Below are positions 1-64,000 of a stretch of DNA of 64,000 nt, in pieces. The stretch is from Sulfuriroseicoccus oceanibius (lineage in GTDB: Bacteria; Verrucomicrobiota; Verrucomicrobiia; Verrucomicrobiales; SLCJ01), in assembly GCF_010681825.2 (NCBI RefSeq), contig NZ_CP066776.1, positions 310,001 to 374,000 of the forward strand. Reading direction: 5' to 3'. Position numbers and translations under genes: made by a program. Below the pieces are notes generated by a model, which was not told the DNA's origin, did no database searches, and saw nothing but the letters and a program-made list of their open reading frames with translations. Every line of letters begins with the position of its first letter. Position 1 is the first letter of the stretch.

Positions 1-111
1 TTCGTCGTCGCCCTGATCATCTCGGTTCTGATGAAGAAAGAGATCAAGCGCATCCAAAACGGCTACGCAGCCGCAGAAACCGCCAACCCAACGCCAGCCA
101 AAGCAGCGTAA
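1..111 (+). CDS. C-terminal end of a membrane protein (partial)
   Basis: An open frame enters from the left edge and stops with TAA at 109-111. The 36 visible residues begin with a hydrophobic stretch (FVVALIISVL) followed by a basic turn (MKKEIKR) and an Ala/Pro/Thr-rich tail. This is what the end of a last transmembrane helix with a cytoplasmic tail looks like, as in MFS or sodium-solute transporters, but the family cannot be told from so little. A strong terminator follows at 137-177, which supports this as the real gene end. Confidence 0.6.
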   Translation, partial: FVVALIISVLMKKEIKRIQNGYAAAETANPTPAKAA

Positions 112-136
112 CCGGTCCGGTCACCGAATCATTCCC

Positions 137-177
137 GCTCCGCCGATGCCCACCAGGGTGTCGGCGGAGCTTTTTTG
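137..177 (+). terminator. Rho-independent terminator
   Basis: A 10-bp GC-rich stem (gctccgccga pairing with tcggcggagc) with a 14-nt loop is followed directly by six T. It lies 26 nt after the stop of the truncated membrane-protein gene. Confidence 0.85.
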
Positions 178-201
178 TGCTCCACGAGCGCCACAACTCC
201 G

Positions 202-226
202 ATAGGTCCTATCAGTCCTATAGGAC
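202..226. repeat. Short palindromic repeat (CCTATAGG type)
   Basis: Two adjacent palindromes occur: an 11-bp one with a central T at 202-212 and a perfect 12-bp one (gtcctataggac) at 215-226. They share the same arms and lie between the terminator and the DUF1810 remnant. Function unknown; such CCTATAGG strings can be mobile spacer repeats, but that is inference. Confidence 0.5.
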
Positions 227-242
227 TTATGGAACCTACCTC

Positions 243-284
243 ACCGACGACAAGACCTTAGCCTTTCTGGAGGATCACTCGTAA
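243..284 (+). pseudogene. 3' remnant of a second DUF1810 gene
   Basis: Reading in frame from 243, the codons give TDDKTLAFLEDHS and a TAA stop. This matches the last residues of the complete DUF1810 protein ending at 1526 (DDKTLAFLEDH). At DNA level 244-279 and 1489-1523 are nearly identical, with two substitutions. Nothing upstream of 243 resembles DUF1810, so only the tail of the copy survives. The remnant overlaps the last codons of the toxin gene on the other strand, and the toxin stop codon lies inside it. Confidence 0.75.
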
Positions 285-538
285 TGCGTCCACAGCCGCA
301 AGACCTTCACCGTCTTCTCATCTTCATACACCGCATATACCAAGCGGTGCTGGATATTCATCCGGCGTGAATACGCTCCGCCCAAGTCCCCCACTAGCGC
401 CTCATACGGCGGAGGATCGGCAAAGGGATCTTCACCAATCAACCGCAGCAACTGCTTCGCCCTCTCCGCAAGCGGCGATCCTTTCAGCTTCTTGGCATCC
501 TTCTTCGCCTGCCGCGTGTAGACCAGTTCGTATGCCAT
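275..538 (-). CDS. yoeB: YoeB/Txe-family mRNA interferase toxin
   Basis: The 87-residue product has the RelE/YoeB fold signature: an N-terminal basic helix (TRQAKKDAKKLK), a conserved EDPFADPPPYEALVGDLGGAYSRR-type central segment, the RLVYAVYEDE strand and a C-terminal strand with a histidine and tyrosine (WTHYE) as in YoeB active sites. YoeB enzymes cut mRNA at the ribosome. The ATG at 538 was chosen; an in-frame GTG at 556 would add six residues. It lies 41 nt downstream of the antitoxin gene in the same direction, the usual antitoxin-first order. Its stop codon falls inside a DUF1810 remnant, so the cassette probably arrived by recombination. Confidence 0.88.
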   Translation of the reverse strand: MAYELVYTRQAKKDAKKLKGSPLAERAKQLLRLIGEDPFADPPPYEALVGDLGGAYSRRMNIQHRLVYAVYEDEKTVKVLRLWTHYE

Positions 539-579
539 ACCTGAGAATGAGGTCACCGCATTTAACTAACAAACAAAAA

Positions 580-855
580 CTACAGATCAATCTCCTTCGA
601 GCATTCGTCGATCGGCTCCGCCATTCCCTCGATAATCGACTCCCTCATCCCAGGCACGCCGAGCAGGTACAGAGTCTCTTGAATCGCACGCCAATCCCCC
701 TCAGACACCAACACTGCATTACCACGTTTGCCGGTAATCTGAACCGGCTCGTGGCTCTCCAAGGTCGCATCAATCAGCCGATAAAGCTCCGAACGCGCAT
801 TCGTGGCGGTAATTGTCTTCACATTGGAAACGTACGTGATTCCGCACGTCTTCAC
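580..855 (-). CDS. yefM: YefM/Phd-family antitoxin
   Basis: The 91-residue product contains the Phd/YefM N-terminal DNA-binding motif (VKTITATNARSELYRLID), the EPVQITGKRGNAVLVSEGDW strand-turn-strand and an acidic C-terminal tail that would wrap the toxin. Members bind YoeB-type toxins and repress their own operon. A GTG at 855 is preceded by GAGGA at short spacing. A second in-frame GTG at 822 gives the start typical of the family (VKTITATNAR), so the true start is open. It is co-oriented with, and upstream of, the toxin gene. Confidence 0.87.
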   Translation of the reverse strand: MKTCGITYVSNVKTITATNARSELYRLIDATLESHEPVQITGKRGNAVLVSEGDWRAIQETLYLLGVPGMRESIIEGMAEPIDECSKEIDL

Positions 856-1097
856 AAGTCCTCAAAATTTATTCGACTCGTCCCTGCCAATGGACAGGTG
901 AGCCCCACGCCGGGCAACTACCGACCAGACAGTTAACCGGAGTGCCACGTATTAGTCTTGCCGGTCTGACGTCCCCCATTCCAATCTGTCGTCTGACCAG
1001 GGATCTCCAGCGCTAACAAGCGCAAAAGACAGCTCTGGACATCGCCTAGGAAATACCCCCACTCCAATCATCGCCTCCTAAATAAACGCCACATCCG

Positions 1098-1526
1098 ATG
1101 CATTCCCACCCCCTCCTCCAACGCTTCATCGATGCTCAAGAATCCGACTATGCCACCGCGCTGGCAGAGCTTCGAAACGGCCAAAAGCAAAGCCACTGGA
1201 TCTGGTACATCTTTCCTCAGGTCGCCGGTCTGGGCTTCAGCTCGATGGCACAACACTTCGCAATTCAAAGCCACGCGGAAGCCACTGAATTTCTCAACCA
1301 CCCGACCCTCGGAGCCAGGCTGATCGAATGCACCGACGCTCTACTAGAACATCGGGGAACGCCCATCGAAACCATCATGGGCTACCCCGACGACCTCAAG
1401 CTCCGCTCATCGATGACACTCTTCGCTGCCATCTCGGACAACGACAGCCCATTCCACCAAGTGCTCAATGCGTTTTACCAAGGCAAGCCCGACGACAAGA
1501 CCTTAGCTTTTCTGGAAGATCACTGA
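1098..1526 (+). CDS. DUF1810 family protein
   Basis: The 142-residue protein has the DUF1810 signature: an N-terminal LQRFIDAQESDYATALAEL segment, the SHWIWYIFPQ motif, GLGFSSMAQHFAI, and the DLKLRSSMTLFA block. Length matches the family, which is cytoplasmic and of unknown function; homologues are often called calpastatin by old mis-annotation. The 3' end is duplicated at 243-284 on the far side of a toxin-antitoxin pair. Confidence 0.9.
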   Translation: MHSHPLLQRFIDAQESDYATALAELRNGQKQSHWIWYIFPQVAGLGFSSMAQHFAIQSHAEATEFLNHPTLGARLIECTDALLEHRGTPIETIMGYPDDLKLRSSMTLFAAISDNDSPFHQVLNAFYQGKPDDKTLAFLEDH

Positions 1527-1602
1527 CGCGGACGCCCCCGCGCCTCACCCGGCGCACTCCACGCCGCGTCTTCTGAAAACTGCCAACTGAACACTAGCAA
1601 AC

Positions 1603-3450
1603 TCACAACAACCCTCGCCGCTCCATGCTCTCCTCCATCGCCTTTTCCACCAGGCGGGCGGCGAGTTGTTCGGTGGCGTCGTCTAGTTTGCGGTTGGCTT
1701 GCTTGAGGCCGTTGGCGTCTTTGGTTTGCATCGCGGCTTCCACTGCGGCCACCGCGGCATCGATCTCAGCTTTCTCTTCCGCATCGATCTCATCTCCGAG
1801 CACTTCCATCGCAGCGGACACCGCAGGCAAGAGCTCGTCACTCTTCATCTTCGCCTCGGTCCAAATGCGGGCTTCCATGTCCTCGAACGCGTGGTCCACG
1901 CTGTCGGCGACCATTTGTTCGACCCGCTCATCCGCGACGTCGACCGCCGAGTTGGCAATTTCGAGCACGGTGTCTTCGTTGGTCTGAAGGTTGCGCGCCA
2001 GCACTTCGAGCACGCCATTTTCATCGATCTTGAACTGCACCCCCACACGGGCCTGCCCGCGTGGTGATGGCTCGAACGGCACGTCCACCCGCCCGAGTTC
2101 CCAGTTGTCCTTCGCCATCTCTCGCTCGCCTTGGAGGATGCGCACACACATCGCGCTCTGGCCGTCCACCGCGTTGGTGAAGACTTCTCCGGCCTTGGCG
2201 GGAATGGTCGAGTTGCGCGGCAGGATCACATTCATCAATCCACCGAACGTTTCGATCCCGAGCGACAGCGGCGTCACGTCCACCAGCACCATGTTGCGCA
2301 AGCTGCCCGACAAAATCCCCGCCTGCACCACCGCGCCCTTGGCGACCACTTCGTCCGGATCCTGGCTGGTATCCGGCTCCTGACCAAAGACCTCCGCCAC
2401 GCTGGCCCGCACCGCAGGAATCCGCGTCGATCCACCGACCAACAACACCGACGCCAGATCCGCTGCTTCGACATTCGCGTCGATCAAAACCCGTCTGCAA
2501 TGCGCGGCACAGCGAGCCAGATACGGCTGCAGCAGCCCCTCGAAATCATCGCGTGTGATCACTTCGCTCACGTGTGCGTTGCCACTAAAGAACGGGATCT
2601 CAGCCGTGACCTCGTCCGTCACACTCAGCTTGTGCTTCACGTCGCGAGCCACCTCCATCAGCTTCGCCCGCTCAAGAGCCGACAAATCGCCGTAGCCCTC
2701 TGGATCACGCCCATTGGCTGCCGCGAACCGTTGCCAGATCAGCCCGGCCAATTCGCGGTCAAAGTCATCGCCACCGAGCCGCGTGTCGCCCGCCGTTGCC
2801 AGCACATGAAAAACCCCGTCGTTGATGTCCAGCACCGACACATCGAACGTACCGCCACCCAGATCATAAACCGCCACCTTCTGCGCGCCCTCTTTGCGGT
2901 CCGCCCCGTAGGCCAGCGCGGCGGCGGTTGGCTCGGAAACGATTCGCTCCACCTCCAGCCCGGCCATCTCACCGGCGCGCATCGTCGCCTTGCGCTGGGC
3001 GTCGTTGAAATAAGCAGGCACCGTGATCACGGCGCGGCGTACGTCATGCTCGAGCGCCTCTTCCGCCACCGCTTTCAAGTGACGCAGCACATCCGCCGAG
3101 ACCTCCTCCGGCGTTCGCGCTTCGCCATCGACCACCACTTTCACTCCGCCCCCGTCGCCGGCTTCCGTTTCGTACTCCGGCACCCATCCGGTTTCGCCCT
3201 GTCGCTGGCCGATCAAGCGCTTGGCCGAGTGGATCGTCCGCTCGGGTGTGAGCGCACGCTGGCGCAAAGCCGGCGCACCGACCACAGGAGCCCCGCCGCC
3301 GAGCGGATAATGCACGACCGACGGTGTCACACGCTCGCCATTGGCATCCGCCAACACAATGGGAAAACCGGAAACCACCGCCCCCACCAGCGAGTTGGTG
3401 GTTCCTAAATCGATACCGATAATCGTCGAGTCTGAAGAAGAAGTGGTCAT
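1603..3450 (-). CDS. Hsp70-family chaperone (DnaK/HscC-like)
   Basis: The 615-residue product begins at ATG 3450 and shows all Hsp70 marks. These are the phosphate-1 motif (GIDLGTTNS, about residues 11-19), AVITVPAYFNDAQR, EPTAAALAYG, phosphate-2 (VYDLGGGTFDVSVLD), the adenosine motif (VLLVGGSTRIPAV), DPDEVVAKGAVVQAG and a substrate-binding domain starting VDVTPLSLGIET. It is about 20-25 residues shorter than DnaK and lacks the acidic DnaK C-terminal tail. No dnaJ or grpE lies nearby, so it is probably a secondary Hsp70 rather than the housekeeping dnaK. The open frame runs far upstream of 3450, but that part is antisense to the next gene. Confidence 0.92.
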   Translation of the reverse strand: MTTSSSDSTIIGIDLGTTNSLVGAVVSGFPIVLADANGERVTPSVVHYPLGGGAPVVGAPALRQRALTPERTIHSAKRLIGQRQGETGWVPEYETEAGDGGGVKVVVDGEARTPEEVSADVLRHLKAVAEEALEHDVRRAVITVPAYFNDAQRKATMRAGEMAGLEVERIVSEPTAAALAYGADRKEGAQKVAVYDLGGGTFDVSVLDINDGVFHVLATAGDTRLGGDDFDRELAGLIWQRFAAANGRDPEGYGDLSALERAKLMEVARDVKHKLSVTDEVTAEIPFFSGNAHVSEVITRDDFEGLLQPYLARCAAHCRRVLIDANVEAADLASVLLVGGSTRIPAVRASVAEVFGQEPDTSQDPDEVVAKGAVVQAGILSGSLRNMVLVDVTPLSLGIETFGGLMNVILPRNSTIPAKAGEVFTNAVDGQSAMCVRILQGEREMAKDNWELGRVDVPFEPSPRGQARVGVQFKIDENGVLEVLARNLQTNEDTVLEIANSAVDVADERVEQMVADSVDHAFEDMEARIWTEAKMKSDELLPAVSAAMEVLGDEIDAEEKAEIDAAVAAVEAAMQTKDANGLKQANRKLDDATEQLAARLVEKAMEESMERRGLL

Positions 3451-3675
3451 AAGTTCGCGTGGTTCGGTCGCCGCAGGGTGGCTCGTTTCGGATTCAGGCG
3501 CAACCGTGATTGCCCTCTGTCGCGCAACAGCTATGGCCTCTGAGCACCATCCCTCTGCGTTGATTCCCAAGATTTCGCTGGCTGATCCGTTTCGTTTGCG
3601 CCGCTCTATTTGCACATTGTCGAAAGTTATCACACAGATATGCGTACTTCGTGCCCGCGTCACCCTCGCATTGCC

Positions 3676-5694
3676 ATGATCAAATTCCTTCGCCTCGCCA
3701 CTCTGTCGTTGCTCTGTAGCTCGGCGCTCACCTTTGCCGCCCCGGACTCCGATGACCTGCTCAAAGCCCACACGGAGAGCGTCCTCGAAAAAGCAAACCT
3801 CAGCGGCAAAGGACACGAGCGCTTCGCCGCAAAACTCCTCGAATCCACCGATTGGCAACACGAACTGTGGGACTCCGGCCCGGTATTCGATGAAGTCGAA
3901 GCCGTGCGCACGCTTTTCGCCATCTGGAAGAAGGATCCGAAAATGGCCACCCGCTCGGTGGACCGCAAAATGGCCACCGCGATCGCACTCGAAGGCCCAG
4001 GCCGCCGCTGGGAGCTCGAGCGCGCATTGGAGCGCTACATGTTCTTCCGCATCAAGTACGCCAAAGGCCTGCTCAACGTGCAGTACAAGGATTTGACCAC
4101 CTTCGAGCGTCGCTACCTCGCCAATGGCGTCCAGCACGGTCACCTCAATGGCATCAAATCCATGGAGTACCAGAACGAGGAGGTCTGCCTCCCGGCCGAG
4201 CGCTACACCGGCGCCTGCTGGTACTCGCCTTATCTCCTTCACAACGCATTCGGCGACTCGATCCACGGCCCGCTTTACTACCGTCCATTCGAGAACTCCT
4301 ACGACAACGCCGCCGAAATGGTCCACAAAGTCGGTGGCGTCTGCGGCTCACTTTCCAACTTTGGCGCCGCTGCTGCCATCGCCAACGGCGTACCCGCTGT
4401 AACCATGGGCGAGCCCGGCCACTGCGCCTATGCCGTGCGCATCGAGCCGGAAAACTGGTCGCCCGCCTACAGCCTGTCGTGGCAACGCGGCATCCACACC
4501 AGCTACTTCGGCGGCACGTGGGGCTGGCACATCCTCACAAACCAGGCCTACGACAACCGCGATGACGCCAGCACCGCAGGCGATCTGCGCCGCCTCGCCC
4601 AATACCACCTCAAGTCGGGCGACGCCGATGCCGCTCTCACTACCATCCAGCAAGCCCGCACCCAGTTCCCGGCAGACTGGCTCAACTGGCAAGCGTCTCT
4701 CGACCTGCTGCAGAAAACCAACGCCTCCAACCAAGCCTGGCAGGACTTGCACCAGGATGTGATCAAACATCTCGCCCCAATCTCCAGCGAGGTCGCCTTC
4801 CACATCCTCGACCAACACGTCTACGATCGCGTCATGCCAAAAGGTGAGTCCGCCGTCGGCCAACGCCGTAGCATCCTTCTCACCTTCCACAATGCATTCA
4901 ACAACTGGGGGACCGGCCGCTGGGACTTTGCCAAGGCCCTCGACCGCCAGCTCAAACGCCTCGCCGCCGATGAGAAAACCGCGGATCAGTTCATGGTCTC
5001 CGTGTTCACCGAACACGCCGCGGAAAACCTCTTCTCACCTATCGTTCTTGAGCACCAATTGAAGCAGATCGGCGACGACGAACCACGCCTCCAACGCTAC
5101 ATCGCCGGCCTATCCCGCGCTCTCTCCACTGGCGGCGATAACGACGCCTACCGCAAGGTCGTCGAAACCATGGCCGCCAAGGTGCTGCCGGATGCCGCCC
5201 GCCGCGGCGACCGCGCGACCTTCCAGTTCGTTGGTAAGTTGTCCGCCAAATACTACGATCCTTGCGACGTCAACCCGGAGCCATTCCCAGGTATGCTGCT
5301 GAGCTCCGGAGGCGCGTTCTCCATCACCAAACCAGGCAATCGCTGGGACAGCCCAAGCCAACACTGGGGCGTCATCGAACCTCACGGCGGCACGTTCCAC
5401 ACCGACCACACACCTGCCACCGCCACCGTCCAGCTCGGTAACTTCGGTCGCCTTACCGGTGTCGTCATCGTGACCCGCAACAGCCACTTCTACCGCATGG
5501 GCAATGCCAAGCTTCAGGTCTCCACTGACGGCGACCGCTGGACGGACGTCCACACGTTCACCAAGCACCAGCGCATCTACCGCATCGACCTCAGCGATCA
5601 AAATATCGACGCAGGCTACGTCCGCGTCTTCCAGCCAAACCACGGCTCCATTCACTTCAATAAGTTCCACGTCTATGGCCACAAGCAGAACTAA
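3676..5694 (+). CDS. Secreted transglutaminase-like protein with C-terminal discoidin-like domain
   Basis: ATG 3676 starts a signal peptide (MIKFLRLATLSLLCSSALTFA). The 672-residue protein has a long helical N-terminal half. Near residues 215-255 is a segment GGVCGSLSNFGAAAAIANG followed by GHCAYAVR, which places a Cys and a His as in transglutaminase/papain-like folds. The last roughly 130 residues (from about NRWDSPSQHWG) look like an F5/8 type C (discoidin) carbohydrate-binding module. It overlaps the next gene by 20 nt, so the two are probably co-translated. It is divergent from the Hsp70 gene across about 225 bp. Catalytic activity is not proven; the call rests on motif spacing. Confidence 0.7.
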   Translation: MIKFLRLATLSLLCSSALTFAAPDSDDLLKAHTESVLEKANLSGKGHERFAAKLLESTDWQHELWDSGPVFDEVEAVRTLFAIWKKDPKMATRSVDRKMATAIALEGPGRRWELERALERYMFFRIKYAKGLLNVQYKDLTTFERRYLANGVQHGHLNGIKSMEYQNEEVCLPAERYTGACWYSPYLLHNAFGDSIHGPLYYRPFENSYDNAAEMVHKVGGVCGSLSNFGAAAAIANGVPAVTMGEPGHCAYAVRIEPENWSPAYSLSWQRGIHTSYFGGTWGWHILTNQAYDNRDDASTAGDLRRLAQYHLKSGDADAALTTIQQARTQFPADWLNWQASLDLLQKTNASNQAWQDLHQDVIKHLAPISSEVAFHILDQHVYDRVMPKGESAVGQRRSILLTFHNAFNNWGTGRWDFAKALDRQLKRLAADEKTADQFMVSVFTEHAAENLFSPIVLEHQLKQIGDDEPRLQRYIAGLSRALSTGGDNDAYRKVVETMAAKVLPDAARRGDRATFQFVGKLSAKYYDPCDVNPEPFPGMLLSSGGAFSITKPGNRWDSPSQHWGVIEPHGGTFHTDHTPATATVQLGNFGRLTGVVIVTRNSHFYRMGNAKLQVSTDGDRWTDVHTFTKHQRIYRIDLSDQNIDAGYVRVFQPNHGSIHFNKFHVYGHKQN

Positions 5695-7060
5695 GACCTC
5701 TCTCCTCACCCTCGCTCTGGCGGCCACTCTGACCATCGGAGCTAACGCGGAGATCACGCGCATCGACACATTCAACCAGGCCCGCAGCGAAGCAAAATCC
5801 GCCGACGAGCCGCTGGTCGTCTTTGTCCATGGCAAATCATGGCACCCGGCAAGCGAGCGTTTCCTCGAAGGCATCTGGCACGGTGAGGACCTCGCGTCGC
5901 TCATCCAGGGCGACGTCGTCATGACCGACGTTCACATCCGCCAAAACCTCACCAAGGAAGAGGCCGAGCGCGACAAGAAATCCCGCGAAGGATGGGTCGA
6001 AGGTCGCCAACCAAGCTACCCCGCGGTGCAGGTTTACAGCCCTGAAGGACAACTGCTCGCTCATTTGAAGGGAGCCAACCTGCGCGACTCCGCCAAACCG
6101 GAGCAACTCGCCCCATTGCTCAACCCGATCCTCGACGCCGCACGCCAACGCGAAAAACTGCTCGCCACCTACGAGTCCGCCAAAAAGGCAGACGACCAGA
6201 AATCCGCTCTCGAAGCCCTCTGCGAACTCGTCTTGCTCCCGATCAATCCGGAGCCAAAAATGGCCGAAATGTTCGCCGCCGTGGATCCAGACGACACCTC
6301 AGGCTGGCAATCCCGCCTTCAGTTCAAAGGCTGGAACTACATGCGCGACGTCACCAAGCAACTTAACGAAGGCAAGGCCGAGCTCGTGTTGGAAGAAGCT
6401 GAGAACTTGCTCAAAAACTCCCACTTCACCAAGGAACAACGTGCACTGATCCTCGGAGCCAAAGCCCGCGCGCTCACCTCCCAGGGCCAGCTCAAAGAAG
6501 CTTGGGCCACTTTCCAACAAGCCGCCAAACTCGATCAAGACGGCCCGAACGGAAAAGCCTTGCTGAAATACGGCCGCCGCGCCGCCGGCATCCCGTCCCG
6601 CACGGTCTTCGAGCCGGGATCGCCACTCGCTACCGCCAGCATTGGAGAAAACCTGACCGCAGGACGCGCGAGCTACACCCTCTCGTCCCAAGCCCACGAC
6701 GACGGAGCCGCCCACCACACGCTCTTCTCCGGTGCATTCGCCCGGAAAGGCGCGGCATTCCACACCGCCAAAGAGGCAGGGGCACACATCGTCATCGATC
6801 TCGACGGCCTGTGTGAACTGCGCGCCATGCGCATCACCAACCGCAGCAACATCCACGAACGCGCCGACGGACTCACCGTCTGGGCATCGAACGACAAATC
6901 CACCTGGACCAAAGTCTGGCAGGCAGATTCCATCGAAGCTTCATGGGATGTCCTCCTCGACTCCCCGGTCGATGCCGCGTTCCTCAAAATCGGACTCCCG
7001 CAAAACAAGTCCAACTTCCTCCACCTGCGCGGCGTCGATGCCTTCGGCACCCGCAAGTAG
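5675..7060 (+). CDS. Secreted thioredoxin-like/helical-repeat protein with discoidin-like C-terminus
   Basis: ATG 5675 lies inside the end of the preceding gene and opens a signal peptide (TSLLTLALAATLTIGANA). Of 461 residues, the first 130 or so after it resemble a thioredoxin-fold strand pattern (EPLVVFVHGKSWHP, SYPAVQVYSPEGQLLAHLKG), but with no CxxC. A helical, TPR-like middle follows (EEAENLLKN, ALILGAKARALTSQGQLKEAW), and a C-terminal F5/8 type C-like domain (about residues 335-461). The earlier open frame from 5504 is a shadow of the upstream gene. Overlap and shared domain type suggest the pair works together outside the cytoplasm. Confidence 0.68.
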   Translation: MATSRTKTSLLTLALAATLTIGANAEITRIDTFNQARSEAKSADEPLVVFVHGKSWHPASERFLEGIWHGEDLASLIQGDVVMTDVHIRQNLTKEEAERDKKSREGWVEGRQPSYPAVQVYSPEGQLLAHLKGANLRDSAKPEQLAPLLNPILDAARQREKLLATYESAKKADDQKSALEALCELVLLPINPEPKMAEMFAAVDPDDTSGWQSRLQFKGWNYMRDVTKQLNEGKAELVLEEAENLLKNSHFTKEQRALILGAKARALTSQGQLKEAWATFQQAAKLDQDGPNGKALLKYGRRAAGIPSRTVFEPGSPLATASIGENLTAGRASYTLSSQAHDDGAAHHTLFSGAFARKGAAFHTAKEAGAHIVIDLDGLCELRAMRITNRSNIHERADGLTVWASNDKSTWTKVWQADSIEASWDVLLDSPVDAAFLKIGLPQNKSNFLHLRGVDAFGTRK

Positions 7061-7141
7061 TTGATCAACAAGCACCAACTCCCATCATCGGTGAGCTGCG
7101 ACTTGAATCATTAAGATTTCCGTACTACTAATAGCTCCGAT

Positions 7142-7717
7142 ATGAAAAACGCGTGGATCCCAACCCTCATCGGATGCGCCGCCTTCTGGGCCGGTAGCAC
7201 GTCACAGGCCAACGCCGGACTCCAAATCGACGGCGGCATCAATTGGCTCAACCCTACCGAAGGTGAGGAGAACGCCATGCTCGGTGCCAACGTCGAAGTC
7301 GGCGGTTATGTCCCGGGCATCACCATCGACTCGTTCATCGGCCTCAACGTGCTCATCGCAGGCGACAGTGACTCCAACCTCGATCTCTCCCAGGACGTCG
7401 ATCACCTGTCCGCTCTCGCCATGTACCGCGCGCACTTCCCCGTTGGGCTCTCCGGCACCTTCAAAATCTACGGCGAAGGCGGAGTCGGACTCAGCCGCAC
7501 CGGCATCAACCTCACCAACGACCGCAAGGACCTCGTCGATATCGATAACTACGGGCTCGGGTACACCTTCGGCTTCGGCGGCGAACTCGCTGTAACCGAG
7601 AACATCGCTTTCGACCTCGGTTATAACTTCCTCGGAGTCACTGAAGTAACCGGCCTCGACAACACCTACGGCGGCAACTTCCACTCGATGCGCCTCAATC
7701 TCGTCTTCCGCTTCTAA
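7142..7717 (+). CDS. Outer-membrane beta-barrel protein
   Basis: The 191-residue product has a signal peptide ending near ANA, then alternating amphipathic strands with Gly/aromatic turns (FGFGGELAVTENIAFDLGYNFLG) and a C-terminal strand ending RLNLVFRF. A terminal Phe is the usual BAM-recognition signal of outer-membrane barrels. Size fits an 8-stranded OmpA/OmpX-like barrel. Function unknown. A strong terminator follows at 7738-7774. Confidence 0.8.
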   Translation: MKNAWIPTLIGCAAFWAGSTSQANAGLQIDGGINWLNPTEGEENAMLGANVEVGGYVPGITIDSFIGLNVLIAGDSDSNLDLSQDVDHLSALAMYRAHFPVGLSGTFKIYGEGGVGLSRTGINLTNDRKDLVDIDNYGLGYTFGFGGELAVTENIAFDLGYNFLGVTEVTGLDNTYGGNFHSMRLNLVFRF

Positions 7718-7737
7718 CCGAAGCATCTCCAGCTATA

Positions 7738-7774
7738 CGGCCGCGCTGCCCTCGTGCAACGCGGCCGCTTTTTG
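7738..7774 (+). terminator. Rho-independent terminator
   Basis: An 8-bp stem (cggccgcg/cgcggccg) is followed by CTTTTTG, 20 nt after the stop of the small barrel gene. Confidence 0.85.
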
Positions 7775-7927
7775 TGCGACGATAGCAGCTCTCATCACCA
7801 ATTTCCCACAGCGGGTCTTCGTGCAATTGCCGCAGCCTGCCACCCCTCCCAACTTCCCCTCCATTGCCCCACTTTCGGAGGTGCCCGGCCGCAACCCGGA
7901 CTCTCCCGTTATCCATAACACACACAT

Positions 7928-9085
7928 ATGAAGCAAAAAACACGTATTGCAGCATTGGGCCTGGCGCTGACCACAGTCGCCGCCAGCTTCGCAGGCACCT
8001 CGGCCAAGGAAGTCACTCCTGTCGAGCCAGCAGCTACCAAGTCGCTCTGCGAGCGCATCTGGGACATCCCAGTGCTCTACAAGAACGACGATAACAAAAT
8101 CATCAGCGATTTCCGCCTCGTCGGCCGTCTCCACTCCCAGTACGCATGGGTGGACAGCGACCAGGGCACCTACAACGACTACGAAACACGTCGCGCATGG
8201 CTCGGCTTCAGCGCCACCATGGCAGACAAGAAGCTCAAGATCGTCAACCGCTGGCGCATGAAGGGCATCGAGTTCGAAGACTTCGATCCTGAGATCAACA
8301 ACATCTTCGAGGCCTACGCGACCTACGCGTTCAGCCCTGAGTTCAACCTGCGCGCAGGTAAGGTCAAAGCGGCCATGACCCGCGAGTACGCCACCTCGTC
8401 GAATAAGATCATCACCGTCGAGCGCTCGGCCATCATCTCCAAGTTCGTCGCTGACGCTCCTTGGGGTGTCGACGTCAAAGGTAAGATCGACAAGTGGTCG
8501 TACACCGCCGGTATCTATGCCGACACCTACGACGGTCGCTACGACCAGTGGTTCGGCGACGACGCAGAGCCATTCGGTATCCTGCGCCTCAGCTACGACA
8601 CCTCCGGCATCCTGATGGAGAAGTCGGACGTCGCTCTCGACTACGGTGTCGCCAGCCGCGTCTCCGGCCCTGCTGGTCTCGGTAACGAGAACATCGTGTC
8701 CCTCAGCTTCGGTGGTCAGTGCGGAAACTTCGGCCTCCAGACCGACGCCCTCAGCGGTTTCGGCGCAGGCGAAGAACAGTACGGCCTCGTCCTCATGCCT
8801 AGCTACGACCTTACCGACAAGCTTCAGGCTGTCTTCCGCTACCAGCTGGCCTACGGCACCGACAACTCGCTCAAGCTCCAGCGCTATGAGCGCAAGGTCA
8901 CCAGCTCGGGAGCTGAAGACTACAATGCCTTCTACGGCGGCCTCAACTACTACATCTGCGACCACAAGCTCAAGCTCATGGGCGGCGTGGAATACGCTAC
9001 CGCTGGTGTCGACGACAGCATCTCCGACGATGCCGACGCCTACAACGGCTGGACCTTCATGCTCGCTGCACGCATGCACTTCTAA
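7928..9085 (+). CDS. Porin (phosphate-selective porin O/P-like)
   Basis: The 385-residue protein starts with a signal peptide (IAALGLALTTVAASFA). The mature part has repeating aromatic-rich beta strands such as VGRLHSQYAWVDSDQG, TRRAWLGFSATMADKKLKIVNRW and LRAGKVKAAMTREYATSSNK, typical of the OprO/P porin superfamily, and ends FMLAARMHF with a terminal Phe. The reading frame has strongly biased codons with few rare choices, suggesting high expression. It has its own terminator at 9119-9158. The substrate cannot be predicted. Confidence 0.85.
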   Translation: MKQKTRIAALGLALTTVAASFAGTSAKEVTPVEPAATKSLCERIWDIPVLYKNDDNKIISDFRLVGRLHSQYAWVDSDQGTYNDYETRRAWLGFSATMADKKLKIVNRWRMKGIEFEDFDPEINNIFEAYATYAFSPEFNLRAGKVKAAMTREYATSSNKIITVERSAIISKFVADAPWGVDVKGKIDKWSYTAGIYADTYDGRYDQWFGDDAEPFGILRLSYDTSGILMEKSDVALDYGVASRVSGPAGLGNENIVSLSFGGQCGNFGLQTDALSGFGAGEEQYGLVLMPSYDLTDKLQAVFRYQLAYGTDNSLKLQRYERKVTSSGAEDYNAFYGGLNYYICDHKLKLMGGVEYATAGVDDSISDDADAYNGWTFMLAARMHF

Positions 9086-9118
9086 TCGAAGTTCATAGCA
9101 AGCGTCTCAAATTCAACG

Positions 9119-9158
9119 CGCGCCGGAAAATCGTCATCGATTTTCCGGCGCGTTTTTG
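9119..9158 (+). terminator. Rho-independent terminator
   Basis: A perfect 15-bp stem (cgcgccggaaaatcg and its complement), a 4-nt loop and five T lie 33 nt after the porin stop codon. Confidence 0.93.
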
Positions 9159-9202
9159 TTTCATAAACAGAACACCGTTCAAACAGACGCTCACTCCTCG
9201 CC

Positions 9203-10156
9203 ATGAACACAGCATCCGTCGTCACCCTCGTCGTCCTCTCGTCCGCCGCATCGGCCGGCATCACATGGATGGCCACCAAAAACTCATCTCCCGCCGAGGC
9301 AGCCCCTCCGGCCGTGGTCGAGAAAACCGTCACCAATACCGTCGTTGCCGCCACGGATGCCCCCGCCGCAACCACCCCGGAAGCTACCACTCCCTGGAGC
9401 GGCGCGACCAACACCACCGCAAAACAATCACGCGAAGAGTCCACCCGCCCGGAAGGCGTCTCCGAAGAAGTCTGGGAACGCGCGACCCAACAAGCCGGCA
9501 TGATGCAAATGTGGGGCAAACGCATGGAACAAGGAGGCCAACGCTGGATGAACCGCAACGTCGACCGCGACTCCCAACGTATCGCCAACCACCTCGGACT
9601 CGATGAAGCAGGCTCGGAGCGGATCAATCAATTGCTCCGCCAACGCATGGAAAAGGCCGCCGAACGCCCACGCGAAATCTTCTCCAGACTCACCGCCAAT
9701 AACGACGTCCTCGCCGAACTCATCGCCCTGCGCGAAATGGGCCAACAAGAAGGCGGACTCAATGCCGAACTCGCCGCTCGCCAGGAACAACTCCAACGCG
9801 AAGTCCTCGGAGAATACTACCCCGAAGACGGATCTCTCGATGAACGCGGCATCATGGGCATGATGCGCCCGCAAATGCCAGAACGCTGGTACCGCGACGA
9901 AGCACTCCTCACCGAAATGGCCGACGGCCTCGACGACCAGTCCCTCGACAGCCTCAGCGAGTACGCCACCCGCATGGACTACCTCGATCGCGAAAACCAG
10001 GCCTACCGCTCAAGCACCCGCATCGAACGTCGCATCCCGCTCGACGAGGGCCAGTCCAACGCACTCTTCCAGCTTTACCTGGAAAATGAGAACCCATCTC
10101 GCGAACAACTCGGCCAAATCCTCACCCCGGAACAACTCGAGAAACTCGGCGAGTAA
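9203..10156 (+). CDS. Exported, helix-rich hypothetical protein
   Basis: The 317-residue protein begins with an N-terminal hydrophobic segment (VVTLVVLSSAASAGITWMA), probably an anchor or uncleaved signal, then an Ala/Thr/Pro-rich linker (about 30-75). A long charged helical region rich in Glu, Arg and Gln follows. The ending LTPEQLEKLGE is reminiscent of Spy/CpxP-type LTPEQ motifs, but family membership is not established. The stop codon TAA lies at the edge of the palindromic element that follows, so the present C-terminus could have been set by that insertion. Confidence 0.65.
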   Translation: MNTASVVTLVVLSSAASAGITWMATKNSSPAEAAPPAVVEKTVTNTVVAATDAPAATTPEATTPWSGATNTTAKQSREESTRPEGVSEEVWERATQQAGMMQMWGKRMEQGGQRWMNRNVDRDSQRIANHLGLDEAGSERINQLLRQRMEKAAERPREIFSRLTANNDVLAELIALREMGQQEGGLNAELAARQEQLQREVLGEYYPEDGSLDERGIMGMMRPQMPERWYRDEALLTEMADGLDDQSLDSLSEYATRMDYLDRENQAYRSSTRIERRIPLDEGQSNALFQLYLENENPSREQLGQILTPEQLEKLGE

Positions 10157-10363
10157 CACCATTTGAACGGTCAAATTGGCGGAATGGCGGAGAGCTTTTT
10201 CGAGTGAGGCAAGGCGCGAACCGCGATGCTAGCGGGCTACCTGAGCTGTGAGCAACGCAGCATCACTCAAAAAGATCCCGCCAAGATCACCTTCTTCATC
10301 TCTGATCCTACTCACTCAATCCCCATTGGTTCCGACAAGGTGACCGTTTATATGGTGTAACCC
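10155..10363. repeat. Long imperfect palindrome, MITE-like element
   Basis: The two ends are inverted repeats: TAACACCATTTGAACGGTCA on the left and, read from the other strand, TTACACCATATAAACGGTCA on the right. A second inverted pair lies inside them: GGCGGAGAGCTTTTTCGAGTGA near 10190 against the complement of TCACTCAAAAAGATCCCGCC near 10285. The whole 209 bp could fold into one long hairpin with a 70-nt central part. No coding capacity. It sits between converging genes directly at the upstream gene's stop codon. Confidence 0.7.
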
Positions 10364-10503
10364 ACCACCACGCTGCGGCAAAGCCCCATACCGTTCAGCT
10401 CCTGCATCGTCGCCCGCCCATCGCGAAGCGCCAGATCACCATCCCAATCGTCGTCAGTGGGCAACGGGACTTGCCGGGGAAACACCCCGGCCCCATCGCA
10501 CTA

Positions 10504-10598
10504 CCACCGTCGATCGCAACGCCACCGTCCATCGCACTACCACCGTCCATCGCGCCGCCACCGTCCATCGCGCCGCCACCGTCCGCCACCGTCCGCCG
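10504..10598. repeat. 18-bp tandem repeat (minisatellite)
   Basis: Four 18-bp units of the form ccaccgtcSatcgcNNNN start at 10504, 10522, 10540 and 10558, followed by a decayed partial unit. The small antisense open frame here is only the repeat read through. A three-hairpin element begins 32 bp further on. Confidence 0.85.
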
Positions 10599-10629
10599 CA
10601 TTCCGCCGCACCGTCGCGCCTCAGTACTC

Positions 10630-10722
10630 CGTCGCGAAGCGACGCCCTACCGGCTAGCCGGAGGTTTCAACCTCCGGTATCAACACCGCACAACATCTCG
10701 TCCCGAAGGGACGGTTTACCCC
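10630..10722 (+). repeat. Three-hairpin palindromic element, copy 1
   Basis: Three short palindromes in fixed order: cgtcgc-gaa-gcgacg (10630-10644), a 9-bp stem ccggaggtt/aacctccgg (10658-10677) and cgtccc-gaa-gggacg (10699-10713), followed by gtttacc. The same order occurs at 31952-32041 and inverted at 35436-35524. Non-coding, between converging genes. Confidence 0.85.
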
Positions 10723-10793
10723 GCCGCCACAACGCATCGGTTCCGCCCAACGCGCCAGCGAGCTGCACACGAAAAGCTAGCACCCTAGCAAAC

Positions 10794-11762
10794 TCACTCA
10801 CACTCAGCGACCAACTGCCCAACCGTCGCTTCGGCCATGCCCACCACCGTATCAGCAGCGCCATAATACACCCGCACTTTCGCATCACTGCCGATTCGCC
10901 CAGACGCATCCGCCTCCACCACCATCCCCGACGGAAACACCACATTGGGCACCTGCCCCATGAACTCCCACGGCTGACGAGGTTCCAGCACATTCATCGG
11001 CGAACGTGCCACCACCTTGCCCGGATCGTCCCGATCCAACACGGTCACCCCGCCCTGGTAGACATTGCAACCCGCAAAATGCGTCGCAATCCCGTGGTAG
11101 AGATGCAGCCAGCCACCACCCAGTGAGTCATCCAACCGCACCGGTGGCGGCCCCGATCCAATTCGCTCGTCCCAATAATGCCAGCGACCACTCATCACGG
11201 TTTTCTCCAACTCCCAATGCTCCAGATCGTCACTGGTCGCGAGACAGATCGCATCGCCGCTCGTCGGGCCGCCCTCCAGGCTCATTCCATTCGGTCGCTC
11301 CAGCCGCACATAGCGCCCACCGATCTTCTCCGGAAACAACACCCCATTGCGGCGGTCGCCTGAGGCATCAAAGCCGACCATCTCGAACTCACTGAGATCA
11401 TTACTAACACAGCGTGATGTCACCAATCGACAACCCGCATCCGTATCCACCGCCGCCACCATCATCAACTCGCCTTCCAGCACGGTCAGGCGCGGGTCGT
11501 AGACGTGGAAAATCTGCTCGGGGCGCTTCTCAAGCCCACGGATCTTCGCCGCGTGCGCCAGCACCTGCATGCTGCCGTCACCACGCCGCTCGGCCGGCAC
11601 CAGCCAACTGCGACGCCCACGGTCCTGCACCCGCAGCATCAACCATTCCCGCCCCTTCCATACCGCCGCCCCTGGGTTGAACACACTGGTCACGTCCGTC
11701 AGTTCACGGCAAATCGCCGGCACGTCATCACGTGTCAGCACTGGCGTCGGGAAGGTCTTCAT
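10794..11762 (-). CDS. GH130-like glycoside phosphorylase/hydrolase
   Basis: The 322-residue protein has the five-bladed propeller pattern of GH130: FNPGAAVWKGREWLMLRVQDR near the N-terminus, HVYDPRLTVLEGELMM, GGPTSGDAICLATSDDLEHWE, GGGWLHLYHG and the family ending NVVFPSGMVVE with VYYGAADTVVGMA. GH130 enzymes mostly phosphorolyse or hydrolyse beta-mannosides in the cytoplasm; no signal peptide is seen here. ATG 11762 has AGG seven bases upstream; ATG 11768 is an alternative. It is a lone gene next to secreted glycan enzymes. The exact linkage is unknown. Confidence 0.85.
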   Translation of the reverse strand: MKTFPTPVLTRDDVPAICRELTDVTSVFNPGAAVWKGREWLMLRVQDRGRRSWLVPAERRGDGSMQVLAHAAKIRGLEKRPEQIFHVYDPRLTVLEGELMMVAAVDTDAGCRLVTSRCVSNDLSEFEMVGFDASGDRRNGVLFPEKIGGRYVRLERPNGMSLEGGPTSGDAICLATSDDLEHWELEKTVMSGRWHYWDERIGSGPPPVRLDDSLGGGWLHLYHGIATHFAGCNVYQGGVTVLDRDDPGKVVARSPMNVLEPRQPWEFMGQVPNVVFPSGMVVEADASGRIGSDAKVRVYYGAADTVVGMAEATVGQLVAECE

Positions 11763-11957
11763 ATGCATGCCTGCAGTCCTACCCAACCCTGGATCACAGG
11801 GCAATCCAAACCAACGTCCGAATCGGCAAATACCGAAGAGGCAATGCCATTACTTTCAAAACTTTGGATTTACACAAACAACTACTTATGTACAAACAGA
11901 CTTACTCATTGTCGGCCTAACAGGTCTCACAGTGGAAACAAACAACAACAAAGCAAC

Positions 11958-12659
11958 ATGAAGCCCATTGCACTCACCCTTGCAGCCCTCTCCATGGCAG
12001 GTGCGCTTCACGCATCCACAATCAGCGTGAACTTCACCGGCGGAAACGCTAACGAACAACTTGAGACCGACATGACAGCCGGTCTCGCCGGCTACGAAGC
12101 CTCCCACTGGAACAACACTTCAGGGCCTAGTGGCGCCATGAACGACCTCGTCGACTCCACCGGCTTCACCACCAGCGCATCCGTTTCCTGGTCGTCGCCG
12201 AATACCTGGGGCGATGGCAGCGCCACAGGTGACGCAAACGCCATGGTCGCCAACGCCCGACTGGTCCGCGGATACATCGACGACGGCTGGGACGGCCACC
12301 CGACAGGCGCCGACTTCACAGTAACCGGCATCAGCTACTCTACCTACACGGCTATCCTCTACCTCTCAACCGGCGCCGACGGCGGAATCTACAATCCATT
12401 CAATGTCAACGGCAACGAGTACTCGACCACAGGGAACAAGAGCACATGGGGCTCCAACCCAAATCTAGACGACTCCAACACCATCGTCATCAATGGACTC
12501 AGCGGTGACCTCGTCGTGGACGGACTCGGTCGACAAGGTGGCAACCGCGGACCAATCGCAGGATTCCAAATCGTTGGAGGCAGCCCGATCCCGGAACCAA
12601 GCTCAGCCGCACTCCTCGGTCTCGGCGGACTCGCACTCACCCTCCGTCGCCGAAAGTAA
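11958..12659 (+). CDS. PEP-CTERM secreted protein
   Basis: The 233-residue protein starts at ATG 11958 with a signal peptide (LTLAALSMAGALHA) and ends with a PEP-CTERM sorting signal: PEPSSAALLGLGGLALTLRRRK, i.e. PEP motif, hydrophobic segment, arginine cluster. Such proteins are processed by exosortase and exported to the surface. The start of the mature part (SVNFTGGNANEQ ... EASHWNN) is shared with the secreted protein at 19565-20383. No Shine-Dalgarno motif is visible; the leader is A/C-rich (aacaacaacaaagcaac). No exosortase gene is in the window. Confidence 0.9.
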   Translation: MKPIALTLAALSMAGALHASTISVNFTGGNANEQLETDMTAGLAGYEASHWNNTSGPSGAMNDLVDSTGFTTSASVSWSSPNTWGDGSATGDANAMVANARLVRGYIDDGWDGHPTGADFTVTGISYSTYTAILYLSTGADGGIYNPFNVNGNEYSTTGNKSTWGSNPNLDDSNTIVINGLSGDLVVDGLGRQGGNRGPIAGFQIVGGSPIPEPSSAALLGLGGLALTLRRRK

Positions 12660-12694
12660 CTGGCTGCAGATTTCCAACATCAATTCTCCACAGT

Positions 12695-12738
12695 GGCCCT
12701 CGCCTCGGACAGCTCCGGACGAGGGCCAATTTCATTTC
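12695..12738 (+). terminator. Probable terminator hairpin
   Basis: A 7-bp outer stem (ggccctc/gagggcc) with a partly paired inside (tcgga/tccga) is followed by AATTTCATTT, 35 nt after the PEP-CTERM gene. The T tract is interrupted, so this is less certain than the others. It lies just beyond the end of the converging fucosidase gene. Confidence 0.5.
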
Positions 12739-12739
12739 G

Positions 12740-14665
12740 CTACTTCACGATCCCGATCTCAGCCGCAGTCACATGTTCGCCTTCCAGCACCTTGAGCGCA
12801 TGGAATCGGATGAAACGCGTGCGCACGGGATCTCCAAACATCACATTCTGCATGATCGGGTTGGCAGCGATGTTACCAAACTCGCCCACAGCAGCTTCCT
12901 CCCAATTCTCGCCATCCTCGCTGAGCATCACGCGATAATGCGTCACCACACCACTGTGGCTCCCATCCTGCCGCGGCAAGTAGTTCACGCCCTTGATCTC
13001 CGTCACGTCGCCCAGATCGATGGTCACAAACTGAGGCACCCCTGATTCACGATCCCCCAGATGGGTGTGCCATAAGGTGGCTGAATTGCCATCGATCCCT
13101 TGGGCGGCGGGGCCGTCAGGCGACTCCGCCGACACGGCCACCACTTTCCATCCGGTCTTGTCTACCAACGACAACTCTGGATAGCGGACATCCACCGGAT
13201 AGATCTTCTGACGGTGAATCGAAATCTCGGACAACGCAGGTGCCACGGGCCCATTGAAGTCGAAACGCAGCTTTTCCACGCTCATCGTCTGCCCACGCCA
13301 AACCTTGCGGGCTCCAATCGACTGCCCTTGAGCAAAGCGCACCCAATCCCCTTGCTCATTCTCATAAGAAATCGACCACTCGTGCACTCGTTGACCTAAC
13401 GGCAAGTATTCGCGCATCGAGATCAGGTCAAACTCGATCGGCTCCTCAAACTCCATCACCACCTGGTTCTTCTTCCGGCCATCCGCCGTCGACCAATAAG
13501 TCGCTCCATCCTGATCGACTAAATAGCCAACACCGAATCCCTCTCCCCGAGAGTCGGAAGCCGTGACCTCCGCGCCTTGCGCCAGATCAACCGCAAAGGT
13601 CTCACTCACCGACCGCTGAAACGCCTCCAAAATCATCGCATCCATCGCGGGAATCTGCCCGCGCCAGTCTGGCGGAACATTCAAGTTCAGCGATGCCCCT
13701 CGCCCCACCGACTCATAGTAGAGCTTGAGCAAGTTCTCCACGCTTCGCACCTTGGCATTCTCATGGGCATGGTAAAACCACCCAGGACGAATCGATACAT
13801 CCACCTCCGCCGGTAGCCACTGCCCGTCTTTGTGTCCATTGAACCCCTGCTTGTACTTCACCACGCCAGGTGCCGGATTCTTCCCTGGCTGGTTCGACTC
13901 CGGACGGTACGTCGCCCAGCACGGCAGGCCGGCCTCACCATGCTCGTTACCTACCCACCGCACATCCGGTCCAACGTCCGAAAAGATCACCGCATCCGGC
14001 TGCAGCTCCCGCACAATCTGCCACGTGTTCTCCCAATCATAGTACGTCGATCGGTCAATCTTACGCTCGCCTCGGTCCCCACCATAATAACCAGTGCCTC
14101 CATTGGCTCCATCAAACCAAACCTCGAAGACCTCTCCATAGTTGGAAAGCAACTCGGTCAGCTGGTTGCGGAAGTACTCAATATACTCCGGACGCCCGTA
14201 ATCCTTATGGTTGCGGTCCCAAGGTGAAAGATAGACACCGAACTTCAACCCGTGCTTTCGACACGCGTCGGAGATCTCTTTCACAATGTCCCCCTCTCCA
14301 TCTTTGTAAGGGCTGTTCTTCACCGAGTGCTCGGTATACGCCGACGGCCACAAACAGAACCCGTCATGGTGCTTTGCTGTTAGAATCAGCCCTTTCATCC
14401 CACCGGCCTTCAGGGTCCGCACAATCTGGTCGGCATCAAAATCCGTCGGATTAAACACCTCAGGCGACTCATCCCCAAATCCCCATTCCTTGTCGGTAAA
14501 CGTGTTCGTCGTGAAATGCACAAAAGCGTAAGTCTCAAGCTGATGCCACTTCAATTGCCGCTCTGAAGGCACCGCCCCATAGGGCTCCGGAGGTAGCACA
14601 TCCGCCAGAGCCGGAAACGTCAAACACGCCCCCAGCACAAGCATTTTCGAAATTGATGTCATCAT
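12740..14665 (-). CDS. Secreted alpha-L-fucosidase (GH29) with two discoidin-like domains
   Basis: The 641-residue product has a signal peptide (LVLGACLTFPALA) and a GH29 barrel over about residues 30-350. The barrel shows the family motifs AFVHFTTNTFTDKEWG, ILTAKHHDGFCLWPS, KFGVYLSPWDRN and EVWFDGANGG, in which Asp185 is the expected nucleophile. Two F5/8 type C-like modules follow (about 355-480 and 500-640). GH29 enzymes remove alpha-fucose from glycans such as fucoidan, mucin or xyloglucan. It converges with the PEP-CTERM gene; the upstream 470 bp hold no gene. ATG 14662 is an equally possible start. Confidence 0.93.
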   Translation of the reverse strand: MMTSISKMLVLGACLTFPALADVLPPEPYGAVPSERQLKWHQLETYAFVHFTTNTFTDKEWGFGDESPEVFNPTDFDADQIVRTLKAGGMKGLILTAKHHDGFCLWPSAYTEHSVKNSPYKDGEGDIVKEISDACRKHGLKFGVYLSPWDRNHKDYGRPEYIEYFRNQLTELLSNYGEVFEVWFDGANGGTGYYGGDRGERKIDRSTYYDWENTWQIVRELQPDAVIFSDVGPDVRWVGNEHGEAGLPCWATYRPESNQPGKNPAPGVVKYKQGFNGHKDGQWLPAEVDVSIRPGWFYHAHENAKVRSVENLLKLYYESVGRGASLNLNVPPDWRGQIPAMDAMILEAFQRSVSETFAVDLAQGAEVTASDSRGEGFGVGYLVDQDGATYWSTADGRKKNQVVMEFEEPIEFDLISMREYLPLGQRVHEWSISYENEQGDWVRFAQGQSIGARKVWRGQTMSVEKLRFDFNGPVAPALSEISIHRQKIYPVDVRYPELSLVDKTGWKVVAVSAESPDGPAAQGIDGNSATLWHTHLGDRESGVPQFVTIDLGDVTEIKGVNYLPRQDGSHSGVVTHYRVMLSEDGENWEEAAVGEFGNIAANPIMQNVMFGDPVRTRFIRFHALKVLEGEHVTAAEIGIVK

Positions 14666-15135
14666 AGTCAGCTTCCGTATTTTGAATCACTCAACCGGCA
14701 CTCGAACCGGTGCCGTCCCAATACGCCCGAACCCACCCCGGTTTTCACAAAAATTTGTGCACCCCGAAACACACACCCAGAACAACCTACTGAAAAAAAA
14801 TCTCAAACGAACACAACGACCGCACAAAACAATACACCGAACCGCCCCCCACCTGAAACCGAGAGACGTTTCGGCATGACGAACACCACACTCGCTCAAA
14901 CCACATAACAACATACCTCCAACGGCCCCCGGGGTCACACCGAACCTACGGATCAACTCAATGCATCCCCTCCCACCACCGCCGCGTAGCGTCCTTTGCC
15001 TGCAGATGCCAATCGGCCCCATCCCCGACGCACCTGACCAGCCAATCCGCCCATCCTCACACACCTTGAATCCTCCACGTCCCCCATGAGTTACCACCCG
15101 CCCACACAAAATAACATCCGCCCACCTCGATCCCA
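14666..15135. other. 470-bp intergenic region, no gene recognised
   Basis: Divergent spacer between the fucosidase and metalloprotease genes, so it must contain both promoters. The top strand is strikingly rich in C and A and poor in G. Two small inverted repeats are visible, ggcac..gtgcc near 14696-14713 and gaaaccgagagacgtttcgg near 14858. I see no RNA gene or known riboswitch. The antisense open frame over 14687-15136 has no protein-like features. Confidence 0.5.
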
Positions 15136-16107
15136 ATGAAACTCGCTCACCTGCTCACCTTGAGCTCGCTCGCTCTGATCCAGAGCACCCAGGCCGTCAC
15201 CGTCGTCCTCGACTACACCTACGACACCAACAATTTCTTCGGCAACGCCCAAGCCAAAGCCTCGCTTGAAGCGGCCGTTGCCCAATACACCTCGGTCATC
15301 GACCAATCGTTCAGCGCCATTACCCCGGGAGGATCCAACACATGGGATGCCGTATTCCTCGATCCATCCACCGGTCAGGAGCGGCGCGTAACCGATCTCG
15401 TCATCCCCGCCGACACCATCGTCATCTACGTCGGCGCCCGCGACCTCAATCCGGTCGGCTCTGGAACCCCTGGGAACCCATTGGCACGCAACCTCGGACG
15501 CGCCGGACGTGGCGGCTTCTCCGCCAGCGGAACCTTGGAATTTAACGAAGCCGTCTTACGCGGTGACTCGGCCGACAAATACGCACTCTGGGGAGGCGTC
15601 GCCACCTTCGACATCAACGCGGACTGGCAACTCGACCACACATCATCCGCCATCGGATCCGAGCAGTCGGATTTCTACACCGTGGCTGTCCACGAGCTTG
15701 GGCACCTCTTCGGCATCGCCGCGGACAACGACGCGTGGAATGATCATTGGACCCAGGGCTCTACGGTCGGGGACCCTGGACAGTTCACTGGAGTCAATGC
15801 CCTCGCAGCCTACAACAGCGACAACGGGCTCACAGCCTCATTCGTCCCCACCGTGCTTGCATCAGTCGAGGATCCAACAAACCGTCACTTCCTCGAGGGT
15901 CTCGAATCCTACCTCCCGGGAACCACCACGCTACAAGAAGCGTCCCTCGACCCAACCATTCTAAACGGCACCCGCAAACACCTCACCAACGTCGACATCG
16001 CAGCCCTCTACGACATCGGCTGGCGCGTCCCGGAGCCCTCCACCTCCATCATGCTCGCCCTCAGCGCCACCACCCTCATCCTCCGCCGCAGACGCTACGG
16101 GTTTTGA
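15136..16107 (+). CDS. PEP-CTERM zinc metalloprotease-like protein
   Basis: The 323-residue protein has a signal peptide (LLTLSSLALIQSTQA). It has a zinc-binding HExxH motif (HELGH, residues 186-190) followed by LFGIAADND, and a C-terminal PEP-CTERM signal (PEPSTSIMLALSATTLILRRRR). The fold resembles the metallopeptidases found among PEP-CTERM proteins (matrixin-like, with no clear HxxGxxH third ligand). Predicted role: exported protease attached to the envelope by the exosortase route. Start ATG 15136 directly precedes the signal peptide; no Shine-Dalgarno is visible. Confidence 0.85.
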   Translation: MKLAHLLTLSSLALIQSTQAVTVVLDYTYDTNNFFGNAQAKASLEAAVAQYTSVIDQSFSAITPGGSNTWDAVFLDPSTGQERRVTDLVIPADTIVIYVGARDLNPVGSGTPGNPLARNLGRAGRGGFSASGTLEFNEAVLRGDSADKYALWGGVATFDINADWQLDHTSSAIGSEQSDFYTVAVHELGHLFGIAADNDAWNDHWTQGSTVGDPGQFTGVNALAAYNSDNGLTASFVPTVLASVEDPTNRHFLEGLESYLPGTTTLQEASLDPTILNGTRKHLTNVDIAALYDIGWRVPEPSTSIMLALSATTLILRRRRYGF

Positions 16108-16155
16108 GGCATCTTAAAGGGCTAACCACCAGCCAGCCACCCAAGATCCTGAGAG

Positions 16156-17076
16156 TCAGGGTTTCGCTGGAAGCTCGTAGGTTCCTATTTCGTGAGTAAG
16201 CCAATAGAGCGTGACTGATTTCGTTTGATCGCTGACATTGAAGAAGAGCGGAACCGATATCTCCTGAAATTCACCCCTATGTTTTTGGGTTGTTGTACTC
16301 CATTGCCAGTCAAGGTTATCCGGTTGCCACTTCGACCCGACACCAAGCAATGGAATCAGGAATCCATCGTTGGTTTGCAACTTGAAATCGTGAGAACTAA
16401 GGCGGAAGACGCTTTGTGGTGTAATATTCAGGTCGAGCTGGATAAGTCTGCCATGTGTGGGCTTGGTTTGAAATATTCGCACCACACCTCGCTCCTGCGT
16501 CTGCCATTGGAACGATTTGGTAAAATTGCTATTGGCCAACTCAGCCGAAAACTGCCCCAGTGATTTGAACGGTTGGGAGATAGGCTGTTTCGCTTTACTA
16601 ATTTTCAGAGGTGTCTCAATGCCTGCGTAAGAGAAGGTGAATTGCTCCGTGGTTTGGGGCAATGCGAACACCAGCGAAGTGATAGATTCGGTCTGATTGG
16701 CTGCATCTTTTTCACGATTAAACTGCTGCCACTGATGATAATCCCGATAAAATCCTCGCCGATCAATCTCACCCAATGGTTTAATTTGTTCGCCTTCCTG
16801 TGGAGTCAAGGGGCCTTTGGCGTAAATATCTTTCCCATAGATATGAAAACGATTTTCTTCGGCATGCCAAGTGATGTCGATCTCACCTCTCACCACCACA
16901 AGCCGAAACCCATCTGCGACGGTCAGTTTACTATTGAGCTCAGTGCCGACATGAATCACCGAATGGCAAGGCAGTTCGTTGTATGCTTGAGCGGTCAACT
17001 CGAGGCTAACCGTTGATTGATTCCCAGCAAATAGCACAGCGCAGACGGCGAAATAAATAACAAAGAAACGAGTCAC
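16156..17076 (-). CDS. Exported hypothetical protein of atypical base composition
   Basis: The 306-residue product has a signal peptide (FFVIYFAVCAVLFAG) and a beta-rich mature region with many Gln, Thr and Asn residues. It has no family motif I recognise. The gene is visibly A+T richer than its neighbours and uses codons the rest of the window avoids (aaa, aat, ttt), which suggests recent acquisition. It ends 48 nt from the converging metalloprotease gene, and a CTAACTTA-type repeat lies about 120 bp upstream. Confidence 0.65.
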   Translation of the reverse strand: MTRFFVIYFAVCAVLFAGNQSTVSLELTAQAYNELPCHSVIHVGTELNSKLTVADGFRLVVVRGEIDITWHAEENRFHIYGKDIYAKGPLTPQEGEQIKPLGEIDRRGFYRDYHQWQQFNREKDAANQTESITSLVFALPQTTEQFTFSYAGIETPLKISKAKQPISQPFKSLGQFSAELANSNFTKSFQWQTQERGVVRIFQTKPTHGRLIQLDLNITPQSVFRLSSHDFKLQTNDGFLIPLLGVGSKWQPDNLDWQWSTTTQKHRGEFQEISVPLFFNVSDQTKSVTLYWLTHEIGTYELPAKP

Positions 17077-17199
17077 GATAATCTCAATTTGGTAGTCTAA
17101 GTGAGAGTAGATGCGCGCGAGGGGGGACTACGCAACGTTTTTCTGTAAAAGCGGTTAGATTGGCACCTGATGCATGACAGGATTCCGGCTTCACGAACT

Positions 17200-17355
17200 G
17201 CCAATTAACTTGATGGCTTCAGTCTCGTGGCTCCGGCGAGCGCCCCCCCAGGAGAATACGCCACCAATCCTCGGCCGAGCGTACGATGCAGCCAAGGCGT
17301 AGCTCCCACCCGCAGGCCGCTCCCGACACGACAAGACACCCTAAGTTAGCACCAT
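17200..17355. repeat. CTAACTTA-ended dispersed element, copy A
   Basis: The right end reads ctaagttagcacc and the left end gccaattaacttgatggc, an imperfect inverted repeat of it. The interior, with gcgagcgcc, cggccgagcgtacgat and ccaaggcg, recurs at 43945-44086, and the right end with its flanking tract recurs inverted at 31484. No transposase is encoded, so this is a MITE-like or decayed IS fragment. Confidence 0.7.
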
Positions 17356-17383
17356 TCTGGACATGCCTCGATCTCGGCATGAA

Positions 17384-17421
17384 AAATGGCCGCACTCCCG
17401 GAGGTGGGAGTGCGGCCATTG
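17384..17421 (-). terminator. Rho-independent terminator of the GH20 gene
   Basis: On the minus strand a perfect 14-bp stem (atggccgcactccc and its complement) with a 6-nt loop runs into TTTTTC, about 25 nt after the hexosaminidase stop. Confidence 0.93.
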
Positions 17422-17445
17422 ATTTGGAATCAAGAAAGCTTGCGG

Positions 17446-19437
17446 TTAGTTGGCGAGCTGCATTTTGATCTCACCATTCGAGTCGGTGCCGCCGCTGCCT
17501 TTGACCTTGGCCTGGATGGTGTACTTCGCACCCGGCTTGAAGGCTTTGAGCTCGAGGCTGTAGACGATGCCCTTAAGGTTGTTTCCGCTGAAGCCGTCGT
17601 GCTTGTCGGTTGAGACGACCTTGCCGTCTTCGAGCAAGTGCACTTCGCTGATATCCAGTGCGTGAGCGCCTTTGCTGTAGAGGAAGACAACATCGTACTT
17701 ACCCTCGGCCTTCACCACCTCGCCAGCTGGCACGTCGATGGTCTGCCAATCGGCGAGCGAGCCGTTGGCCGACCATGTGCCGACTTTCGACCAGTTGAAG
17801 AAGTCCTTCGCCGAATACGACGTGAGGTCGACATTGGCGTAGCCGATACCCTGAATGTCCCAGCGCTTGAACTGACGCTTCATGCGCTCGGTGAACGACT
17901 TGTAGTCCTTCTTGTCGCGCGGCGTCCAGCCCACCTCGGCGTAAGCAGCGAGGCGTGGGTAGATTTGGTATTCCATGCGCTCGACGGTAGGAATCCATTC
18001 ACCCCACATCTGGCATCCAAGGCCCTTGATCGAATTTTCCTCCTCTGGGGTGAGGCCGCCGATGATCGGCTCGAAGTCGTAGGCTTTACGCAGGGAAATC
18101 GTGCCGTAGCCGTAGTCGAGGTAGGTTCCGCCGTGCCACGAGTTGACGATGCGGTGACCGTTTTTGATCGCGCGACGTGCCAGGTCGGCGCCGCCCTTCC
18201 AGAAATGAACGACGGTGTCCGGATCCAGCGAGCTCGCCTTGGCGGTCTGGCCGTCTTTGAGGAAGCCGTGGAGGTCATCGCCGAGGATTTCGTTCCAGCC
18301 CATGATGTTGCGCCCTTTGCTCTGGACGATCTGGGCGACGCGGTTGGTGAAGTAGATCTGGACGTCGGCCATGGTCTTGAGACCTTCGCGCTCCATCATC
18401 TGCTTCACACTCTCGCTGGACTTCCAGTGGTCAAAGCGCACCTCGTCACCGCCGATGTGGATGATCTGCGACGGGAACAACGCCACCACTTCGTCGAGCA
18501 CGTCGCTAATGAACTGGTAGGTGAACTCAGACGACGGATCGTACACGTCGATCGCCTTGCCGAAGACCGTCATCACTTCGATCGGCTCTTTGCGGGTGCC
18601 TAGCTCAGGGTACGAGGCAATGGCGGCAACCGCGTGACCCGGCATGCCGATTTCCGGCACGATGGTGATGTGGCGGTCGGCAGCGTACTTGAGGATGTCT
18701 TTGATTTGCTCCTGGGTGTAGAAGCCGGAGTGAGGCTCACCCGAGCGGGTCGGGCTACCCCAGGTACCGGTCTGTGTGTCGGTGCGCTTGGAGCCGATTT
18801 CGGTCAACTTCGGGTACTTTTTGATCTCGATACGCCAACCCTGGTCGTCGGTGAGGTGCCAATGGAAGACGTTCATCTTGAGCGCCGCCATTTGGTCGAG
18901 CAGCTTCTTCACTTCCTTTTCGCCCTTGAAGTGGCGGGCTTCGTCGAGCATGAACGCGCGCCAGGCGAAGCGAGGCTGGTCTGTGATCGAGGCGACGGGA
19001 AGTTCCCAGTTCACGCCGGCAGCAGGCTCGCTGGAGACGACTTCCTCAGGAAGCATCTGCTTGAGCGTCTGGATGCCGTAGAATACACCGGCAGGCTCGG
19101 CACCGACGATCACAACGCCCTGCTCACGCACGTCGAGCTTGTAGCCTTCCTCGCCGAGCTCGCCTTTGAGCGATGGGTTCAAGCGCAGAACTATGCCTGA
19201 TTTGGCTTCTGCGTCGTCGATCTTGAGCGTCCAGCCCGTGGCAGGAGCGAGCGCGGACTGCAGCGCCTTGGCTTCGTTTGCCAGCACGGAGGGTGCGTGG
19301 ATCACAGTATCGGCGCTAAGCTGATAGCCACCGGCGCGGATCTCGGCGGCTGCCGGCTCCGGAATGATGAGTTCGTTCTTGGCCGAGGCAAATGCCAACG
19401 GCACACATGCCAAAAGTGGAAGGATGTTCAGTTTCAT
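17446..19437 (-). CDS. Secreted beta-N-acetylhexosaminidase (GH20)
   Basis: The 663-residue protein starts at ATG 19437 with a signal peptide (NILPLLACVPLAFASA). A GH20b N-terminal domain (about 22-150) precedes the barrel. The barrel shows RGFMLDEARH-like FMLDEARHF, MNVFHWHLTDDQGWRIEIKKYPKL, the catalytic pair in IHIGGDEV (Asp331-Glu332) and MGWNEIL. A beta-sandwich C-terminal domain closes the protein (about 530-663). GH20 enzymes release GlcNAc or GalNAc using the substrate acetamido group. The open frame upstream of 19437 lacks protein character. Its own terminator follows; neighbouring GH29 and GH130 suggest host- or algal-glycan use. Confidence 0.94.
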   Translation of the reverse strand: MKLNILPLLACVPLAFASAKNELIIPEPAAAEIRAGGYQLSADTVIHAPSVLANEAKALQSALAPATGWTLKIDDAEAKSGIVLRLNPSLKGELGEEGYKLDVREQGVVIVGAEPAGVFYGIQTLKQMLPEEVVSSEPAAGVNWELPVASITDQPRFAWRAFMLDEARHFKGEKEVKKLLDQMAALKMNVFHWHLTDDQGWRIEIKKYPKLTEIGSKRTDTQTGTWGSPTRSGEPHSGFYTQEQIKDILKYAADRHITIVPEIGMPGHAVAAIASYPELGTRKEPIEVMTVFGKAIDVYDPSSEFTYQFISDVLDEVVALFPSQIIHIGGDEVRFDHWKSSESVKQMMEREGLKTMADVQIYFTNRVAQIVQSKGRNIMGWNEILGDDLHGFLKDGQTAKASSLDPDTVVHFWKGGADLARRAIKNGHRIVNSWHGGTYLDYGYGTISLRKAYDFEPIIGGLTPEEENSIKGLGCQMWGEWIPTVERMEYQIYPRLAAYAEVGWTPRDKKDYKSFTERMKRQFKRWDIQGIGYANVDLTSYSAKDFFNWSKVGTWSANGSLADWQTIDVPAGEVVKAEGKYDVVFLYSKGAHALDISEVHLLEDGKVVSTDKHDGFSGNNLKGIVYSLELKAFKPGAKYTIQAKVKGSGGTDSNGEIKMQLAN

Positions 19438-19564
19438 GAGCGGGCTGCAGTACAGTGGTTGAGGGCGAAGTATTTCAAAATTCTTCGCCGGGCTGGTGAC
19501 AGATTCCGCAATTGCCCTGAATCTGCCGTGATTTGCCTGCGAATGGCGTATGGACCGAGCAAAA

Positions 19565-20383
19565 TCACCCGTTGGTTCGGCGCAACACAAGCGTGCCGCC
19601 ATTCCACTCAACCTCGGATCCACCGCCTTCAGTTGCAGCCGGACTCCCGGCCAGGATCTGCACCCCATTCACCGCGGCACGGCCCTGAGCGTAAACGTCC
19701 AGATTGAACGCATTGCCCTTCAAGTTAGAAAACACGACATAATTGCCCTCGTTGTTGTTCCCTTCCCCTGCGGCGCGCGGCCAGGGGCGGTTTCCTCCAT
19801 AACCAGGAACCGGCAACTGATAGACGCGCGCTTTGTTATCACCTTGCCCCCAGTTGGTATTCTCCGAGTCCTCGAGGTTCGCTTCCTGTCCGCCCACTGT
19901 CACGCGCGACGTGAACCAATCGCTGCTGTTATCTCCATCGAGATAAACCACGACCTGGAACTCGCCCTCAAATGGCAGATTGGTGAACCGGATCGTCGCC
20001 TTCCTTGAGATATCGATGTAGCCCTTCCACATCCGGTCATCACTACTGGTCACAGGAATCGGCAACGTCGCTCCCGCGGCGTCCGTCGTGTAGCGGACGT
20101 TCACACTGGTTGGTGAACCATCAGCAAACATCAAGTTGCTCTGCTGACCGGAGCTACCGTTCACCAGAACGTTATTCCAATGGGCGGCGCGGAACTTGGG
20201 AGCGCCGGCCTCGTCCTGCGGCTTCATTTGCGACTCATCGTTCAAGCGCGGAGTAAAGTTCACGCTGATGGTATCGGCAGAGGCCAGCGTAACCAGTCCG
20301 CAAGCGCAGGCGAGCGTCTGCCACCAGCGGGCGCGATACGATGAAATTGAGGACGAACGTGAGGAATTGGGAGGTTGGGGCAT
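19565..20383 (-). CDS. Secreted beta-sandwich-like protein, paralogue of the PEP-CTERM protein
   Basis: The 272-residue product has a basic N-terminus and a signal peptide (LACACGLVTLASA). The mature start DTISVNFTPRLND and the following FRAAHWNNV mirror SVNFT and EASHWNN in the PEP-CTERM protein at 11958. No PEP-CTERM signal is present; it ends EWNGGTLVLRRTNG. Its ATG shares one base with the stop codon of the giant cytochrome gene upstream (TAATG), implying translational coupling. The role is unknown; the shared module may be a carbohydrate- or matrix-binding fold. Confidence 0.75.
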   Translation of the reverse strand: MPQPPNSSRSSSISSYRARWWQTLACACGLVTLASADTISVNFTPRLNDESQMKPQDEAGAPKFRAAHWNNVLVNGSSGQQSNLMFADGSPTSVNVRYTTDAAGATLPIPVTSSDDRMWKGYIDISRKATIRFTNLPFEGEFQVVVYLDGDNSSDWFTSRVTVGGQEANLEDSENTNWGQGDNKARVYQLPVPGYGGNRPWPRAAGEGNNNEGNYVVFSNLKGNAFNLDVYAQGRAAVNGVQILAGSPAATEGGGSEVEWNGGTLVLRRTNG

Positions 20384-23300
20384 TATTGCGATCGTTCTGT
20401 TGCTCTAAGTCGGAAGAATTGTCGGTTGTTCCCTGCCGCGGGGCTGGGCAGGCGGAGTGTAATACGAAGTCGGTTTCCAATGCGAGTTCTTGTGACTTCA
20501 TTTGTTTCAACGTCCTGCCAATCGGCAGCGGCGAGAGTTGGCGAGCTTTGGCATTGAATTGCAGCCTCGGCCTCGGCTCCGTCGGTAATTTCGAAGACCA
20601 GATCCATCGTGCCGTCAGCATTGCGGGAAACCGCAGTGACCGCGCTGCCATCGGCGGATGTCGGATCGGTGCCGAACACATACTCGAAGAAATTGTCGCG
20701 ACCGTCCTGGTCGTCGTCGGCACTGCGCAACACGAGCGCCCCACCGAGCACCTCGTCGAGCGTGAGTTGCTCGTGTTTCCAGCGATCGTATCCTGGCGCC
20801 GCCTTTTCCGCTCCGTCCAACTGTTGCAGGTACGCCACGAGATCGGCTTTCTGTTGCGCCGTCAGTGACGACACTGCGCCATGATTGTCGCCGCTGTTAC
20901 GGGTGGTGATCACATCGAGTAGCGTGGCCGCACTACCATCATGGAGATAGGGCGCCGTGTGCCAGACACCGAGCAACGACGGTGTGTCCAGCCCGGTGAT
21001 GCGCACGCCGAGCCTGCTCCCGCTCAATGAAGTGAGAGTGCCCACGTCGTGCAGCGTGCCGGTGGCCGCACTGTCGGTGAAGATATCCGTATCGTGACAG
21101 TGGTAGCAGCCGAGCGAGAGGAACGCCTCACGCCCGCGCACTGCGGCCTCAGTCATTTCCCCATCCGCCGACTTGTGCGGGCTTTCGGGCACGTCGTCGA
21201 GCGATGCAACATAGGCTGCCATGGCATCGAGCTCGGCACTGAGCCCGGCTTTGGGATCCCCAAGCGGTGTGTTTCGCGTGCCGCTGTTGAACTGGGCATC
21301 ACTGAGGAACCCGGTACCACCGAAGGCATTGCGGATATCATGCTCGAAGTCCTGGATCTCGTCGAAGTTCCCCGTCCAGTGCACCCTGCCGTGCGCCATT
21401 CCCGACCGTCCGCGAAGTGTGGTCGTGTTACGGAACCCTTCGCCACGCTGGGTAAAGTCCCACGTGCGGCCGTCGTGCCCGCCATCGTCATGGCAGCTGG
21501 CGCAGGAAATGTAGGCATCTTTCGCCATGCGGGCATCCCCCGCATTGTAGAAAACCTTCTTCCCAGCGAGCACCTGGGGCGCCAGCGCCTCGGTGGTCAC
21601 CGTCTTTATATACCCCACCTCACGCAGAGCGAAGCCGGTGCCGTCACGCACATCCGAGGCATCGAAAATCTTGATCGAGCGATCGAGGAAATGGTGGACA
21701 AACAACGCACCGCCGTCGCTGCTCAACGCCAACCCGCGCGGAGTCAGCCCCGAGTTGTCCACTCCGCCGCGACGGTCACCGCTGAAGGCATCGCGGATTT
21801 CCACTTGGTTCGACCCTTCCAGCGCGACAAACGCATAGCCGCCATTGGGAGAAAACTCGACATCCACCGGCAGGCCGACGTCGTTGAAATCGATGATCTG
21901 GCGCATCGCCGAGCCATTACCGGCAAGATCAAGCGTACTGCAGATCGGGCGCACACTGGTATCAAACGCGAGCGGTTGACCATCCCGGCCCGTTCCTCCA
22001 AAGATATTGTCCTTCTTCGACGGCACCCACGCGGTCGTCCCATCAGGGCTGATGGTGACGGTGTTGAGGTAATTACCGATCCCCCGGGCCTGGAATGAAT
22101 CGTCCACCGTCGTGGTATCCGGAGCGAGGGTGAATGTGCGCACCACCGCAAGAGTGGCCGGGTTCACCTCCTGCACCACGGCGCCGCTGTCCTCGCTGAT
22201 GAAGCGGGTCACCAACAACCGCGAAGCGTCATGCGTCATCGCCAACCCGCGCGGCCAGGCCCCGACATCGCCCAGCTGTTCGACAGCACCGGTGGCCAGG
22301 TTGAGCCGGGCGATCTGCCCGGTCGCTTCGAGCGAAACGTATGCCGCACTTTGATCCGGAGCGATCACCAAGCCATGCGGCCGACTGGCAAATGGGAGCT
22401 CATAGGTGGCAATCACCCCACCCGTCGATGCATGATGCACCGTCACCGACGCACTTTCTTTGTTGGTGACCCACAGATTGCCATCTCCGGCAACCGCGAT
22501 CGACCTTGGGTGCGTTCCAGCCGGAGCCTCCCACAAGCGGTTGTAGGGGAACTCGCCATTCACCGCGGTGATCGAATCGTTGTCTATGTTCACGCAATAG
22601 GCCTTGCCCCCCGCCACTGCAATCGTGCCCGAACGCACCGGTCGTCCAGCCGTTGCCGCGCGCACCACGGTATGAGTGAACGACACGATCCGCTCGCCCA
22701 GTCGGTCGCTTGCGATCATACGCACGGTGTAATGCCCGGGCTCGTCGTATGTATGCGTCACCGCAGCGTCCGACGACTCGGCGCTCGTGGCGCCATCGCC
22801 AAAGTCCCAGACAAACCGAACATCGCCGGCAGCCGAATGCGCGCTTCCCGTGAAGCTGGTAGCCTCGCCCAATGTGGTCGCCGCCGGAGGTGTGGCACTG
22901 GCCGCCAGCCCATTGCGCAACGACGCCACGCCATCCCCGTCCAATGCCGCGCCATAGACGCGCACATCGTCGATGACCGCAGCAGCGAACCCATTCAAGT
23001 CTGGAGCCCCACCATTGGTCGTCCATTGCACATGCCAGCCGATGAGCTCGCCCTCGTCATTCGAAGCGTCATCAGTCACCTCCAAGGTCCACGTTCCATT
23101 GGCACTCTTGCCGTCGAGCGTCACCAAACTACCCTCGGGCTGGAATGATCCGGTGAATGGCGCGGAACCCTCGGTGATCGCCTGAGCGGCCTCATCGTCG
23201 AACCACGTCTCGGTGAAGTTCTCGCCAGTGCCTCCATTGTCCGTCGTCAACTCGACGCGCGTGCCGTCCGGATGGATCAAAAACACATCGAGATCACCAG

Positions 23301-26058
23301 TGTAGGTGTGGGTGGCATCGACCCGCACATTCACGTCCGTCAGCGTCCCACCGGCACCGGTCACCTCAAGCGTGCTGGTCACGGTTTGGTTACTGTTGAT
23401 ATTTTGTGGCACATTGGCCGACGCCACATTGGCGCTCGAGGAGCCACCGATCGTCCCCGCCGCGCCGAGCAACTCAAGCGGCAAATCCAGGGCCACCGGA
23501 GAAGCCCCGTAGGACACACCATCAACGAAAAGCGTGACCGCCCCGCCGTCGCGCACAAAGACCAAATGCGCCCAGTCATTCAGCGGCGCTGCCACGTCCC
23601 AACTAAACGATTGCCCACCAGCCGTGGTGAACCCAATCCCATTTCCCGTACCAGGATGGCTCAAATGCAGCTCCGCACCACCTCCGCTGAGCAATACTTG
23701 CTCGTCCGCGTCGGAACTGCGCTTGGCAAAGAGCGAGACCGTCCAATCGCCTGCCTGAACGCCTCCTCCAAGCACCACCACATCGTCCACTCCATCGAAC
23801 CGCAACCCACCCTCAGCATGCACCGGCGATCCGTTGGCGCTCCCGTCCAGCCCACCTACGGCATCGACCAAATCACCGGTGAGCGGCCAATCGTGAAGGA
23901 GCGATGAGGTCTGAGCCTGCGAGTAAACCGTCTCCGCCTCGGTGGTCGTCAGCGGGTAATTGAACACGCGCACTTCATCCAGAGTCCCCACCAGATCCAC
24001 GGGGGACCCGCCATTGTCCTCAATCCGACCGAGACTTGAGAACCCCTGCCCCGCCGTGCCGGTTCGCCCGGTCCCCGAGGCGTCGAGCTCCCCATTGATA
24101 AAAATTTGCTGCGCACCTGTGGTCGCATTACGCGTGATGACAAAATGGCGAGCCTCCCCGTCATTCACCGCGATGCTCGTTTCGGTCACGCCGCCATCCC
24201 CCGCACTGACACAAAGCCTCCCCGAGCCATTGATCCAGCCCCAGAACACATCCGCCTGACTCCCCGCCAGCTCGATCCCCGTCACCCCTGGAGCAAGCCA
24301 TGGGCTGTTCGAGCCCGCCTGATTGGTGCTCAAATAGAATGCCAGCGAGCCGCTTCCCTGCAGTGCGTCCAGCGTTCCATTCAACTGCAGGAAGGAATCG
24401 CTGCCATTGACCTGCAGCCGGCCTCCACTCAATGACGCCCCGCCCTGAAGCGATCCATCCAGCGCGCCCACGCTGTCGTTCGCATCGCCATTGAAAGACC
24501 ACCGGTGCATCTCACCGTCAGGATCCACAATCACCGGTGGGGTTCCACATTGACTGCCGGTGCGGAAGGCAAACTGATAATCGGCGGCAATGGCGTTGCC
24601 CGACCAATCCGCCACCCCATCGGCCACCACCGTGACGAGGTAGGTCGTATTGGCGGCGAACTCCTCGGCCGGTGTAAAGTTAACCAACCCGAACTGCAGA
24701 GTGAACACTCCGTCGAGCGGGTCACCGGGAACACCCTCCACCAACGGTTGCACCTTAATGTTCTGCGGCGTCAGAGTAGTCAGCTCCACGTTGTCACTGA
24801 ACGCGATTCCCACCCGGGCACAGCGGGAGACATCGAGCTCACCGTCCGCCGGGCTGGTGGCGTCCACCACCGGGGGCGCGGTATCCGGCGCCTGCTGGTG
24901 AGGCATGAATCCGGTGCCGGTGCCATGGTCGTTGCCGATCAGGATCACATTGCCAAATGGGTTGGCCTGACCAAAATCCGGATTGCTCACTGCATTCAAG
25001 CCCCCCCGTCCGGCGATAAATGGGGCGGTCGGATCGGAGATATCGAGCTTCACCACCTCCGCCTGACAACCGAGAAACACATAATGATCCTGCGACGCCG
25101 TGTAGAGCTGCTCCGCCACCACCGGACTCGCGGCATGACTCTCCAACACAATGCTGCCGTCCGCATCGATCCGATAAATCGGCGTGCGCGCATTGCTCTG
25201 ACGCGTGGCAAATGCCATCCGACTCCCCGTAAAACCCGGAGAATAGTGATGCTCTGGAATAGACGCCACCGAGTCCAACAACTGAGGCTCGGTCGGCGCC
25301 CCCACATCCAGCACGGAGAAGCCCGATCGTGACTCCATGGACGACACGATCAAGCGGTTCCCCAGCACCCAGGTCGGGCCAATATTGAAACCACCCAGCT
25401 GACCATTCGGGATCGGGTTCGGGCCGCCGCTGGCACGTGTCGCCAGCGATGGATTCGCTGGATCGCTCACGTCGATGAGATACAAGCCGTTGCCGCCGGT
25501 CGCGACATAGACGTAGGGGTGCTGCCACATCAGCTGCCACGGCGTGTCGGTGTAATCGCCACCATTGACGAACTCAAACAAACTCACCCGGCTCGGCGCA
25601 TTGACGTCAGTCACATCCCAGATCTGAATCCCCTTCAAGCTCGGCAACAACATCAACTGACGCCCGTCCACGACACCAAAGCACATCGCATGGATCTCCC
25701 GCATCCGCGCGGTGGTCCCGGTCGGATCCCACACCTTCTTCACGATCCGCGGGCTGCGCGGGTTGGACACATCGTAGAACTGAATCCCACCTCGAACGTC
25801 GCCGCGCACCCCGCCACCATCCTCGGCAAACACCGTCACCATGTAGCCATTGACCATATGCGCGAGGTTGTAGCCGTAGTTGGTGCCCACCCCTAGAGCC
25901 CCACCATCACCGGGATGGATGCGGCTGATCTCAGAGAAGAGCTCACCCGAAGTGTAGCTGAGATTGCCCAAGCCCGGCCCCGGATTGGGCTCGGTCTGTG
26001 CAGACGCCGGTAGCGCCACGGCCACCGCGAGGGCGGCAATTGCGAAGAATTTCATCAT
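20383..26058 (-). CDS. Giant mosaic secreted cytochrome c (LVIVD-Ig-LamG-P-domain-PKD-propeller-dihaem)
   Basis: ATG 26058 opens a signal peptide (FFAIAALAVAVALPASA) and a 1891-residue protein. In order: LVIVD-type propeller (about 25-390), Big_5-like Ig domain (400-500), LamG (515-690), a second LamG interrupted by a proprotein-convertase P-domain (720-1040), PKD (1065-1125) and a YVTN-like propeller (1130-1485). A di-haem cytochrome-peroxidase-like part follows, with CASCH near 1519 and CYHCH near 1653. The final segment carries DNFFEYVFGTDPTSADGSA. Likely role: extracellular or periplasmic electron transfer or oxidation on a bound polymer. It is followed, with one base overlapping, by a small secreted protein gene. 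Frame beyond 26058 is not coding. Confidence 0.85.
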   Translation of the reverse strand: MMKFFAIAALAVAVALPASAQTEPNPGPGLGNLSYTSGELFSEISRIHPGDGGALGVGTNYGYNLAHMVNGYMVTVFAEDGGGVRGDVRGGIQFYDVSNPRSPRIVKKVWDPTGTTARMREIHAMCFGVVDGRQLMLLPSLKGIQIWDVTDVNAPSRVSLFEFVNGGDYTDTPWQLMWQHPYVYVATGGNGLYLIDVSDPANPSLATRASGGPNPIPNGQLGGFNIGPTWVLGNRLIVSSMESRSGFSVLDVGAPTEPQLLDSVASIPEHHYSPGFTGSRMAFATRQSNARTPIYRIDADGSIVLESHAASPVVAEQLYTASQDHYVFLGCQAEVVKLDISDPTAPFIAGRGGLNAVSNPDFGQANPFGNVILIGNDHGTGTGFMPHQQAPDTAPPVVDATSPADGELDVSRCARVGIAFSDNVELTTLTPQNIKVQPLVEGVPGDPLDGVFTLQFGLVNFTPAEEFAANTTYLVTVVADGVADWSGNAIAADYQFAFRTGSQCGTPPVIVDPDGEMHRWSFNGDANDSVGALDGSLQGGASLSGGRLQVNGSDSFLQLNGTLDALQGSGSLAFYLSTNQAGSNSPWLAPGVTGIELAGSQADVFWGWINGSGRLCVSAGDGGVTETSIAVNDGEARHFVITRNATTGAQQIFINGELDASGTGRTGTAGQGFSSLGRIEDNGGSPVDLVGTLDEVRVFNYPLTTTEAETVYSQAQTSSLLHDWPLTGDLVDAVGGLDGSANGSPVHAEGGLRFDGVDDVVVLGGGVQAGDWTVSLFAKRSSDADEQVLLSGGGAELHLSHPGTGNGIGFTTAGGQSFSWDVAAPLNDWAHLVFVRDGGAVTLFVDGVSYGASPVALDLPLELLGAAGTIGGSSSANVASANVPQNINSNQTVTSTLEVTGAGGTLTDVNVRVDATHTYTGDLDVFLIHPDGTRVELTTDNGGTGENFTETWFDDEAAQAITEGSAPFTGSFQPEGSLVTLDGKSANGTWTLEVTDDASNDEGELIGWHVQWTTNGGAPDLNGFAAAVIDDVRVYGAALDGDGVASLRNGLAASATPPAATTLGEATSFTGSAHSAAGDVRFVWDFGDGATSAESSDAAVTHTYDEPGHYTVRMIASDRLGERIVSFTHTVVRAATAGRPVRSGTIAVAGGKAYCVNIDNDSITAVNGEFPYNRLWEAPAGTHPRSIAVAGDGNLWVTNKESASVTVHHASTGGVIATYELPFASRPHGLVIAPDQSAAYVSLEATGQIARLNLATGAVEQLGDVGAWPRGLAMTHDASRLLVTRFISEDSGAVVQEVNPATLAVVRTFTLAPDTTTVDDSFQARGIGNYLNTVTISPDGTTAWVPSKKDNIFGGTGRDGQPLAFDTSVRPICSTLDLAGNGSAMRQIIDFNDVGLPVDVEFSPNGGYAFVALEGSNQVEIRDAFSGDRRGGVDNSGLTPRGLALSSDGGALFVHHFLDRSIKIFDASDVRDGTGFALREVGYIKTVTTEALAPQVLAGKKVFYNAGDARMAKDAYISCASCHDDGGHDGRTWDFTQRGEGFRNTTTLRGRSGMAHGRVHWTGNFDEIQDFEHDIRNAFGGTGFLSDAQFNSGTRNTPLGDPKAGLSAELDAMAAYVASLDDVPESPHKSADGEMTEAAVRGREAFLSLGCYHCHDTDIFTDSAATGTLHDVGTLTSLSGSRLGVRITGLDTPSLLGVWHTAPYLHDGSAATLLDVITTRNSGDNHGAVSSLTAQQKADLVAYLQQLDGAEKAAPGYDRWKHEQLTLDEVLGGALVLRSADDDQDGRDNFFEYVFGTDPTSADGSAVTAVSRNADGTMDLVFEITDGAEAEAAIQCQSSPTLAAADWQDVETNEVTRTRIGNRLRITLRLPSPAAGNNRQFFRLRATERSQ

Positions 26059-26257
26059 GGGGAGTTTTGTTGTTGTGGCGACCCAAAGCAGACCCGCTAG
26101 AGCGCTGAGGATCAGGAGCTTAAACGCACCACGAAGCAAAAACTTAGAAATCCGCACACTACATCTGCGGATTCGTCCTACCCACAACGTCCCGCATGCC
26201 GCTACGGATTCCCCCTTCTCTATTCCCCGGATCCAGAAACCCGTTAACAACGAGCAC

Positions 26258-26296
26258 AAAAAAAATGCGCCGCCGGACATCAGTCCGACAGCGCAT
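26258..26296 (-). terminator. Rho-independent terminator of the pseudopilin gene
   Basis: On the minus strand tgcgctgtcggac pairs with gtccggcggcgca (two mismatches) around a 4-nt loop, followed by eight T, about 30 nt past the stop. Confidence 0.9.
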
Positions 26297-26325
26297 TGTG
26301 GATTAATTAAGAGCTCTCTCGTGGA

Positions 26326-27030
26326 TTACTTGAAGTTAGGGTCAAGCACTTCACGTGGCTTCGAGTAAGCAGCGGTGAATGGGTTCTTCGAACCGTCACC
26401 AAGGTTCTTCAGCTTGCTCTCTGCTTCCGGGTTCTCAAGGTCGAGTGCCTCGGACTTACCGGAAACGGTCACCATGATGACTTTACCGCTGGTCCAGGTA
26501 CGACCTGGGTCGGAGGTACCAGCAAGCTCAGGATCCCAGGTTGGGTTCCAGCCACCGCTCACCGAGTTCTCCCATGCCAATGGGCAGGAGCCCTTCATGG
26601 TGTCGGTGCCGTCACCAAGCAAAGCCCAGTGCACGCCGCCGTCAGCCGAGCTGAAAGCATCGCGGTATTCCGGACCTTCACCCACATAGCCGTCTGGCTG
26701 CGATGGGCTGTTGTCGACGGTGAAGTCACCTTCATCCGAGGAGTAACCGCCAGCAATCAGATCGCGGAACACGGTCTCAGCATCGGTGTAAGTAGCATCG
26801 ATACGCTTGGCTTTTTTGCCCTTCTGAGGGAAACGTCCATTGTTTTCCGATGCGTAGTTCGACATGACGCTGTGCACGTTTTTAGCGGCACTGATCGCCT
26901 TGGTCACACGCGACTTCTCAATGAACTGGGTGTATCCGGAGAAGCTGATCGTCGCCAGCACTCCGATGATCGTGATCACGACCAACAACTCAATCAGGGT
27001 GAATCCCTGGTTATTAATGCGTTTTTTCAT
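26326..27030 (-). CDS. Type II secretion/type IV pilin-like prepilin
   Basis: The 234-residue protein begins with a classic prepilin peptide: basic leader MKKRINNQG, the processing site G|FTLIE, and the hydrophobic helix (LLVVITIIGVLATISFSGY). The globular domain contains a GspG/GspH-like DGGVHWALLGDGT segment and is larger than most GspG. After processing, it would assemble into a pseudopilus or surface fibre. No secretion-apparatus genes are adjacent, so it is one of the scattered pseudopilins common in this phylum. It has its own terminator. Confidence 0.9.
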   Translation of the reverse strand: MKKRINNQGFTLIELLVVITIIGVLATISFSGYTQFIEKSRVTKAISAAKNVHSVMSNYASENNGRFPQKGKKAKRIDATYTDAETVFRDLIAGGYSSDEGDFTVDNSPSQPDGYVGEGPEYRDAFSSADGGVHWALLGDGTDTMKGSCPLAWENSVSGGWNPTWDPELAGTSDPGRTWTSGKVIMVTVSGKSEALDLENPEAESKLKNLGDGSKNPFTAAYSKPREVLDPNFK

Positions 27031-27238
27031 AACGATATGATGTTTATGGGTTTGTTATAAGACCCGCACGAGACATGAGAAATGACACACGTCACGTGCA
27101 AGCCGAGTTTTATGCGCTGGTCAGGCCAGAAATGACAAGCCTTTTCAGCGATTTTCATGGTAGCAACCACAACGGTAGATGGTCAATCGTACAGGTCCTG
27201 CCGGACGCCAGATTTCCGGATTCCCAGCCCCCCCTGAA

Positions 27239-27637
27239 TCAGCATCCAAGCAACACCACAAGTTTCGGCCCGAAAAGCAAGGTTCCCACAATCACGGCAA
27301 CCAACGCACACACCAGTACAGCCCCGGCCGCCACATCCTTGACCCGCGCAATCTGCGGGTGCCGCGCCGGATGCAAATGATCGCATAGGGCTTCGATGCT
27401 GCTGTTGATCATTTCCGCCCCCAGAACCAACGCCCAGGTCAGTGCAAGCACAGCCCACTCCAGCTGGCTGAAGCCGAGCGCCCACGCCCCGGCCGAGGAA
27501 ACGACCACCGCCAACGAATGGATGCGAAGGTTGCGCTCACTGCGCCAAGCCAGTCCGATCCCGCGCAAAGCACAGCGCATGGCCCCCACCAATGATCCTT
27601 TCGTTCCCATAGCGCCCCATGATAGCCCGTTCGCCAT
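27239..27637 (-). CDS. dgkA: Diacylglycerol kinase (DgkA family)
   Basis: The 132-residue membrane protein has three hydrophobic helices and the DAGK motifs: RNLRIH near the N-terminus, the catalytic segment ALVLGAEMINSSIEALCDHL and KDVAAGAVLV. It phosphorylates diacylglycerol or undecaprenol at the inner membrane. ATG 27637 has GAGG five bases upstream, within the 17-nt gap after the lipase-like gene, so the two form an operon. ATG 27610 is an alternative start. Confidence 0.9.
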   Translation of the reverse strand: MANGLSWGAMGTKGSLVGAMRCALRGIGLAWRSERNLRIHSLAVVVSSAGAWALGFSQLEWAVLALTWALVLGAEMINSSIEALCDHLHPARHPQIARVKDVAAGAVLVCALVAVIVGTLLFGPKLVVLLGC

Positions 27638-27654
27638 CACCGCCTCAAGCGCCG

Positions 27655-29331
27655 CTATTGCCCCCCACTCTGGAGCTCCTTGCGGTGCAGGAGCAAGATC
27701 CGGGCGACTTCACGAATCCCGTCAGGACTCAATTGCACGCTGTGGTTGCTCGGCACGATCCGCTCGGAGGCAGCCCCGTCGAGATGAGAACTCCAGTATT
27801 CCACCACGCCGTCACTGCTGTCGGGCGTATCACCCTTTCCCCGGTCACCGATGATGGAGTGGAATGGAATATCCTCCCGCAGAGGCAATTCATTGATGGT
27901 TCGGACAAAGCGATTGCGCGGCGACAAGGTGTCGATGCTATTGGGCATGGTCTCCATGCGGATGGCGTTGCCGCTTAGCGTCACCGCATTGATCACCGAG
28001 AGGCGCAGATCATCGAGGAAGCTTGGCAATTTGATCAAACGCGAACCAAAGCGCCCGACCCAGTTCGATGCGAACTTGCTGCCCTTATGAGGTGAGGCCA
28101 GGAAGACCACCCGCGCCACATCATCCCGGGACTTGAAGAGCAGAACCTCCTCGATGATCTCGCGGTTGCGCTCTTGCAAATCCACTTCATCCGGTCCGGC
28201 TCCGAAGTACATCCGCCACAGCTTGTCCCCCGGATCGGTCACCAACGTTCGAGCAATCACCCCCCCCATGCTGTGGCCGACCACAATGATCCGCTTGTGT
28301 CCCGGATAAGTCTCGTTGATGCGGTCCAGCGCCTCCCGAAGCAGTGCCGCCGAGTAGGGATACGGATAGCCGCTAGGGTAACTGAACGCCCAGAACTGGA
28401 ACCTCGTACGGATCTCCGGAATGCCGTGCAAGTGGTTGATCATCGGCGCCCAGCTCGTCGGTGTGTCCTTGAGTCCGTGCACGAACAACACCGGAATGCG
28501 CTCCTTGTCGTAGGGCTGAAGGCGTATCAAGCGTGTCGTATCCTCGTACGACGCCGGTTTCAGCAACCTCGCCAACCCTAGCTTCTGGGGTTGTTCTTTG
28601 GCTATCCCGTAGGCGAGCGGAGCGGTCAAGTCAGCGGCAATCGGCACCGTGTAGCCGGAAACCTCGACGTTGACCCGCTCGAATGGGTTCACAAACCCGA
28701 GGGTTGCGGTGCTACCGTCGAAACTGATGTAAGCGGTGGCCGGAGCGTACCCACGCTTCATCTCAAACTCATCCAACTCAACATCTTCATCCGCGATGAC
28801 GACCACCGGCGCGCCCACTCCCGGCATCAATGTACGCTCGTAAAAATACTGGCCACTGATGGTCAGCCGATCGGTGGGCACTAACTTGAACTTCGCCGGA
28901 TCGTGCCCATTGGCAACATTCGGAGCGGTGGTCAACACGAAGTCGTCGCGCAATCCGCCCACCCGCACCGGCTCGTCCCACGGCGTGATATCGTGAGCCT
29001 CGACCAACTCAATCACCCGCCCGACCGCGAAGTTGTACGCACTGCGCCTGACCTCGTCGTAGGGCGTTTGCCCGAACGCCTCGGCAGCGTCCCGGCAGAT
29101 CGCCAAATACTCACCGAGCGCCACGTGCGGTTGGCGTTTTTCCACCCGCCGAGCGGCATCAAAACGCGCCTGCCAGCTCGCCGCTTCGCCCTTTTCCACC
29201 GTCTCGTTAAGTTGGCGCGAAAACACAGGCGCGCGCTCTTTCACCTTCACAATCGAATGGCAGGCCGTAAGCCCGAAAGCCACCACCACCGCCATCGCGG
29301 TGAGTTGAATAGAACGAAACGAGATTCGCAT
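27655..29331 (-). CDS. Alpha/beta-hydrolase lipoprotein (esterase/lipase)
   Basis: The 558-residue protein starts at ATG 29331 with a lipoprotein signal peptide and lipobox (GLTACHS). The hydrolase core has the oxyanion strand PVLFVHGLKDTP, the nucleophile elbow GHSMGG (about residue 350) and a late His in VPSNHSVQ. It resembles triacylglycerol lipase/PGAP1-like esterases acting in the envelope. A 200-residue N-terminal extension is unique to such lipoproteins. It forms an operon with dgkA 17 nt downstream, so both may act on membrane lipids. Confidence 0.85.
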   Translation of the reverse strand: MRISFRSIQLTAMAVVVAFGLTACHSIVKVKERAPVFSRQLNETVEKGEAASWQARFDAARRVEKRQPHVALGEYLAICRDAAEAFGQTPYDEVRRSAYNFAVGRVIELVEAHDITPWDEPVRVGGLRDDFVLTTAPNVANGHDPAKFKLVPTDRLTISGQYFYERTLMPGVGAPVVVIADEDVELDEFEMKRGYAPATAYISFDGSTATLGFVNPFERVNVEVSGYTVPIAADLTAPLAYGIAKEQPQKLGLARLLKPASYEDTTRLIRLQPYDKERIPVLFVHGLKDTPTSWAPMINHLHGIPEIRTRFQFWAFSYPSGYPYPYSAALLREALDRINETYPGHKRIIVVGHSMGGVIARTLVTDPGDKLWRMYFGAGPDEVDLQERNREIIEEVLLFKSRDDVARVVFLASPHKGSKFASNWVGRFGSRLIKLPSFLDDLRLSVINAVTLSGNAIRMETMPNSIDTLSPRNRFVRTINELPLREDIPFHSIIGDRGKGDTPDSSDGVVEYWSSHLDGAASERIVPSNHSVQLSPDGIREVARILLLHRKELQSGGQ

Positions 29332-29387
29332 GGTCAAACGGGATGAAGTGAACTCGATAGACTACGGAGAGGCTCGAACCCACGGGG

Positions 29388-30134
29388 TCAGCGTCCGGCA
29401 GGTTGATAGCCGGCAGGGATCACCGGAGTGAAAACCGCATCATCGATCGCCACGGCGAGCTGCCAGTTCCCCAGATCGCCTTCAGTCATCGGAGCGCCCT
29501 TCAGGTTGCCATACGCCACATCAAACCGACGCGGCAGATAATCCCCTTTTCCAATCCACACGTCCCAATCCACCGCGTCGCCCTCACAGAACACATGCCG
29601 GCACTCCACCCCATTGACGGTCTCATCCTTGAGCAAGCTGATCCGCCCCTTGGACTTGGCAATCCGACTGTACGGAGCACTCACAACGAGGTCGGCCAGC
29701 GGCGGGTATGCAGCCCAACCCTTGGTGTAATCATCCACAAACTGATTGATCGTAGCCGGCGCCCGCTCGACCCGGAACGTCTTGGCTCCGTGGTCAACCG
29801 TGGTCACTGTCTTCCCATTGAAATAAAGATCACGCCCTCCCTCCTGACTTACAGACTGCACGCGTACGTGATCGGGCCGCTGCACGTAAACCGTCACCTT
29901 CGCCGACTGATCGAATCCCGCCGCCTGCTGCAGCTCGGGATCTGACGAACGGGTGGCTTCGAAAACCATCGTCGGTGCCCCGCCCACAGTCGTCGACATC
30001 GCACGCAGGGCCTGATCAGCCTCGGGCTGGATCACCGCCCCACCACGCAGCGAAGAACAACTCGCACCAACAGATACCAATGCCGCACATCCAGCGATGC
30101 ACACCAAATGACGAGGAGAGATTAGAGAAAACAT
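29388..30134 (-). CDS. DUF2092-family lipoprotein
   Basis: The 248-residue product starts at ATG 30134 and has a lipobox near residue 26 (VGASCSS). The body matches the DUF2092/LolA-like pattern: PTMVFEATRSSDPELQQ, KVTVYVQRPDHVRVQS, a DLYFNGKTVTTVD strand and DVWIGKGDYLPRR. These proteins form an open beta-barrel that may carry lipid; the true substrate is unknown. It is 56 nt upstream of the hydrolase lipoprotein gene in the same direction and probably in one operon with it. Confidence 0.8.
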   Translation of the reverse strand: MFSLISPRHLVCIAGCAALVSVGASCSSLRGGAVIQPEADQALRAMSTTVGGAPTMVFEATRSSDPELQQAAGFDQSAKVTVYVQRPDHVRVQSVSQEGGRDLYFNGKTVTTVDHGAKTFRVERAPATINQFVDDYTKGWAAYPPLADLVVSAPYSRIAKSKGRISLLKDETVNGVECRHVFCEGDAVDWDVWIGKGDYLPRRFDVAYGNLKGAPMTEGDLGNWQLAVAIDDAVFTPVIPAGYQPAGR

Positions 30135-30274
30135 AACAGCAAAAAGTGAACGCCCACCGAGGCAGTAAAAAAACATCACCAGAGAATGCGTTTCGTCGTC
30201 ATCAATCAAGCTTGGAATCGTACCGCTCATAACAGCACATCCAACCTATGGCTGAGCTCCAGATTCCTAACGCC

Positions 30275-31390
30275 ATGAAACCCCCGACCCAATACCAACT
30301 CGCCACCCTGGGCATCAGCGCCAGCCTACTCTGCGCCACGCCATCCCTCGCCGAGGAACCCACCAACCCGCCCGCCAATATCGCTCCCATCGAATCAGAC
30401 GAACTCGCCGAACGCAGAGCCTCAATCCCATTGATTGAAGCCCGCCTGGCCGACCGTCAGGAGCAAATGAAGGAGCTCGCCGACGATATGGAAAGACTCC
30501 ATCAGAAGATCGAGACTCGCATTGATAAAATCGTCGACACCCTCGCCAGCTATCGCGACTCCAACCAATCGAAAACACGTGTCGCCCGAACCAAGAGCAA
30601 TGTCATGGAAGGCCTGGGCAAAGTTATCGCCGATTACAAACGTAAGCGCGATCAGTTGCTCGAAGAGGCAAAACAACCCAACTCAGGCATCACCGGGGAA
30701 GATGCCCAAGCCGACCTCAAAGCTCTCAACGAACTGGCAAACAAACGCATCGACCAGCTGATCATCCTTTCCAAAAGCTTCACCGACCACAAAGACTACG
30801 ACAAATACAAGGAGGGCGCGACCTACTACGGCGGCTGGGGCCACCACGGCTGGGCGGTTCCCGTCCGCGACAAGAATCCGGACTTCGCCCAAAACCGCAG
30901 GGAAACCAAACAGACCGACAGCCAACGCCGCGGCATGATCGACGCTCTGAAGAGCAGCATCACCCAATTGGAAAAACGCATCACGCTGCTGGAGGACCTC
31001 AGCCAACGTGAAAGCTCGAACGATCAGGAACGCGAGATCTACGGCAAGGACCTCGCAGTTAGTAAAAAGACCCTAGAGGACCGCCAGTCTCAACTCGCCA
31101 CCATGCTAGGGGCCTGGGAGCCATCCGGAGGCGAAAAGGCAGCCATGGAGGACGGAGGTACCACCGCGCCCGCACGCGAACCGAAAAAGATCAGCCGCAA
31201 CGAAGCGCACGACCTCGAGCTCTTGATCCACGAAGTCGCCGAAGACATCGACCGGGATATGGACGAGTTATTCCGCAAGTACGACGAGCTCAAACAACGC
31301 CGCGCCCAAATCCGCAATATCGAGGCCAACCTCGATGCCCGCAAACAATGGCTCGAGAACTACGACGCCCAACACGGCAGCGGATCCTGA
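30275..31390 (+). CDS. Exported coiled-coil hypothetical protein
   Basis: ATG 30275 begins a signal peptide (LATLGISASLLCATPSLA). An ATG at 30248 would add nine residues. The mature 345 residues are almost all charged heptad-like helix: two long coiled-coil arms (about 50-170 and 220-370) around a short Gly/Trp-rich segment (TYYGGWGHHGWAVPV). No family recognised. It is divergent from the DUF2092 gene and ends just before the repeat cluster. Confidence 0.7.
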   Translation: MKPPTQYQLATLGISASLLCATPSLAEEPTNPPANIAPIESDELAERRASIPLIEARLADRQEQMKELADDMERLHQKIETRIDKIVDTLASYRDSNQSKTRVARTKSNVMEGLGKVIADYKRKRDQLLEEAKQPNSGITGEDAQADLKALNELANKRIDQLIILSKSFTDHKDYDKYKEGATYYGGWGHHGWAVPVRDKNPDFAQNRRETKQTDSQRRGMIDALKSSITQLEKRITLLEDLSQRESSNDQEREIYGKDLAVSKKTLEDRQSQLATMLGAWEPSGGEKAAMEDGGTTAPAREPKKISRNEAHDLELLIHEVAEDIDRDMDELFRKYDELKQRRAQIRNIEANLDARKQWLENYDAQHGSGS

Positions 31391-31483
31391 GCCCACACTC
31401 AGACCAGCTGCCGCCAAGCTCGGCGCAACAGCGCTGCCCATTCTCTGTGCGGACCCAAAACCTACAGCCGACAATCCTCGAAC

Positions 31484-31683
31484 GGTACTAACTTAGGGCA
31501 TCTCGCCGTGCCGGGAGCGGCCGGCGGGGCGGCGATGCGCTTCGGCGGTGTCGCGGGCTTGGCCCGTACTGCGTCTGCGCGGGATATCCCAGGGTGTGGT
31601 CGCCTGAGTCTCCCGTCACCCGGGGCTGGTTTGCGTCTCCTTTGCAGGGAGGATTTGACCCGAGCGAGGCTTAAGTTAGTGCC
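31484..31683. repeat. CTAACTTA-ended dispersed element, copy B (complete ends)
   Basis: Left end ggtactaacttagggc and right end, read from the other strand, ggcactaacttaagcc form a clear terminal inverted repeat of about 15 bp. The left 40 bp matches the right end of copy A at 17200-17355 read backwards (ctaacttaggg, gtcgggagcggcc). It is 200 bp long with no transposase. Confidence 0.72.
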
Positions 31684-31745
31684 GATCCCGGATCCCCTCA
31701 GACACCTCGCCAGCACCAAGCTTGGCTAACGCCCACTCCTTGGTG

Positions 31746-31944
31746 CCGCACCCGCCGCACCCGCCGCACCCGCCGCACAGGCCGCACAGGCCGCACAGGC
31801 CGCACAGGCCGCACAGGCCGCACAGGCCGCACAGGCCGCACCTTCCGACCTTCCGACCTTCCGACCTTCCGACCTTCCGACCTTCCGACCTTCCGACCTT
31901 CCGACCTTCCGACCTTCCGACCTTCCGACCTTCCGACCTTCCGC
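31746..31944. repeat. Compound microsatellite: 9-bp and 8-bp units
   Basis: Three ccgcacccg units are followed by seven ccgcacagg units (9 bp, 31746-31835) and about thirteen ccttccga units (8 bp, 31841-31944). Open frames on both strands here consist only of the repeat translated. A three-hairpin element begins eight bases after it. Confidence 0.95.
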
Positions 31945-31951
31945 AACCCGC

Positions 31952-32041
31952 CGTCGCGAAGCGACGACTTACCGGCTAGCCGGAGGTTTCAACCTCCGGT
32001 TCCGTCACCCAATCCAGCTCGTCCCGAAGGGACGGTTTACC
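31952..32041 (+). repeat. Three-hairpin palindromic element, copy 2
   Basis: Hairpins at 31952-31966 (cgtcgc-gaa-gcgacg), 31980-31999 (ccggaggtt/aacctccgg) and 32020-32034 (cgtccc-gaa-gggacg) are followed by gtttac, in the same order and nearly the same spacing as copy 1. The linkers between hairpin 2 and 3 differ, while the stems are identical. Confidence 0.88.
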
Positions 32042-32080
32042 CCTCGACGAGGCTCCGATGCGAGCGCCACCCGGCATCGA

Positions 32081-33550
32081 TCAGAACCGATACGCAAACC
32101 CACCGGTAACGAGCACATCGCTCTTCTTCCGATCGCGCGTAGGCTCGTTGATGTACGTCCACGTCACTCCGGAGCGCAGCATCAGATTCCCGATCAACCG
32201 CACATCCAATCGCGCGGAACCATCGAGATGATAATCGCTGACATCCGACGGATTACCCACCGCGGAGAGCGACTGCTTCAAGGTCACCCCCTCGATCAAC
32301 TCCCACGTGAACCGCTGACCAACAAAGACCGAAACATACCCTTCCGGGTCGTCGTCCACCGACTCAAATGTATAACCGGGGCCGCCATCCAGACTGAAGG
32401 TCATGGCATCGTTCTTCAGCAAATACGCACCAGCCAGCGCGGACGGAGTCATGCGATAGGCCACACCAGCCAGGTCATCGTGCAGGAACCCGAAATTGGC
32501 ACCGGCATACCACCGAGGCCCGAACAACCACTTGTAATTGATTTCGGCAGCAGTCTTCTGCAACGTCGTACTGACTTCATCTTTGCTGTAGCTGGCATCG
32601 ATATCAAAGAACCACTCGTTGCTCGCCGAGCGGAACGCCACGTCGTAGCCACCAGTGAGCGTCACGGTCTCCGCATTGCCATCGCTCACCGTCACCCCGG
32701 CTCCCGCCGAACTATCCCAACCCATTTTCGGCGCAGACGATCCGCCAGCCGCCTTGAATAAAGTGCGACGCTTCTTAGGTGACGGCTTTTGTTGGAACCC
32801 TCCAATCGCATACTCTACTGCCGTCATCAGCACCAGATCCGTCGTTTCCGCCCCCGCCGCAGGTGTGTTGTCATACGCTCCCCGTCCGGAAAAACGCAAC
32901 GCCCAGAAATCACTCAACCGCGTCGTCAGCCCAGCCTCCGCCTCAAGCTGGTAGTTGGAAAAGTCACCGAACTCCGGCACAAACCCCGCCGACTGCCAAA
33001 ACTGCGTACGATCGGTCAGCTGGTATTTGAAGCGCTGACCCAACAGTCCCGCCACGTAATGGTCGGACACACCGCCCTTGTCTTCCCAAAGGTAACCAAG
33101 ACCGCCTTCCAGCGACAACGTCACGCGGTCGTTTTTGATCACATCGTAACCGACCTTCGGAAGCACCTGGGTCCGGTACTCCAGATCCGCCAAGGGATCG
33201 TGCAGGTACCCGGCCCGCGCACCAACATACATCCGGTCACTAACCGTCCAGCGGAAGTTACCAAACGCGCGAATCGTGTCGGTGGTGGTCTCTTCGCTAT
33301 TTTCTCCGTAGAGATAATCAGCCCCGAGCACCAGCTCGTGACTGTCACCCAACCAAGTCGCCATTCCCTGTAACCCGCTGGTAAAGCTATCACTGTTGCC
33401 GCTACTCGCGCTGAGCGAGCCGGCGGCGGTGATCTCTAGCGGCGCGGGTTTCTTCACCTGCGTCACCGGCACCTCGGCCAATGCAGGAGCCACGCTCACT
33501 ATGCCGCCAAACAAACACGTAGTCGCAGAGAGAAGAATCGATCGGGTCAT
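32081..33550 (-). CDS. Outer-membrane protein with two tandem DUF481 barrels
   Basis: The 489-residue protein has a signal peptide (LSATTCLFGGIVSVAPALA). It contains two successive DUF481 (YdiY-like) copies, about residues 35-255 and 285-489. Matching landmarks occur in each: NSDSFTSG and DGNAETVT starts, YVGARAGYLHDPLADLEYR against YAGANFGFLHDDLAGVAYR, YLWEDKGG against YTFESVDDD, and GQRFKYQLTDRTQF against GQRFTWELIEGVTL. A basic linker (KPSPKKRR) joins them. It ends VTGGFAYRF with the BAM-type terminal Phe. DUF481 proteins are salt-induced outer-membrane proteins of unknown function. Confidence 0.85.
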   Translation of the reverse strand: MTRSILLSATTCLFGGIVSVAPALAEVPVTQVKKPAPLEITAAGSLSASSGNSDSFTSGLQGMATWLGDSHELVLGADYLYGENSEETTTDTIRAFGNFRWTVSDRMYVGARAGYLHDPLADLEYRTQVLPKVGYDVIKNDRVTLSLEGGLGYLWEDKGGVSDHYVAGLLGQRFKYQLTDRTQFWQSAGFVPEFGDFSNYQLEAEAGLTTRLSDFWALRFSGRGAYDNTPAAGAETTDLVLMTAVEYAIGGFQQKPSPKKRRTLFKAAGGSSAPKMGWDSSAGAGVTVSDGNAETVTLTGGYDVAFRSASNEWFFDIDASYSKDEVSTTLQKTAAEINYKWLFGPRWYAGANFGFLHDDLAGVAYRMTPSALAGAYLLKNDAMTFSLDGGPGYTFESVDDDPEGYVSVFVGQRFTWELIEGVTLKQSLSAVGNPSDVSDYHLDGSARLDVRLIGNLMLRSGVTWTYINEPTRDRKKSDVLVTGGFAYRF

Positions 33551-33602
33551 AAGAAAACCCGCACGATGCCAGCAGATCCCCCCAATGCAATCACGGATCG
33601 GC

Positions 33603-34505
33603 TCACGTCTTCCTCGGTAGCTCTTCCCTTACCTCGAGCCAACGCCCGGGAATCCTCTCCCGCCCCGCGTAAGCCGTCACCATTCCACCAATGATCGCGC
33701 AGTTGGTGTCACAATCCCCGCCCACCTCGATCGCGCTCAAAATCGCTTCCTCGTAGTCAGCCAGGCAGCGCGTCGCATTCCAAACGCAAAACGGCACCGT
33801 ATCCTGCGCGGAGACCTCCGCTCCATTGCCCAACTCACGGGCAGCGACCTCCGGAGGAACCTCATCCAAATCCCGCGCCACCTCCAGCATCCTTCGCACA
33901 CGGCTCTCCGGAGTGTGCTCCAGCACCGAGTCCCACATCAATTCCGCTGCCTGAGTGGAAGTCATTCCCCTCGCCCGAATACCTGCTGCGGTTGCCACCG
34001 CCACGGCGACCGCCCCCGCGATTCCTTCCGGATGATAATGCGTCACCCGGGCCGACCGCGTCGACTGCCGCACCACATCGGCCAAATCGTCCGCAAAATA
34101 CGCCCCCAATGGAGCCACACGCATCGCAGCCCCATTCCCGTACGAACCGCTACCAAACGCATGTTTAGACACCTTCTCCCACGGTGAACCCACACCGATC
34201 TCCTCCAAAATCCGCCGCGCCATCTTGCCATAGCCGCGGTCCGGATCCCTCTTGAACCGGGAAGCAAAAGCCCACGCCAGCGCGCTTTCATCCACACTCT
34301 TGAGCAACGACAACGACTCACACAACGCGATCGCCATCTCCGTGTCATCAGTGAACCTCACGGTTCCAGCCGCGATGTCTTGAAACCCACTCAGCCGCCG
34401 GCTGTCGTAGTAGCGATAACTCAACGCCTCCCCCACGGCATCTCCCACCGAGAGTCCCTCCAAAACTTCATAGGCAAGTGCCAGCCTTTCGTGATGCGGA
34501 CGCAT
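33603..34505 (-). CDS. ADP-ribosylglycohydrolase family protein
   Basis: The 300-residue product has the DraG/ARH metal-binding motifs: SVGDAVGEALSY, GTVRFTDDTEMAIALCESL (the TDDT site for the first magnesium) and the C-terminal GGDCDTNCAIIGGMVTAY (GGDxDT for the second). Such enzymes remove ADP-ribose from proteins or small metabolites in the cytoplasm. No partner ADP-ribosyltransferase is nearby. Length is normal. Confidence 0.92.
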   Translation of the reverse strand: MRPHHERLALAYEVLEGLSVGDAVGEALSYRYYDSRRLSGFQDIAAGTVRFTDDTEMAIALCESLSLLKSVDESALAWAFASRFKRDPDRGYGKMARRILEEIGVGSPWEKVSKHAFGSGSYGNGAAMRVAPLGAYFADDLADVVRQSTRSARVTHYHPEGIAGAVAVAVATAAGIRARGMTSTQAAELMWDSVLEHTPESRVRRMLEVARDLDEVPPEVAARELGNGAEVSAQDTVPFCVWNATRCLADYEEAILSAIEVGGDCDTNCAIIGGMVTAYAGRERIPGRWLEVREELPRKT

Positions 34506-34555
34506 AACGCTTCAATGCAACACAACCAGCCCCGGCGGCTGAACCAAAATCTTCA

Positions 34556-35377
34556 CTAATGATCCAGGCGTGCTGCCTCACCATCCGCCAACGCTCCGAC
34601 CATCGTCGCCGGCACATTGGTCGTGATCGATTGCACGCCCCACTCCGCCAGTTGCTGGGCGCGCGCGGGATCGTCCTCGGTCCAGACGTGGAACTGATAA
34701 CCAGCCTGCCGCACCTCGCGCACAATCGACTCCTTGAGTCCCGCGGATTTCGCGCTGCAGCCGTCCGCTCCAATTTCCTTCAACGTGGCCAGCACGGACT
34801 TCACCGACGGCTTGGATCTCCCGAGCCAGTTCCGCTCGAATCTTAACAACCAGTGCGCTGTGATTACGGGCGCTGCACGCTTCACCGCCGCCACCACCTC
34901 GGCATCAAACGCAATCACCACGACCTGGTCGTCCGCCAGCCCGGCGGCTTCCAAATCGCCCATCAACGCCGGCACAATCTCCGGCCCGCATTTGATCTCG
35001 ACCACCACGCGCTTGCCCACAGGCACGGTGGCAAAAACCTGACGTGCCGAGGGAATCCCCACCGGGCGATCATCCGGAGCCACCGGCCCCACGATTTCCA
35101 GCTGCTGCAACTGCTCCCAAGTGGAATCCTTCACCACCAGCTTGCGCCCTGTCACCCGCTGAGTGTCCGCATCGTGAATGCACACCACCACGCCGTCACT
35201 GGTCATTCGGAAATCCCCTTCAACCGCCCCCGCCCCCTGCTGCCACGCCAGCTCGAATGCGGGCAACGTATTCTCCGGCGCCTCCGCGCTCGCACCTCGA
35301 TGCGCCACCACCAGCGGACTCGCCACCGACAGCGATACTCCTGCCAGCCCCAATGCCCCCAAGATTCTCATCATCAT
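34556..35377 (-). CDS. Glycerophosphodiester phosphodiesterase (exported)
   Basis: The 273-residue protein has a short signal peptide (LGALGLAGVSLSVASP). It shows the GDPD signature VVAHRGASAEAPENTLPAFELAW, GAVEGDFRMTSDGVVVCIHD, with the two catalytic histidines and the Glu/Asp metal ligands. The closing WTEDDPARAQQLAEWGVQSITTN segment is also typical. It hydrolyses glycerophosphodiesters to sn-glycerol-3-phosphate. Three ATG codons in a row (35377, 35374, 35371) leave the exact start open. It converges with nothing; a palindromic element lies just upstream. Confidence 0.93.
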   Translation of the reverse strand: MMMRILGALGLAGVSLSVASPLVVAHRGASAEAPENTLPAFELAWQQGAGAVEGDFRMTSDGVVVCIHDADTQRVTGRKLVVKDSTWEQLQQLEIVGPVAPDDRPVGIPSARQVFATVPVGKRVVVEIKCGPEIVPALMGDLEAAGLADDQVVVIAFDAEVVAAVKRAAPVITAHWLLRFERNWLGRSKPSVKSVLATLKEIGADGCSAKSAGLKESIVREVRQAGYQFHVWTEDDPARAQQLAEWGVQSITTNVPATMVGALADGEAARLDH

Positions 35378-35435
35378 CCACGCAAACTACCTCATTCCGT
35401 CCCCCCAACGCACGCAGGATCTGCGGGGCATCAAA

Positions 35436-35524
35436 GTAAACCGTCCCTCTGGGACGAAGCCCTCTTGCTCGCAGAACCGGAGGTTAAAACCTCCGGCTAA
35501 CCAATAACACGTCACTTCGCGACG
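35436..35524 (-). repeat. Three-hairpin palindromic element, copy 3 (inverted)
   Basis: Read on the minus strand, the order is the same as in copies 1 and 2: cgtcgc-gaa-gtgacg (35524-35510), ccggaggtt/aacctccgg (35496-35477), cgtccc-aga-gggacg (35456-35442), gtttac. One stem carries a G-T wobble and one loop differs, so it has diverged but kept its folding. It directly precedes the headless higA remnant. Confidence 0.86.
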
Positions 35525-35557
35525 CCATCACGCACTCGCACGACTCATACAGCCACG

Positions 35558-35798
35558 TTGACACCACCCTATAACGCCATGGCGCGGGCCATCGGTGTTG
35601 CCCCCCCGTGCGATCAACGAAATCGTCCATGGCAAACGGTCTATCACACCGCAGATGTCGATCCGATTCGGCGCCTTCTTCGGACAATCCCCCGAGTTTT
35701 GGCACGGGCTCCAAGTCGAATGTGATTTCCGCGCTCTCCGTGGAAAGGTCGAAGAACTGACCAAAGACATTCCACGAGCCGAATCCCTGATTGCGTAA
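35558..35798 (+). pseudogene. higA: Truncated, frameshifted HigA-type antitoxin gene
   Basis: Two frames join into one HigA-like sequence: [16 protein letters not shown] (from 35558) and then [36 protein letters not shown] (to 35798). The switch occurs in a run of seven C at 35601-35607; removing one C restores the frame. The helix-turn-helix N-terminus (about 20 residues) is missing, and copy 3 of the palindromic element lies immediately upstream. No HigB toxin is adjacent. The remnant is therefore inactive, or at best expressed as a C-terminal fragment from GTG 35595. Confidence 0.75.
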
Positions 35799-35801
35799 GC
35801 A

Positions 35802-36671
35802 TCACCGGAAATCCCGCACCGCGCAGAGGGTGGCGACGGCCTGGCACCCGGCGGGCACGTTGTGCATTCGGAAAATCGCGGCACCACCGGCGATCCCCGC
35901 TTCGATTAGCGCGATCGTTCCAGCGTCGCGGGTCGTAGCGTCCGGCAGGTCGAGCACACGACCGATGACCGACTTGCGTGACACCGGCAGCAGCCACGGA
36001 TAGGCGAACTTTGCCGTGAGTTCGCCGAAGCGCTTGAGCAGTGTCAGGTTGTCCTCTCGCTGCTTGGCGAAATCGATCCCAGGGTCGAGCACGAGAGCAC
36101 CGCGCGGCACTCCTGCCGCGACCGCCGACTCAATGCGCGCGGCAAAGAACGCATCCAGCGCTGCCATCACATCGTCGTACGCTCGATGGGTTTGGGCCAC
36201 TTTCGGCGCCGCAGTGGTGTGCATGATGAGCAACGCCCGCCCGCCGGCTGCGCAAAGCCGCGCATTGGCATCGTCTTCCAGCCCACCGATATCGTTGAGC
36301 AAATCCCAGTCGAGATCGTTGATCGCCTCAACCACGTCTGGACGCCAGGTGTTGATCGCCACCAGCGGACGCTCGTCGACACCCATGGCAGCGGCAACCT
36401 CTTGCCACCGCACGAGGAACCCGCGCAGCCGCACGATCTCCTCCTCCACCGTGATGGGCTCGCGGTTGGTCCGGGCAGACTCCGCACCGACATCGATAAT
36501 CCCCGCTCCATCAGCCACCATCCGCCGGGCCCGACGCACAGCCTCCTCGGGGTCGAGCGTCCCGTCGTTGCAGAACGAATCGTCGGTGACATTCAATATC
36601 CCCATCACCAACGGCCGCTCAAACGTGAGCTTACGGTCGCTGTGCGGAATGAGCAAAGAGGGAACAGACAT
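35802..36671 (-). CDS. folP: Dihydropteroate synthase
   Basis: The 289-residue enzyme makes dihydropteroate from 4-aminobenzoate in folate synthesis. Motifs: MGILNVTDDSF at the pterin loop, IIDVGAESARTN, LLNDIGGL, VLDPGIDFAK and SRKSVIGRVL. Departures from the consensus are AESARTN for GESTRPG and RMHNV for RVHDV. Enzymes with such changes occur as divergent FolP types, so this could be a secondary copy. ATG 36671 was chosen because the frame further upstream starts only with TTG and overlaps the neighbouring gene. It lies 13 nt after the PHP gene, probably one operon. Confidence 0.88.
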   Translation of the reverse strand: MSVPSLLIPHSDRKLTFERPLVMGILNVTDDSFCNDGTLDPEEAVRRARRMVADGAGIIDVGAESARTNREPITVEEEIVRLRGFLVRWQEVAAAMGVDERPLVAINTWRPDVVEAINDLDWDLLNDIGGLEDDANARLCAAGGRALLIMHTTAAPKVAQTHRAYDDVMAALDAFFAARIESAVAAGVPRGALVLDPGIDFAKQREDNLTLLKRFGELTAKFAYPWLLPVSRKSVIGRVLDLPDATTRDAGTIALIEAGIAGGAAIFRMHNVPAGCQAVATLCAVRDFR

Positions 36672-36684
36672 CGCTCGGGATGGG

Positions 36685-37500
36685 TTAAGCAATTTCAATC
36701 AAGCTACGTTCACGTTTGGTGAACCGCGCCAAATGCCGGATCCCCGAACGTTTCGCCAACTCAAGTGCACGCTCAAAGTCGCGACCGATCTCGGACGGCG
36801 CATGGGCGTCTGATGAAATCACAATCGGCAACCCGGCCTCACCCGCGAGCTCGAGAAACCGCTGGTGCGGGTACTGCTCGGCGCACTCTTTGTGCCAACC
36901 CGCCGTATTGATCTCAAAACAGACATCGGCCTCGACCATCGCCTCGATCACCGGAACGAAGAACCGATCGAGATCACCGCCCGGCACATCGCCGAACTTT
37001 TTCACCAAATCCGGATGCCCCAGGATGTCGAAGCGCTTGCTGCGGATCATTGCCACATAGCAATCCCAGTACCGCTGCCACGTCTCCTCCGTCCCATTGG
37101 CGGAAATCCGGGACGCCAGACGCGGGTCGTCGATCGCCCATTCGCGGTCGATGTAATGCACGGAGCCTATCAGATAATCCCAGTCGGCATACGCGGCGAG
37201 CTGGTCGAGCCACGGTTCCTCACCCACGAGGAAGTCACATTCCATCCCGAGCTTCACCTTGAACTCAGCCGGAGCCACCTTCGCCACAGCATCCGCAGCC
37301 GCCCGAACCGACTCGATATAAAGGTCGAGTTTGTCCATCTCCATACGCCAGTCATCGTGGATCGTCGGCGACGGGTTGTGGTCGGAAGCTCCGTATTCCG
37401 CCAGCCCTCTCTCCACCGCCGCCAATGCGTAATCGGTTGGCGTACCTTCGGCGTGATGGCACAGGGTGTTGTGCGTGTGGTAGTCGGTGAGCTGCATCAT
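36685..37500 (-). CDS. hisK: Histidinol-phosphatase of the PHP family
   Basis: The 271-residue product carries PHP metal-binding motifs in order: DYHTHNTLCHHAEG, YGASDHNP, KLGMECDF, LIGSVHYID, DILGHPDL, EINTAGWHKECAEQYPH and VISSDAHAPSEIG. It matches HisK/HisJ histidinol-phosphatases, which perform the penultimate step of histidine synthesis in the cytoplasm. Length is typical. It is upstream of folP with a 13-nt gap; no other his genes are nearby. Confidence 0.9.
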   Translation of the reverse strand: MMQLTDYHTHNTLCHHAEGTPTDYALAAVERGLAEYGASDHNPSPTIHDDWRMEMDKLDLYIESVRAAADAVAKVAPAEFKVKLGMECDFLVGEEPWLDQLAAYADWDYLIGSVHYIDREWAIDDPRLASRISANGTEETWQRYWDCYVAMIRSKRFDILGHPDLVKKFGDVPGGDLDRFFVPVIEAMVEADVCFEINTAGWHKECAEQYPHQRFLELAGEAGLPIVISSDAHAPSEIGRDFERALELAKRSGIRHLARFTKRERSLIEIA

Positions 37501-37746
37501 GGATCGAACTTGCCCAACACCGCGCCCTCACGCAACCGCGGATCGCCTCACCTCCGCCCGGCGTCATCACCCCACCTCCGACGCGAATCCAACAATTACG
37601 TGCGATGAATCCAATTTTCAGCGTGGCAATCCCGTGCGAATCTGATTGAGTCTTTCTGCCTCACTTTGATAGTGACTCCGGCAAACCGAGTGGCACCCCT
37701 GCAATCCCCCCGCAAATTGGGGCCAAGCCATGACCGACTCACGACC

Positions 37747-38820
37747 ATGACAGACTTCGCTTTTCCAAAGCCCAACCGATTCACCTCGCAGTTGTTCGAC
37801 AAACTGAGCCGGCACCCGAAACGTGTCGTTTTCACCGAGGGCGAGGACATCCGTGTCATCCGCGTAGCTGCCGAATGTGTCCGTCGCGAGGTCATCGCAC
37901 CCATTTTGCTCGGACGGATCTCCGAGATGAAGCGCATCGCCGATGAACACGGCGTCAGTCTGTCGATGGTCCGTTTGATCGAACCCGCCGAGTCCTCGGA
38001 CTTCGGGCTTTTCTGCGACCGCTTCCGCCGCATGGAGCGCTACCGCAAAATTTACGCCTCGGAAAAAGACGCGTCCGGCTTCATGTCACGCCCGGCTTAC
38101 TTCGGCGCCATGATGGTGCAATACGGTCAGGCAGACGCCCTGGTCGCAGGTAACCAGGTGGCTCCCATTTCGGTTTTCCGTCCGCTTTTGCAGATGATCA
38201 AACCGCTCGCCACCGTGCCAGCCGTCTACTCCACCATCGTCATGGTCGACGACCGCGAGTCCCTGCCAAAAGACCGCATTCTCTTCCTCTCCGACTGCGG
38301 GATCAACCCGGAGCCAACCGCGGAACATCTCGCCGCCATGTCCGTCGAGACCGCACGCCTTTGCCGCCACCTGGAAGGACGCAGCCCGCGCGTCGCCATG
38401 CTCAGCTACTCAAACAAAGGCTCCGCAGTCTCCACCAGCACCCGCAAAATGGAGGCTGCCACCGCATTGGCCCGCGAGCTCGCACGACGCGAATTGGTCG
38501 ACCTTTCCATCGAAGGGGAAATCCAGGCCGATGTCGCATTGGTCCCAGCCGTGGCCGCCAATAAAGTCCCGAACTCCGTCCTCGGTGGCGCTGCCGATGT
38601 GCTCATCTTCCCGTCACTCGACGCCTCGCACATCGCCTACAAACTGCTGACACACTTTGCAGGGCTCAAACCCTACGGCCAAATCATCCAAGGCCTCACC
38701 CGCCCGGCCGCACAGGTTTCCCGCTCGGCCTCTGAGGAACAAATCCTCGGAACCGCAGCAGCCGTCGCCGTCGAGGCGATCGAATACCGCAAGCTCTATG
38801 GCGGTGACGACGAGGTTTGA
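37747..38820 (+). CDS. pta: Phosphate acetyltransferase
   Basis: The 357-residue protein matches the PTA_PTB family: KRVVFTEGEDIRVIRVA, PILLGRISEMKR, YFGAMMVQYGQADALVAG, LSDCGINPEPTAEHLA, RVAMLSYSNKGSA and the C-terminal KVPNSVLGGAADVLIFPSLDASHIAYKLLTHF. It interconverts acetyl-CoA and acetyl phosphate. It is the short form without the DRTGG N-terminal domain. ATG 37747 was chosen because the first conserved residues follow it closely; no ackA is adjacent. A strong terminator ends the gene. Confidence 0.93.
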   Translation: MTDFAFPKPNRFTSQLFDKLSRHPKRVVFTEGEDIRVIRVAAECVRREVIAPILLGRISEMKRIADEHGVSLSMVRLIEPAESSDFGLFCDRFRRMERYRKIYASEKDASGFMSRPAYFGAMMVQYGQADALVAGNQVAPISVFRPLLQMIKPLATVPAVYSTIVMVDDRESLPKDRILFLSDCGINPEPTAEHLAAMSVETARLCRHLEGRSPRVAMLSYSNKGSAVSTSTRKMEAATALARELARRELVDLSIEGEIQADVALVPAVAANKVPNSVLGGAADVLIFPSLDASHIAYKLLTHFAGLKPYGQIIQGLTRPAAQVSRSASEEQILGTAAAVAVEAIEYRKLYGGDDEV

Positions 38821-38838
38821 TTCTCACTCCAAACAAAG

Positions 38839-38870
38839 AAGGCGCCGTGCATCACGGCGCCTTTTTTTTG
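38839..38870 (+). terminator. Rho-independent terminator of pta
   Basis: A perfect 11-bp stem (aaggcgccgtg/cacggcgcctt) with a 3-nt loop and eight T, 18 nt after the pta stop. Confidence 0.95.
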
Positions 38871-38929
38871 CTTTTGAGAGTGCTGGGTTCGTCGAAGTCC
38901 CCCGGAATCAATTACCCTATGAGCCGAGT

Positions 38930-39646
38930 CTAGCTGGCAGCTTCAGATGCCTGTTCCGACTCCCACACGCGCAGTTCGAGCGCGGATCTCGCGGCATCGG
39001 TCTCGGCAATCTTCTTGCTCGGCCCCTTGCCACTTCCCAGCGTCATGTCATTCCAACGCACTTCGGCTTCGAAGGTCTTGTCATGATCCGGGCCCGACTC
39101 CGCTACCGTCACATAGGAAGGCCCCGCGTTACCAATGCTTTGCAGCACCTCCTGCAGCTCCCCTTTCGGGTTGGTTTCCATCAATTGGTCTTCCTCATCG
39201 GAAATCGCATCCAACTCGGGGCGGCAAATGCTGACAATCACCTCGCGCACCGCATCCAGCGAGCTGTCGAGATAGACCGCTCCAATCAGAGCTTCGTAAG
39301 CATCCGCCAAAGTCGACGAGCGCTGACGGCCACCATTCGCTTCCTCACCTTTGCCCAACAACACAAAGTCACCGAGGGAAATACGATCGGCAAAAACACG
39401 CAATCCGGAACGCGATACCAGACGCGCTCGCAACTTGGTCAAACGCCCCTCGCGAAACTGCGGAAACCGACGATACAACTCCTCTGTCAGCACCAACTGA
39501 AGAACGGCGTCCCCCAAAAACTCCAGACGCTGGTTGTCGAAATGCGGCTTGATCGACTCATACGCAAGACTGGGATGCGTTAGAGCCTCTCCTAACAAGA
39601 GAGAGTTGCGGAACTTGTAGCCAAGTTGTTGTTCGAGCGTCTTCAT
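38930..39646 (-). CDS. rnc: Ribonuclease III
   Basis: The 238-residue enzyme has the RNase III signature NQRLEFLGDAVLQ (residues 38-50, catalytic Glu42 and Asp46), the second site STLADAYEALIGAVYLD (Asp115, Glu118) and a C-terminal double-stranded RNA-binding domain (about 160-228, ending GKGPSKKIAETDAARSAL). It processes rRNA precursors and duplex RNA. The first position of the signature is Gln rather than the usual Glu, which is a tolerated variant. Confidence 0.96.
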   Translation of the reverse strand: MKTLEQQLGYKFRNSLLLGEALTHPSLAYESIKPHFDNQRLEFLGDAVLQLVLTEELYRRFPQFREGRLTKLRARLVSRSGLRVFADRISLGDFVLLGKGEEANGGRQRSSTLADAYEALIGAVYLDSSLDAVREVIVSICRPELDAISDEEDQLMETNPKGELQEVLQSIGNAGPSYVTVAESGPDHDKTFEAEVRWNDMTLGSGKGPSKKIAETDAARSALELRVWESEQASEAAS

Positions 39647-39747
39647 TGTGTGGCAATCGTTGACTGCATTAACCCGACCAGGATCATCCTATCCAGAGAA
39701 AACTCTGAACATCCTGGGGGGCGAAGATCCACTCACCGGTAGAAAAA

Positions 39748-39823
39748 TGGGGTGACTGACGGGGCTCGAACCCGCGACAACCGGAATCACAATCCGGGGC
39801 TCTACCACTGAGCTACAGTCACC
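39748..39823 (-). tRNA. tRNA-His (GTG)
   Basis: A full cloverleaf is visible on the minus strand: acceptor GTGACTG/CAGTCAC, D arm GCTCAGTGGTAGAGC, anticodon stem CCGGA/TCCGG with loop TTGTGAT, T arm with GGTTCGAACCC, and an encoded CCA. The G before the acceptor (G-1) faces discriminator C73, the identity element of tRNA-His. A T-run follows the CCA. Confidence 0.97.
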
Positions 39824-40062
39824 ATCGACATCAACACAACCAGAGCGGCCGGTCGAATCCGATTCAGGGAGTTGGAAAGTAGTCGTAGATTTAAGGATTT
39901 CCAGAAAAAAATGCAGCGTTTTCCACGCGCCACGCGAATGAAGAAATACAATCCCCCACCAATCCCTCATGATGAACAAGTTGCAAAAACGCACCGCGAT
40001 CGAAAATTCGGCAAGGTTCAGCGCCCCCCAGCGTCCACGGCCAGCACCCGCCCCACCGCATC

Positions 40063-40836
40063 ATGACCACCCTGACCGACACGTCGACTGAAACCTATAT
40101 CCCTGCCCCCTCTCCGGCCCTGGGGACCGGCGAGGTACACGCCTACTATGAGTCGTTGCTCAAAGGACTGACCCAACGCGTCGACAACTATTCTTCATTG
40201 ATCCAAGGCTACGGCAGTCTCGCATTGATGGACGACAACGTGGATCCCGAGCTCGCCACGAACATCGAGCGCATGAAGCAGGCCGGCGAGGAAACCTCCC
40301 GCCTCATGGGTCGCCTGCTCACCTTGGTCAATTGCCCCAGAGCAGTGCGCCAGGAAGTCCACCCCAATACCTTTTTCCCCACGCTGGAACGCGGCATCCG
40401 GCAACTAGGCGACAGCTACGGCACCGCAATCGCCATCTCAATCGCCCCCGGACTTCCGGCAATCAACGCGGACCCGTCCAGAATCTGGGAATGCCTCGCC
40501 GAATTGCTCCGCAACGCCTGCGAAGCATCCCAGGGAATGTCCGACAAAGCAGTCGCCTTCGACGTCGTCCAAGCGAAGGACTCGCGTGGGCGCCGCCTCG
40601 ATGAAGTTCACGCCATCGTAACCAACTCGGGAGCGGACATCCCCGAGGACGTCATCAGAGACGTCTTCCTTCCCTTTCACTCGACCAAATCCTCGCAAGC
40701 GCCCGACCATTTCGGGTTGGGCTTGCCGGTTGCTGCAGCCTTGGCTCAAAGCATGGGCGGCCACATCGACTTGATGTCGGCGAACTCGACGACGAAAGCA
40801 CGGCTCCGCCTGAAAACCTGCAGGCCGCACATGTAA
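40063..40836 (+). CDS. Histidine-kinase-like ATPase lacking the phospho-acceptor histidine
   Basis: The 257-residue soluble protein is a NtrB/hybrid-kinase transmitter without sensor domain. The dimerisation helices (about 30-100) read GLTQRVDNYSSLIQGYG where active kinases have G-A-H-D-F-N-N-L-L-x-x-I-x-G-Y, so the histidine is Gln38. The ATPase part is preserved: N-box LAELLRNACEAS, IVTNSGADIPED, FLPFHSTKSS and HFGLGLPVAAALAQSMGG. No response regulator is next to it. It may bind ATP and act as a regulator or adaptor, or have lost signalling. It is divergent from tRNA-His. Confidence 0.82.
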   Translation: MTTLTDTSTETYIPAPSPALGTGEVHAYYESLLKGLTQRVDNYSSLIQGYGSLALMDDNVDPELATNIERMKQAGEETSRLMGRLLTLVNCPRAVRQEVHPNTFFPTLERGIRQLGDSYGTAIAISIAPGLPAINADPSRIWECLAELLRNACEASQGMSDKAVAFDVVQAKDSRGRRLDEVHAIVTNSGADIPEDVIRDVFLPFHSTKSSQAPDHFGLGLPVAAALAQSMGGHIDLMSANSTTKARLRLKTCRPHM

Positions 40837-40926
40837 CGTGTGCGGATACCGCCTGGTTCCGCCAGGTTACCGCACCAGCCTCCCGGAATCCTCCGAGGAG
40901 GCTCATTTGCGTTTCCGCCGCTGGGA

Positions 40927-42234
40927 CTACGAGAGTAGCGCCTTGCGCAGGCCCGCCTCCACGACTTCCAACGTGTGATCGATGTCCGCCTCGCTGTGGG
41001 CGCAGGAAATGAACCCGGTCTCGTACGCCGACGGAGCGAAGTACACCCCGTCCGCCAGAGTCGAATGGAAGAAGGTATTGAACACAGCCCCATCCGACGC
41101 CATGGAGTCCTGCAGGTTACGCACCGGCTTCTCGTTGAAGAACAAACAGAACATGGATCCGACACGGTGCAGCGTCAGCGGGCGACCGATGTCTGCAAGG
41201 ATCCCGCGAAGCCCGGCTTCCAAACGCGCTCCGAGCTTCTCCAAGTGAGCGTAGCCATCGATACGCTCCATTTCGCGCAACTGGGCGAGCCCCGCGGCCA
41301 TTGCCAATGGGTTTCCACTCAGTGTTCCCGCTTGGTAGACAGGCCCGAGAGGCGCGAGACAATCCATGATCTCAGCGCGCCCGCCGAAGGCACCAACCGG
41401 CAGCCCTCCACCGATCACCTTGCCCATCGCCGTCAGGTCCGGAGTGATACCGACCAACTCTTGCACACCACCCTTGGCGACGCGGAAGCCGGTCATCACC
41501 TCATCGAAAATCAACACCGTGCCGTTCTTGGTAGTCAGCTCACGCAGGAACGCGTGGAAGCCCTCGTCAGGCAGGATCAACCCCGCATTGGCAGGAATCG
41601 GCTCGAGGATCAGCGCTGCAATATCCTCTCCCTGCTCGGCAAAGACGCGCTCCAATGCTTCGCGATCGTTGAATGGGACGACGATCGTCTCGGCGGCAAA
41701 GCCCGCAGGCACGCCAGCAGAATCCGGAGTCCCCTGGGTCAGCGCACCCGATCCGGCCGCCACCAACAACGAATCAACATGCCCGTGGTAGCAGCCGTCG
41801 AACTTCACCACCTTCGAACGTCCGGTGTAGCCTCGGGCCAAGCGAATAGCCGACATCGTAGCTTCGGTGCCCGAATTCACCATGCGCACTTTTTCCACCG
41901 ACGGCACCCAATCGCGGATCAGCTCGGCAATTTCGACCTCGTATGGGTTGGGAATCCCGAACGACACACCATTGGCAGCAGCCGTGCGCACGGCATCGAC
42001 GACAACATCCGGAGCGTGACCAAGAATGGCAGGCCCCCAAGTGCCGACATAATCGAGCAATTCGCGTCCATCCACATCCCAAACGCGCGAGCCCTTGGCG
42101 CGATCAACAAAAAACGGGTTCCCTCCCACGCTGCGGAATGCACGCACAGGCGAGTTCACTCCGCCTGGGATCAGGGTCTTGGCTTGAGTGAACAAATCAG
42201 CGGACTTCGGGCCTTGGGTCGATGGCTGGGACAT
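40927..42234 (-). CDS. hemL: Glutamate-1-semialdehyde 2,1-aminomutase
   Basis: The 435-residue PLP enzyme makes 5-aminolevulinate in the C5 haem pathway. It shows [17 protein letters not shown], the substrate-binding [48 protein letters not shown] and the PLP lysine in [17 protein letters not shown] (Lys272). Length matches the family. It ends 91 nt from the converging kinase-like gene; the gap has two GC-rich hairpins but no T-run. Haem supply fits the cytochrome-type protein elsewhere in the window. Confidence 0.96.
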
Positions 42235-42504
42235 AATGAATAATCAGTAGGGTCTGCGTGTCGTATCCAACATGGCAAATTTCCGCGCAATTTCACCACC
42301 AATCCCGTACATCCACGGATTAATCCGCAACGGGAAGCCACGTCCGCGTCATCACAAGAAGATCCCGGCACGCCGGCTTGTCGAGCTCCCAGCCTTCACC
42401 ATCCCACTGACCAACCGGGCGATCGCACGCCAACTCCAAGCATCTCCTCGCCGCCGCCGCTCGATTTGATAGGCTCACTCACAGCAACCACCCACCGCTC
42501 ATCT

Positions 42505-43239
42505 ATGAAGTTCGCCTCGTTTTTCCTCATCGCGCTCTCGCTGGCTCTCACCTTCTCCTCCAGCGCAAACGATCGCCGCTCAGACATCGAACGCTCGAAG
42601 CTAATGCGCGAACCCGGCGCCCTCTACCTCGAGGACCTCACGCCCAAGCCCAAGAACCGGATTGAGTTGATCATCCTCGAACCTGCCCAGGCCTACGGCG
42701 ATACCAAGGCCCAACGCCAACTTGGCGTATTCCCCCGCAACCGTGTCGTCGAACTGATCGCGGTTTCCGAGTTCGCCTACAAAGTGCGCGGGCAAGCCCG
42801 CAACGGCCGCCTCGCCGGCTGGGTCTCGAAAAAGCTTGTCGGATCCAAGGACAAAGACCTGGAGACCAAACTTAATGCCGTGATCAAACGCCACCAACTG
42901 GTCGAAGAACTCATCGCCAAGCGCCAGATCGCCATCGGAATGACACCCGAGGAGGTCAGCCGCGTCCTCGGCACGCCGACCCGCAGGGAAAGCAAACTCA
43001 CCACCAAGGGCCAGCAATCCGCCTGGGAATACATCACCTACGACACCATCACCCACTTCGAATACCTGCGCGATCCACGCACCGGCCAGACCTACAAACG
43101 GGCCGTCAGCACAGAGAAAGTGGAAACCGGCAAAGTCCGTGTCGAATTCACCGATGGCGTGGCCACCGCGATCTCCGAAACCGAGGACGACCCAGCCGCC
43201 GGCGGAGTCAAAATCATTCCCGTTCCATTTATCTGGTGA
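42505..43239 (+). CDS. Exported hypothetical protein with SH3-like and SmpA/BamE-like parts
   Basis: ATG 42505 precedes a signal peptide (FASFFLIALSLALTFSSSA). The 244-residue protein has an SH3-like region (about 50-120: FPRNRVVELIAVSEFAYKVRG, NGRLAGWVSKKLVG). A later part, IAIGMTPEEVSRVLGTPTRRESK followed by aromatic strands (WEYITYDT), resembles the BamE/SmpA fold, which begins with the same GMT-x-x-x-V-x-x-x-L-G-x-P pattern. Function unknown, probably envelope-associated. It lies 66 nt before tRNA-Cys. Confidence 0.75.
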   Translation: MKFASFFLIALSLALTFSSSANDRRSDIERSKLMREPGALYLEDLTPKPKNRIELIILEPAQAYGDTKAQRQLGVFPRNRVVELIAVSEFAYKVRGQARNGRLAGWVSKKLVGSKDKDLETKLNAVIKRHQLVEELIAKRQIAIGMTPEEVSRVLGTPTRRESKLTTKGQQSAWEYITYDTITHFEYLRDPRTGQTYKRAVSTEKVETGKVRVEFTDGVATAISETEDDPAAGGVKIIPVPFIW

Positions 43240-43305
43240 TGAACCGTTGACATCCCGCATTTCGCGGTTATGTCTTTCTTCCCTGACCGGCAACACCCGG
43301 TCAAC

Positions 43306-43379
43306 GGCGAGATAGCCAAGTGGTAAGGCACGGCTCTGCAAAAGCTGCATCGCGGGTTCGATTCCCGCTCTCGCCTCCA
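43306..43379 (+). tRNA. tRNA-Cys (GCA)
   Basis: Acceptor GGCGAGA/TCTCGCC, D arm GCCAAGTGGTAAGGC, anticodon stem CGGCT/AGCTG with loop CTGCAAA, T arm GGGTTCGATTCCC, discriminator T73 and encoded CCA. U73 and the GCA anticodon identify cysteine. A terminator follows eight bases after the CCA. The accessory tract up to 46.8 kb begins just beyond. Confidence 0.97.
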
Positions 43380-43386
43380 ATTTTCT

Positions 43387-43415
43387 AACCCCCTGGTATC
43401 CAGGGGGTTATTTTG
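43387..43415 (+). terminator. Terminator of tRNA-Cys
   Basis: A perfect 10-bp stem (aaccccctgg/ccagggggtt) with a 3-nt loop followed by ATTTTG. Confidence 0.9.
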
Positions 43416-43512
43416 TTCCCAGAAACAACCAGACCGCCCCATGTCAGTCATATGTCAGTTGTTTCCGTCCACGCTCTGCAACGTTCGGTGAGGCCTGAGT
43501 AGATATTTTCCC

Positions 43513-43786
43513 TGTCGACATCCAACACACGGAGCACAGCGACCCACTGGACCACCGGATTGCACCCGGCAATCCCTCAGTCGCAGGACTACGCTGAAAG
43601 ACCAGCCCCCGAAGAGCCGCGATCACTGCGCCCGGCTCCACCTGCAATCAAAAGCAGTGATTCTCACTGCACTCCAAGCATCCCACCACGGCCCACAGGC
43701 CTCCCATCGGCCGCCCACCGCTGGGCTGTCGACATCCACCACACGGAGCGCGGCGACCCACTGGACCACCGGATTGCACCCGGCAA
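43513..43786. repeat. 60-bp direct repeat pair
   Basis: Positions 43513-43572 and 43727-43786 are the same 60 bp with three substitutions, 214 bp apart (start tgtcgacatcca, end gcacccggcaa). Neither copy is in a credible gene. The stretch 43440-44937 otherwise holds repeats and no recognisable gene. Confidence 0.8.
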
Positions 43787-43944
43787 CCAAACCAAAGGAG
43801 CGCCGCGACCACTTCCCCCTAAAACATAACAACCTAAAACCATCCTCCCCCCCACTGCGCACGGAGTGATTCAGGACCCGCACAAATGCCACTGACTTTA
43901 GCCCCAGCGCCATCAAGCCCCCGCTGAAAGCGAGCCTCATAACA

Positions 43945-44086
43945 GCCTGGGGTCAGCGAGCCTAAGCGAGCGCCACCCCAGGTAGACCAGCGCCCCCAAA
44001 CATCGGCCGAGCGTACGATTCCACCAAGGCGCAGCAGGCTCCCGATGGCCGCAGGAGAACACGACGACGCACCTCAAGTTAGTGCC
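43945..44086. repeat. CTAACTTA-ended dispersed element, copy C
   Basis: It ends ctcaagttagtgcc and shares cggccgagcgtacgat and ccaaggcg with copy A at 17200-17355, in the same orientation. Its left end is less clear. No coding capacity; antisense open frames here are not protein-like. Confidence 0.68.
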
Positions 44087-44115
44087 ATTCATGCCTGTCT
44101 TGGTTCTATCCTCAA

Positions 44116-44288
44116 CACAGATACGCCCGCCGCACGCAGCGGCTGATGCAATGCCTCGCCGCGCAAGCGGCACCTTACCTCTGGTTTCCGGAGGAGGAAA
44201 CCACACTAAGCATGCACGAAGTGGAGCGCAGTTAATGGTAGAACGTGTCCTCCTCCGGTCGGACGGTGAGGTTTCGAGCCGTCGTCAT
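44116..44288 (-). pseudogene. 5' fragment of a second RAYT transposase gene, interrupted
   Basis: On the minus strand, ATG 44288 starts MTTARNLTVRPEEDTFYH, identical but for one residue to the start of the RAYT gene at 46686. After an 84-bp insertion (44154-44237), homology resumes with CISRCVRRAYLC and ends at 44116. DNA similarity also covers about 50 bp upstream of the start (to about 44340). Only the first 30 codons exist, so the copy is dead. Confidence 0.82.
44154..44237. mobile_element. 84-bp hairpin insertion in the RAYT fragment
   Basis: The intact RAYT reads gcaatggtagaac at this point. Here the two halves are separated by 84 bp, and the tetranucleotide aatg occurs on both sides (44150-44153 and 44234-44237), like a target duplication. 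The insert has a 5-bp stem with GCAA loop (gccgc-gcaa-gcggc), the bases accttacc, then ggtttcc/ggaaacc. That layout recalls the first two hairpins of the three-hairpin element. Confidence 0.65.
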
Positions 44289-44340
44289 GTAAACGATAAC
44301 GCCCGAAACCGCCCATCAGATCCCAGAAAATGCCTGTCCC

Positions 44341-44937
44341 GGTTTTATCGCTAACGCCGTGCTGCTGCAACCGCACTGGAGGCACAGCCAGCAACTCGAA
44401 CCTGCCGAACCCATCGTAATCCCAGCGACCACAGCACACAGCTAACAGAAGAGAATCAACTACATCATAAATTTTGGTGAAACAGAGGACGGCTCTGCTG
44501 GGAAGCAACCGCTCCAAGGGATAGCCAGAACCAAGGGCGACAGACAAAAAGGTCGCTACACAAACCGGGGAGCACACCATCCGACTGCGGTCAGAGGGTG
44601 TGCTCCTATCTGCATCATAATCCAAAGCACACAGCACCGCGCAGCCGCGCACCTACTGTCTGGAGCCCTTGGGCATCCCTCAAAAAATCCACCCAAAACG
44701 CACCCAAGCCACCACTCAAATGGCCGCTCCCATCATAACCGCCATCCATCCCTACGATCAGAATGGAACCAAAACACGATCAGAGCATGGAAATTTCACG
44801 TGAATCGAACGACATCAATTAGGAAATACCGCTCGATATCAAAGTGGCGCGTAACACATACTTCCGAGCTTTTTCGCCGCTTTCATACCATCCGACACGC
44901 CGCCAACCGGCGAATCGGACTCACTTGACACCTGCAG
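44341..44937. other. 597-bp intergenic region, no gene recognised
   Basis: The stretch follows the RAYT fragment. Composition is irregular, with A+T-rich patches near 44800-44930. Open frames on either strand lack start signals and protein-like composition. A small inverted repeat (agcacacc...ggtgtgct) lies at about 44571-44610. I see no RNA gene or known motif in it. Confidence 0.45.
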
Positions 44938-45369
44938 TCAATTCTCTCTCCTTAAAGTTGCAGGTAAACGAAACTCCTGATCGTCCTCGGTCCCCTCTAT
45001 CCCGTCCTCCCCCCTTGACAACACATTCACACCCGTCTCATTGACCGACACCTTAAGCGCCCTTCCCCAACCGTCTTCGATCAGTTCCTCCTTATTACCC
45101 AACCTTACGAAACGTACTCCCCCTTCGCACTGAATAGCAAGATACTCACCGGTCACCAGAACATCATTTGATTCCACGTATTTCGTTCGAACAATATTAG
45201 CACTCCCCCGGGTAGCCCCAATTGCCTTGTAGCGCTCCCGTTCTTGAGCCATCGCCTCTTGATGCCCAGCGTCGCCACAACTCGAGCCGACACAAACAAC
45301 CACTCCCAAAAGAGCCCCTGCCAGCGCCAGCTTGCTATTCAAATACTGATTCAATTTCACAGCCAGCAT
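44938..45369 (-). CDS. Small lipoprotein with pseudopilin-like C-terminus
   Basis: The 143-residue product has a signal peptide with lipobox (VCVGSSCGD) and a short helical segment. A C-terminal part reads ELIEDGWGRALKVSVNETGVNVLSRGEDGIEGTEDDQEF. The D-x-W-G-x-x-L ... S-x-G-x-D-G-x-x-G-T-x-D-D pattern is the calcium-site region of GspG-type pseudopilins, here without any prepilin leader. The gene is A+T richer than housekeeping neighbours and sits in the accessory tract. Function unknown. Confidence 0.68.
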   Translation of the reverse strand: MLAVKLNQYLNSKLALAGALLGVVVCVGSSCGDAGHQEAMAQERERYKAIGATRGSANIVRTKYVESNDVLVTGEYLAIQCEGGVRFVRLGNKEELIEDGWGRALKVSVNETGVNVLSRGEDGIEGTEDDQEFRLPATLRREN

Positions 45370-45618
45370 ACACTACATTATCTTCTTTCCCGTTTTCATC
45401 GCAACTGACACGACACTCCGAACCAATCGACTCTAGATGATTATTAACAATCGCCATATACTTTGAACAACTATGCAAAGTTCCTAGATGGGTCGAGATA
45501 TTCTGGAAATCCCTCGCATTATACTGGCGACTCTTATTCGGGAAAATCCTCCTCGAGAATACAACACTTCCAAACTGAGCCGGCAAGTAAAACCGTAAAA
45601 CCGGGACACGCATCATTT

Positions 45619-46686
45619 CTAACCGTCGCTGAAGTACATCAGCACCGCAGGGCGCCGGCCGCAGAACCATTTGCGCCCCACTCGCACAGCCGCTTTGGCC
45701 AGCAGACTCAAATTCGCGGCAACCAAATGCCACGCCCCGCCAAAGCGCTCGACGCTCGCCACCCAGTTCGCCGCATCCAGCTCCAGCCGCTCAAGGATTG
45801 GCGCAATTCCCGGGTCGATCGCTCCCCGTTTGTCGCTGCGGATCCGACGCCCGGTCACATCCACCAGCGCGAGATACTCCTCAAGGCTCACGCCCCACGT
45901 CCCGTGTTCGTGATCCAGCGCCACCGAACCGATCGGCGCCAGCCACTCCGCCCCGGCAATCGCCTGGCGCGCACAGTTCAACTCCGCCCGCTGCTCCTCG
46001 GTCGGCTGCTCCGCCCTGCCCGCGGCCGCCACCACCTCGCGGGCCACCTCGGCCTGAGCCCGCACCGCCACACTGGTGAACGCACTTTGCTCCGGAGTCG
46101 CCGCCACCCGCGCCCGGACCGGGTTCAAATCCACATACACCAAACAAGCCGCCACCGCCCCCTCGTCGTCGAGCCGCTGTGACTTGAAACGCCCCTGCCA
46201 GAACACACCGGTCACGCCATCTTCCTTGTTAGACGCGCGGGCAATCGGCTCCTTCACGTACTTCATCACCCACCCCAGATCCGACAACCGAGAACGCCAC
46301 AGCGCCACCTTTTCCTTGTTAGACAAAATCCCGGCCAACTCCTCGTCACTCGGCCCGACCGCATCTCCGGCGTCGTTGCGGGTGTGCGGGTAAAGCCGCA
46401 ACCAGCGGTCGACCACCTCGCGGTCCGTCCACTCCCTCGCCCGACTGACCTTGGTTTGCAGCACGACGTGGAAGTGGTTTTCCATCACCGCATAGCCGTA
46501 GACAGCGATGGCAAAGGAGTCAGCCGCCGCTTCCAACCGATCGACCACCCACTGCCGCCGGTGGCTGAAATCCTGCCCAGACGTGGCATCCACGCCGCAC
46601 AGATACGCCCGCCGCACGCAGCGGCTGATGCAATGGTAGAACGTGTCCTCGTCCGGTCGGACGGTGAGGTTTCGAGCCGTCGTAAT
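45619..46686 (-). CDS. REP-associated tyrosine transposase (RAYT, Y1/HUH), apparent ATT start
   Basis: The full frame of 355 codons begins at 46686 with ATT: ITTARNLTVRPDEDTFYHCISRCVRRAYLCGVD. It has the HUH pair in MENHFHVVL (His71, His73) and the catalytic tyrosine in LVYVDLNPVRARV (Tyr184), plus GVFWQGRFKSQ. RAYTs are single-copy HUH nucleases thought to move REP hairpins. The only conventional start, GTG 46617, would remove the first 23 residues including the YHCISR core strand. The decayed copy at 44288 has ATG at the equivalent codon, so ATT is a mutation here. The C-terminal third (about 210-355) is longer than in E. coli TnpA-REP. Confidence 0.88.
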   Translation of the reverse strand: MTTARNLTVRPDEDTFYHCISRCVRRAYLCGVDATSGQDFSHRRQWVVDRLEAAADSFAIAVYGYAVMENHFHVVLQTKVSRAREWTDREVVDRWLRLYPHTRNDAGDAVGPSDEELAGILSNKEKVALWRSRLSDLGWVMKYVKEPIARASNKEDGVTGVFWQGRFKSQRLDDEGAVAACLVYVDLNPVRARVAATPEQSAFTSVAVRAQAEVAREVVAAAGRAEQPTEEQRAELNCARQAIAGAEWLAPIGSVALDHEHGTWGVSLEEYLALVDVTGRRIRSDKRGAIDPGIAPILERLELDAANWVASVERFGGAWHLVAANLSLLAKAAVRVGRKWFCGRRPAVLMYFSDG

Positions 46687-46758
46687 GTAACCGATAACGC
46701 CCGAAACCGCTCCTCAGATCCCAGAAGATGCCTGTCCTAGTTTACTTAATACTTAACA

Positions 46759-46795
46759 AGCGACTTCCGAGCTCATTCGGAAGTCGCTTTTTTTG
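46759..46795 (+). terminator. Orphan rho-independent terminator
   Basis: A perfect 12-bp stem (agcgacttccga/tcggaagtcgct), a 6-nt loop and seven T on the plus strand. No plus-strand gene precedes it within the tract; tRNA-Cys, 3.4 kb away, has its own terminator. It probably belonged to a gene displaced by the insertions. Confidence 0.85.
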
Positions 46796-46936
46796 TGTCC
46801 CTGCCCTGAGCCGCAGACAGGCAGATCCGTGTCGTCGCCCGCTCACCCAGACGTAATGGAATATCCCTCCGTCGTCCCGCCTCTCCATAATGGTGCATTG
46901 CGCCACCATAGGTTTCACCGACACCCCCACGACGTC

Positions 46937-47602
46937 ATGAGCAAGACCACGAAAGCAAAAAAGGCAGCCAAGGATCCGAAGTCAGAGATCGACCATCAGT
47001 ACTGGCACCTGCTGCTGACTGAAGGCAAACGCCCCGCCAGCGTCTATGCCTTCACCCAGCAAATCGGTATTGATGAGGCAGAGTTCTACAACCACGCAGC
47101 CAGCTTCGACGCGTTGGAGGCTGCCTATTGGGAACAACTGGTCACAGAAACCATCGACGTGCTCGAGTCCGACGAGGACTACGCCAGCTACGACAGCGAA
47201 CAAAAACTGCTCGCGTTCTTCTACACGTTCTTCGCCCACGCCCAAAAGAACCGCTCGCGCCTCGTCAGCTTCTTCCCGCGGCCGGGAGCGAACAAAACCA
47301 TCGCCCTCATGCGGCGTAAGTTCCTCGATTGGGCAAAGTCCGTGATCGAGCAGGGCGTCGAGGAAGGCAGCGTGGCCGACCGCAAGAAACTCACCGAGAA
47401 ATACCCTCAGCTCTTGTTCGAGCAGTTCCGAGGCATCATCGAGTTCCATCGCAAGGACCAGTCCCACGAGTTCCAGGATACCGATGCCCTGATCGAGAAG
47501 AGCGTCCGCTTCGGCGCCGACGTCGCACGCGCCGGCACGCTCGACTCCGCCTTCGACCTCGGGCGCTTTTTGCTCCGCCGCTTCACTGTCCCTCGTTCTT
47601 AA
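46937..47602 (+). CDS. TetR-like transcriptional regulator
   Basis: The 221-residue product begins with a Lys-rich tail. It has a helix-turn-helix like TetR regulators (about 30-60: RPASVYAFTQQIGIDEAEFYNHAASFDALEAAYW), then an all-helical ligand-type domain. Start ATG 46937 fits; the frame upstream is not coding. The ABC1 kinase gene follows after 6 nt, so the two form an operon. The HTH is somewhat divergent, so DNA binding is likely but not certain. Confidence 0.75.
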   Translation: MSKTTKAKKAAKDPKSEIDHQYWHLLLTEGKRPASVYAFTQQIGIDEAEFYNHAASFDALEAAYWEQLVTETIDVLESDEDYASYDSEQKLLAFFYTFFAHAQKNRSRLVSFFPRPGANKTIALMRRKFLDWAKSVIEQGVEEGSVADRKKLTEKYPQLLFEQFRGIIEFHRKDQSHEFQDTDALIEKSVRFGADVARAGTLDSAFDLGRFLLRRFTVPRS

Positions 47603-47608
47603 CCGGCC

Positions 47609-48925
47609 ATGAAAGAACAAACCAAGATTCCCAAGAACAAGGTGAGCCGTGCGGGGAAGCTCGCACGCACCGGACTGCAGGTCGGCGTCAATTACCTCAA
47701 GCACAGGGCAAAAGAGTCCCTCACCGGCGACTCTGACAAATCCGCCTTCCACGAGACCACCGCCCGCCAAACCTACGAGACGTTCAGCGAACTCAAGGGC
47801 GGCCCGCTCAAGCTGGCGCAAATGCTCAGCCTCGACCGTAACCTCATCCCCGCAGCGTACGCCGATCAGTTCTCCCAAGCCCACTACAGCGCTCCACCGC
47901 TGACCTATCCGTTGGTGGTAAACACATTCGGCAAGGAGCTCGGGAAGCGGCCCAATGAACTCTTCGACACCTTCTCCAACAAGGCGATGTCCGGAGCATC
48001 CATTGGCCAGGTTCACAAAGCCGAACTCGACGGCAAGAGCTACGCAGTGAAAGTGCAATACCCAGGCGTGGCAGACAGCTTGAAGTCGGACCTCGCCATC
48101 GTGAAACCGATCGCGATGCGGCTCTTCCAGCTCGACTCCAAAGCGCTGGATCCCTACATCCGCGAAGTGCAGGAACGCCTGCTGGAGGAAACCAACTACG
48201 AACTCGAACTCGAGCGCTCGCAGGATCTTGCCGACCGCTCGGCCCATCTCGCGCATACCCGGTTCCCCGCCTATTTCCCAGACCTCAGCAGCCGACGCAT
48301 CCTTACCATGGAATGGGTGGAGGGCGAACAACTCGACGTCTACGCCAAGTCCGCCGCTCCGCAGGAGGAAAAGCAGCGCATCGCCCAGGCCATGTGGGAT
48401 TTCTACCACCATCAGATCCACGAGCTGCGTTTGTTCCACGCCGACCCACACCCTGGTAACTTCAAAGTCCACAACGGTGAGCTCTGGGTGCTCGACTTCG
48501 GTTGCACCAAGGCACTCGACGACACCTTCTACAGCGACTACTTCTCGCTGATGAACCCAGAGGTGTTAGGTGACGACGCGCTCTTCCGCGATGCGCTTCA
48601 CAAGATCGGCCTGCTGCTCGACACCGACAAACCGGAAGACAAAGACAAGCTGACCGCCGTGTTCCGCGAATCCGTCGAGCTACTCTCGCGGCCGTTCATG
48701 AGCGATGCCTTCAACTTTGGAGACCAAAGCTACTTTGACGAGCTTGCGGCCTTCGGCGAGCGCACACGCCTCGACCAAGAGCTCAACAAATTGAGCACGT
48801 CCCGAGGAAATGCACACGCACTCTACCTCAACCGCACCTACTTCGGCCTCTACAACCTGATCGGCAGCCTCGGCTCCACCATCAAGGCCACGCTGCCGAA
48901 CTATGCGCCAACCCGTGCCGCGTGA
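47609..48925 (+). CDS. AarF/ABC1/UbiB-family atypical kinase
   Basis: The 438-residue protein shows the ABC1 signatures: the KGGPLKLAQMLS stretch (KxGQ-like), the Ala-rich loop AMSGASIGQVHKAEL, YAVKVQYPG with the ATP lysine, EETNYELELERSQ, LFHADPHPGNF and LDFGCTK. Members are ATPases linked to quinone biosynthesis and lipid homeostasis. The KxGQ glutamine is retained at K-L-A-Q. It lies 6 nt behind a TetR-like gene that probably controls it. No ubi or men genes are in sight. Confidence 0.92.
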   Translation: MKEQTKIPKNKVSRAGKLARTGLQVGVNYLKHRAKESLTGDSDKSAFHETTARQTYETFSELKGGPLKLAQMLSLDRNLIPAAYADQFSQAHYSAPPLTYPLVVNTFGKELGKRPNELFDTFSNKAMSGASIGQVHKAELDGKSYAVKVQYPGVADSLKSDLAIVKPIAMRLFQLDSKALDPYIREVQERLLEETNYELELERSQDLADRSAHLAHTRFPAYFPDLSSRRILTMEWVEGEQLDVYAKSAAPQEEKQRIAQAMWDFYHHQIHELRLFHADPHPGNFKVHNGELWVLDFGCTKALDDTFYSDYFSLMNPEVLGDDALFRDALHKIGLLLDTDKPEDKDKLTAVFRESVELLSRPFMSDAFNFGDQSYFDELAAFGERTRLDQELNKLSTSRGNAHALYLNRTYFGLYNLIGSLGSTIKATLPNYAPTRAA

Positions 48926-48961
48926 TCGTACCACCATGGTAGACCACAACCTCTCCACCCC

Positions 48962-49642
48962 ATGAGCAAAACCATTCTCATCGTCGGCGGGTCCCACGGC
49001 ATCACCGAAGCCCTGTGCGATCAGTTGTCCGCTGCCGGCCACCACGTTCTCACCGCCAACCGCTCAGGCTCCGGCGACAACCACCAGAGCTACGACGCCA
49101 CCAGTGGCGATTCGCTGGACGTGCCCGACCAACTGGACGGACTCGTTTACGCTCCGGGTTCGATTACGCTCAAGCCCTTCCACCGCCTGACCCAGGACGA
49201 CATGCTCGACGAGTTCAAACTCAACGCACTCGGTGCGGCATCGGCCGTCCAGCAATGCCTGCCCGCACTGAAGAAGTCGCCGGCAGCCTCGGTCGTACTT
49301 TTCTCGACGGTCGCGGTTCAGACCGGGCTTCCGTTCCATGCGTCGATCGCCATGGCGAAAGGCGCTGTCGAAGGGCTTACCCGCTCACTAGCGGCGGAAC
49401 TGGCTCCCAAGATCCGCGTCAATGCCATCGCCCCGTCCCTGACCGACACGCCATTGGCTGAAAACCTCGTGAACTCAGAGGCAAAGCGCAAGGCATCCGC
49501 CGAGCGCCACCCGCTTGCCGCCATCGGCAATCCGGAGGATGTCGCGGCACTCGCCAAACTCTTGCTCTCAGAGGAATCCAAATTCATCACAGGCCAAGTC
49601 CTTCACGTCGATGGCGGACTCGGACGACTGCGCCCGCTCTAG
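48962..49642 (+). CDS. SDR-family oxidoreductase lacking the catalytic tyrosine
   Basis: The 226-residue protein has the NAD(P)-binding start ILIVGGSHGITEALCDQL, the LVYAPGSITLKPF strand, a catalytic-type Ser in VVLFSTVAVQTGLPFHAS, and the lysine in MAKGAVEGLTRSLAAELAP. Four residues before the Lys, where classical SDRs have Tyr, is Ile (SIAMAK). The C-terminal VNAIAPSLTDTPLA and FITGQVLHVDGG are normal. It may be a divergent SDR with another acid or a non-catalytic member. It follows the ABC1 kinase by 36 nt. Confidence 0.88.
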   Translation: MSKTILIVGGSHGITEALCDQLSAAGHHVLTANRSGSGDNHQSYDATSGDSLDVPDQLDGLVYAPGSITLKPFHRLTQDDMLDEFKLNALGAASAVQQCLPALKKSPAASVVLFSTVAVQTGLPFHASIAMAKGAVEGLTRSLAAELAPKIRVNAIAPSLTDTPLAENLVNSEAKRKASAERHPLAAIGNPEDVAALAKLLLSEESKFITGQVLHVDGGLGRLRPL

Positions 49643-49756
49643 GGGAATCAACACGCGGAGCCACACCACCGCAAACCCTCTATCCCACTGAGGATCAGGC
49701 ACAATTGCCGATCGTGCTTGTCTCATGGCGCCAGATTTGAGTGGATGGACCTTGCT

Positions 49757-51187
49757 ATGGTCAAGGACACCGAGAGCGGAAGTCACAAGCAAGTTGCAGC
49801 CGGCGGCAGCCGTTGGCGCAGTGGCTGGTTCATCGCACTAGCCGTCATTTCGTTTCTCGTTCTACGCAGCGAACATGTGTTATCCGTTCCGGCAGATTTT
49901 GAGAACCCGGAGATGATACGCACCGGCCTGGCGATTTTGGCGGCAATCGCAGTTCTCTGGTTGAGCGAGGCGCTCCCTCTGGCAGCAACCGCTGTGATGG
50001 TCCCCGTACTGGCGGCACTCACAGGCGTGATGGATGTCGCCAGCGGCTTTGCCAACTTCGCCCACCCGCTCATTTTCCTCTTCCTCGGAGGATTCGCACT
50101 GGCCGCAGGTCTAGCCCGCCACTCGCTCGACCGCTGGCTCGCTCAAGGAGCCCTGAGGCTTGGCAAAGGGCACTTTTACCGCACCGCCGCGATCCTCTTC
50201 GGGATTGCCGCGGTGCTTTCCATGTGGATCTCCAATACCGCCGCCACCGCGATGTTGGTCCCCGTTGCCCTCGGCATCCGCGCCACGCTCATCGCCGCCG
50301 ACGGCCAGGAAGCAGCCACGCGGACCACGCCGTTCCTGCTGCTGGGACTTGCGTATTCAGCCAGCATCGGCGGACTGGGCACGGTAATTGGCACCCCGCC
50401 GAACGCCATCGCCGCCGCCAAGCTCGGGCTCTCATTCACCGATTGGCTGGCGATCGGCCTGCCATGCGTCGCGTTGCTGCTCCCCGCCCTCTTTCTGATG
50501 CTTCTGGTGGTGCTCCATCCGGGAAAAGTCGGCGCCATCAAAATCGTCCACGAGAACCTGAAAATGACCGGCCAGGCGTGGGGCATGCTGGTACTGTTTG
50601 TCGCGGTCTTAACTTGTTGGTTGTTCAGCCGACAGCTCGCTGACTTCTTCGGCGTCACCAAGCATTTCGACTCCCTCATCGCTGTGGCCGCCATTGGTGC
50701 CATGGCCGCCACGCGTCTCGTCGGCTGGCGCGATATTGAAAAAACCACCGACTGGGGAGTGCTGTTGCTCTTCGGGGGCGGCCTCACATTGAGCAAAATC
50801 CTCTCCACCACCCAGGCCAGCCTCTACCTCGCCAACAGTGTCCGCGATGTGACCGCGGGCTGGCCATTAATTGCCTTTGTCGGAGTGCTCGTGTTGTTCG
50901 TCATCTTCCTCACCGAGCTCTCCAGCAACACCGCTACCACCGCGCTTTTGGCTCCGATCTTCGCCTCGGTGGCCATTGATATGGGCGTGGAACCCGCGCG
51001 TCTGGTTCTACCGCTGGCGGTCGCCTCATCCTGTGCGTTCATGCTTCCGGTAGCGACCCCACCAAATGCCATCGTCTTCTCCTCCGGACTGATTCAGCAG
51101 AAGCAAATGATGCGCGCCGGGGTCGTGCTCAACCTCGTCTTCGCCGCGCTGCTCACCCTGCTCAGCTCATGGCTCTTCGGCCGTTGA
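49757..51187 (+). CDS. SLC13/DASS-family anion:sodium symporter
   Basis: The 476-residue membrane protein has about twelve hydrophobic segments and both SNT signatures of dicarboxylate/sulfate transporters: MWISNTAATAMLVPVALG and LTELSSNTATTALLAPIFA. The matching proline-rich loops are GTVIGTPPNAI and LPVATPPNAIVFSSG. It probably imports C4-dicarboxylates, citrate or sulfate with sodium. ATG 49745 would add four residues. It appears monocistronic. Confidence 0.92.
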   Translation: MVKDTESGSHKQVAAGGSRWRSGWFIALAVISFLVLRSEHVLSVPADFENPEMIRTGLAILAAIAVLWLSEALPLAATAVMVPVLAALTGVMDVASGFANFAHPLIFLFLGGFALAAGLARHSLDRWLAQGALRLGKGHFYRTAAILFGIAAVLSMWISNTAATAMLVPVALGIRATLIAADGQEAATRTTPFLLLGLAYSASIGGLGTVIGTPPNAIAAAKLGLSFTDWLAIGLPCVALLLPALFLMLLVVLHPGKVGAIKIVHENLKMTGQAWGMLVLFVAVLTCWLFSRQLADFFGVTKHFDSLIAVAAIGAMAATRLVGWRDIEKTTDWGVLLLFGGGLTLSKILSTTQASLYLANSVRDVTAGWPLIAFVGVLVLFVIFLTELSSNTATTALLAPIFASVAIDMGVEPARLVLPLAVASSCAFMLPVATPPNAIVFSSGLIQQKQMMRAGVVLNLVFAALLTLLSSWLFGR

Positions 51188-51211
51188 GCCACACCGAGCC
51201 CCACCTGTGGC

Positions 51212-51445
51212 TCAACGCGGGTAAAACCGCGCCACCTCCGAGGCATCCACCATCCGGTCCTTCTTCTCACCACAGCGGAAGCGGTAATAGCCCGTCTTCT
51301 CGTGCATCGTCGGCTCATCGATCGAGTACAACTCACGCCCGTCCTCAAGCACGATCACGTGCGGCGTGGATTGGCATGCGCACAGCCCCCACACAGCGCA
51401 GGTGAACAAAGAGAGCAGACAAAAGCGAATCAGACGAACGGACAT
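51212..51445 (-). CDS. YgdI/YgdR-like (DUF903) small lipoprotein
   Basis: The 77-residue product has a signal peptide with lipobox (LCACQS) and the short SH3-like DUF903 pattern: HVIVLEDGRELYSIDEP, TGYYRFRCGEKKDRMVDASEVARF. Members are enterobacterial YgdI/YgdR-type lipoproteins of unknown function. It converges with the transporter gene with 24 nt between the stops. Confidence 0.8.
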   Translation of the reverse strand: MSVRLIRFCLLSLFTCAVWGLCACQSTPHVIVLEDGRELYSIDEPTMHEKTGYYRFRCGEKKDRMVDASEVARFYPR

Positions 51446-51523
51446 GGGGCGCCGACCATAAGGAAGTCATCTCACCCGTGACAAGCCCGATTCTAGCATC
51501 AGCTCGAATTTCATCATGGATAT

Positions 51524-51566
51524 AAAAAAGGCCGCCTCCAAGGATCTGAATCCCCGGAGGCGGCCT
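51524..51566 (-). terminator. Rho-independent terminator of the HU gene
   Basis: On the minus strand an 11-bp stem (aggccgcctcc/ggaggcggcct) is followed by TTTTTT, about 25 nt after the HU stop. Confidence 0.92.
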
Positions 51567-51588
51567 GAAATTTGTCAGCCTCAATGGC

Positions 51589-51918
51589 TTAGTCGATGAC
51601 TGGCTGCGCCCCTTCGACGCGCTCTTTCATCTCCTTACCAGGCTTGAACTTCACCACCGAGCGCGGTGGGATCACCACATCGGTACCTGGCTGGTTCGGG
51701 TTACGGCCGATTTTCTTCTTCGTCCGGCGGACTTGGAAGGTGCCGAAATTGCGCATCACGACCTGATTGCCGAGCGCGAGATGATTGGTGATGTCATCCA
51801 TGGTGTACTGGATCACATCGAAAACTTTCTGCTGGGTGAGACCGGTACGGTTAGCGATCTCGACGACCAAATCACGCTTGGTGATGGTCTTGGACTTGAT
51901 GGAATTTTCGTCAGACAT
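51589..51918 (-). CDS. HU/IHF-family DNA-binding protein
   Basis: The 109-residue protein carries the HU fold: TITKRDLVVEIANRTGLTQQKVFDVIQ, then the beta arm with NFGTFQVRRTKKKIGRNPNQPGTDVVIPPRSVVKFKPGKEMKERV, including the conserved GRNP and the intercalating Pro. It has an N-terminal extension of about ten residues and a 12-residue tail compared with E. coli HU. It has its own terminator and lies 50 nt downstream of rnhC. Confidence 0.95.
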   Translation of the reverse strand: MSDENSIKSKTITKRDLVVEIANRTGLTQQKVFDVIQYTMDDITNHLALGNQVVMRNFGTFQVRRTKKKIGRNPNQPGTDVVIPPRSVVKFKPGKEMKERVEGAQPVID

Positions 51919-51968
51919 TCAGGTGAAATAAATGAATTCGATTGGCGCCCCTTCCTTACTCTCTGAGC

Positions 51969-52889
51969 TCAGTTCGTCAACTGAGAAGCCGTCCGAAAAT
52001 GCAATTTCGCCACACTTTCAAGAATCTGAGAACCTTCACGCTCAACCAGTTGCCGACCAACCGTCAAAACCTTGGGACCGGCTCCACGAGGCATCATCAC
52101 ACGCTGATCCGTGCTCGCTCGATCCATCCATCGGACGAAATGATCGCGCGCCAGGATCGACGCAGCAGCCACAGCCACATCACTTTCCGCCTTCGTTTTC
52201 TGCTCCAATTCGATAGCAATCTTCTGTCTACCTAACGCCTGTTTAAGTACCCTTGGATTGGCAAACTGATCGGACAACGCACGCGGACAATCGGGACGCT
52301 TTTGATGCAAATTTGCGATCACCGTGGCGTGCCCCCAGGCGAGCATTTGGTTCAAATTGCCGAACTTCGCGTAGAGGCGGTTGTAGGTTTCCGGCCGCAG
52401 TTCCAGCACGTCGTATGCGATGCCTGGGGTTTCGCGGATCTTTTTCGCCAGATCGCGGATCTTGCGGTCGGACTTGATCGCTTTCGAGTCCTGCACCCCG
52501 GCGGCAATCAACCCGGCCGCCATCGATTCATCCGTATACACGCCAGCCACCACCAGCGGCCCGAAAAAGTCGCCTTTGCCCGACTCGTCGATGCCAAAAT
52601 GCGGCGCGTTCATTTCCGGGTTGTGCACCGCTTCATAGCCGATCACCGCCTTGCCCGTGATCTCCGGCTCGAGCACGAACTCGAGGAATTCGCGCGTTCC
52701 CTTGCCTTGGATCAGCACCTTTGGCCCCTTCTCGTACACGGTCACATTCACATTCTCCGACTTCTTCGCCGCCGAATAGATCGAGTACGGCTTGGCGGAG
52801 AATGTGAAGCCCTTGCGCTCAAGGATCCCGCGGAGTTTCTCCGCCTGATCGAGCGTAAGCGGTTCGGTATGACTGGTCGGTCCTGACAT
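51969..52889 (-). CDS. rnhC: Ribonuclease HIII
   Basis: The 306-residue protein begins at ATG 52889. It has an N-terminal TBP-like substrate-binding domain (about 10-90, KVLIQGKGTREFLEFVL) and the RNase HII/HIII catalytic domain. That domain has HFGIDESGKGDFFGPLVVAG (metal ligands D-E), VQDSKAIKSD and AESDVAVAAASILARD. The GIDESGKGDFFG form is characteristic of HIII rather than HII. It removes RNA from RNA-DNA hybrids. It lies upstream of the HU gene in the same direction. Confidence 0.94.
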   Translation of the reverse strand: MSGPTSHTEPLTLDQAEKLRGILERKGFTFSAKPYSIYSAAKKSENVNVTVYEKGPKVLIQGKGTREFLEFVLEPEITGKAVIGYEAVHNPEMNAPHFGIDESGKGDFFGPLVVAGVYTDESMAAGLIAAGVQDSKAIKSDRKIRDLAKKIRETPGIAYDVLELRPETYNRLYAKFGNLNQMLAWGHATVIANLHQKRPDCPRALSDQFANPRVLKQALGRQKIAIELEQKTKAESDVAVAAASILARDHFVRWMDRASTDQRVMMPRGAGPKVLTVGRQLVEREGSQILESVAKLHFRTASQLTN

Positions 52890-52942
52890 GAGGGCAAGCC
52901 ATAGCACATCCCACCGTCCCGCGCGAGGACGGCGGGCGCAGA

Positions 52943-55183
52943 TTAGCGGCTGAATGTGCGCTCCAACCACGAGCGCTGGTTGTCATGCTTGTGACCGCAC
53001 GCACGTGCCGGCTTCAAATCCTTTGGCATCCTCGTGTTGGTCTCGAGCCCCGCCTGGCGGCAGAACTTGGTCGCAAGCAGACCGCTCTCACGGCACAGCG
53101 ACACACTCACAAGATCGCGGCCAAAGCCAAGTTCGCCCATCGGGTAACCATTCTTCTGAGCCGTCAGCATGACCTGGGTCCAAACCGGCAACGCCAAGCG
53201 CGATCCATAGCCCCCCCCGATCGTGCGCTGGTTCTGGTCGAGCCCGACCCACACCCCGGCAGTCAACGATTCGGTAAACCCAACAAACCACGCATCGCGG
53301 TAATCATTGGTCGTTCCGGTCTTGCCGCCCGCCGGCGCGCGGAAGCCCAAACTCCGCGCCCCAACTCCCGTACCACCTGCCATCATCGCCTTCTCCAGAA
53401 CACGGCCGGTCAGCTGCGCCGCTCCGGGAGCAATCACCGACGATCCCATCACCCCGGAATTGTAGACAATCCGCCCATCGCGCGTGCGGATCTGGCTGAT
53501 CACAAACGGCCGGTTCTTCATGCCTCCGTTCGGGAAAACCGTGTAGGCGCTGGTGATATCCTTGAGCGTCGATTCAAAACTACCAAGGAAGATGGACGGG
53601 CCATTCGGCAGGTCATAGCCAAGCCCCACCGCATCGGCGGTGTACTTCACATCTTTCAGCCCGGCATAGTTGCCTACGCGCACGGTCATTGTGTTGCGCG
53701 ACTTGATCAACCCGACCTCCGCCGGCTGGATCCCCATGTACTTGCCATCCGAGTTCGACGGCCGCCACGATCGCGGTGCCCCCTGAATCTCGCCCGGACG
53801 GATCGGCCCGTCGTCCACCCGCTGATACTGAAGCATGCCTTTGCTGAAGGCAGTGGCATAAACCATCGGCTTGAAGATCGATCCGACCTGTCGCTTAGCT
53901 TGAATGGCGCGGTTGTACGAGCTGTCCCGCAAGTCCCGCCCACCGACGATGGCACGGATCCCTCCGGTTTTGTTGTCGATCACCACCACCGCACCTTGCA
54001 GGTAGCGCGGCGCGGTCCGCACACCATTGCGCACCGCGGAATGAAAGTCCGCCTTCTTCTGGTGACGATAGCCCGGCAACGCTTCGATGCTCTCCAAGTG
54101 ACTATTAAGCGATGTCAGCGCAGCACTCTGCAGGTCCGTGTCCAACGTCGTGAAAATCTGCAATCCACCTTCCACAGCGAGCTCGTCGTCCAAGAGCAAA
54201 TCGAGCTCACGCCGCACGATATCCAGCGCGTACGTGTCGTTGATGATCCGACGCTCCGGCGGGCGGATGTGGACCGGCGCCTTCTTCGCGGCCTCGGCTT
54301 CCGCCACAGTCAGCGCCCCCGTGTCGACCATGCGGTCCAACACCTGACGCATCTGGTCCTTCGCCGCGTCCAGATTGCGGAACGGCGAAAACGGCGTAGG
54401 CCCACGGATAATCCCAGCCAACATCGCAGCTTCCGACGTGGTCAAATCCCTGGCCGGCTTCTCAAAATAGACCTCACTCGCCCGCTGGATGCCGTAGATC
54501 CCACTGCCGTAGTAGATCAAATTCACGTACGCCTCGAGCAGCTGATCTTTGGAATACATCGCCTCAAGCCGCCGCGTAATCATCACCTCCAACAACTTGC
54601 GGTGGTAGGTCTTGTCCTTGAGCCCAAACCGGTTGCGCGCCAACTGCATCGACAAGGTGCTCGCCCCCTGGACGTTGCTCATCTCCTTCACGTTGCGGAT
54701 CGCCGCACGTACGACGCCAAAGTAGTCCACCCCGCCGTGCTCGTAGAACCGACTGTCCTCCCGCGCCAACAGGGCATCGATGAACACAGGAGAAACCTCG
54801 CCAAGCGGGACGGTCTCGCGGTTCTCTCCATGCAGAGAGCCGATCTCACGCCCTTTGACATCGAGGATCCGAGAGCGCTCGGGCATCCTCGAAATGTCCG
54901 ACAAGTCATAGGATGCAGCCATCCGGGCGTAGACGAACAACACCACCGCCAAGCCGAGAAAGCCCAGGATTCCGGAAAGCAGCGCAAGCCGCAGGAAGCG
55001 TTGTTTGAACGAGCCCTTTTTCCGGCGTGCGGCCGGGCGCTTGCGGCGCGCACGTTTGGCGGGAGCCTTACGTTTCGCTGCCTTCTTTTTGGCACCACCA
55101 CGCGAACTGGCCGCCTTCTTCTTGGTGGTAGATTTTTTGCGCGTCGTGCGTTTGCGAGGTCCGGGGGCAGCCATGTCGCGCAT
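52943..55183 (-). CDS. Class A penicillin-binding protein (PBP1A/1B type)
   Basis: The 746-residue bifunctional enzyme builds peptidoglycan in the periplasm. A very basic Lys/Arg/Ala-rich cytoplasmic tail (residues 8-60) precedes one membrane helix (65-86). The transglycosylase domain has REDSRFYEHGGVD (Glu142), QGASTLSMQLARN and RRLEAMYSKDQLLEAYVN. The transpeptidase domain has SIFK (Ser435, Lys438), SRN (495-497) and KTG (621-623). ATG 55174 is an alternative start. The tail resembles histone-H1-like sequences and is unusual in length. It is 53 nt upstream of rnhC. Confidence 0.95.
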   Translation of the reverse strand: MRDMAAPGPRKRTTRKKSTTKKKAASSRGGAKKKAAKRKAPAKRARRKRPAARRKKGSFKQRFLRLALLSGILGFLGLAVVLFVYARMAASYDLSDISRMPERSRILDVKGREIGSLHGENRETVPLGEVSPVFIDALLAREDSRFYEHGGVDYFGVVRAAIRNVKEMSNVQGASTLSMQLARNRFGLKDKTYHRKLLEVMITRRLEAMYSKDQLLEAYVNLIYYGSGIYGIQRASEVYFEKPARDLTTSEAAMLAGIIRGPTPFSPFRNLDAAKDQMRQVLDRMVDTGALTVAEAEAAKKAPVHIRPPERRIINDTYALDIVRRELDLLLDDELAVEGGLQIFTTLDTDLQSAALTSLNSHLESIEALPGYRHQKKADFHSAVRNGVRTAPRYLQGAVVVIDNKTGGIRAIVGGRDLRDSSYNRAIQAKRQVGSIFKPMVYATAFSKGMLQYQRVDDGPIRPGEIQGAPRSWRPSNSDGKYMGIQPAEVGLIKSRNTMTVRVGNYAGLKDVKYTADAVGLGYDLPNGPSIFLGSFESTLKDITSAYTVFPNGGMKNRPFVISQIRTRDGRIVYNSGVMGSSVIAPGAAQLTGRVLEKAMMAGGTGVGARSLGFRAPAGGKTGTTNDYRDAWFVGFTESLTAGVWVGLDQNQRTIGGGYGSRLALPVWTQVMLTAQKNGYPMGELGFGRDLVSVSLCRESGLLATKFCRQAGLETNTRMPKDLKPARACGHKHDNQRSWLERTFSR

Positions 55184-55370
55184 AGGGAAGCGGATATGCG
55201 GGGTGCGGTCAATCGGATACCCGCTCGCGGAAAATTCGACGATGGGATTTTTGGCAATGAGAGAAAGTCGCACGCCCCCCACAGAGGCAGGGTTCCTATC
55301 CAGCCTATTTCTGCCAGTCCGCCATGCCAATGAGTTGATCACGCGTCAGGACGCGGCTTAAATTGCTCCC

Positions 55371-56228
55371 ATGTCCGCCATTCCCAACCTCGAAGATCAC
55401 GTGCGCGCCGCGCTGGAAGAAGACCTGGGCACGCCCGGTGACCTCACCGCCCAGTATTTCCTCGATCCGGAATGCGAAATGACCGTCGACCTCTGCGCCC
55501 GCGAACCCGGTGTACTCGCCGGCACGGAGCCCGCCGTGGAAGCACTACGCCAAGTCGACCCGTCGCTCAATGTGGAGCTGCTACTCAACGACGGCGCACC
55601 TCTCGAGCGCGGGTCAATCGTGATGCGGATATCCGGCAAAGCCGCCAGCATCGTCACCGCCGAGCGCACCGCCCTCAACTACCTGCAACGCCTCTCCGGC
55701 GTCGCCACCGCCACCAAGCGCTACGTCGATGCCGTAGCAGGGACCGGCGTGAAGATCCTCGACACCCGCAAAACCACCCCGGGCTGGCGCTACCTGGAAA
55801 AAGCCGCCGTCATCGCAGGCGGCGCGGTAAACCACCGCATGGGCCTCTACGACATGGTGATGGTCAAAGACAACCACATGCTCGCCCAACGCGGCATCGC
55901 CGCCATGCAGGAAGCCATCGACCGCCTCCACGCCGACCACCCGGCCGTCGCAGTGGAAATCGAAGTCGATACCCTCGAACAACTCGAAGAAGTTCTCCAC
56001 CTCACCGACGTCCAACGCGTTCTACTCGACAACATGCCACCCAAGGTGCTGCGCCAGGCCGTCGCCATGCGCGAGGCCTCCGGGTCATCGGTCGAGTTCG
56101 AAGCCAGCGGCGGGATCACATTGGACACCATCCGCGCCGTCGCAGAAACCGGAGTCGATTTCATCTCCGTCGGTGCCCTCACCCATTCCGCCGTCTCCCT
56201 CGACCTCGGCCTGGACGGCAAAGGCTAA
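55371..56228 (+). CDS. nadC: Nicotinate-nucleotide pyrophosphorylase (carboxylating)
   Basis: The 285-residue enzyme converts quinolinate and PRPP to nicotinate mononucleotide in NAD synthesis. Motifs: EDLGTPGDLTAQ, ERTALNYLQRLSGVAT, KILDTRKTTPGWRYLEKAAVIAGGAVNHRMGLYDMVMVKDNH, and VEFEASGGITLDTIRAVAETGVDFISVGALTHS. Length is typical. It is divergent from the PBP gene. No nadA or nadB lies in the window. Confidence 0.96.
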   Translation: MSAIPNLEDHVRAALEEDLGTPGDLTAQYFLDPECEMTVDLCAREPGVLAGTEPAVEALRQVDPSLNVELLLNDGAPLERGSIVMRISGKAASIVTAERTALNYLQRLSGVATATKRYVDAVAGTGVKILDTRKTTPGWRYLEKAAVIAGGAVNHRMGLYDMVMVKDNHMLAQRGIAAMQEAIDRLHADHPAVAVEIEVDTLEQLEEVLHLTDVQRVLLDNMPPKVLRQAVAMREASGSSVEFEASGGITLDTIRAVAETGVDFISVGALTHSAVSLDLGLDGKG

Positions 56229-56250
56229 CCTGCACCACACTCCCGCGAAG

Positions 56251-56416
56251 CGCTGGTGGGTCGGCATTCCAGCCGTCAGTTTGGCCCCAAAGGAGCGCAG
56301 CGACCTTGCCGATTACCTCACGCAAAGCCCCAAAGATCCCGAAGGCCTCTCAGCTCCGGTGGCGGTGAATGGAGCGACGTTCGCCGCAGGTCGCATTTTT
56401 CGGCAGATTGCAGGAT
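56251..56416. repeat. Diverged single copy of the 322-bp repeat
   Basis: Tracts shared with the array at 62581-63592 include gcgctgg, cggcattcc, ctcacgcaaagccccaaagatccc, agctccgg and aggtcgcatttt, in the same order. An extra stretch (tttggccccaaaggagcgcagcg) is present here. It fills most of the gap between nadC and the SecD-like gene and codes for nothing recognisable. Confidence 0.75.
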
Positions 56417-56475
56417 AGAAGTTATTTTGGACTTCACCATTCCAAACAATCCCCAACACCAGTAATACACACCGC

Positions 56476-56940
56476 ATGAAAACAATCCCAATGATCGCCG
56501 CTACATGGTTGGCATTCGCTGTATCGGCAGTGGCAGGAGTTCTTGAGTTCCGAACCGTTGCTCAGCCGGGCGAGGATTTCGCAATCGAACTTCCGCTGGG
56601 AGAAGAAAGTTTGAAGCTACGTGCCCCCGAGGATCTCAACGAAGCCGACCTGAAAATGGCCAGCGGTGGATTCGTTCCGGATGAGGGGAACATCCTTCAT
56701 CTGGACTTCAACGAGAAGGGCGCACCGAAACTCTTTAAAATCACCAAGGAAAACCTCGGCAAGCGGCTCGCAATTATTGTGAATGGCAAGGTGTTGATGG
56801 CGCCGAATGTGATGGAGCCGATAGCCGGCGGTAGCGGCCAGGTTCCCGGCTGGGAAAGCGCCAAGGAAGCGGAGGAGGTCGCCGCTACTCTCAACGAGGC
56901 GTCAGCCAAAGTCAGCAAAGACGCGCCGCGACCAAACTGA
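56476..56940 (+). CDS. Exported SecD-P1-like orphan protein
   Basis: The 154-residue protein has a signal peptide (MIAATWLAFAVSAVAG). The C-terminal half (HLDFNEKGAPKLFKITKENLGKRLAIIVNGKVLMAPNVMEPIAGGSGQVPGW) closely follows the P1 head pattern of SecD: F-x-x-x-G-A-x-x-x-x-x-x-T ... G-K-x-L-A-I-x-x-x-G-x-V ... A-P ... I-x-G-G-x-x-x-I-x-G. There are no membrane segments after it. It could be a periplasmic helper or an independent protein using the same fold; the role is unknown. It is followed by birA after 33 nt. Confidence 0.78.
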   Translation: MKTIPMIAATWLAFAVSAVAGVLEFRTVAQPGEDFAIELPLGEESLKLRAPEDLNEADLKMASGGFVPDEGNILHLDFNEKGAPKLFKITKENLGKRLAIIVNGKVLMAPNVMEPIAGGSGQVPGWESAKEAEEVAATLNEASAKVSKDAPRPN

Positions 56941-56973
56941 CTCGTCCTGCGCTCTCAATCACCCCTCCCCCTC

Positions 56974-57741
56974 ATGATTCTCAATCCGGATCTGATCGAA
57001 ACACAACTCGCCGCGTCGCCGGAATGCGACGTGCGCGTGATGGCGGAAACCGCATCGACCAATTCGACCCTGCTCGACTGGGGCCGCCGCGGCATGAAGG
57101 CCCCTGTGGCCTTGTTCGCCGAATCACAAACCGCGGGGCGCGGGCGCCGTGGCCGCAGTTGGCAGGCGGAACCTGGCACCGCATTGACGGGGTCGCTGAT
57201 GCTGCATCCCGACGCCCCACCGGAACGCTGGCGCCTGCTGACCCTGGCCGCCGGCATTGCGCTGGCCGATGCCATGCCTGCCGCCGTCCGGGTAAAATGG
57301 CCGAACGATCTCTACGCCGACGACCGCAAGCTCGGCGGAATTTTGGTCGAGACACAGATCAGCTCACCGACTTCGGGTTTCGTCGTCGTGGGCTTTGGCC
57401 TCAACATCAACCAATCCACATTCGGCGGTGAAATCGCGGATCGCGCGGTTTCCCTGCGCCAGCTCACCGGCGACGCCCACGACATCAACCAAATCGCCGG
57501 CAATGCGGTGGCCAGCCTGCTCAAAACACTGCCCTTGGCGTGGCAGGATCCCCGCCACATTCTCGAGCGCTTCGAGCAACTCGACTGCGTCAGCGGCCGC
57601 ACCATCACCGCCATGACCCGCGAACAAAGCGAACCAGTCCACGGCGTGGCAACCGGCATCGACGGCGGAGGCCGACTCATCGTGCGCCTCCCCGGCGGCG
57701 GCTTCCACCCGCTCGAAGACGCGTGGGAAATCCGCTGGTAG
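56974..57741 (+). CDS. birA: Biotin-[acetyl-CoA carboxylase] ligase
   Basis: The 255-residue enzyme has the biotin-protein ligase core: STNSTLLDWGRRG, the biotinyl-AMP loop GRGRRGRSW (about 54-62), VRVKWPNDLYADDRKLGGILVE (about 107-128) and GFGLNINQ, with a small C-terminal SH3-like domain. It attaches biotin to the carboxyl carrier protein. There is no N-terminal helix-turn-helix, so it is a monofunctional ligase, not a repressor. Confidence 0.94.
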   Translation: MILNPDLIETQLAASPECDVRVMAETASTNSTLLDWGRRGMKAPVALFAESQTAGRGRRGRSWQAEPGTALTGSLMLHPDAPPERWRLLTLAAGIALADAMPAAVRVKWPNDLYADDRKLGGILVETQISSPTSGFVVVGFGLNINQSTFGGEIADRAVSLRQLTGDAHDINQIAGNAVASLLKTLPLAWQDPRHILERFEQLDCVSGRTITAMTREQSEPVHGVATGIDGGGRLIVRLPGGGFHPLEDAWEIRW

Positions 57742-57766
57742 CCGCAAATCTCAGCGTCAAGGCAAG

Positions 57767-58714
57767 CTACTGGGGGGCCCCATCATCCACATGGGGCTCC
57801 GGCAGCTTTTTCCCGCAACGGGCGCAGTATCGGTGGTCAATCATCACGCCGTGGAAGCCGCAACGCGGACAATCCGGCGCAGAGGCATCCAGAATCCCGG
57901 CACTGCTAAATCCAGCGGTGCCAGTCTCCTCCGGTGGTGCGCCACCGATCCCGGACCGGCGGGCCACTTCCACCCCGATGATCCCCGTCGGCACCGCAAG
58001 CACCGCCCAGCCTGTGATCATCGCGATCGACGCCACAAACTGCCCAAACCAAGTCTCCGGGCTGATATCGCCATAACCCACCGTGGTAATCGTCACGACC
58101 GCCCAGTAAACCGATCTCGGGATGCTTGTGAAGCCATGCTCAGGCCCTTCGATCAAATACATCACCGTGCCGATCACCATCACCAAAGCGGTAATGGTAA
58201 AGAGAAACACCATGATCTTGGGGCGCCCCGCCTTAAGCGCAGTAAGAAAAAGGTCCGCCTCCCGCAGGTGCCTCGCCATTTTCAACACACGGAACATGCG
58301 CAGTAGTCGCAGCACCCGGATCACCAACAAATACTGACCGCCAGGGAGGAAGAACTGAAGGTAGGTCGGGATGGTGGAGAGCAAATCGACGATCCCGAAA
58401 AAGCTAAAGGCATAGCTCTTCCAATTGCGCGCGCTGATCAGGCGCAAGATGTACTCGATGGTGAATCCAATGGTGAAGACCCACTCAAGTGTGCGCAGTT
58501 GCTGGTGGATCACCGCATCGATCTGCGGCGTGCTCTCGAGCATCACTGCGCCGACGCTCCCGATGATGCAGAACAAAAGTGCGACGTCGAATGCCTTGCC
58601 TGCCGGTGTGTTCGAGTGGAAAATGACCGTATAGAGGCGGTTGCGCCAGTCGGCACGGCGTCGCTTCCTTTTGCGTTGCGTTGGATCGTCTATTGGGGCG
58701 GTCGGCTCACTCAT
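57767..58714 (-). CDS. Voltage-gated potassium channel with C-terminal zinc ribbon
   Basis: The 315-residue membrane protein has six hydrophobic helices. The S4 helix carries regularly spaced arginines (VIRVLRLLRMFRVLKMARHLR, about 131-151), and the pore filter is TVGYGD (211-216), as in KvAP-type channels. Unusually, the cytoplasmic C-terminus ends in a four-cysteine ribbon (CPRC at 282-285 and CARC at 297-300). ATG 58714 was chosen; the frame extends upstream by eight codons. It is divergent from the epimerase gene. Confidence 0.92.
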   Translation of the reverse strand: MSEPTAPIDDPTQRKRKRRRADWRNRLYTVIFHSNTPAGKAFDVALLFCIIGSVGAVMLESTPQIDAVIHQQLRTLEWVFTIGFTIEYILRLISARNWKSYAFSFFGIVDLLSTIPTYLQFFLPGGQYLLVIRVLRLLRMFRVLKMARHLREADLFLTALKAGRPKIMVFLFTITALVMVIGTVMYLIEGPEHGFTSIPRSVYWAVVTITTVGYGDISPETWFGQFVASIAMITGWAVLAVPTGIIGVEVARRSGIGGAPPEETGTAGFSSAGILDASAPDCPRCGFHGVMIDHRYCARCGKKLPEPHVDDGAPQ

Positions 58715-58776
58715 GGCGGGTTGTCTCAAGCTAGGCAATTCGTCGGTTGTTAAAAAGCATCAAAGCAGACTTTTCC

Positions 58777-59679
58777 ATGGATTCAGGATTACCAGGCGGG
58801 CAAAAACCACGAGTCATTGTCATTGCAGGATGCGGTTACCTTGGCAGTGAACTGGCGCGTCAATTTGCCCACTTGGGCGACCGCGTGATCGGTCTGGTGA
58901 AATCTCTCGATGGAACCACCGCTCCAGACGGCGTCGAACTTCAAGCCTGTGACCTGACCGACCGCGCATCGCTAGACGCCGTGGCAAAGCACCTCGAGAC
59001 CAAGGTGGATGTCGTCGTCCATTGTGCCAGCACCCGCGGCGGAGATGCCGAAGCCTACCACAACCTGTACGCCCGCGGCAGCGAACACCTGATGGCCGCC
59101 CTCCAACCGAAACGATTCGTCTTCACCAGCTCGACTTCGGTCTACGGCCAGACCGACGGCTCGGAAGTCGACGAACTCAGCGTCACCGTGCCACTGCGCC
59201 CGACCGGCGACGTCCTGCTCGAAGGCGAGGGCCTGGCAGTCAGATCCGGTGGTATCGCGGTGCGCCTAGCGGGAATCTACGGGCCCGGCCGCTCGGTCGT
59301 GCTCAAGCGCTTCTTTGATGGCACCGCCACCATCGACGAAGGCGTCGAACGCATCCTCAACCAGATCCACCGCGACGACGCGGCCGCCGCCATTGTCCAT
59401 CTGGTCAACTATAACGCGTCCGGTGTCTTCAACGTCTCCGATGACTCGCAAATCACCCAACGCGCACTCTACTCACTGCTGTCGTTACACTTCGACCGCC
59501 CGATGCCGGACGAAGCCCCACGCAGCCTGGGCAAACGCCGCGGCTGGACGAACAAAGCGGTAAGTAACAGAAAACTTCGCTCAACAGGCTGGCATCCAAA
59601 ATACGCCACGTTTATGAATGCGGTGGAATACGATGTGCACTTCGTGCCATCCATCCTTGCGCAAACCAGCGGAAATTAG
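58777..59679 (+). CDS. NAD-dependent epimerase/dehydratase family protein
   Basis: The 300-residue extended-SDR protein starts at ATG 58777. It has a Rossmann fingerprint VIVIAGCGYLGSELARQF, FVFTSSTSVYGQTDG, RLAGIYGPGRSVVLKRF and a late FNVSDDSQITQ segment. The GCGYLG start and compact size match the YeeZ-type subgroup of unknown substrate. The SDR Tyr-x-x-x-Lys lysine position is replaced (the Tyr-Gly-Gln pattern is kept), so activity is uncertain. A TTG 10 codons earlier is a less likely start. Confidence 0.85.
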   Translation: MDSGLPGGQKPRVIVIAGCGYLGSELARQFAHLGDRVIGLVKSLDGTTAPDGVELQACDLTDRASLDAVAKHLETKVDVVVHCASTRGGDAEAYHNLYARGSEHLMAALQPKRFVFTSSTSVYGQTDGSEVDELSVTVPLRPTGDVLLEGEGLAVRSGGIAVRLAGIYGPGRSVVLKRFFDGTATIDEGVERILNQIHRDDAAAAIVHLVNYNASGVFNVSDDSQITQRALYSLLSLHFDRPMPDEAPRSLGKRRGWTNKAVSNRKLRSTGWHPKYATFMNAVEYDVHFVPSILAQTSGN

Positions 59680-59732
59680 TCAATCTCCCGCTAACCGCGC
59701 CACTCATCATCCGCTTCGCCCCGGCCTCGTTC

Positions 59733-60740
59733 ATGTCCTCCTCCGCACCTCCATCGTCCGCCACCGTGTCCACATCCGGGCACGATGAGCCGCGCTTGCG
59801 TTGGTGGATGGCAGCCAACTACCTCAACCTGGACGCCCCACTGGTGGCGATTGTTTGGCTCGCGCTCTTTGCCGCATGCCGCGATGTCTTCGTTCCATTC
59901 GAAGCCTACAAGGTACTCGCGCTCGCTGTGTGGTGCGTTTACACGCTCGATCATTTGTTCGACACCAAACGCAAGCCATCGGTTGAGGCCATGACCGGGC
60001 GTCACCGGTTCCACCGTCTGTGGAGGATCCCACTGACAGGTGCCCTGGCCGTGGCCATGGTCGTCGGCTCCAACCTGGCGCTCACCCAGTTGCCCGGCCA
60101 ACTGGTCACCGGTGGGCTGCTCGTCGCCGGGGTGGTGGTGCTTTACCTCATCCACGCCCGCGCCATCGCAGCCACCAACGGTGCCGTCCTGCCCAAAGAA
60201 CTTCTCTGCGGTGCGATCTTCGCCATCGGCGTGTCGCTACCCGCCACTGTCTACGCCGGCACGTTCACCAACATCGGTGCCGCCGGTTTGCTCGCGCCCA
60301 TTATTGCAATGGTCCAGATCCTGAAGGAACCGGACGTGCTCTTCTTCGCCGCTCTGTGCGCACTCAACTGCATCGCCATCGCAGTCTGGGAATGGCAACC
60401 GGACCGAGTCAACGACCGCGCCGCCATCACACGGTTCTTCCCGGACATCCGCGAGATCTTGCCGCGTTTCATCATCATTCTTTTTGGCGGAGCCCTGGCA
60501 TTCCCGCTGACCAGCATCCTGTTTGATCAAAACTATCCGGAATACTACTCCGTGTTCTTCAGCTGCATCGCGGCCTCGGCGGGACTGATTGGGATCATCC
60601 ACTGGCAGCGTCACCGTTTCAAACCGGACGTCCTGCGCGTGCTGGCCGACGTCGCGCTGCTCACCCCGATCGCTGCGATCCCGTTCATCCCGCGCTCGAT
60701 CTGGAGCCTGCTTAAGATTGTCTTCGGCTTCGGCTGGTAA
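59733..60740 (+). CDS. UbiA-like integral membrane protein
   Basis: The 335-residue protein has eight or nine hydrophobic helices. A loop reading VYTLDHLFDTKRK follows the second helix, a position where UbiA prenyltransferases carry the first Asp-rich motif (N-D-x-x-D). A second loop (WQPDRVNDRAA) also holds two Asp. The general layout fits UbiA-type membrane prenyltransferases, but the motifs are degenerate, so the substrate and activity are unknown. It lies 53 nt after the epimerase gene and 77 nt before the ABC transporter gene, all in one direction. Confidence 0.65.
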   Translation: MSSSAPPSSATVSTSGHDEPRLRWWMAANYLNLDAPLVAIVWLALFAACRDVFVPFEAYKVLALAVWCVYTLDHLFDTKRKPSVEAMTGRHRFHRLWRIPLTGALAVAMVVGSNLALTQLPGQLVTGGLLVAGVVVLYLIHARAIAATNGAVLPKELLCGAIFAIGVSLPATVYAGTFTNIGAAGLLAPIIAMVQILKEPDVLFFAALCALNCIAIAVWEWQPDRVNDRAAITRFFPDIREILPRFIIILFGGALAFPLTSILFDQNYPEYYSVFFSCIAASAGLIGIIHWQRHRFKPDVLRVLADVALLTPIAAIPFIPRSIWSLLKIVFGFGW

Positions 60741-60817
60741 TTTTCAGCACTCGGTAGCACCCCACATTTCCGCCTTCCTCCGGTGGCAATTCGGCGCCGT
60801 CGCACGTACCGTGGGCC

Positions 60818-62542
60818 ATGTCATCTGTTGTTCGTGTATTCGCCTACCTCAAACGCTACCCGACACTCGCCTCGGGCCAGCTGCTGTGCGCCGTGTTGAT
60901 GACTCTGGCGCTGATCATCTTCCCGGAAGTCACCGGTCACGTCACCCGTGACATCATCCCGAACAAAAAGTTCGATGAATTCATCCCTTGGGTCCTGCTC
61001 GCCCTGAGTGGGTTCTTCCTGCGCGAGCTTCTCAATGGTCTGCGCATCATCTTGAACAACGTGTTCGAGCAAAAGGTCATCTACGATGTCCGCTCGGACC
61101 TCTACAAAAAGATCCAGCGCCTGCCACTCAACTGGTTCGACAGCCGCCGCACCGGCGACATCATGACCCGCGTCATCGAGGACGTCACCGCCATGGAGCG
61201 CGTGCTCATCGACGGCGTCGAACAAGGGCTCGTCGCCGTGCTGCAGATCCTCATCATCGGCACCATGCTCTACCTGAACGACGCCACCGTCGCCATGTGG
61301 GCCACCATCCCCGTGCCGCTGCTCGCCCTCTCCGCCTGGCTTTACACCCGCAACGCACGCCACCGCTACAAAGCCCAGCGCGAAGCCACCAGCGACATGA
61401 ACGCCCTGCTGCACGACAACCTCTCCGGCGTGCGACAGATCAAGGCTTACACGTCGGAAGAAGCGGAACACAAACGCTTCAATGAGTTCTCCAACCGCTT
61501 GCGCAAAGCCACACTCAAAGTGATGCGCTACTGGGCCATGTACTCGCCCGGCACGTCGTTCATTGCCATGACCGGCTATGTACTGGTGCTTGCCTTTGGT
61601 GGCTGGCGCGTGATGCAGGGGCAAATGGAGCACGACCAGTTCCTCAAATTCTTCCTCTACATTTCGCTCTTCTACGAGCCGGTTGGACGCCTGCACCAGC
61701 TCAACCAAATGGCGCTTTCCGCCCGTGCCGCAGCCGACCGCGTGTTCGAGATCCTCGACACCGAGGACGAGCCGAACGCCACCACCGGCGACCACCTGCC
61801 CCGTCCGGTCAAAGCGCATGTCCGCTTTGAGGACGTCAGCTTTTCCTACGGCGACACCCCGACCCTGAGTCACATCGACCTCGACGCCCAACCTGGAGAA
61901 ACCATCGCACTGGTCGGCCCGACCGGTGCCGGCAAGTCGACCATTGTCTCGCTGCTCACCCGCTTCTACGAATGCAGCGCCGGCCGCATCACCGTCGACG
62001 GCAAGGACATCTCCGGCTTGGCCAAGTCCGACCTCCGCTCACACATCGGCTACGTCACCCAGGAGCCATTCCTCTTCAACGGCACCGTCCGCGAAAACCT
62101 CGTGCTGGCCGACCGCACCGCCTCCGATGAGGAAATCTGGGCCGCTCTCGATGCCTCGAACGCCGGACACTTCGTGCGCAAGCTCCCGGAAGGCCTCGAC
62201 ACCAATGTCGGCGAACGTGGGGTCAAACTCTCCGGCGGAGAAAAACAACGCCTCTCCATCGCCCGCGCCCTGCTCAAGGACCCACCGATCCTTCTCCTCG
62301 ACGAAGCCACGTCCGCCGTCGACAACGAAACCGAGCGCCTCATCCAACAAGCTCTCGATCGACTGCTCGAACAGCGCACGTCATTCGTCATCGCCCACCG
62401 ACTCTCGACCGTCCGCAACGCCACCCGCATCTATGTCCTCGACGGAGGTAGCGTCGTTGAAACCGGCACCCACGACGAACTCATGGCATTCAACGGCCTT
62501 TACGCCGAACTCGCCAGCCGCGACTTCGCCGAGGAAGAGTAA
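60818..62542 (+). CDS. ABC transporter, fused permease/ATPase (MsbA type)
   Basis: The 574-residue protein has a six-helix exporter domain (about 15-300) with the linker FDSRRTGDIMTRVIEDV, and a nucleotide-binding domain. The NBD shows Walker A GPTGAGKST (about 366), YVTQEPFLFNGTVREN, signature LSGGEKQR (about 471), Walker B ILLLDEATSA (about 490) and the H-loop IAHRLST. It probably exports lipid or lipid-linked molecules as a homodimer. It could be in one transcription unit with the preceding membrane protein. Confidence 0.95.
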   Translation: MSSVVRVFAYLKRYPTLASGQLLCAVLMTLALIIFPEVTGHVTRDIIPNKKFDEFIPWVLLALSGFFLRELLNGLRIILNNVFEQKVIYDVRSDLYKKIQRLPLNWFDSRRTGDIMTRVIEDVTAMERVLIDGVEQGLVAVLQILIIGTMLYLNDATVAMWATIPVPLLALSAWLYTRNARHRYKAQREATSDMNALLHDNLSGVRQIKAYTSEEAEHKRFNEFSNRLRKATLKVMRYWAMYSPGTSFIAMTGYVLVLAFGGWRVMQGQMEHDQFLKFFLYISLFYEPVGRLHQLNQMALSARAAADRVFEILDTEDEPNATTGDHLPRPVKAHVRFEDVSFSYGDTPTLSHIDLDAQPGETIALVGPTGAGKSTIVSLLTRFYECSAGRITVDGKDISGLAKSDLRSHIGYVTQEPFLFNGTVRENLVLADRTASDEEIWAALDASNAGHFVRKLPEGLDTNVGERGVKLSGGEKQRLSIARALLKDPPILLLDEATSAVDNETERLIQQALDRLLEQRTSFVIAHRLSTVRNATRIYVLDGGSVVETGTHDELMAFNGLYAELASRDFAEEE

Positions 62543-62580
62543 GGCGCGCGGCGCTGGCACTGGAGCGCTGAGCTTCACCC

Positions 62581-63592
62581 ATGCACGCGCGGCGCTGGAG
62601 GGACGGCATTCCTGCCGTCGATGGGAAATCTCACGCAAAGCCCCAAAGATCCCAAAGACCGACCAGCTCCGGCGAAGGGAAAGGCCGGTTCGGTCACCGC
62701 AGATCGCATTTTCTTCCGAGGATTGGCAGGATGGCGAGGATTAGAAGTGGGTCCCGGTAAGTCACTCAGAATGACGGGAACCACTCTCTACCACAGGAGT
62801 GTGGCAGCTCCATCTCAACACACTCTGCCACCATTCCCCGCTGGACCAACGACACTCCTGTCGTTGCGCGTAAAACTCCGTCGCGATTCCAGCGTGCAAT
62901 CCATGCACGCGCAGCGCTGGGGGGACGGCATTCCTGCCGTCGATGGGAAATCTCACGCAAAGCCCCAAAGATCCCAAAGGACGACCAGCTCCGGCGAAGG
63001 GAAAGGCCGGTTCGGTCACCGCAGATCGCATTTTCTTCCGTGGATTGGCAGGATGGCCAGGATTAGAAGTGGGTCCCGGTGACTCACTCAGAATGACGGG
63101 AACCGCTCTCTACCACAGGAGTGTGGTAGCTCCGTCTCAACACACTCTCCCTCCATTCCCCGCTGGACCAACGACACTCCTGTCGTTGCGCGTAAAACTC
63201 CGTCGCGATTCCAGCGTGCAATCCATGCACGCGCAGCGCTGGGGGGACGGCATTCCTGCCGTCGATGGGAAATCTCACGCAAAGCCCCAGAGATCCCAAA
63301 GACCGACAAGTTCCGGCGAAGGGAAAGGGCGGTTCGGTCACCGCAGATCGCATTTTCTTCCGCGGATTGGCAGGGTGAGGAGGATTTGAAGTGGCTCGCG
63401 GTGAGTCACTCAGAATGACGGGAACCACTCTCTACCACAGGAGTGTGGCAGCTCCATCTCAACACACTCTACCACCATTCCCCGCTGGACCAACGACACT
63501 CCTGTCGTTGCGCGTAAAACTCCGTCGCGATTCCAGCGTGCAATCCATGCACGCTCAGCGCTGGGGGGACGGCATTCCTGCCGTCGATCCCT
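62581..63592. repeat. Tandem array, 322-bp period, three full units
   Basis: The landmark atgcacgcgc/atgcacgct recurs at 62581, 62903, 63225 and 63547, exactly 322 bp apart. Three complete units are followed by a 45-bp partial one. Units differ by about a dozen substitutions. Each holds three palindromes with a shared CTCCT or TTCCT loop: acggcattcctgccgt, aacgacactcctgtcgtt and taccacaggagtgtggta. Minus-strand open frames across it repeat with the unit and are not credible genes. It fills the gap between the ABC exporter and a helicase gene. A diverged single copy lies at 56251-56416. Confidence 0.93.
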
Positions 63593-63678
63593 CGACTCCG
63601 CCTCGCTCACGGTTGAAGAACCAAGTCCCCCTCTCGCTTACACTTGCAGCTCCGGCACATCTGCCCTCTGTTGGGGGC

Positions 63679-64000
63679 GTGGCTGATCCGGTGAAACTCG
63701 AACCTCTGAAGGGCGCGTCCAACGACGACGTACTCAACGCATTCCTCAACTGGCTGGTGGAAACCGGCGTCGATCCCTACGACCACCAGGAAGAGGCCAT
63801 CCTCGAGCTGTTCGACGACAAAAACGTCATCCTCAACACTCCCACTGGATCCGGCAAATCGCTGGTCGCGCTTGCCGTTCATTACCGCGGACTGTGCCTG
63901 GGGCGCCGCTCGTTCTACACCGTCCCGATCAAAGCCCTCGCGAACGAGAAGTTCCTCTCATTGTGCCGCACCTTCGGCCCTGAAAATGTCGGCATGATCA
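63679..64000 (+). CDS. DEAD/DEAH-box helicase, N-terminal part
   Basis: From GTG 63679 the frame is open to the window edge (107 codons). It has a Q-motif-like region ([14 protein letters not shown]), Walker [13 protein letters not shown], and motif Ia [14 protein letters not shown], as in superfamily 2 helicases of the Ski2/Lhr-like type. No ATG is found upstream in frame; GTG 63691 is an alternative. The start lies about 87 bp after the tandem array, so its promoter must be in or next to the repeats. Confidence 0.88.

Follow-up and report, generated by a model that had tools for sequence, protein, structure and literature searches.

Few transposase systems are regarded as domesticated, and REP sequences with their RAYT enzymes belong to these few. 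In the closest described systems, the GTAG REPs with their BIMEs/REPINs and the RAYT REPtrons, extragenic palindromes occur in tens to hundreds of copies, singly or as inverted pairs and at gene 3' ends, with one family per Y1 gene and each gene flanked by its own family (PMC3733652, PMC6006769, PMC8266576). The repeats described here from Sulfuriroseicoccus oceanibius share these features, and their central hairpin also has an NTAG foot, but they form three hairpins in about 91 nt (97 aligned copies), whereas a GTAG REP is one hairpin in 20 to 40 nt. At the outer hairpins, each family has feet of its own in place of GT[AG]G, and the enzyme belongs to TnpA-Y1 subclass 1.2, with the motif Y---Q--HH, unlike the class 2 RAYTs with Y---NP.

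Subclass 1.2 has been described as proteins of about 148 to 150 aa with the signature DH[IV]H, WQ and Y---Q--HH, present in few copies per genome, without IS properties and without REPs, and found mostly in Cyanobacteria and Bacteroidetes in the published survey (PMC6006769). In contrast, the enzymes examined here, mainly from Verrucomicrobia, Planctomycetes and Acidobacteria, have conserved three-hairpin flanks together with dispersed copies. The ends of IS200/IS605 elements (IS608, ISDra2) are comparable in having a homologous HUH/Y1 enzyme and hairpins with nearby tetranucleotides, but here both ends have one layout in inverted orientation, each family has a single tnpA, and dispersed nonautonomous copies predominate. 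TIRtrons and the composite GTAG-1/stem-loop repeats of Pseudomonas, the composites numbering hundreds of copies in P. putida and P. fluorescens, likewise flank Y1 genes with long inverted repeats containing internal palindromes (PMC3733652); however, the composites join a GTAG-1 unit to an unrelated stem-loop and go with RAYT-type enzymes, and no cross-phylum a-b-c layout has been reported for them. In the open-access papers, no three-hairpin elements or subclass 1.2 REPs are described; subscription papers and ISfinder were outside the scope of this search, and priority is not certain. No biochemistry for subclass 1.2 was found in the literature.

Anatomy, number, and placement of the three-hairpin element

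The window, a stretch of 64,000 nt (G000:C1:310001-374000), lies in the single-contig, 3.50-Mb genome of S. oceanibius (G000). A preliminary description had reported an element a-b-c-GTTTAC in three copies, the third inverted, with stems kept and linkers varying, and all three copies are present at the positions given. Each is about 91 nt long and consists of hairpin a (CGTCGC-GAA-GCGACG), a 9-bp stem b (CCGGAGGTT/AACCTCCGG), hairpin c (CGTCCC-GAA-GGGACG) and GTTTAC, separated by linkers that do differ among the copies. The G-T wobble and the changed loop ascribed to one copy belong to copy 3, in stem a (CGTCGC..GTGACG) and in hairpin c (AGA), respectively. The features are as follows, where R1 is a covariance model of the family built from 40 copies.

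10630..10721, + strand: copy 1, whole element (R1 match 1-91, 95.0 bits, E 9.8e-21; sequence)
10630..10644, + strand: copy 1 hairpin a, CGTCGC-GAA-GCGACG (sequence; fold), with the 3' foot CTAC where the family consensus is TTAC
10658..10677, + strand: copy 1 hairpin b, CCGGAGGTT-TC-AACCTCCGG, with CTAG in front (sequence; covariation)
10699..10719, + strand: copy 1 hairpin c, CGTCCC-GAA-GGGACG, plus GTTTAC (sequence)
31952..32042, + strand: copy 2, whole element, the original finding (R1 match 98.1 bits, E 1.8e-21; sequence)
31952..31966, + strand: copy 2 hairpin a, followed by aCTTAC (sequence; fold)
31980..31999, + strand: copy 2 hairpin b, with CTAG in front (sequence)
32020..32040, + strand: copy 2 hairpin c plus GTTTAC (sequence)
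35434..35524, - strand: copy 3, whole element, inverted (R1 match 93.0 bits, E 3e-20; sequence), between divergent genes in the gene model used here (context)
35510..35524, - strand: copy 3 hairpin a, CGTCGC-GAA-GTGACG, containing the G-T wobble (sequence)
35477..35496, - strand: copy 3 hairpin b, with TTAG in front and loop TT (sequence)
35436..35456, - strand: copy 3 hairpin c, loop AGA, plus GTTTAC (sequence)

Folded as single-stranded DNA, the three copies form three hairpins with z scores of -3.7 to -4.2, and no shuffled sequence folds equally well. The stem-b pattern occurs at 38 sites of the genome and at none in a reversed control, and the window copies score 93 to 98 bits (E about 1e-20) against R1, which together exclude a chance origin. 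Over the whole window, Rfam at its gathering threshold returned only two tRNAs, a tRNA-His at 39748-39822 (-) and a tRNA-Cys at 43306-43379 (+), and no family at the elements.

Scanning the 3.5-Mb genome with R1 yielded at least 102 copies, a lower bound since 150 of 1,777 first-look candidates were scored, and this bears out the large genome-wide number foreseen from three copies. Hits scoring below about 30 bits come mostly from good copies read on the opposite strand, as the element taken whole is close to a palindrome. In the order of the finder strand, hairpin a (6 bp, loop GAA) is followed about 2 nt on by TTAC, then by CGGYTAG, hairpin b (9 bp), a linker of 19 to 22 nt, hairpin c (6 bp) and GTTTAC.

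The stems are conserved as pairs, not as letters, in the 97 copies aligned by sequence only. Standard pairs fill 97.1% of pair cells, and both partners vary in 11 of the 21 pairs, with changes such as G-C to A-T in stem a, G-C/T-A/A-T/C-G in b, and T-A to C-G in c. The covariation score of 0.291 compares with 0.097 +/- 0.006 in shuffles and at most 0.098 with slid partners. The stems thus covary strongly, and the compensated changes that had been proposed as a check are present.

Enrichment at gene ends, another proposed check, was also found. Under a gene model based simply on codon usage, 101 of the 104 copies fall between genes, compared to 25% of random positions (75% fall inside genes). 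Most lie at gene 3' ends: the neighboring genes are convergent at 71 copies, tandem at 25 and divergent at 5, although the convergent excess is descriptive only, since the analyzed segments were chosen for carrying elements. In high copy number and extragenic location, the family therefore resembles REPs. This placement would also suit functional RNA hairpins, either bidirectional terminators or stabilizers of mRNA 3' ends, to which the transposase link would be incidental, and roles in termination and mRNA stability have been described for REPs (PMC3733652). Against such an RNA role, no T-run follows hairpin c in the three window copies, where no Rfam family reaches threshold either; the reading as an intrinsic terminator was rejected on the missing T-run. 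A terminator role also predicts neither three fixed hairpins nor a repeated family-specific tetranucleotide.

Many copies are single elements, and many others form tail-to-tail pairs. The genome has 18 tail-to-tail neighbors, 15 of them with a gap of 12 to 24 nt, and such inverted pairs at short spacing are typical of REPINs and BIMEs. The pairs often combine two subtypes, CGTCGC/CCGGAGGTT/CGTCCC with CATCGC/CCAGCGGAT/CGCGCC, and in this they resemble the heterodimers of E. coli BIMEs.

Short tandem arrays, mostly of 6- to 13-nt units in up to 56 copies with a site-specific unit, adjoin the outer, hairpin-a side of some elements, as at window positions 10493-10620 and 31745-31943, at locus L017 and at other places of the genome. 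They stand on the a side of 14 of 104 elements and on the c side of none, compared to 4.3% of random intergenic positions, and the association was not reproduced in another genus.

A Y1 transposase bracketed by inverted copies

Seven Y1_Tnp matches were found in this genome. One of them, the IS200-like HUH/Y1 gene tnpA (151 aa, G000:C1:3195947-3196402), is bracketed by an inverted pair of the element:

3195853-3195944, + strand: element copy on one side of tnpA
3196441-3196532, - strand: element copy on the other side of tnpA

The elements stand a few nucleotides from the stop codon and 38 nt from the start codon, in the order a-b-c-GTTTAC, tnpA, GTAAAC-c'-b'-a', the same tail-in geometry as in the dispersed pairs. 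Their stems b differ in letters (CCTGCGG/CCGCAGG and CCGGCGG/CCGCCGG), again with compensation. The protein matches Pfam Y1_Tnp with 96.7 bits, NCBIfam NF033573 (IS200/IS605 transposase) with 79 bits (cut-off, 55), and by profile the TnpA structures of ISDra2 and IS608; it scores 25 bits against REP_Tyr_transpos, below the cut-off of 80. Its signature, DHVH, WQ and YIETQREHH, is that of subclass 1.2. The link to a RAYT gene that had been suggested thus stands as far as a Y1 transposase gene lies between two inverted copies, but the enzyme is a TnpA-Y1 of subclass 1.2, not a class 2 RAYT. The class 2 RAYT of this genome (L019, G000:C1:2538582-2541830; 196 aa, REP_Tyr_transpos 88 bits) has no three-hairpin element beside its gene.

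Two more subclass 1.2 tnpA genes, at L016 (C1:3491022-3494363) and L018 (C1:3230113-3233454), have several copies each of their own three-hairpin family with unrelated stems, and in a sister genome one subclass 1.2 gene is also adjoined by an a-b-c layout with unrelated stems. The L016 repeats had been considered as a second, canonical GTAG REP family, a reading rejected because they are hairpin b with NTAG within a three-hairpin layout.

The grouping of this TnpA with class 1 and the geometry common to element pairs and the bracketed gene would also be expected of an ordinary IS200/IS605-type insertion sequence, with tnpA transposing as one unit together with its terminal hairpins, and with MITEs, formed by deletion, making up the dispersed copies. 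Unit transposition should leave near-identical copies in one genome, yet each element family has a single tnpA, of which the genome contains no near-identical copy, the three subclass 1.2 TnpAs being 37 to 38% identical. The ends are inverted, unlike the asymmetric left and right ends of IS200, and many copies are single half-units. We consider this explanation quite unlikely.

Instead, the three repeats very probably represent a REP-like nonautonomous family of a subclass 1.2 TnpA, which would process the folded single-stranded element in the manner of a REPtron. The sequences show that element and TnpA occur together, and they show the geometry of the elements and the pairing of their stems. 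With its repeats, inverted pairs, extragenic sites and one family per Y1 enzyme, this system is most likely a REP/REPtron, in which a Y1 gene is flanked by its own repeat family. The REP/BIME-like character proposed in the preliminary description is supported in this form, but these are not textbook REPs, as each has three hairpins over about 91 nt and lacks a GTAG foot at the outer two. Since two classical features, the single GTAG-foot palindrome and the class 2 enzyme, are missing, the family is not placed in any described REP family; its protein does fit subclass 1.2, except that REP-like flanks, published as absent there, are present here.

The same layout in other bacteria

A search of named genomes gave 80 close TnpA relatives, mainly from Verrucomicrobia, Planctomycetes and Acidobacteria, with some from Bacteroidetes, Geotalea and others. 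The motif Y[IV]--Q--HH is present in 80/80 of them, Y---NP in 0/80 and DH[VI]H in 67/80. Class 3 TnpA-Y1 enzymes with the CnGA foot are also known from Planctomycetes and Acidobacteria, with several atypical hairpins by the gene and up to ~600 copies, but they are 178-aa proteins with Y----Q, NHVH and W[TA] (PMC6006769), whereas all 80 relatives have Y---Q--HH, which was outside the search criteria, and WQ, which follows partly from the construction of the search.

Without any model, three hairpins in the right order were found in 46% of 158 tnpA flanks, compared to 0.4% of shuffles and 0.5% of distant stretches. At 49 of 78 loci, the two flanks are inverted repeats of each other, with the cut-off set at the 99th percentile of left-versus-other-right controls. 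With a broader covariance model, R2, about 22 of 32 loci held out from its construction have an element next to the gene and in the correct orientation, loci of Bacteroidetes and of a Kiritimatiellota MAG among them. Dispersed copies number at least 105 in Planctomycetes bacterium Pan216 and at least 77 in Verrucomicrobium sp. BvORR106, both of them outside the 57-genome set considered next.

Among these 57 genomes of the order, elements occur in 34/34 TnpA-positive but in 6/23 TnpA-negative genomes (Fisher p = 7e-10), a test weakened by the fact that most of the 17 double negatives belong to one genus (p = 0.0015 with that genus counted once). Element number ranges from 1 to at least 75 in the TnpA-positive genomes. 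Of the six TnpA-negative carriers, four are incomplete MAGs and two are at least 95% complete, G008 with 2 copies and G022 with 53. Five tnpA genes are present in G048, each adjoining at least one element, and 13/13 sampled dispersed copies fit the family of one of them; at its loci L201, L202, L203, L204 and L206, some copies have a second stem, GGCCTG..CAGGCC, inserted in the loop of hairpin b, which lengthens the hairpin and so keeps it. A layout that brackets tnpA genes, inverted, in several phyla and a presence that tracks the transposase both speak against the elements being RNA hairpins incidental to it, which we regard as very unlikely.

In the loci compared, across phyla, each tnpA has its own version of the layout, with a repeated family tetranucleotide behind hairpins a and c and NTAG before hairpin b. 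The tetranucleotide is the same behind a and c within an element and differs between families (TTAC, CTGA, CGCAT, AATT, TCAT and others). IS608 also uses TTAC. The feet of a and c agree as exact 4-mers in 41% of elements, compared to 5% across loci, with a mean match of 3.09 versus 2.33 +/- 0.09 in permutations. TAG stands ahead of stem b in 48 of 63 elements, most commonly as GTAG (exact in 17/63), and as this foot was anchored on AG, the AG is partly circular but the T is not. In this genome, the stem-b foot is mostly TTAG or CTAG and the outer feet are TTAC/GTAA. With this foot, hairpin b looks like a canonical REP, flanked by a and c as side hairpins that carry the motif of the family. On the opposite strand, the family motif lies 5' of its hairpin, which is the position of GTAG in REPs and of the guides in IS608 (PMC8266576). 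An assignment to the CGTC-tagged REPs (PMC3733652) was rejected, because CGTC lies inside stems a and c and becomes CATC, GGTC or CGCG elsewhere.

Subclass 1.2 is probably, though with less assurance than the reading of the three repeats themselves, a phylum-spanning class of REPtrons whose substrate is a three-hairpin REP with a central NTAG foot and a shared side tetranucleotide; the layout would have stayed constant through many concerted replacements of stems and tetranucleotides. This history would provide hundreds of natural TnpA/substrate pairs from which to read the code for recognition and cleavage. As stems and tetranucleotide are particular to each enzyme, these pairs are a ready data set on site choice and cleavage by single-strand transposases, and they could serve to test specificity change via tetranucleotide change, as done for IS608. 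The results point to an overlooked branch of bacterial REP/transposase systems: a sister enzyme group filed as lacking a DNA partner has one in several phyla, with an architecture that is very regular and more elaborate, and this accounts for a large class of intergenic repeats in the genomes of Verrucomicrobia and Planctomycetes.

Proposed mechanism and evidence on mobility

By analogy with IS608 and the E. coli TnpA-REP system, TnpA may bind its element once this has folded as a single strand of DNA, as could happen on the template of the lagging strand. Guide and cleavage site would be the NTAG in front of hairpin b, the repeated tetranucleotide (in this family, TTAC), or both. TnpA would cut and rejoin strands at this candidate site and so copy or move elements, singly or as inverted pairs, with tnpA itself staying in place as the REPtron. 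Copies may secondarily serve as structured 3' ends of transcripts.

Movement of the element by TnpA is thus a proposal, and we looked for it in orthologous loci compared piece by piece (G048/G020/G059), where no clean empty site and no precise single-element insertion were found. In orthologous intergenic regions of these three species, at roughly 83 to 92% identity, many elements are in common, and other loci are rearranged; some keep their hairpins but have replaced linkers, one locus holds a truncated remnant, and one element pair is identical at 205 of 207 positions compared to 92% outside. Elements common to orthologous loci, one of them nearly unchanged, would be expected of functional RNA hairpins, and elements common to species of one genus, with conserved stems and different linkers, also of relics, a family that was mobile in the past but is now only passed on by inheritance, with gene conversion reshaping it. 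The tnpA frames, however, are intact (79 of the 80 relatives have no stop), and near-identical tandem arrays and high copy identity occur in this genome, so a purely relic family appears unlikely, and we retain the reading of a REP-like family with its REPtron.

Two tandem arrays, G000:C1:582030-582916 and 3178418-3179884, consist of ~399-nt units with element copies in both orientations per unit, and in Pan216 (L066 2515-2981), five direct element copies, one per 95 nt, lie just upstream of tnpA. The arrays of both genomes indicate local amplification. A 385-nt indel between two species (L230 and L199) does not show movement of an element alone, since the pair sits in a larger unit with CCAATGCCATCAGGGAAAA inverted ends. 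There (L230 about 790-1175 versus L199 1384), a pair of elements of another family lies within the CCAATGCCATCAGGGAAAA-ended unit, possibly a composite mobile unit.
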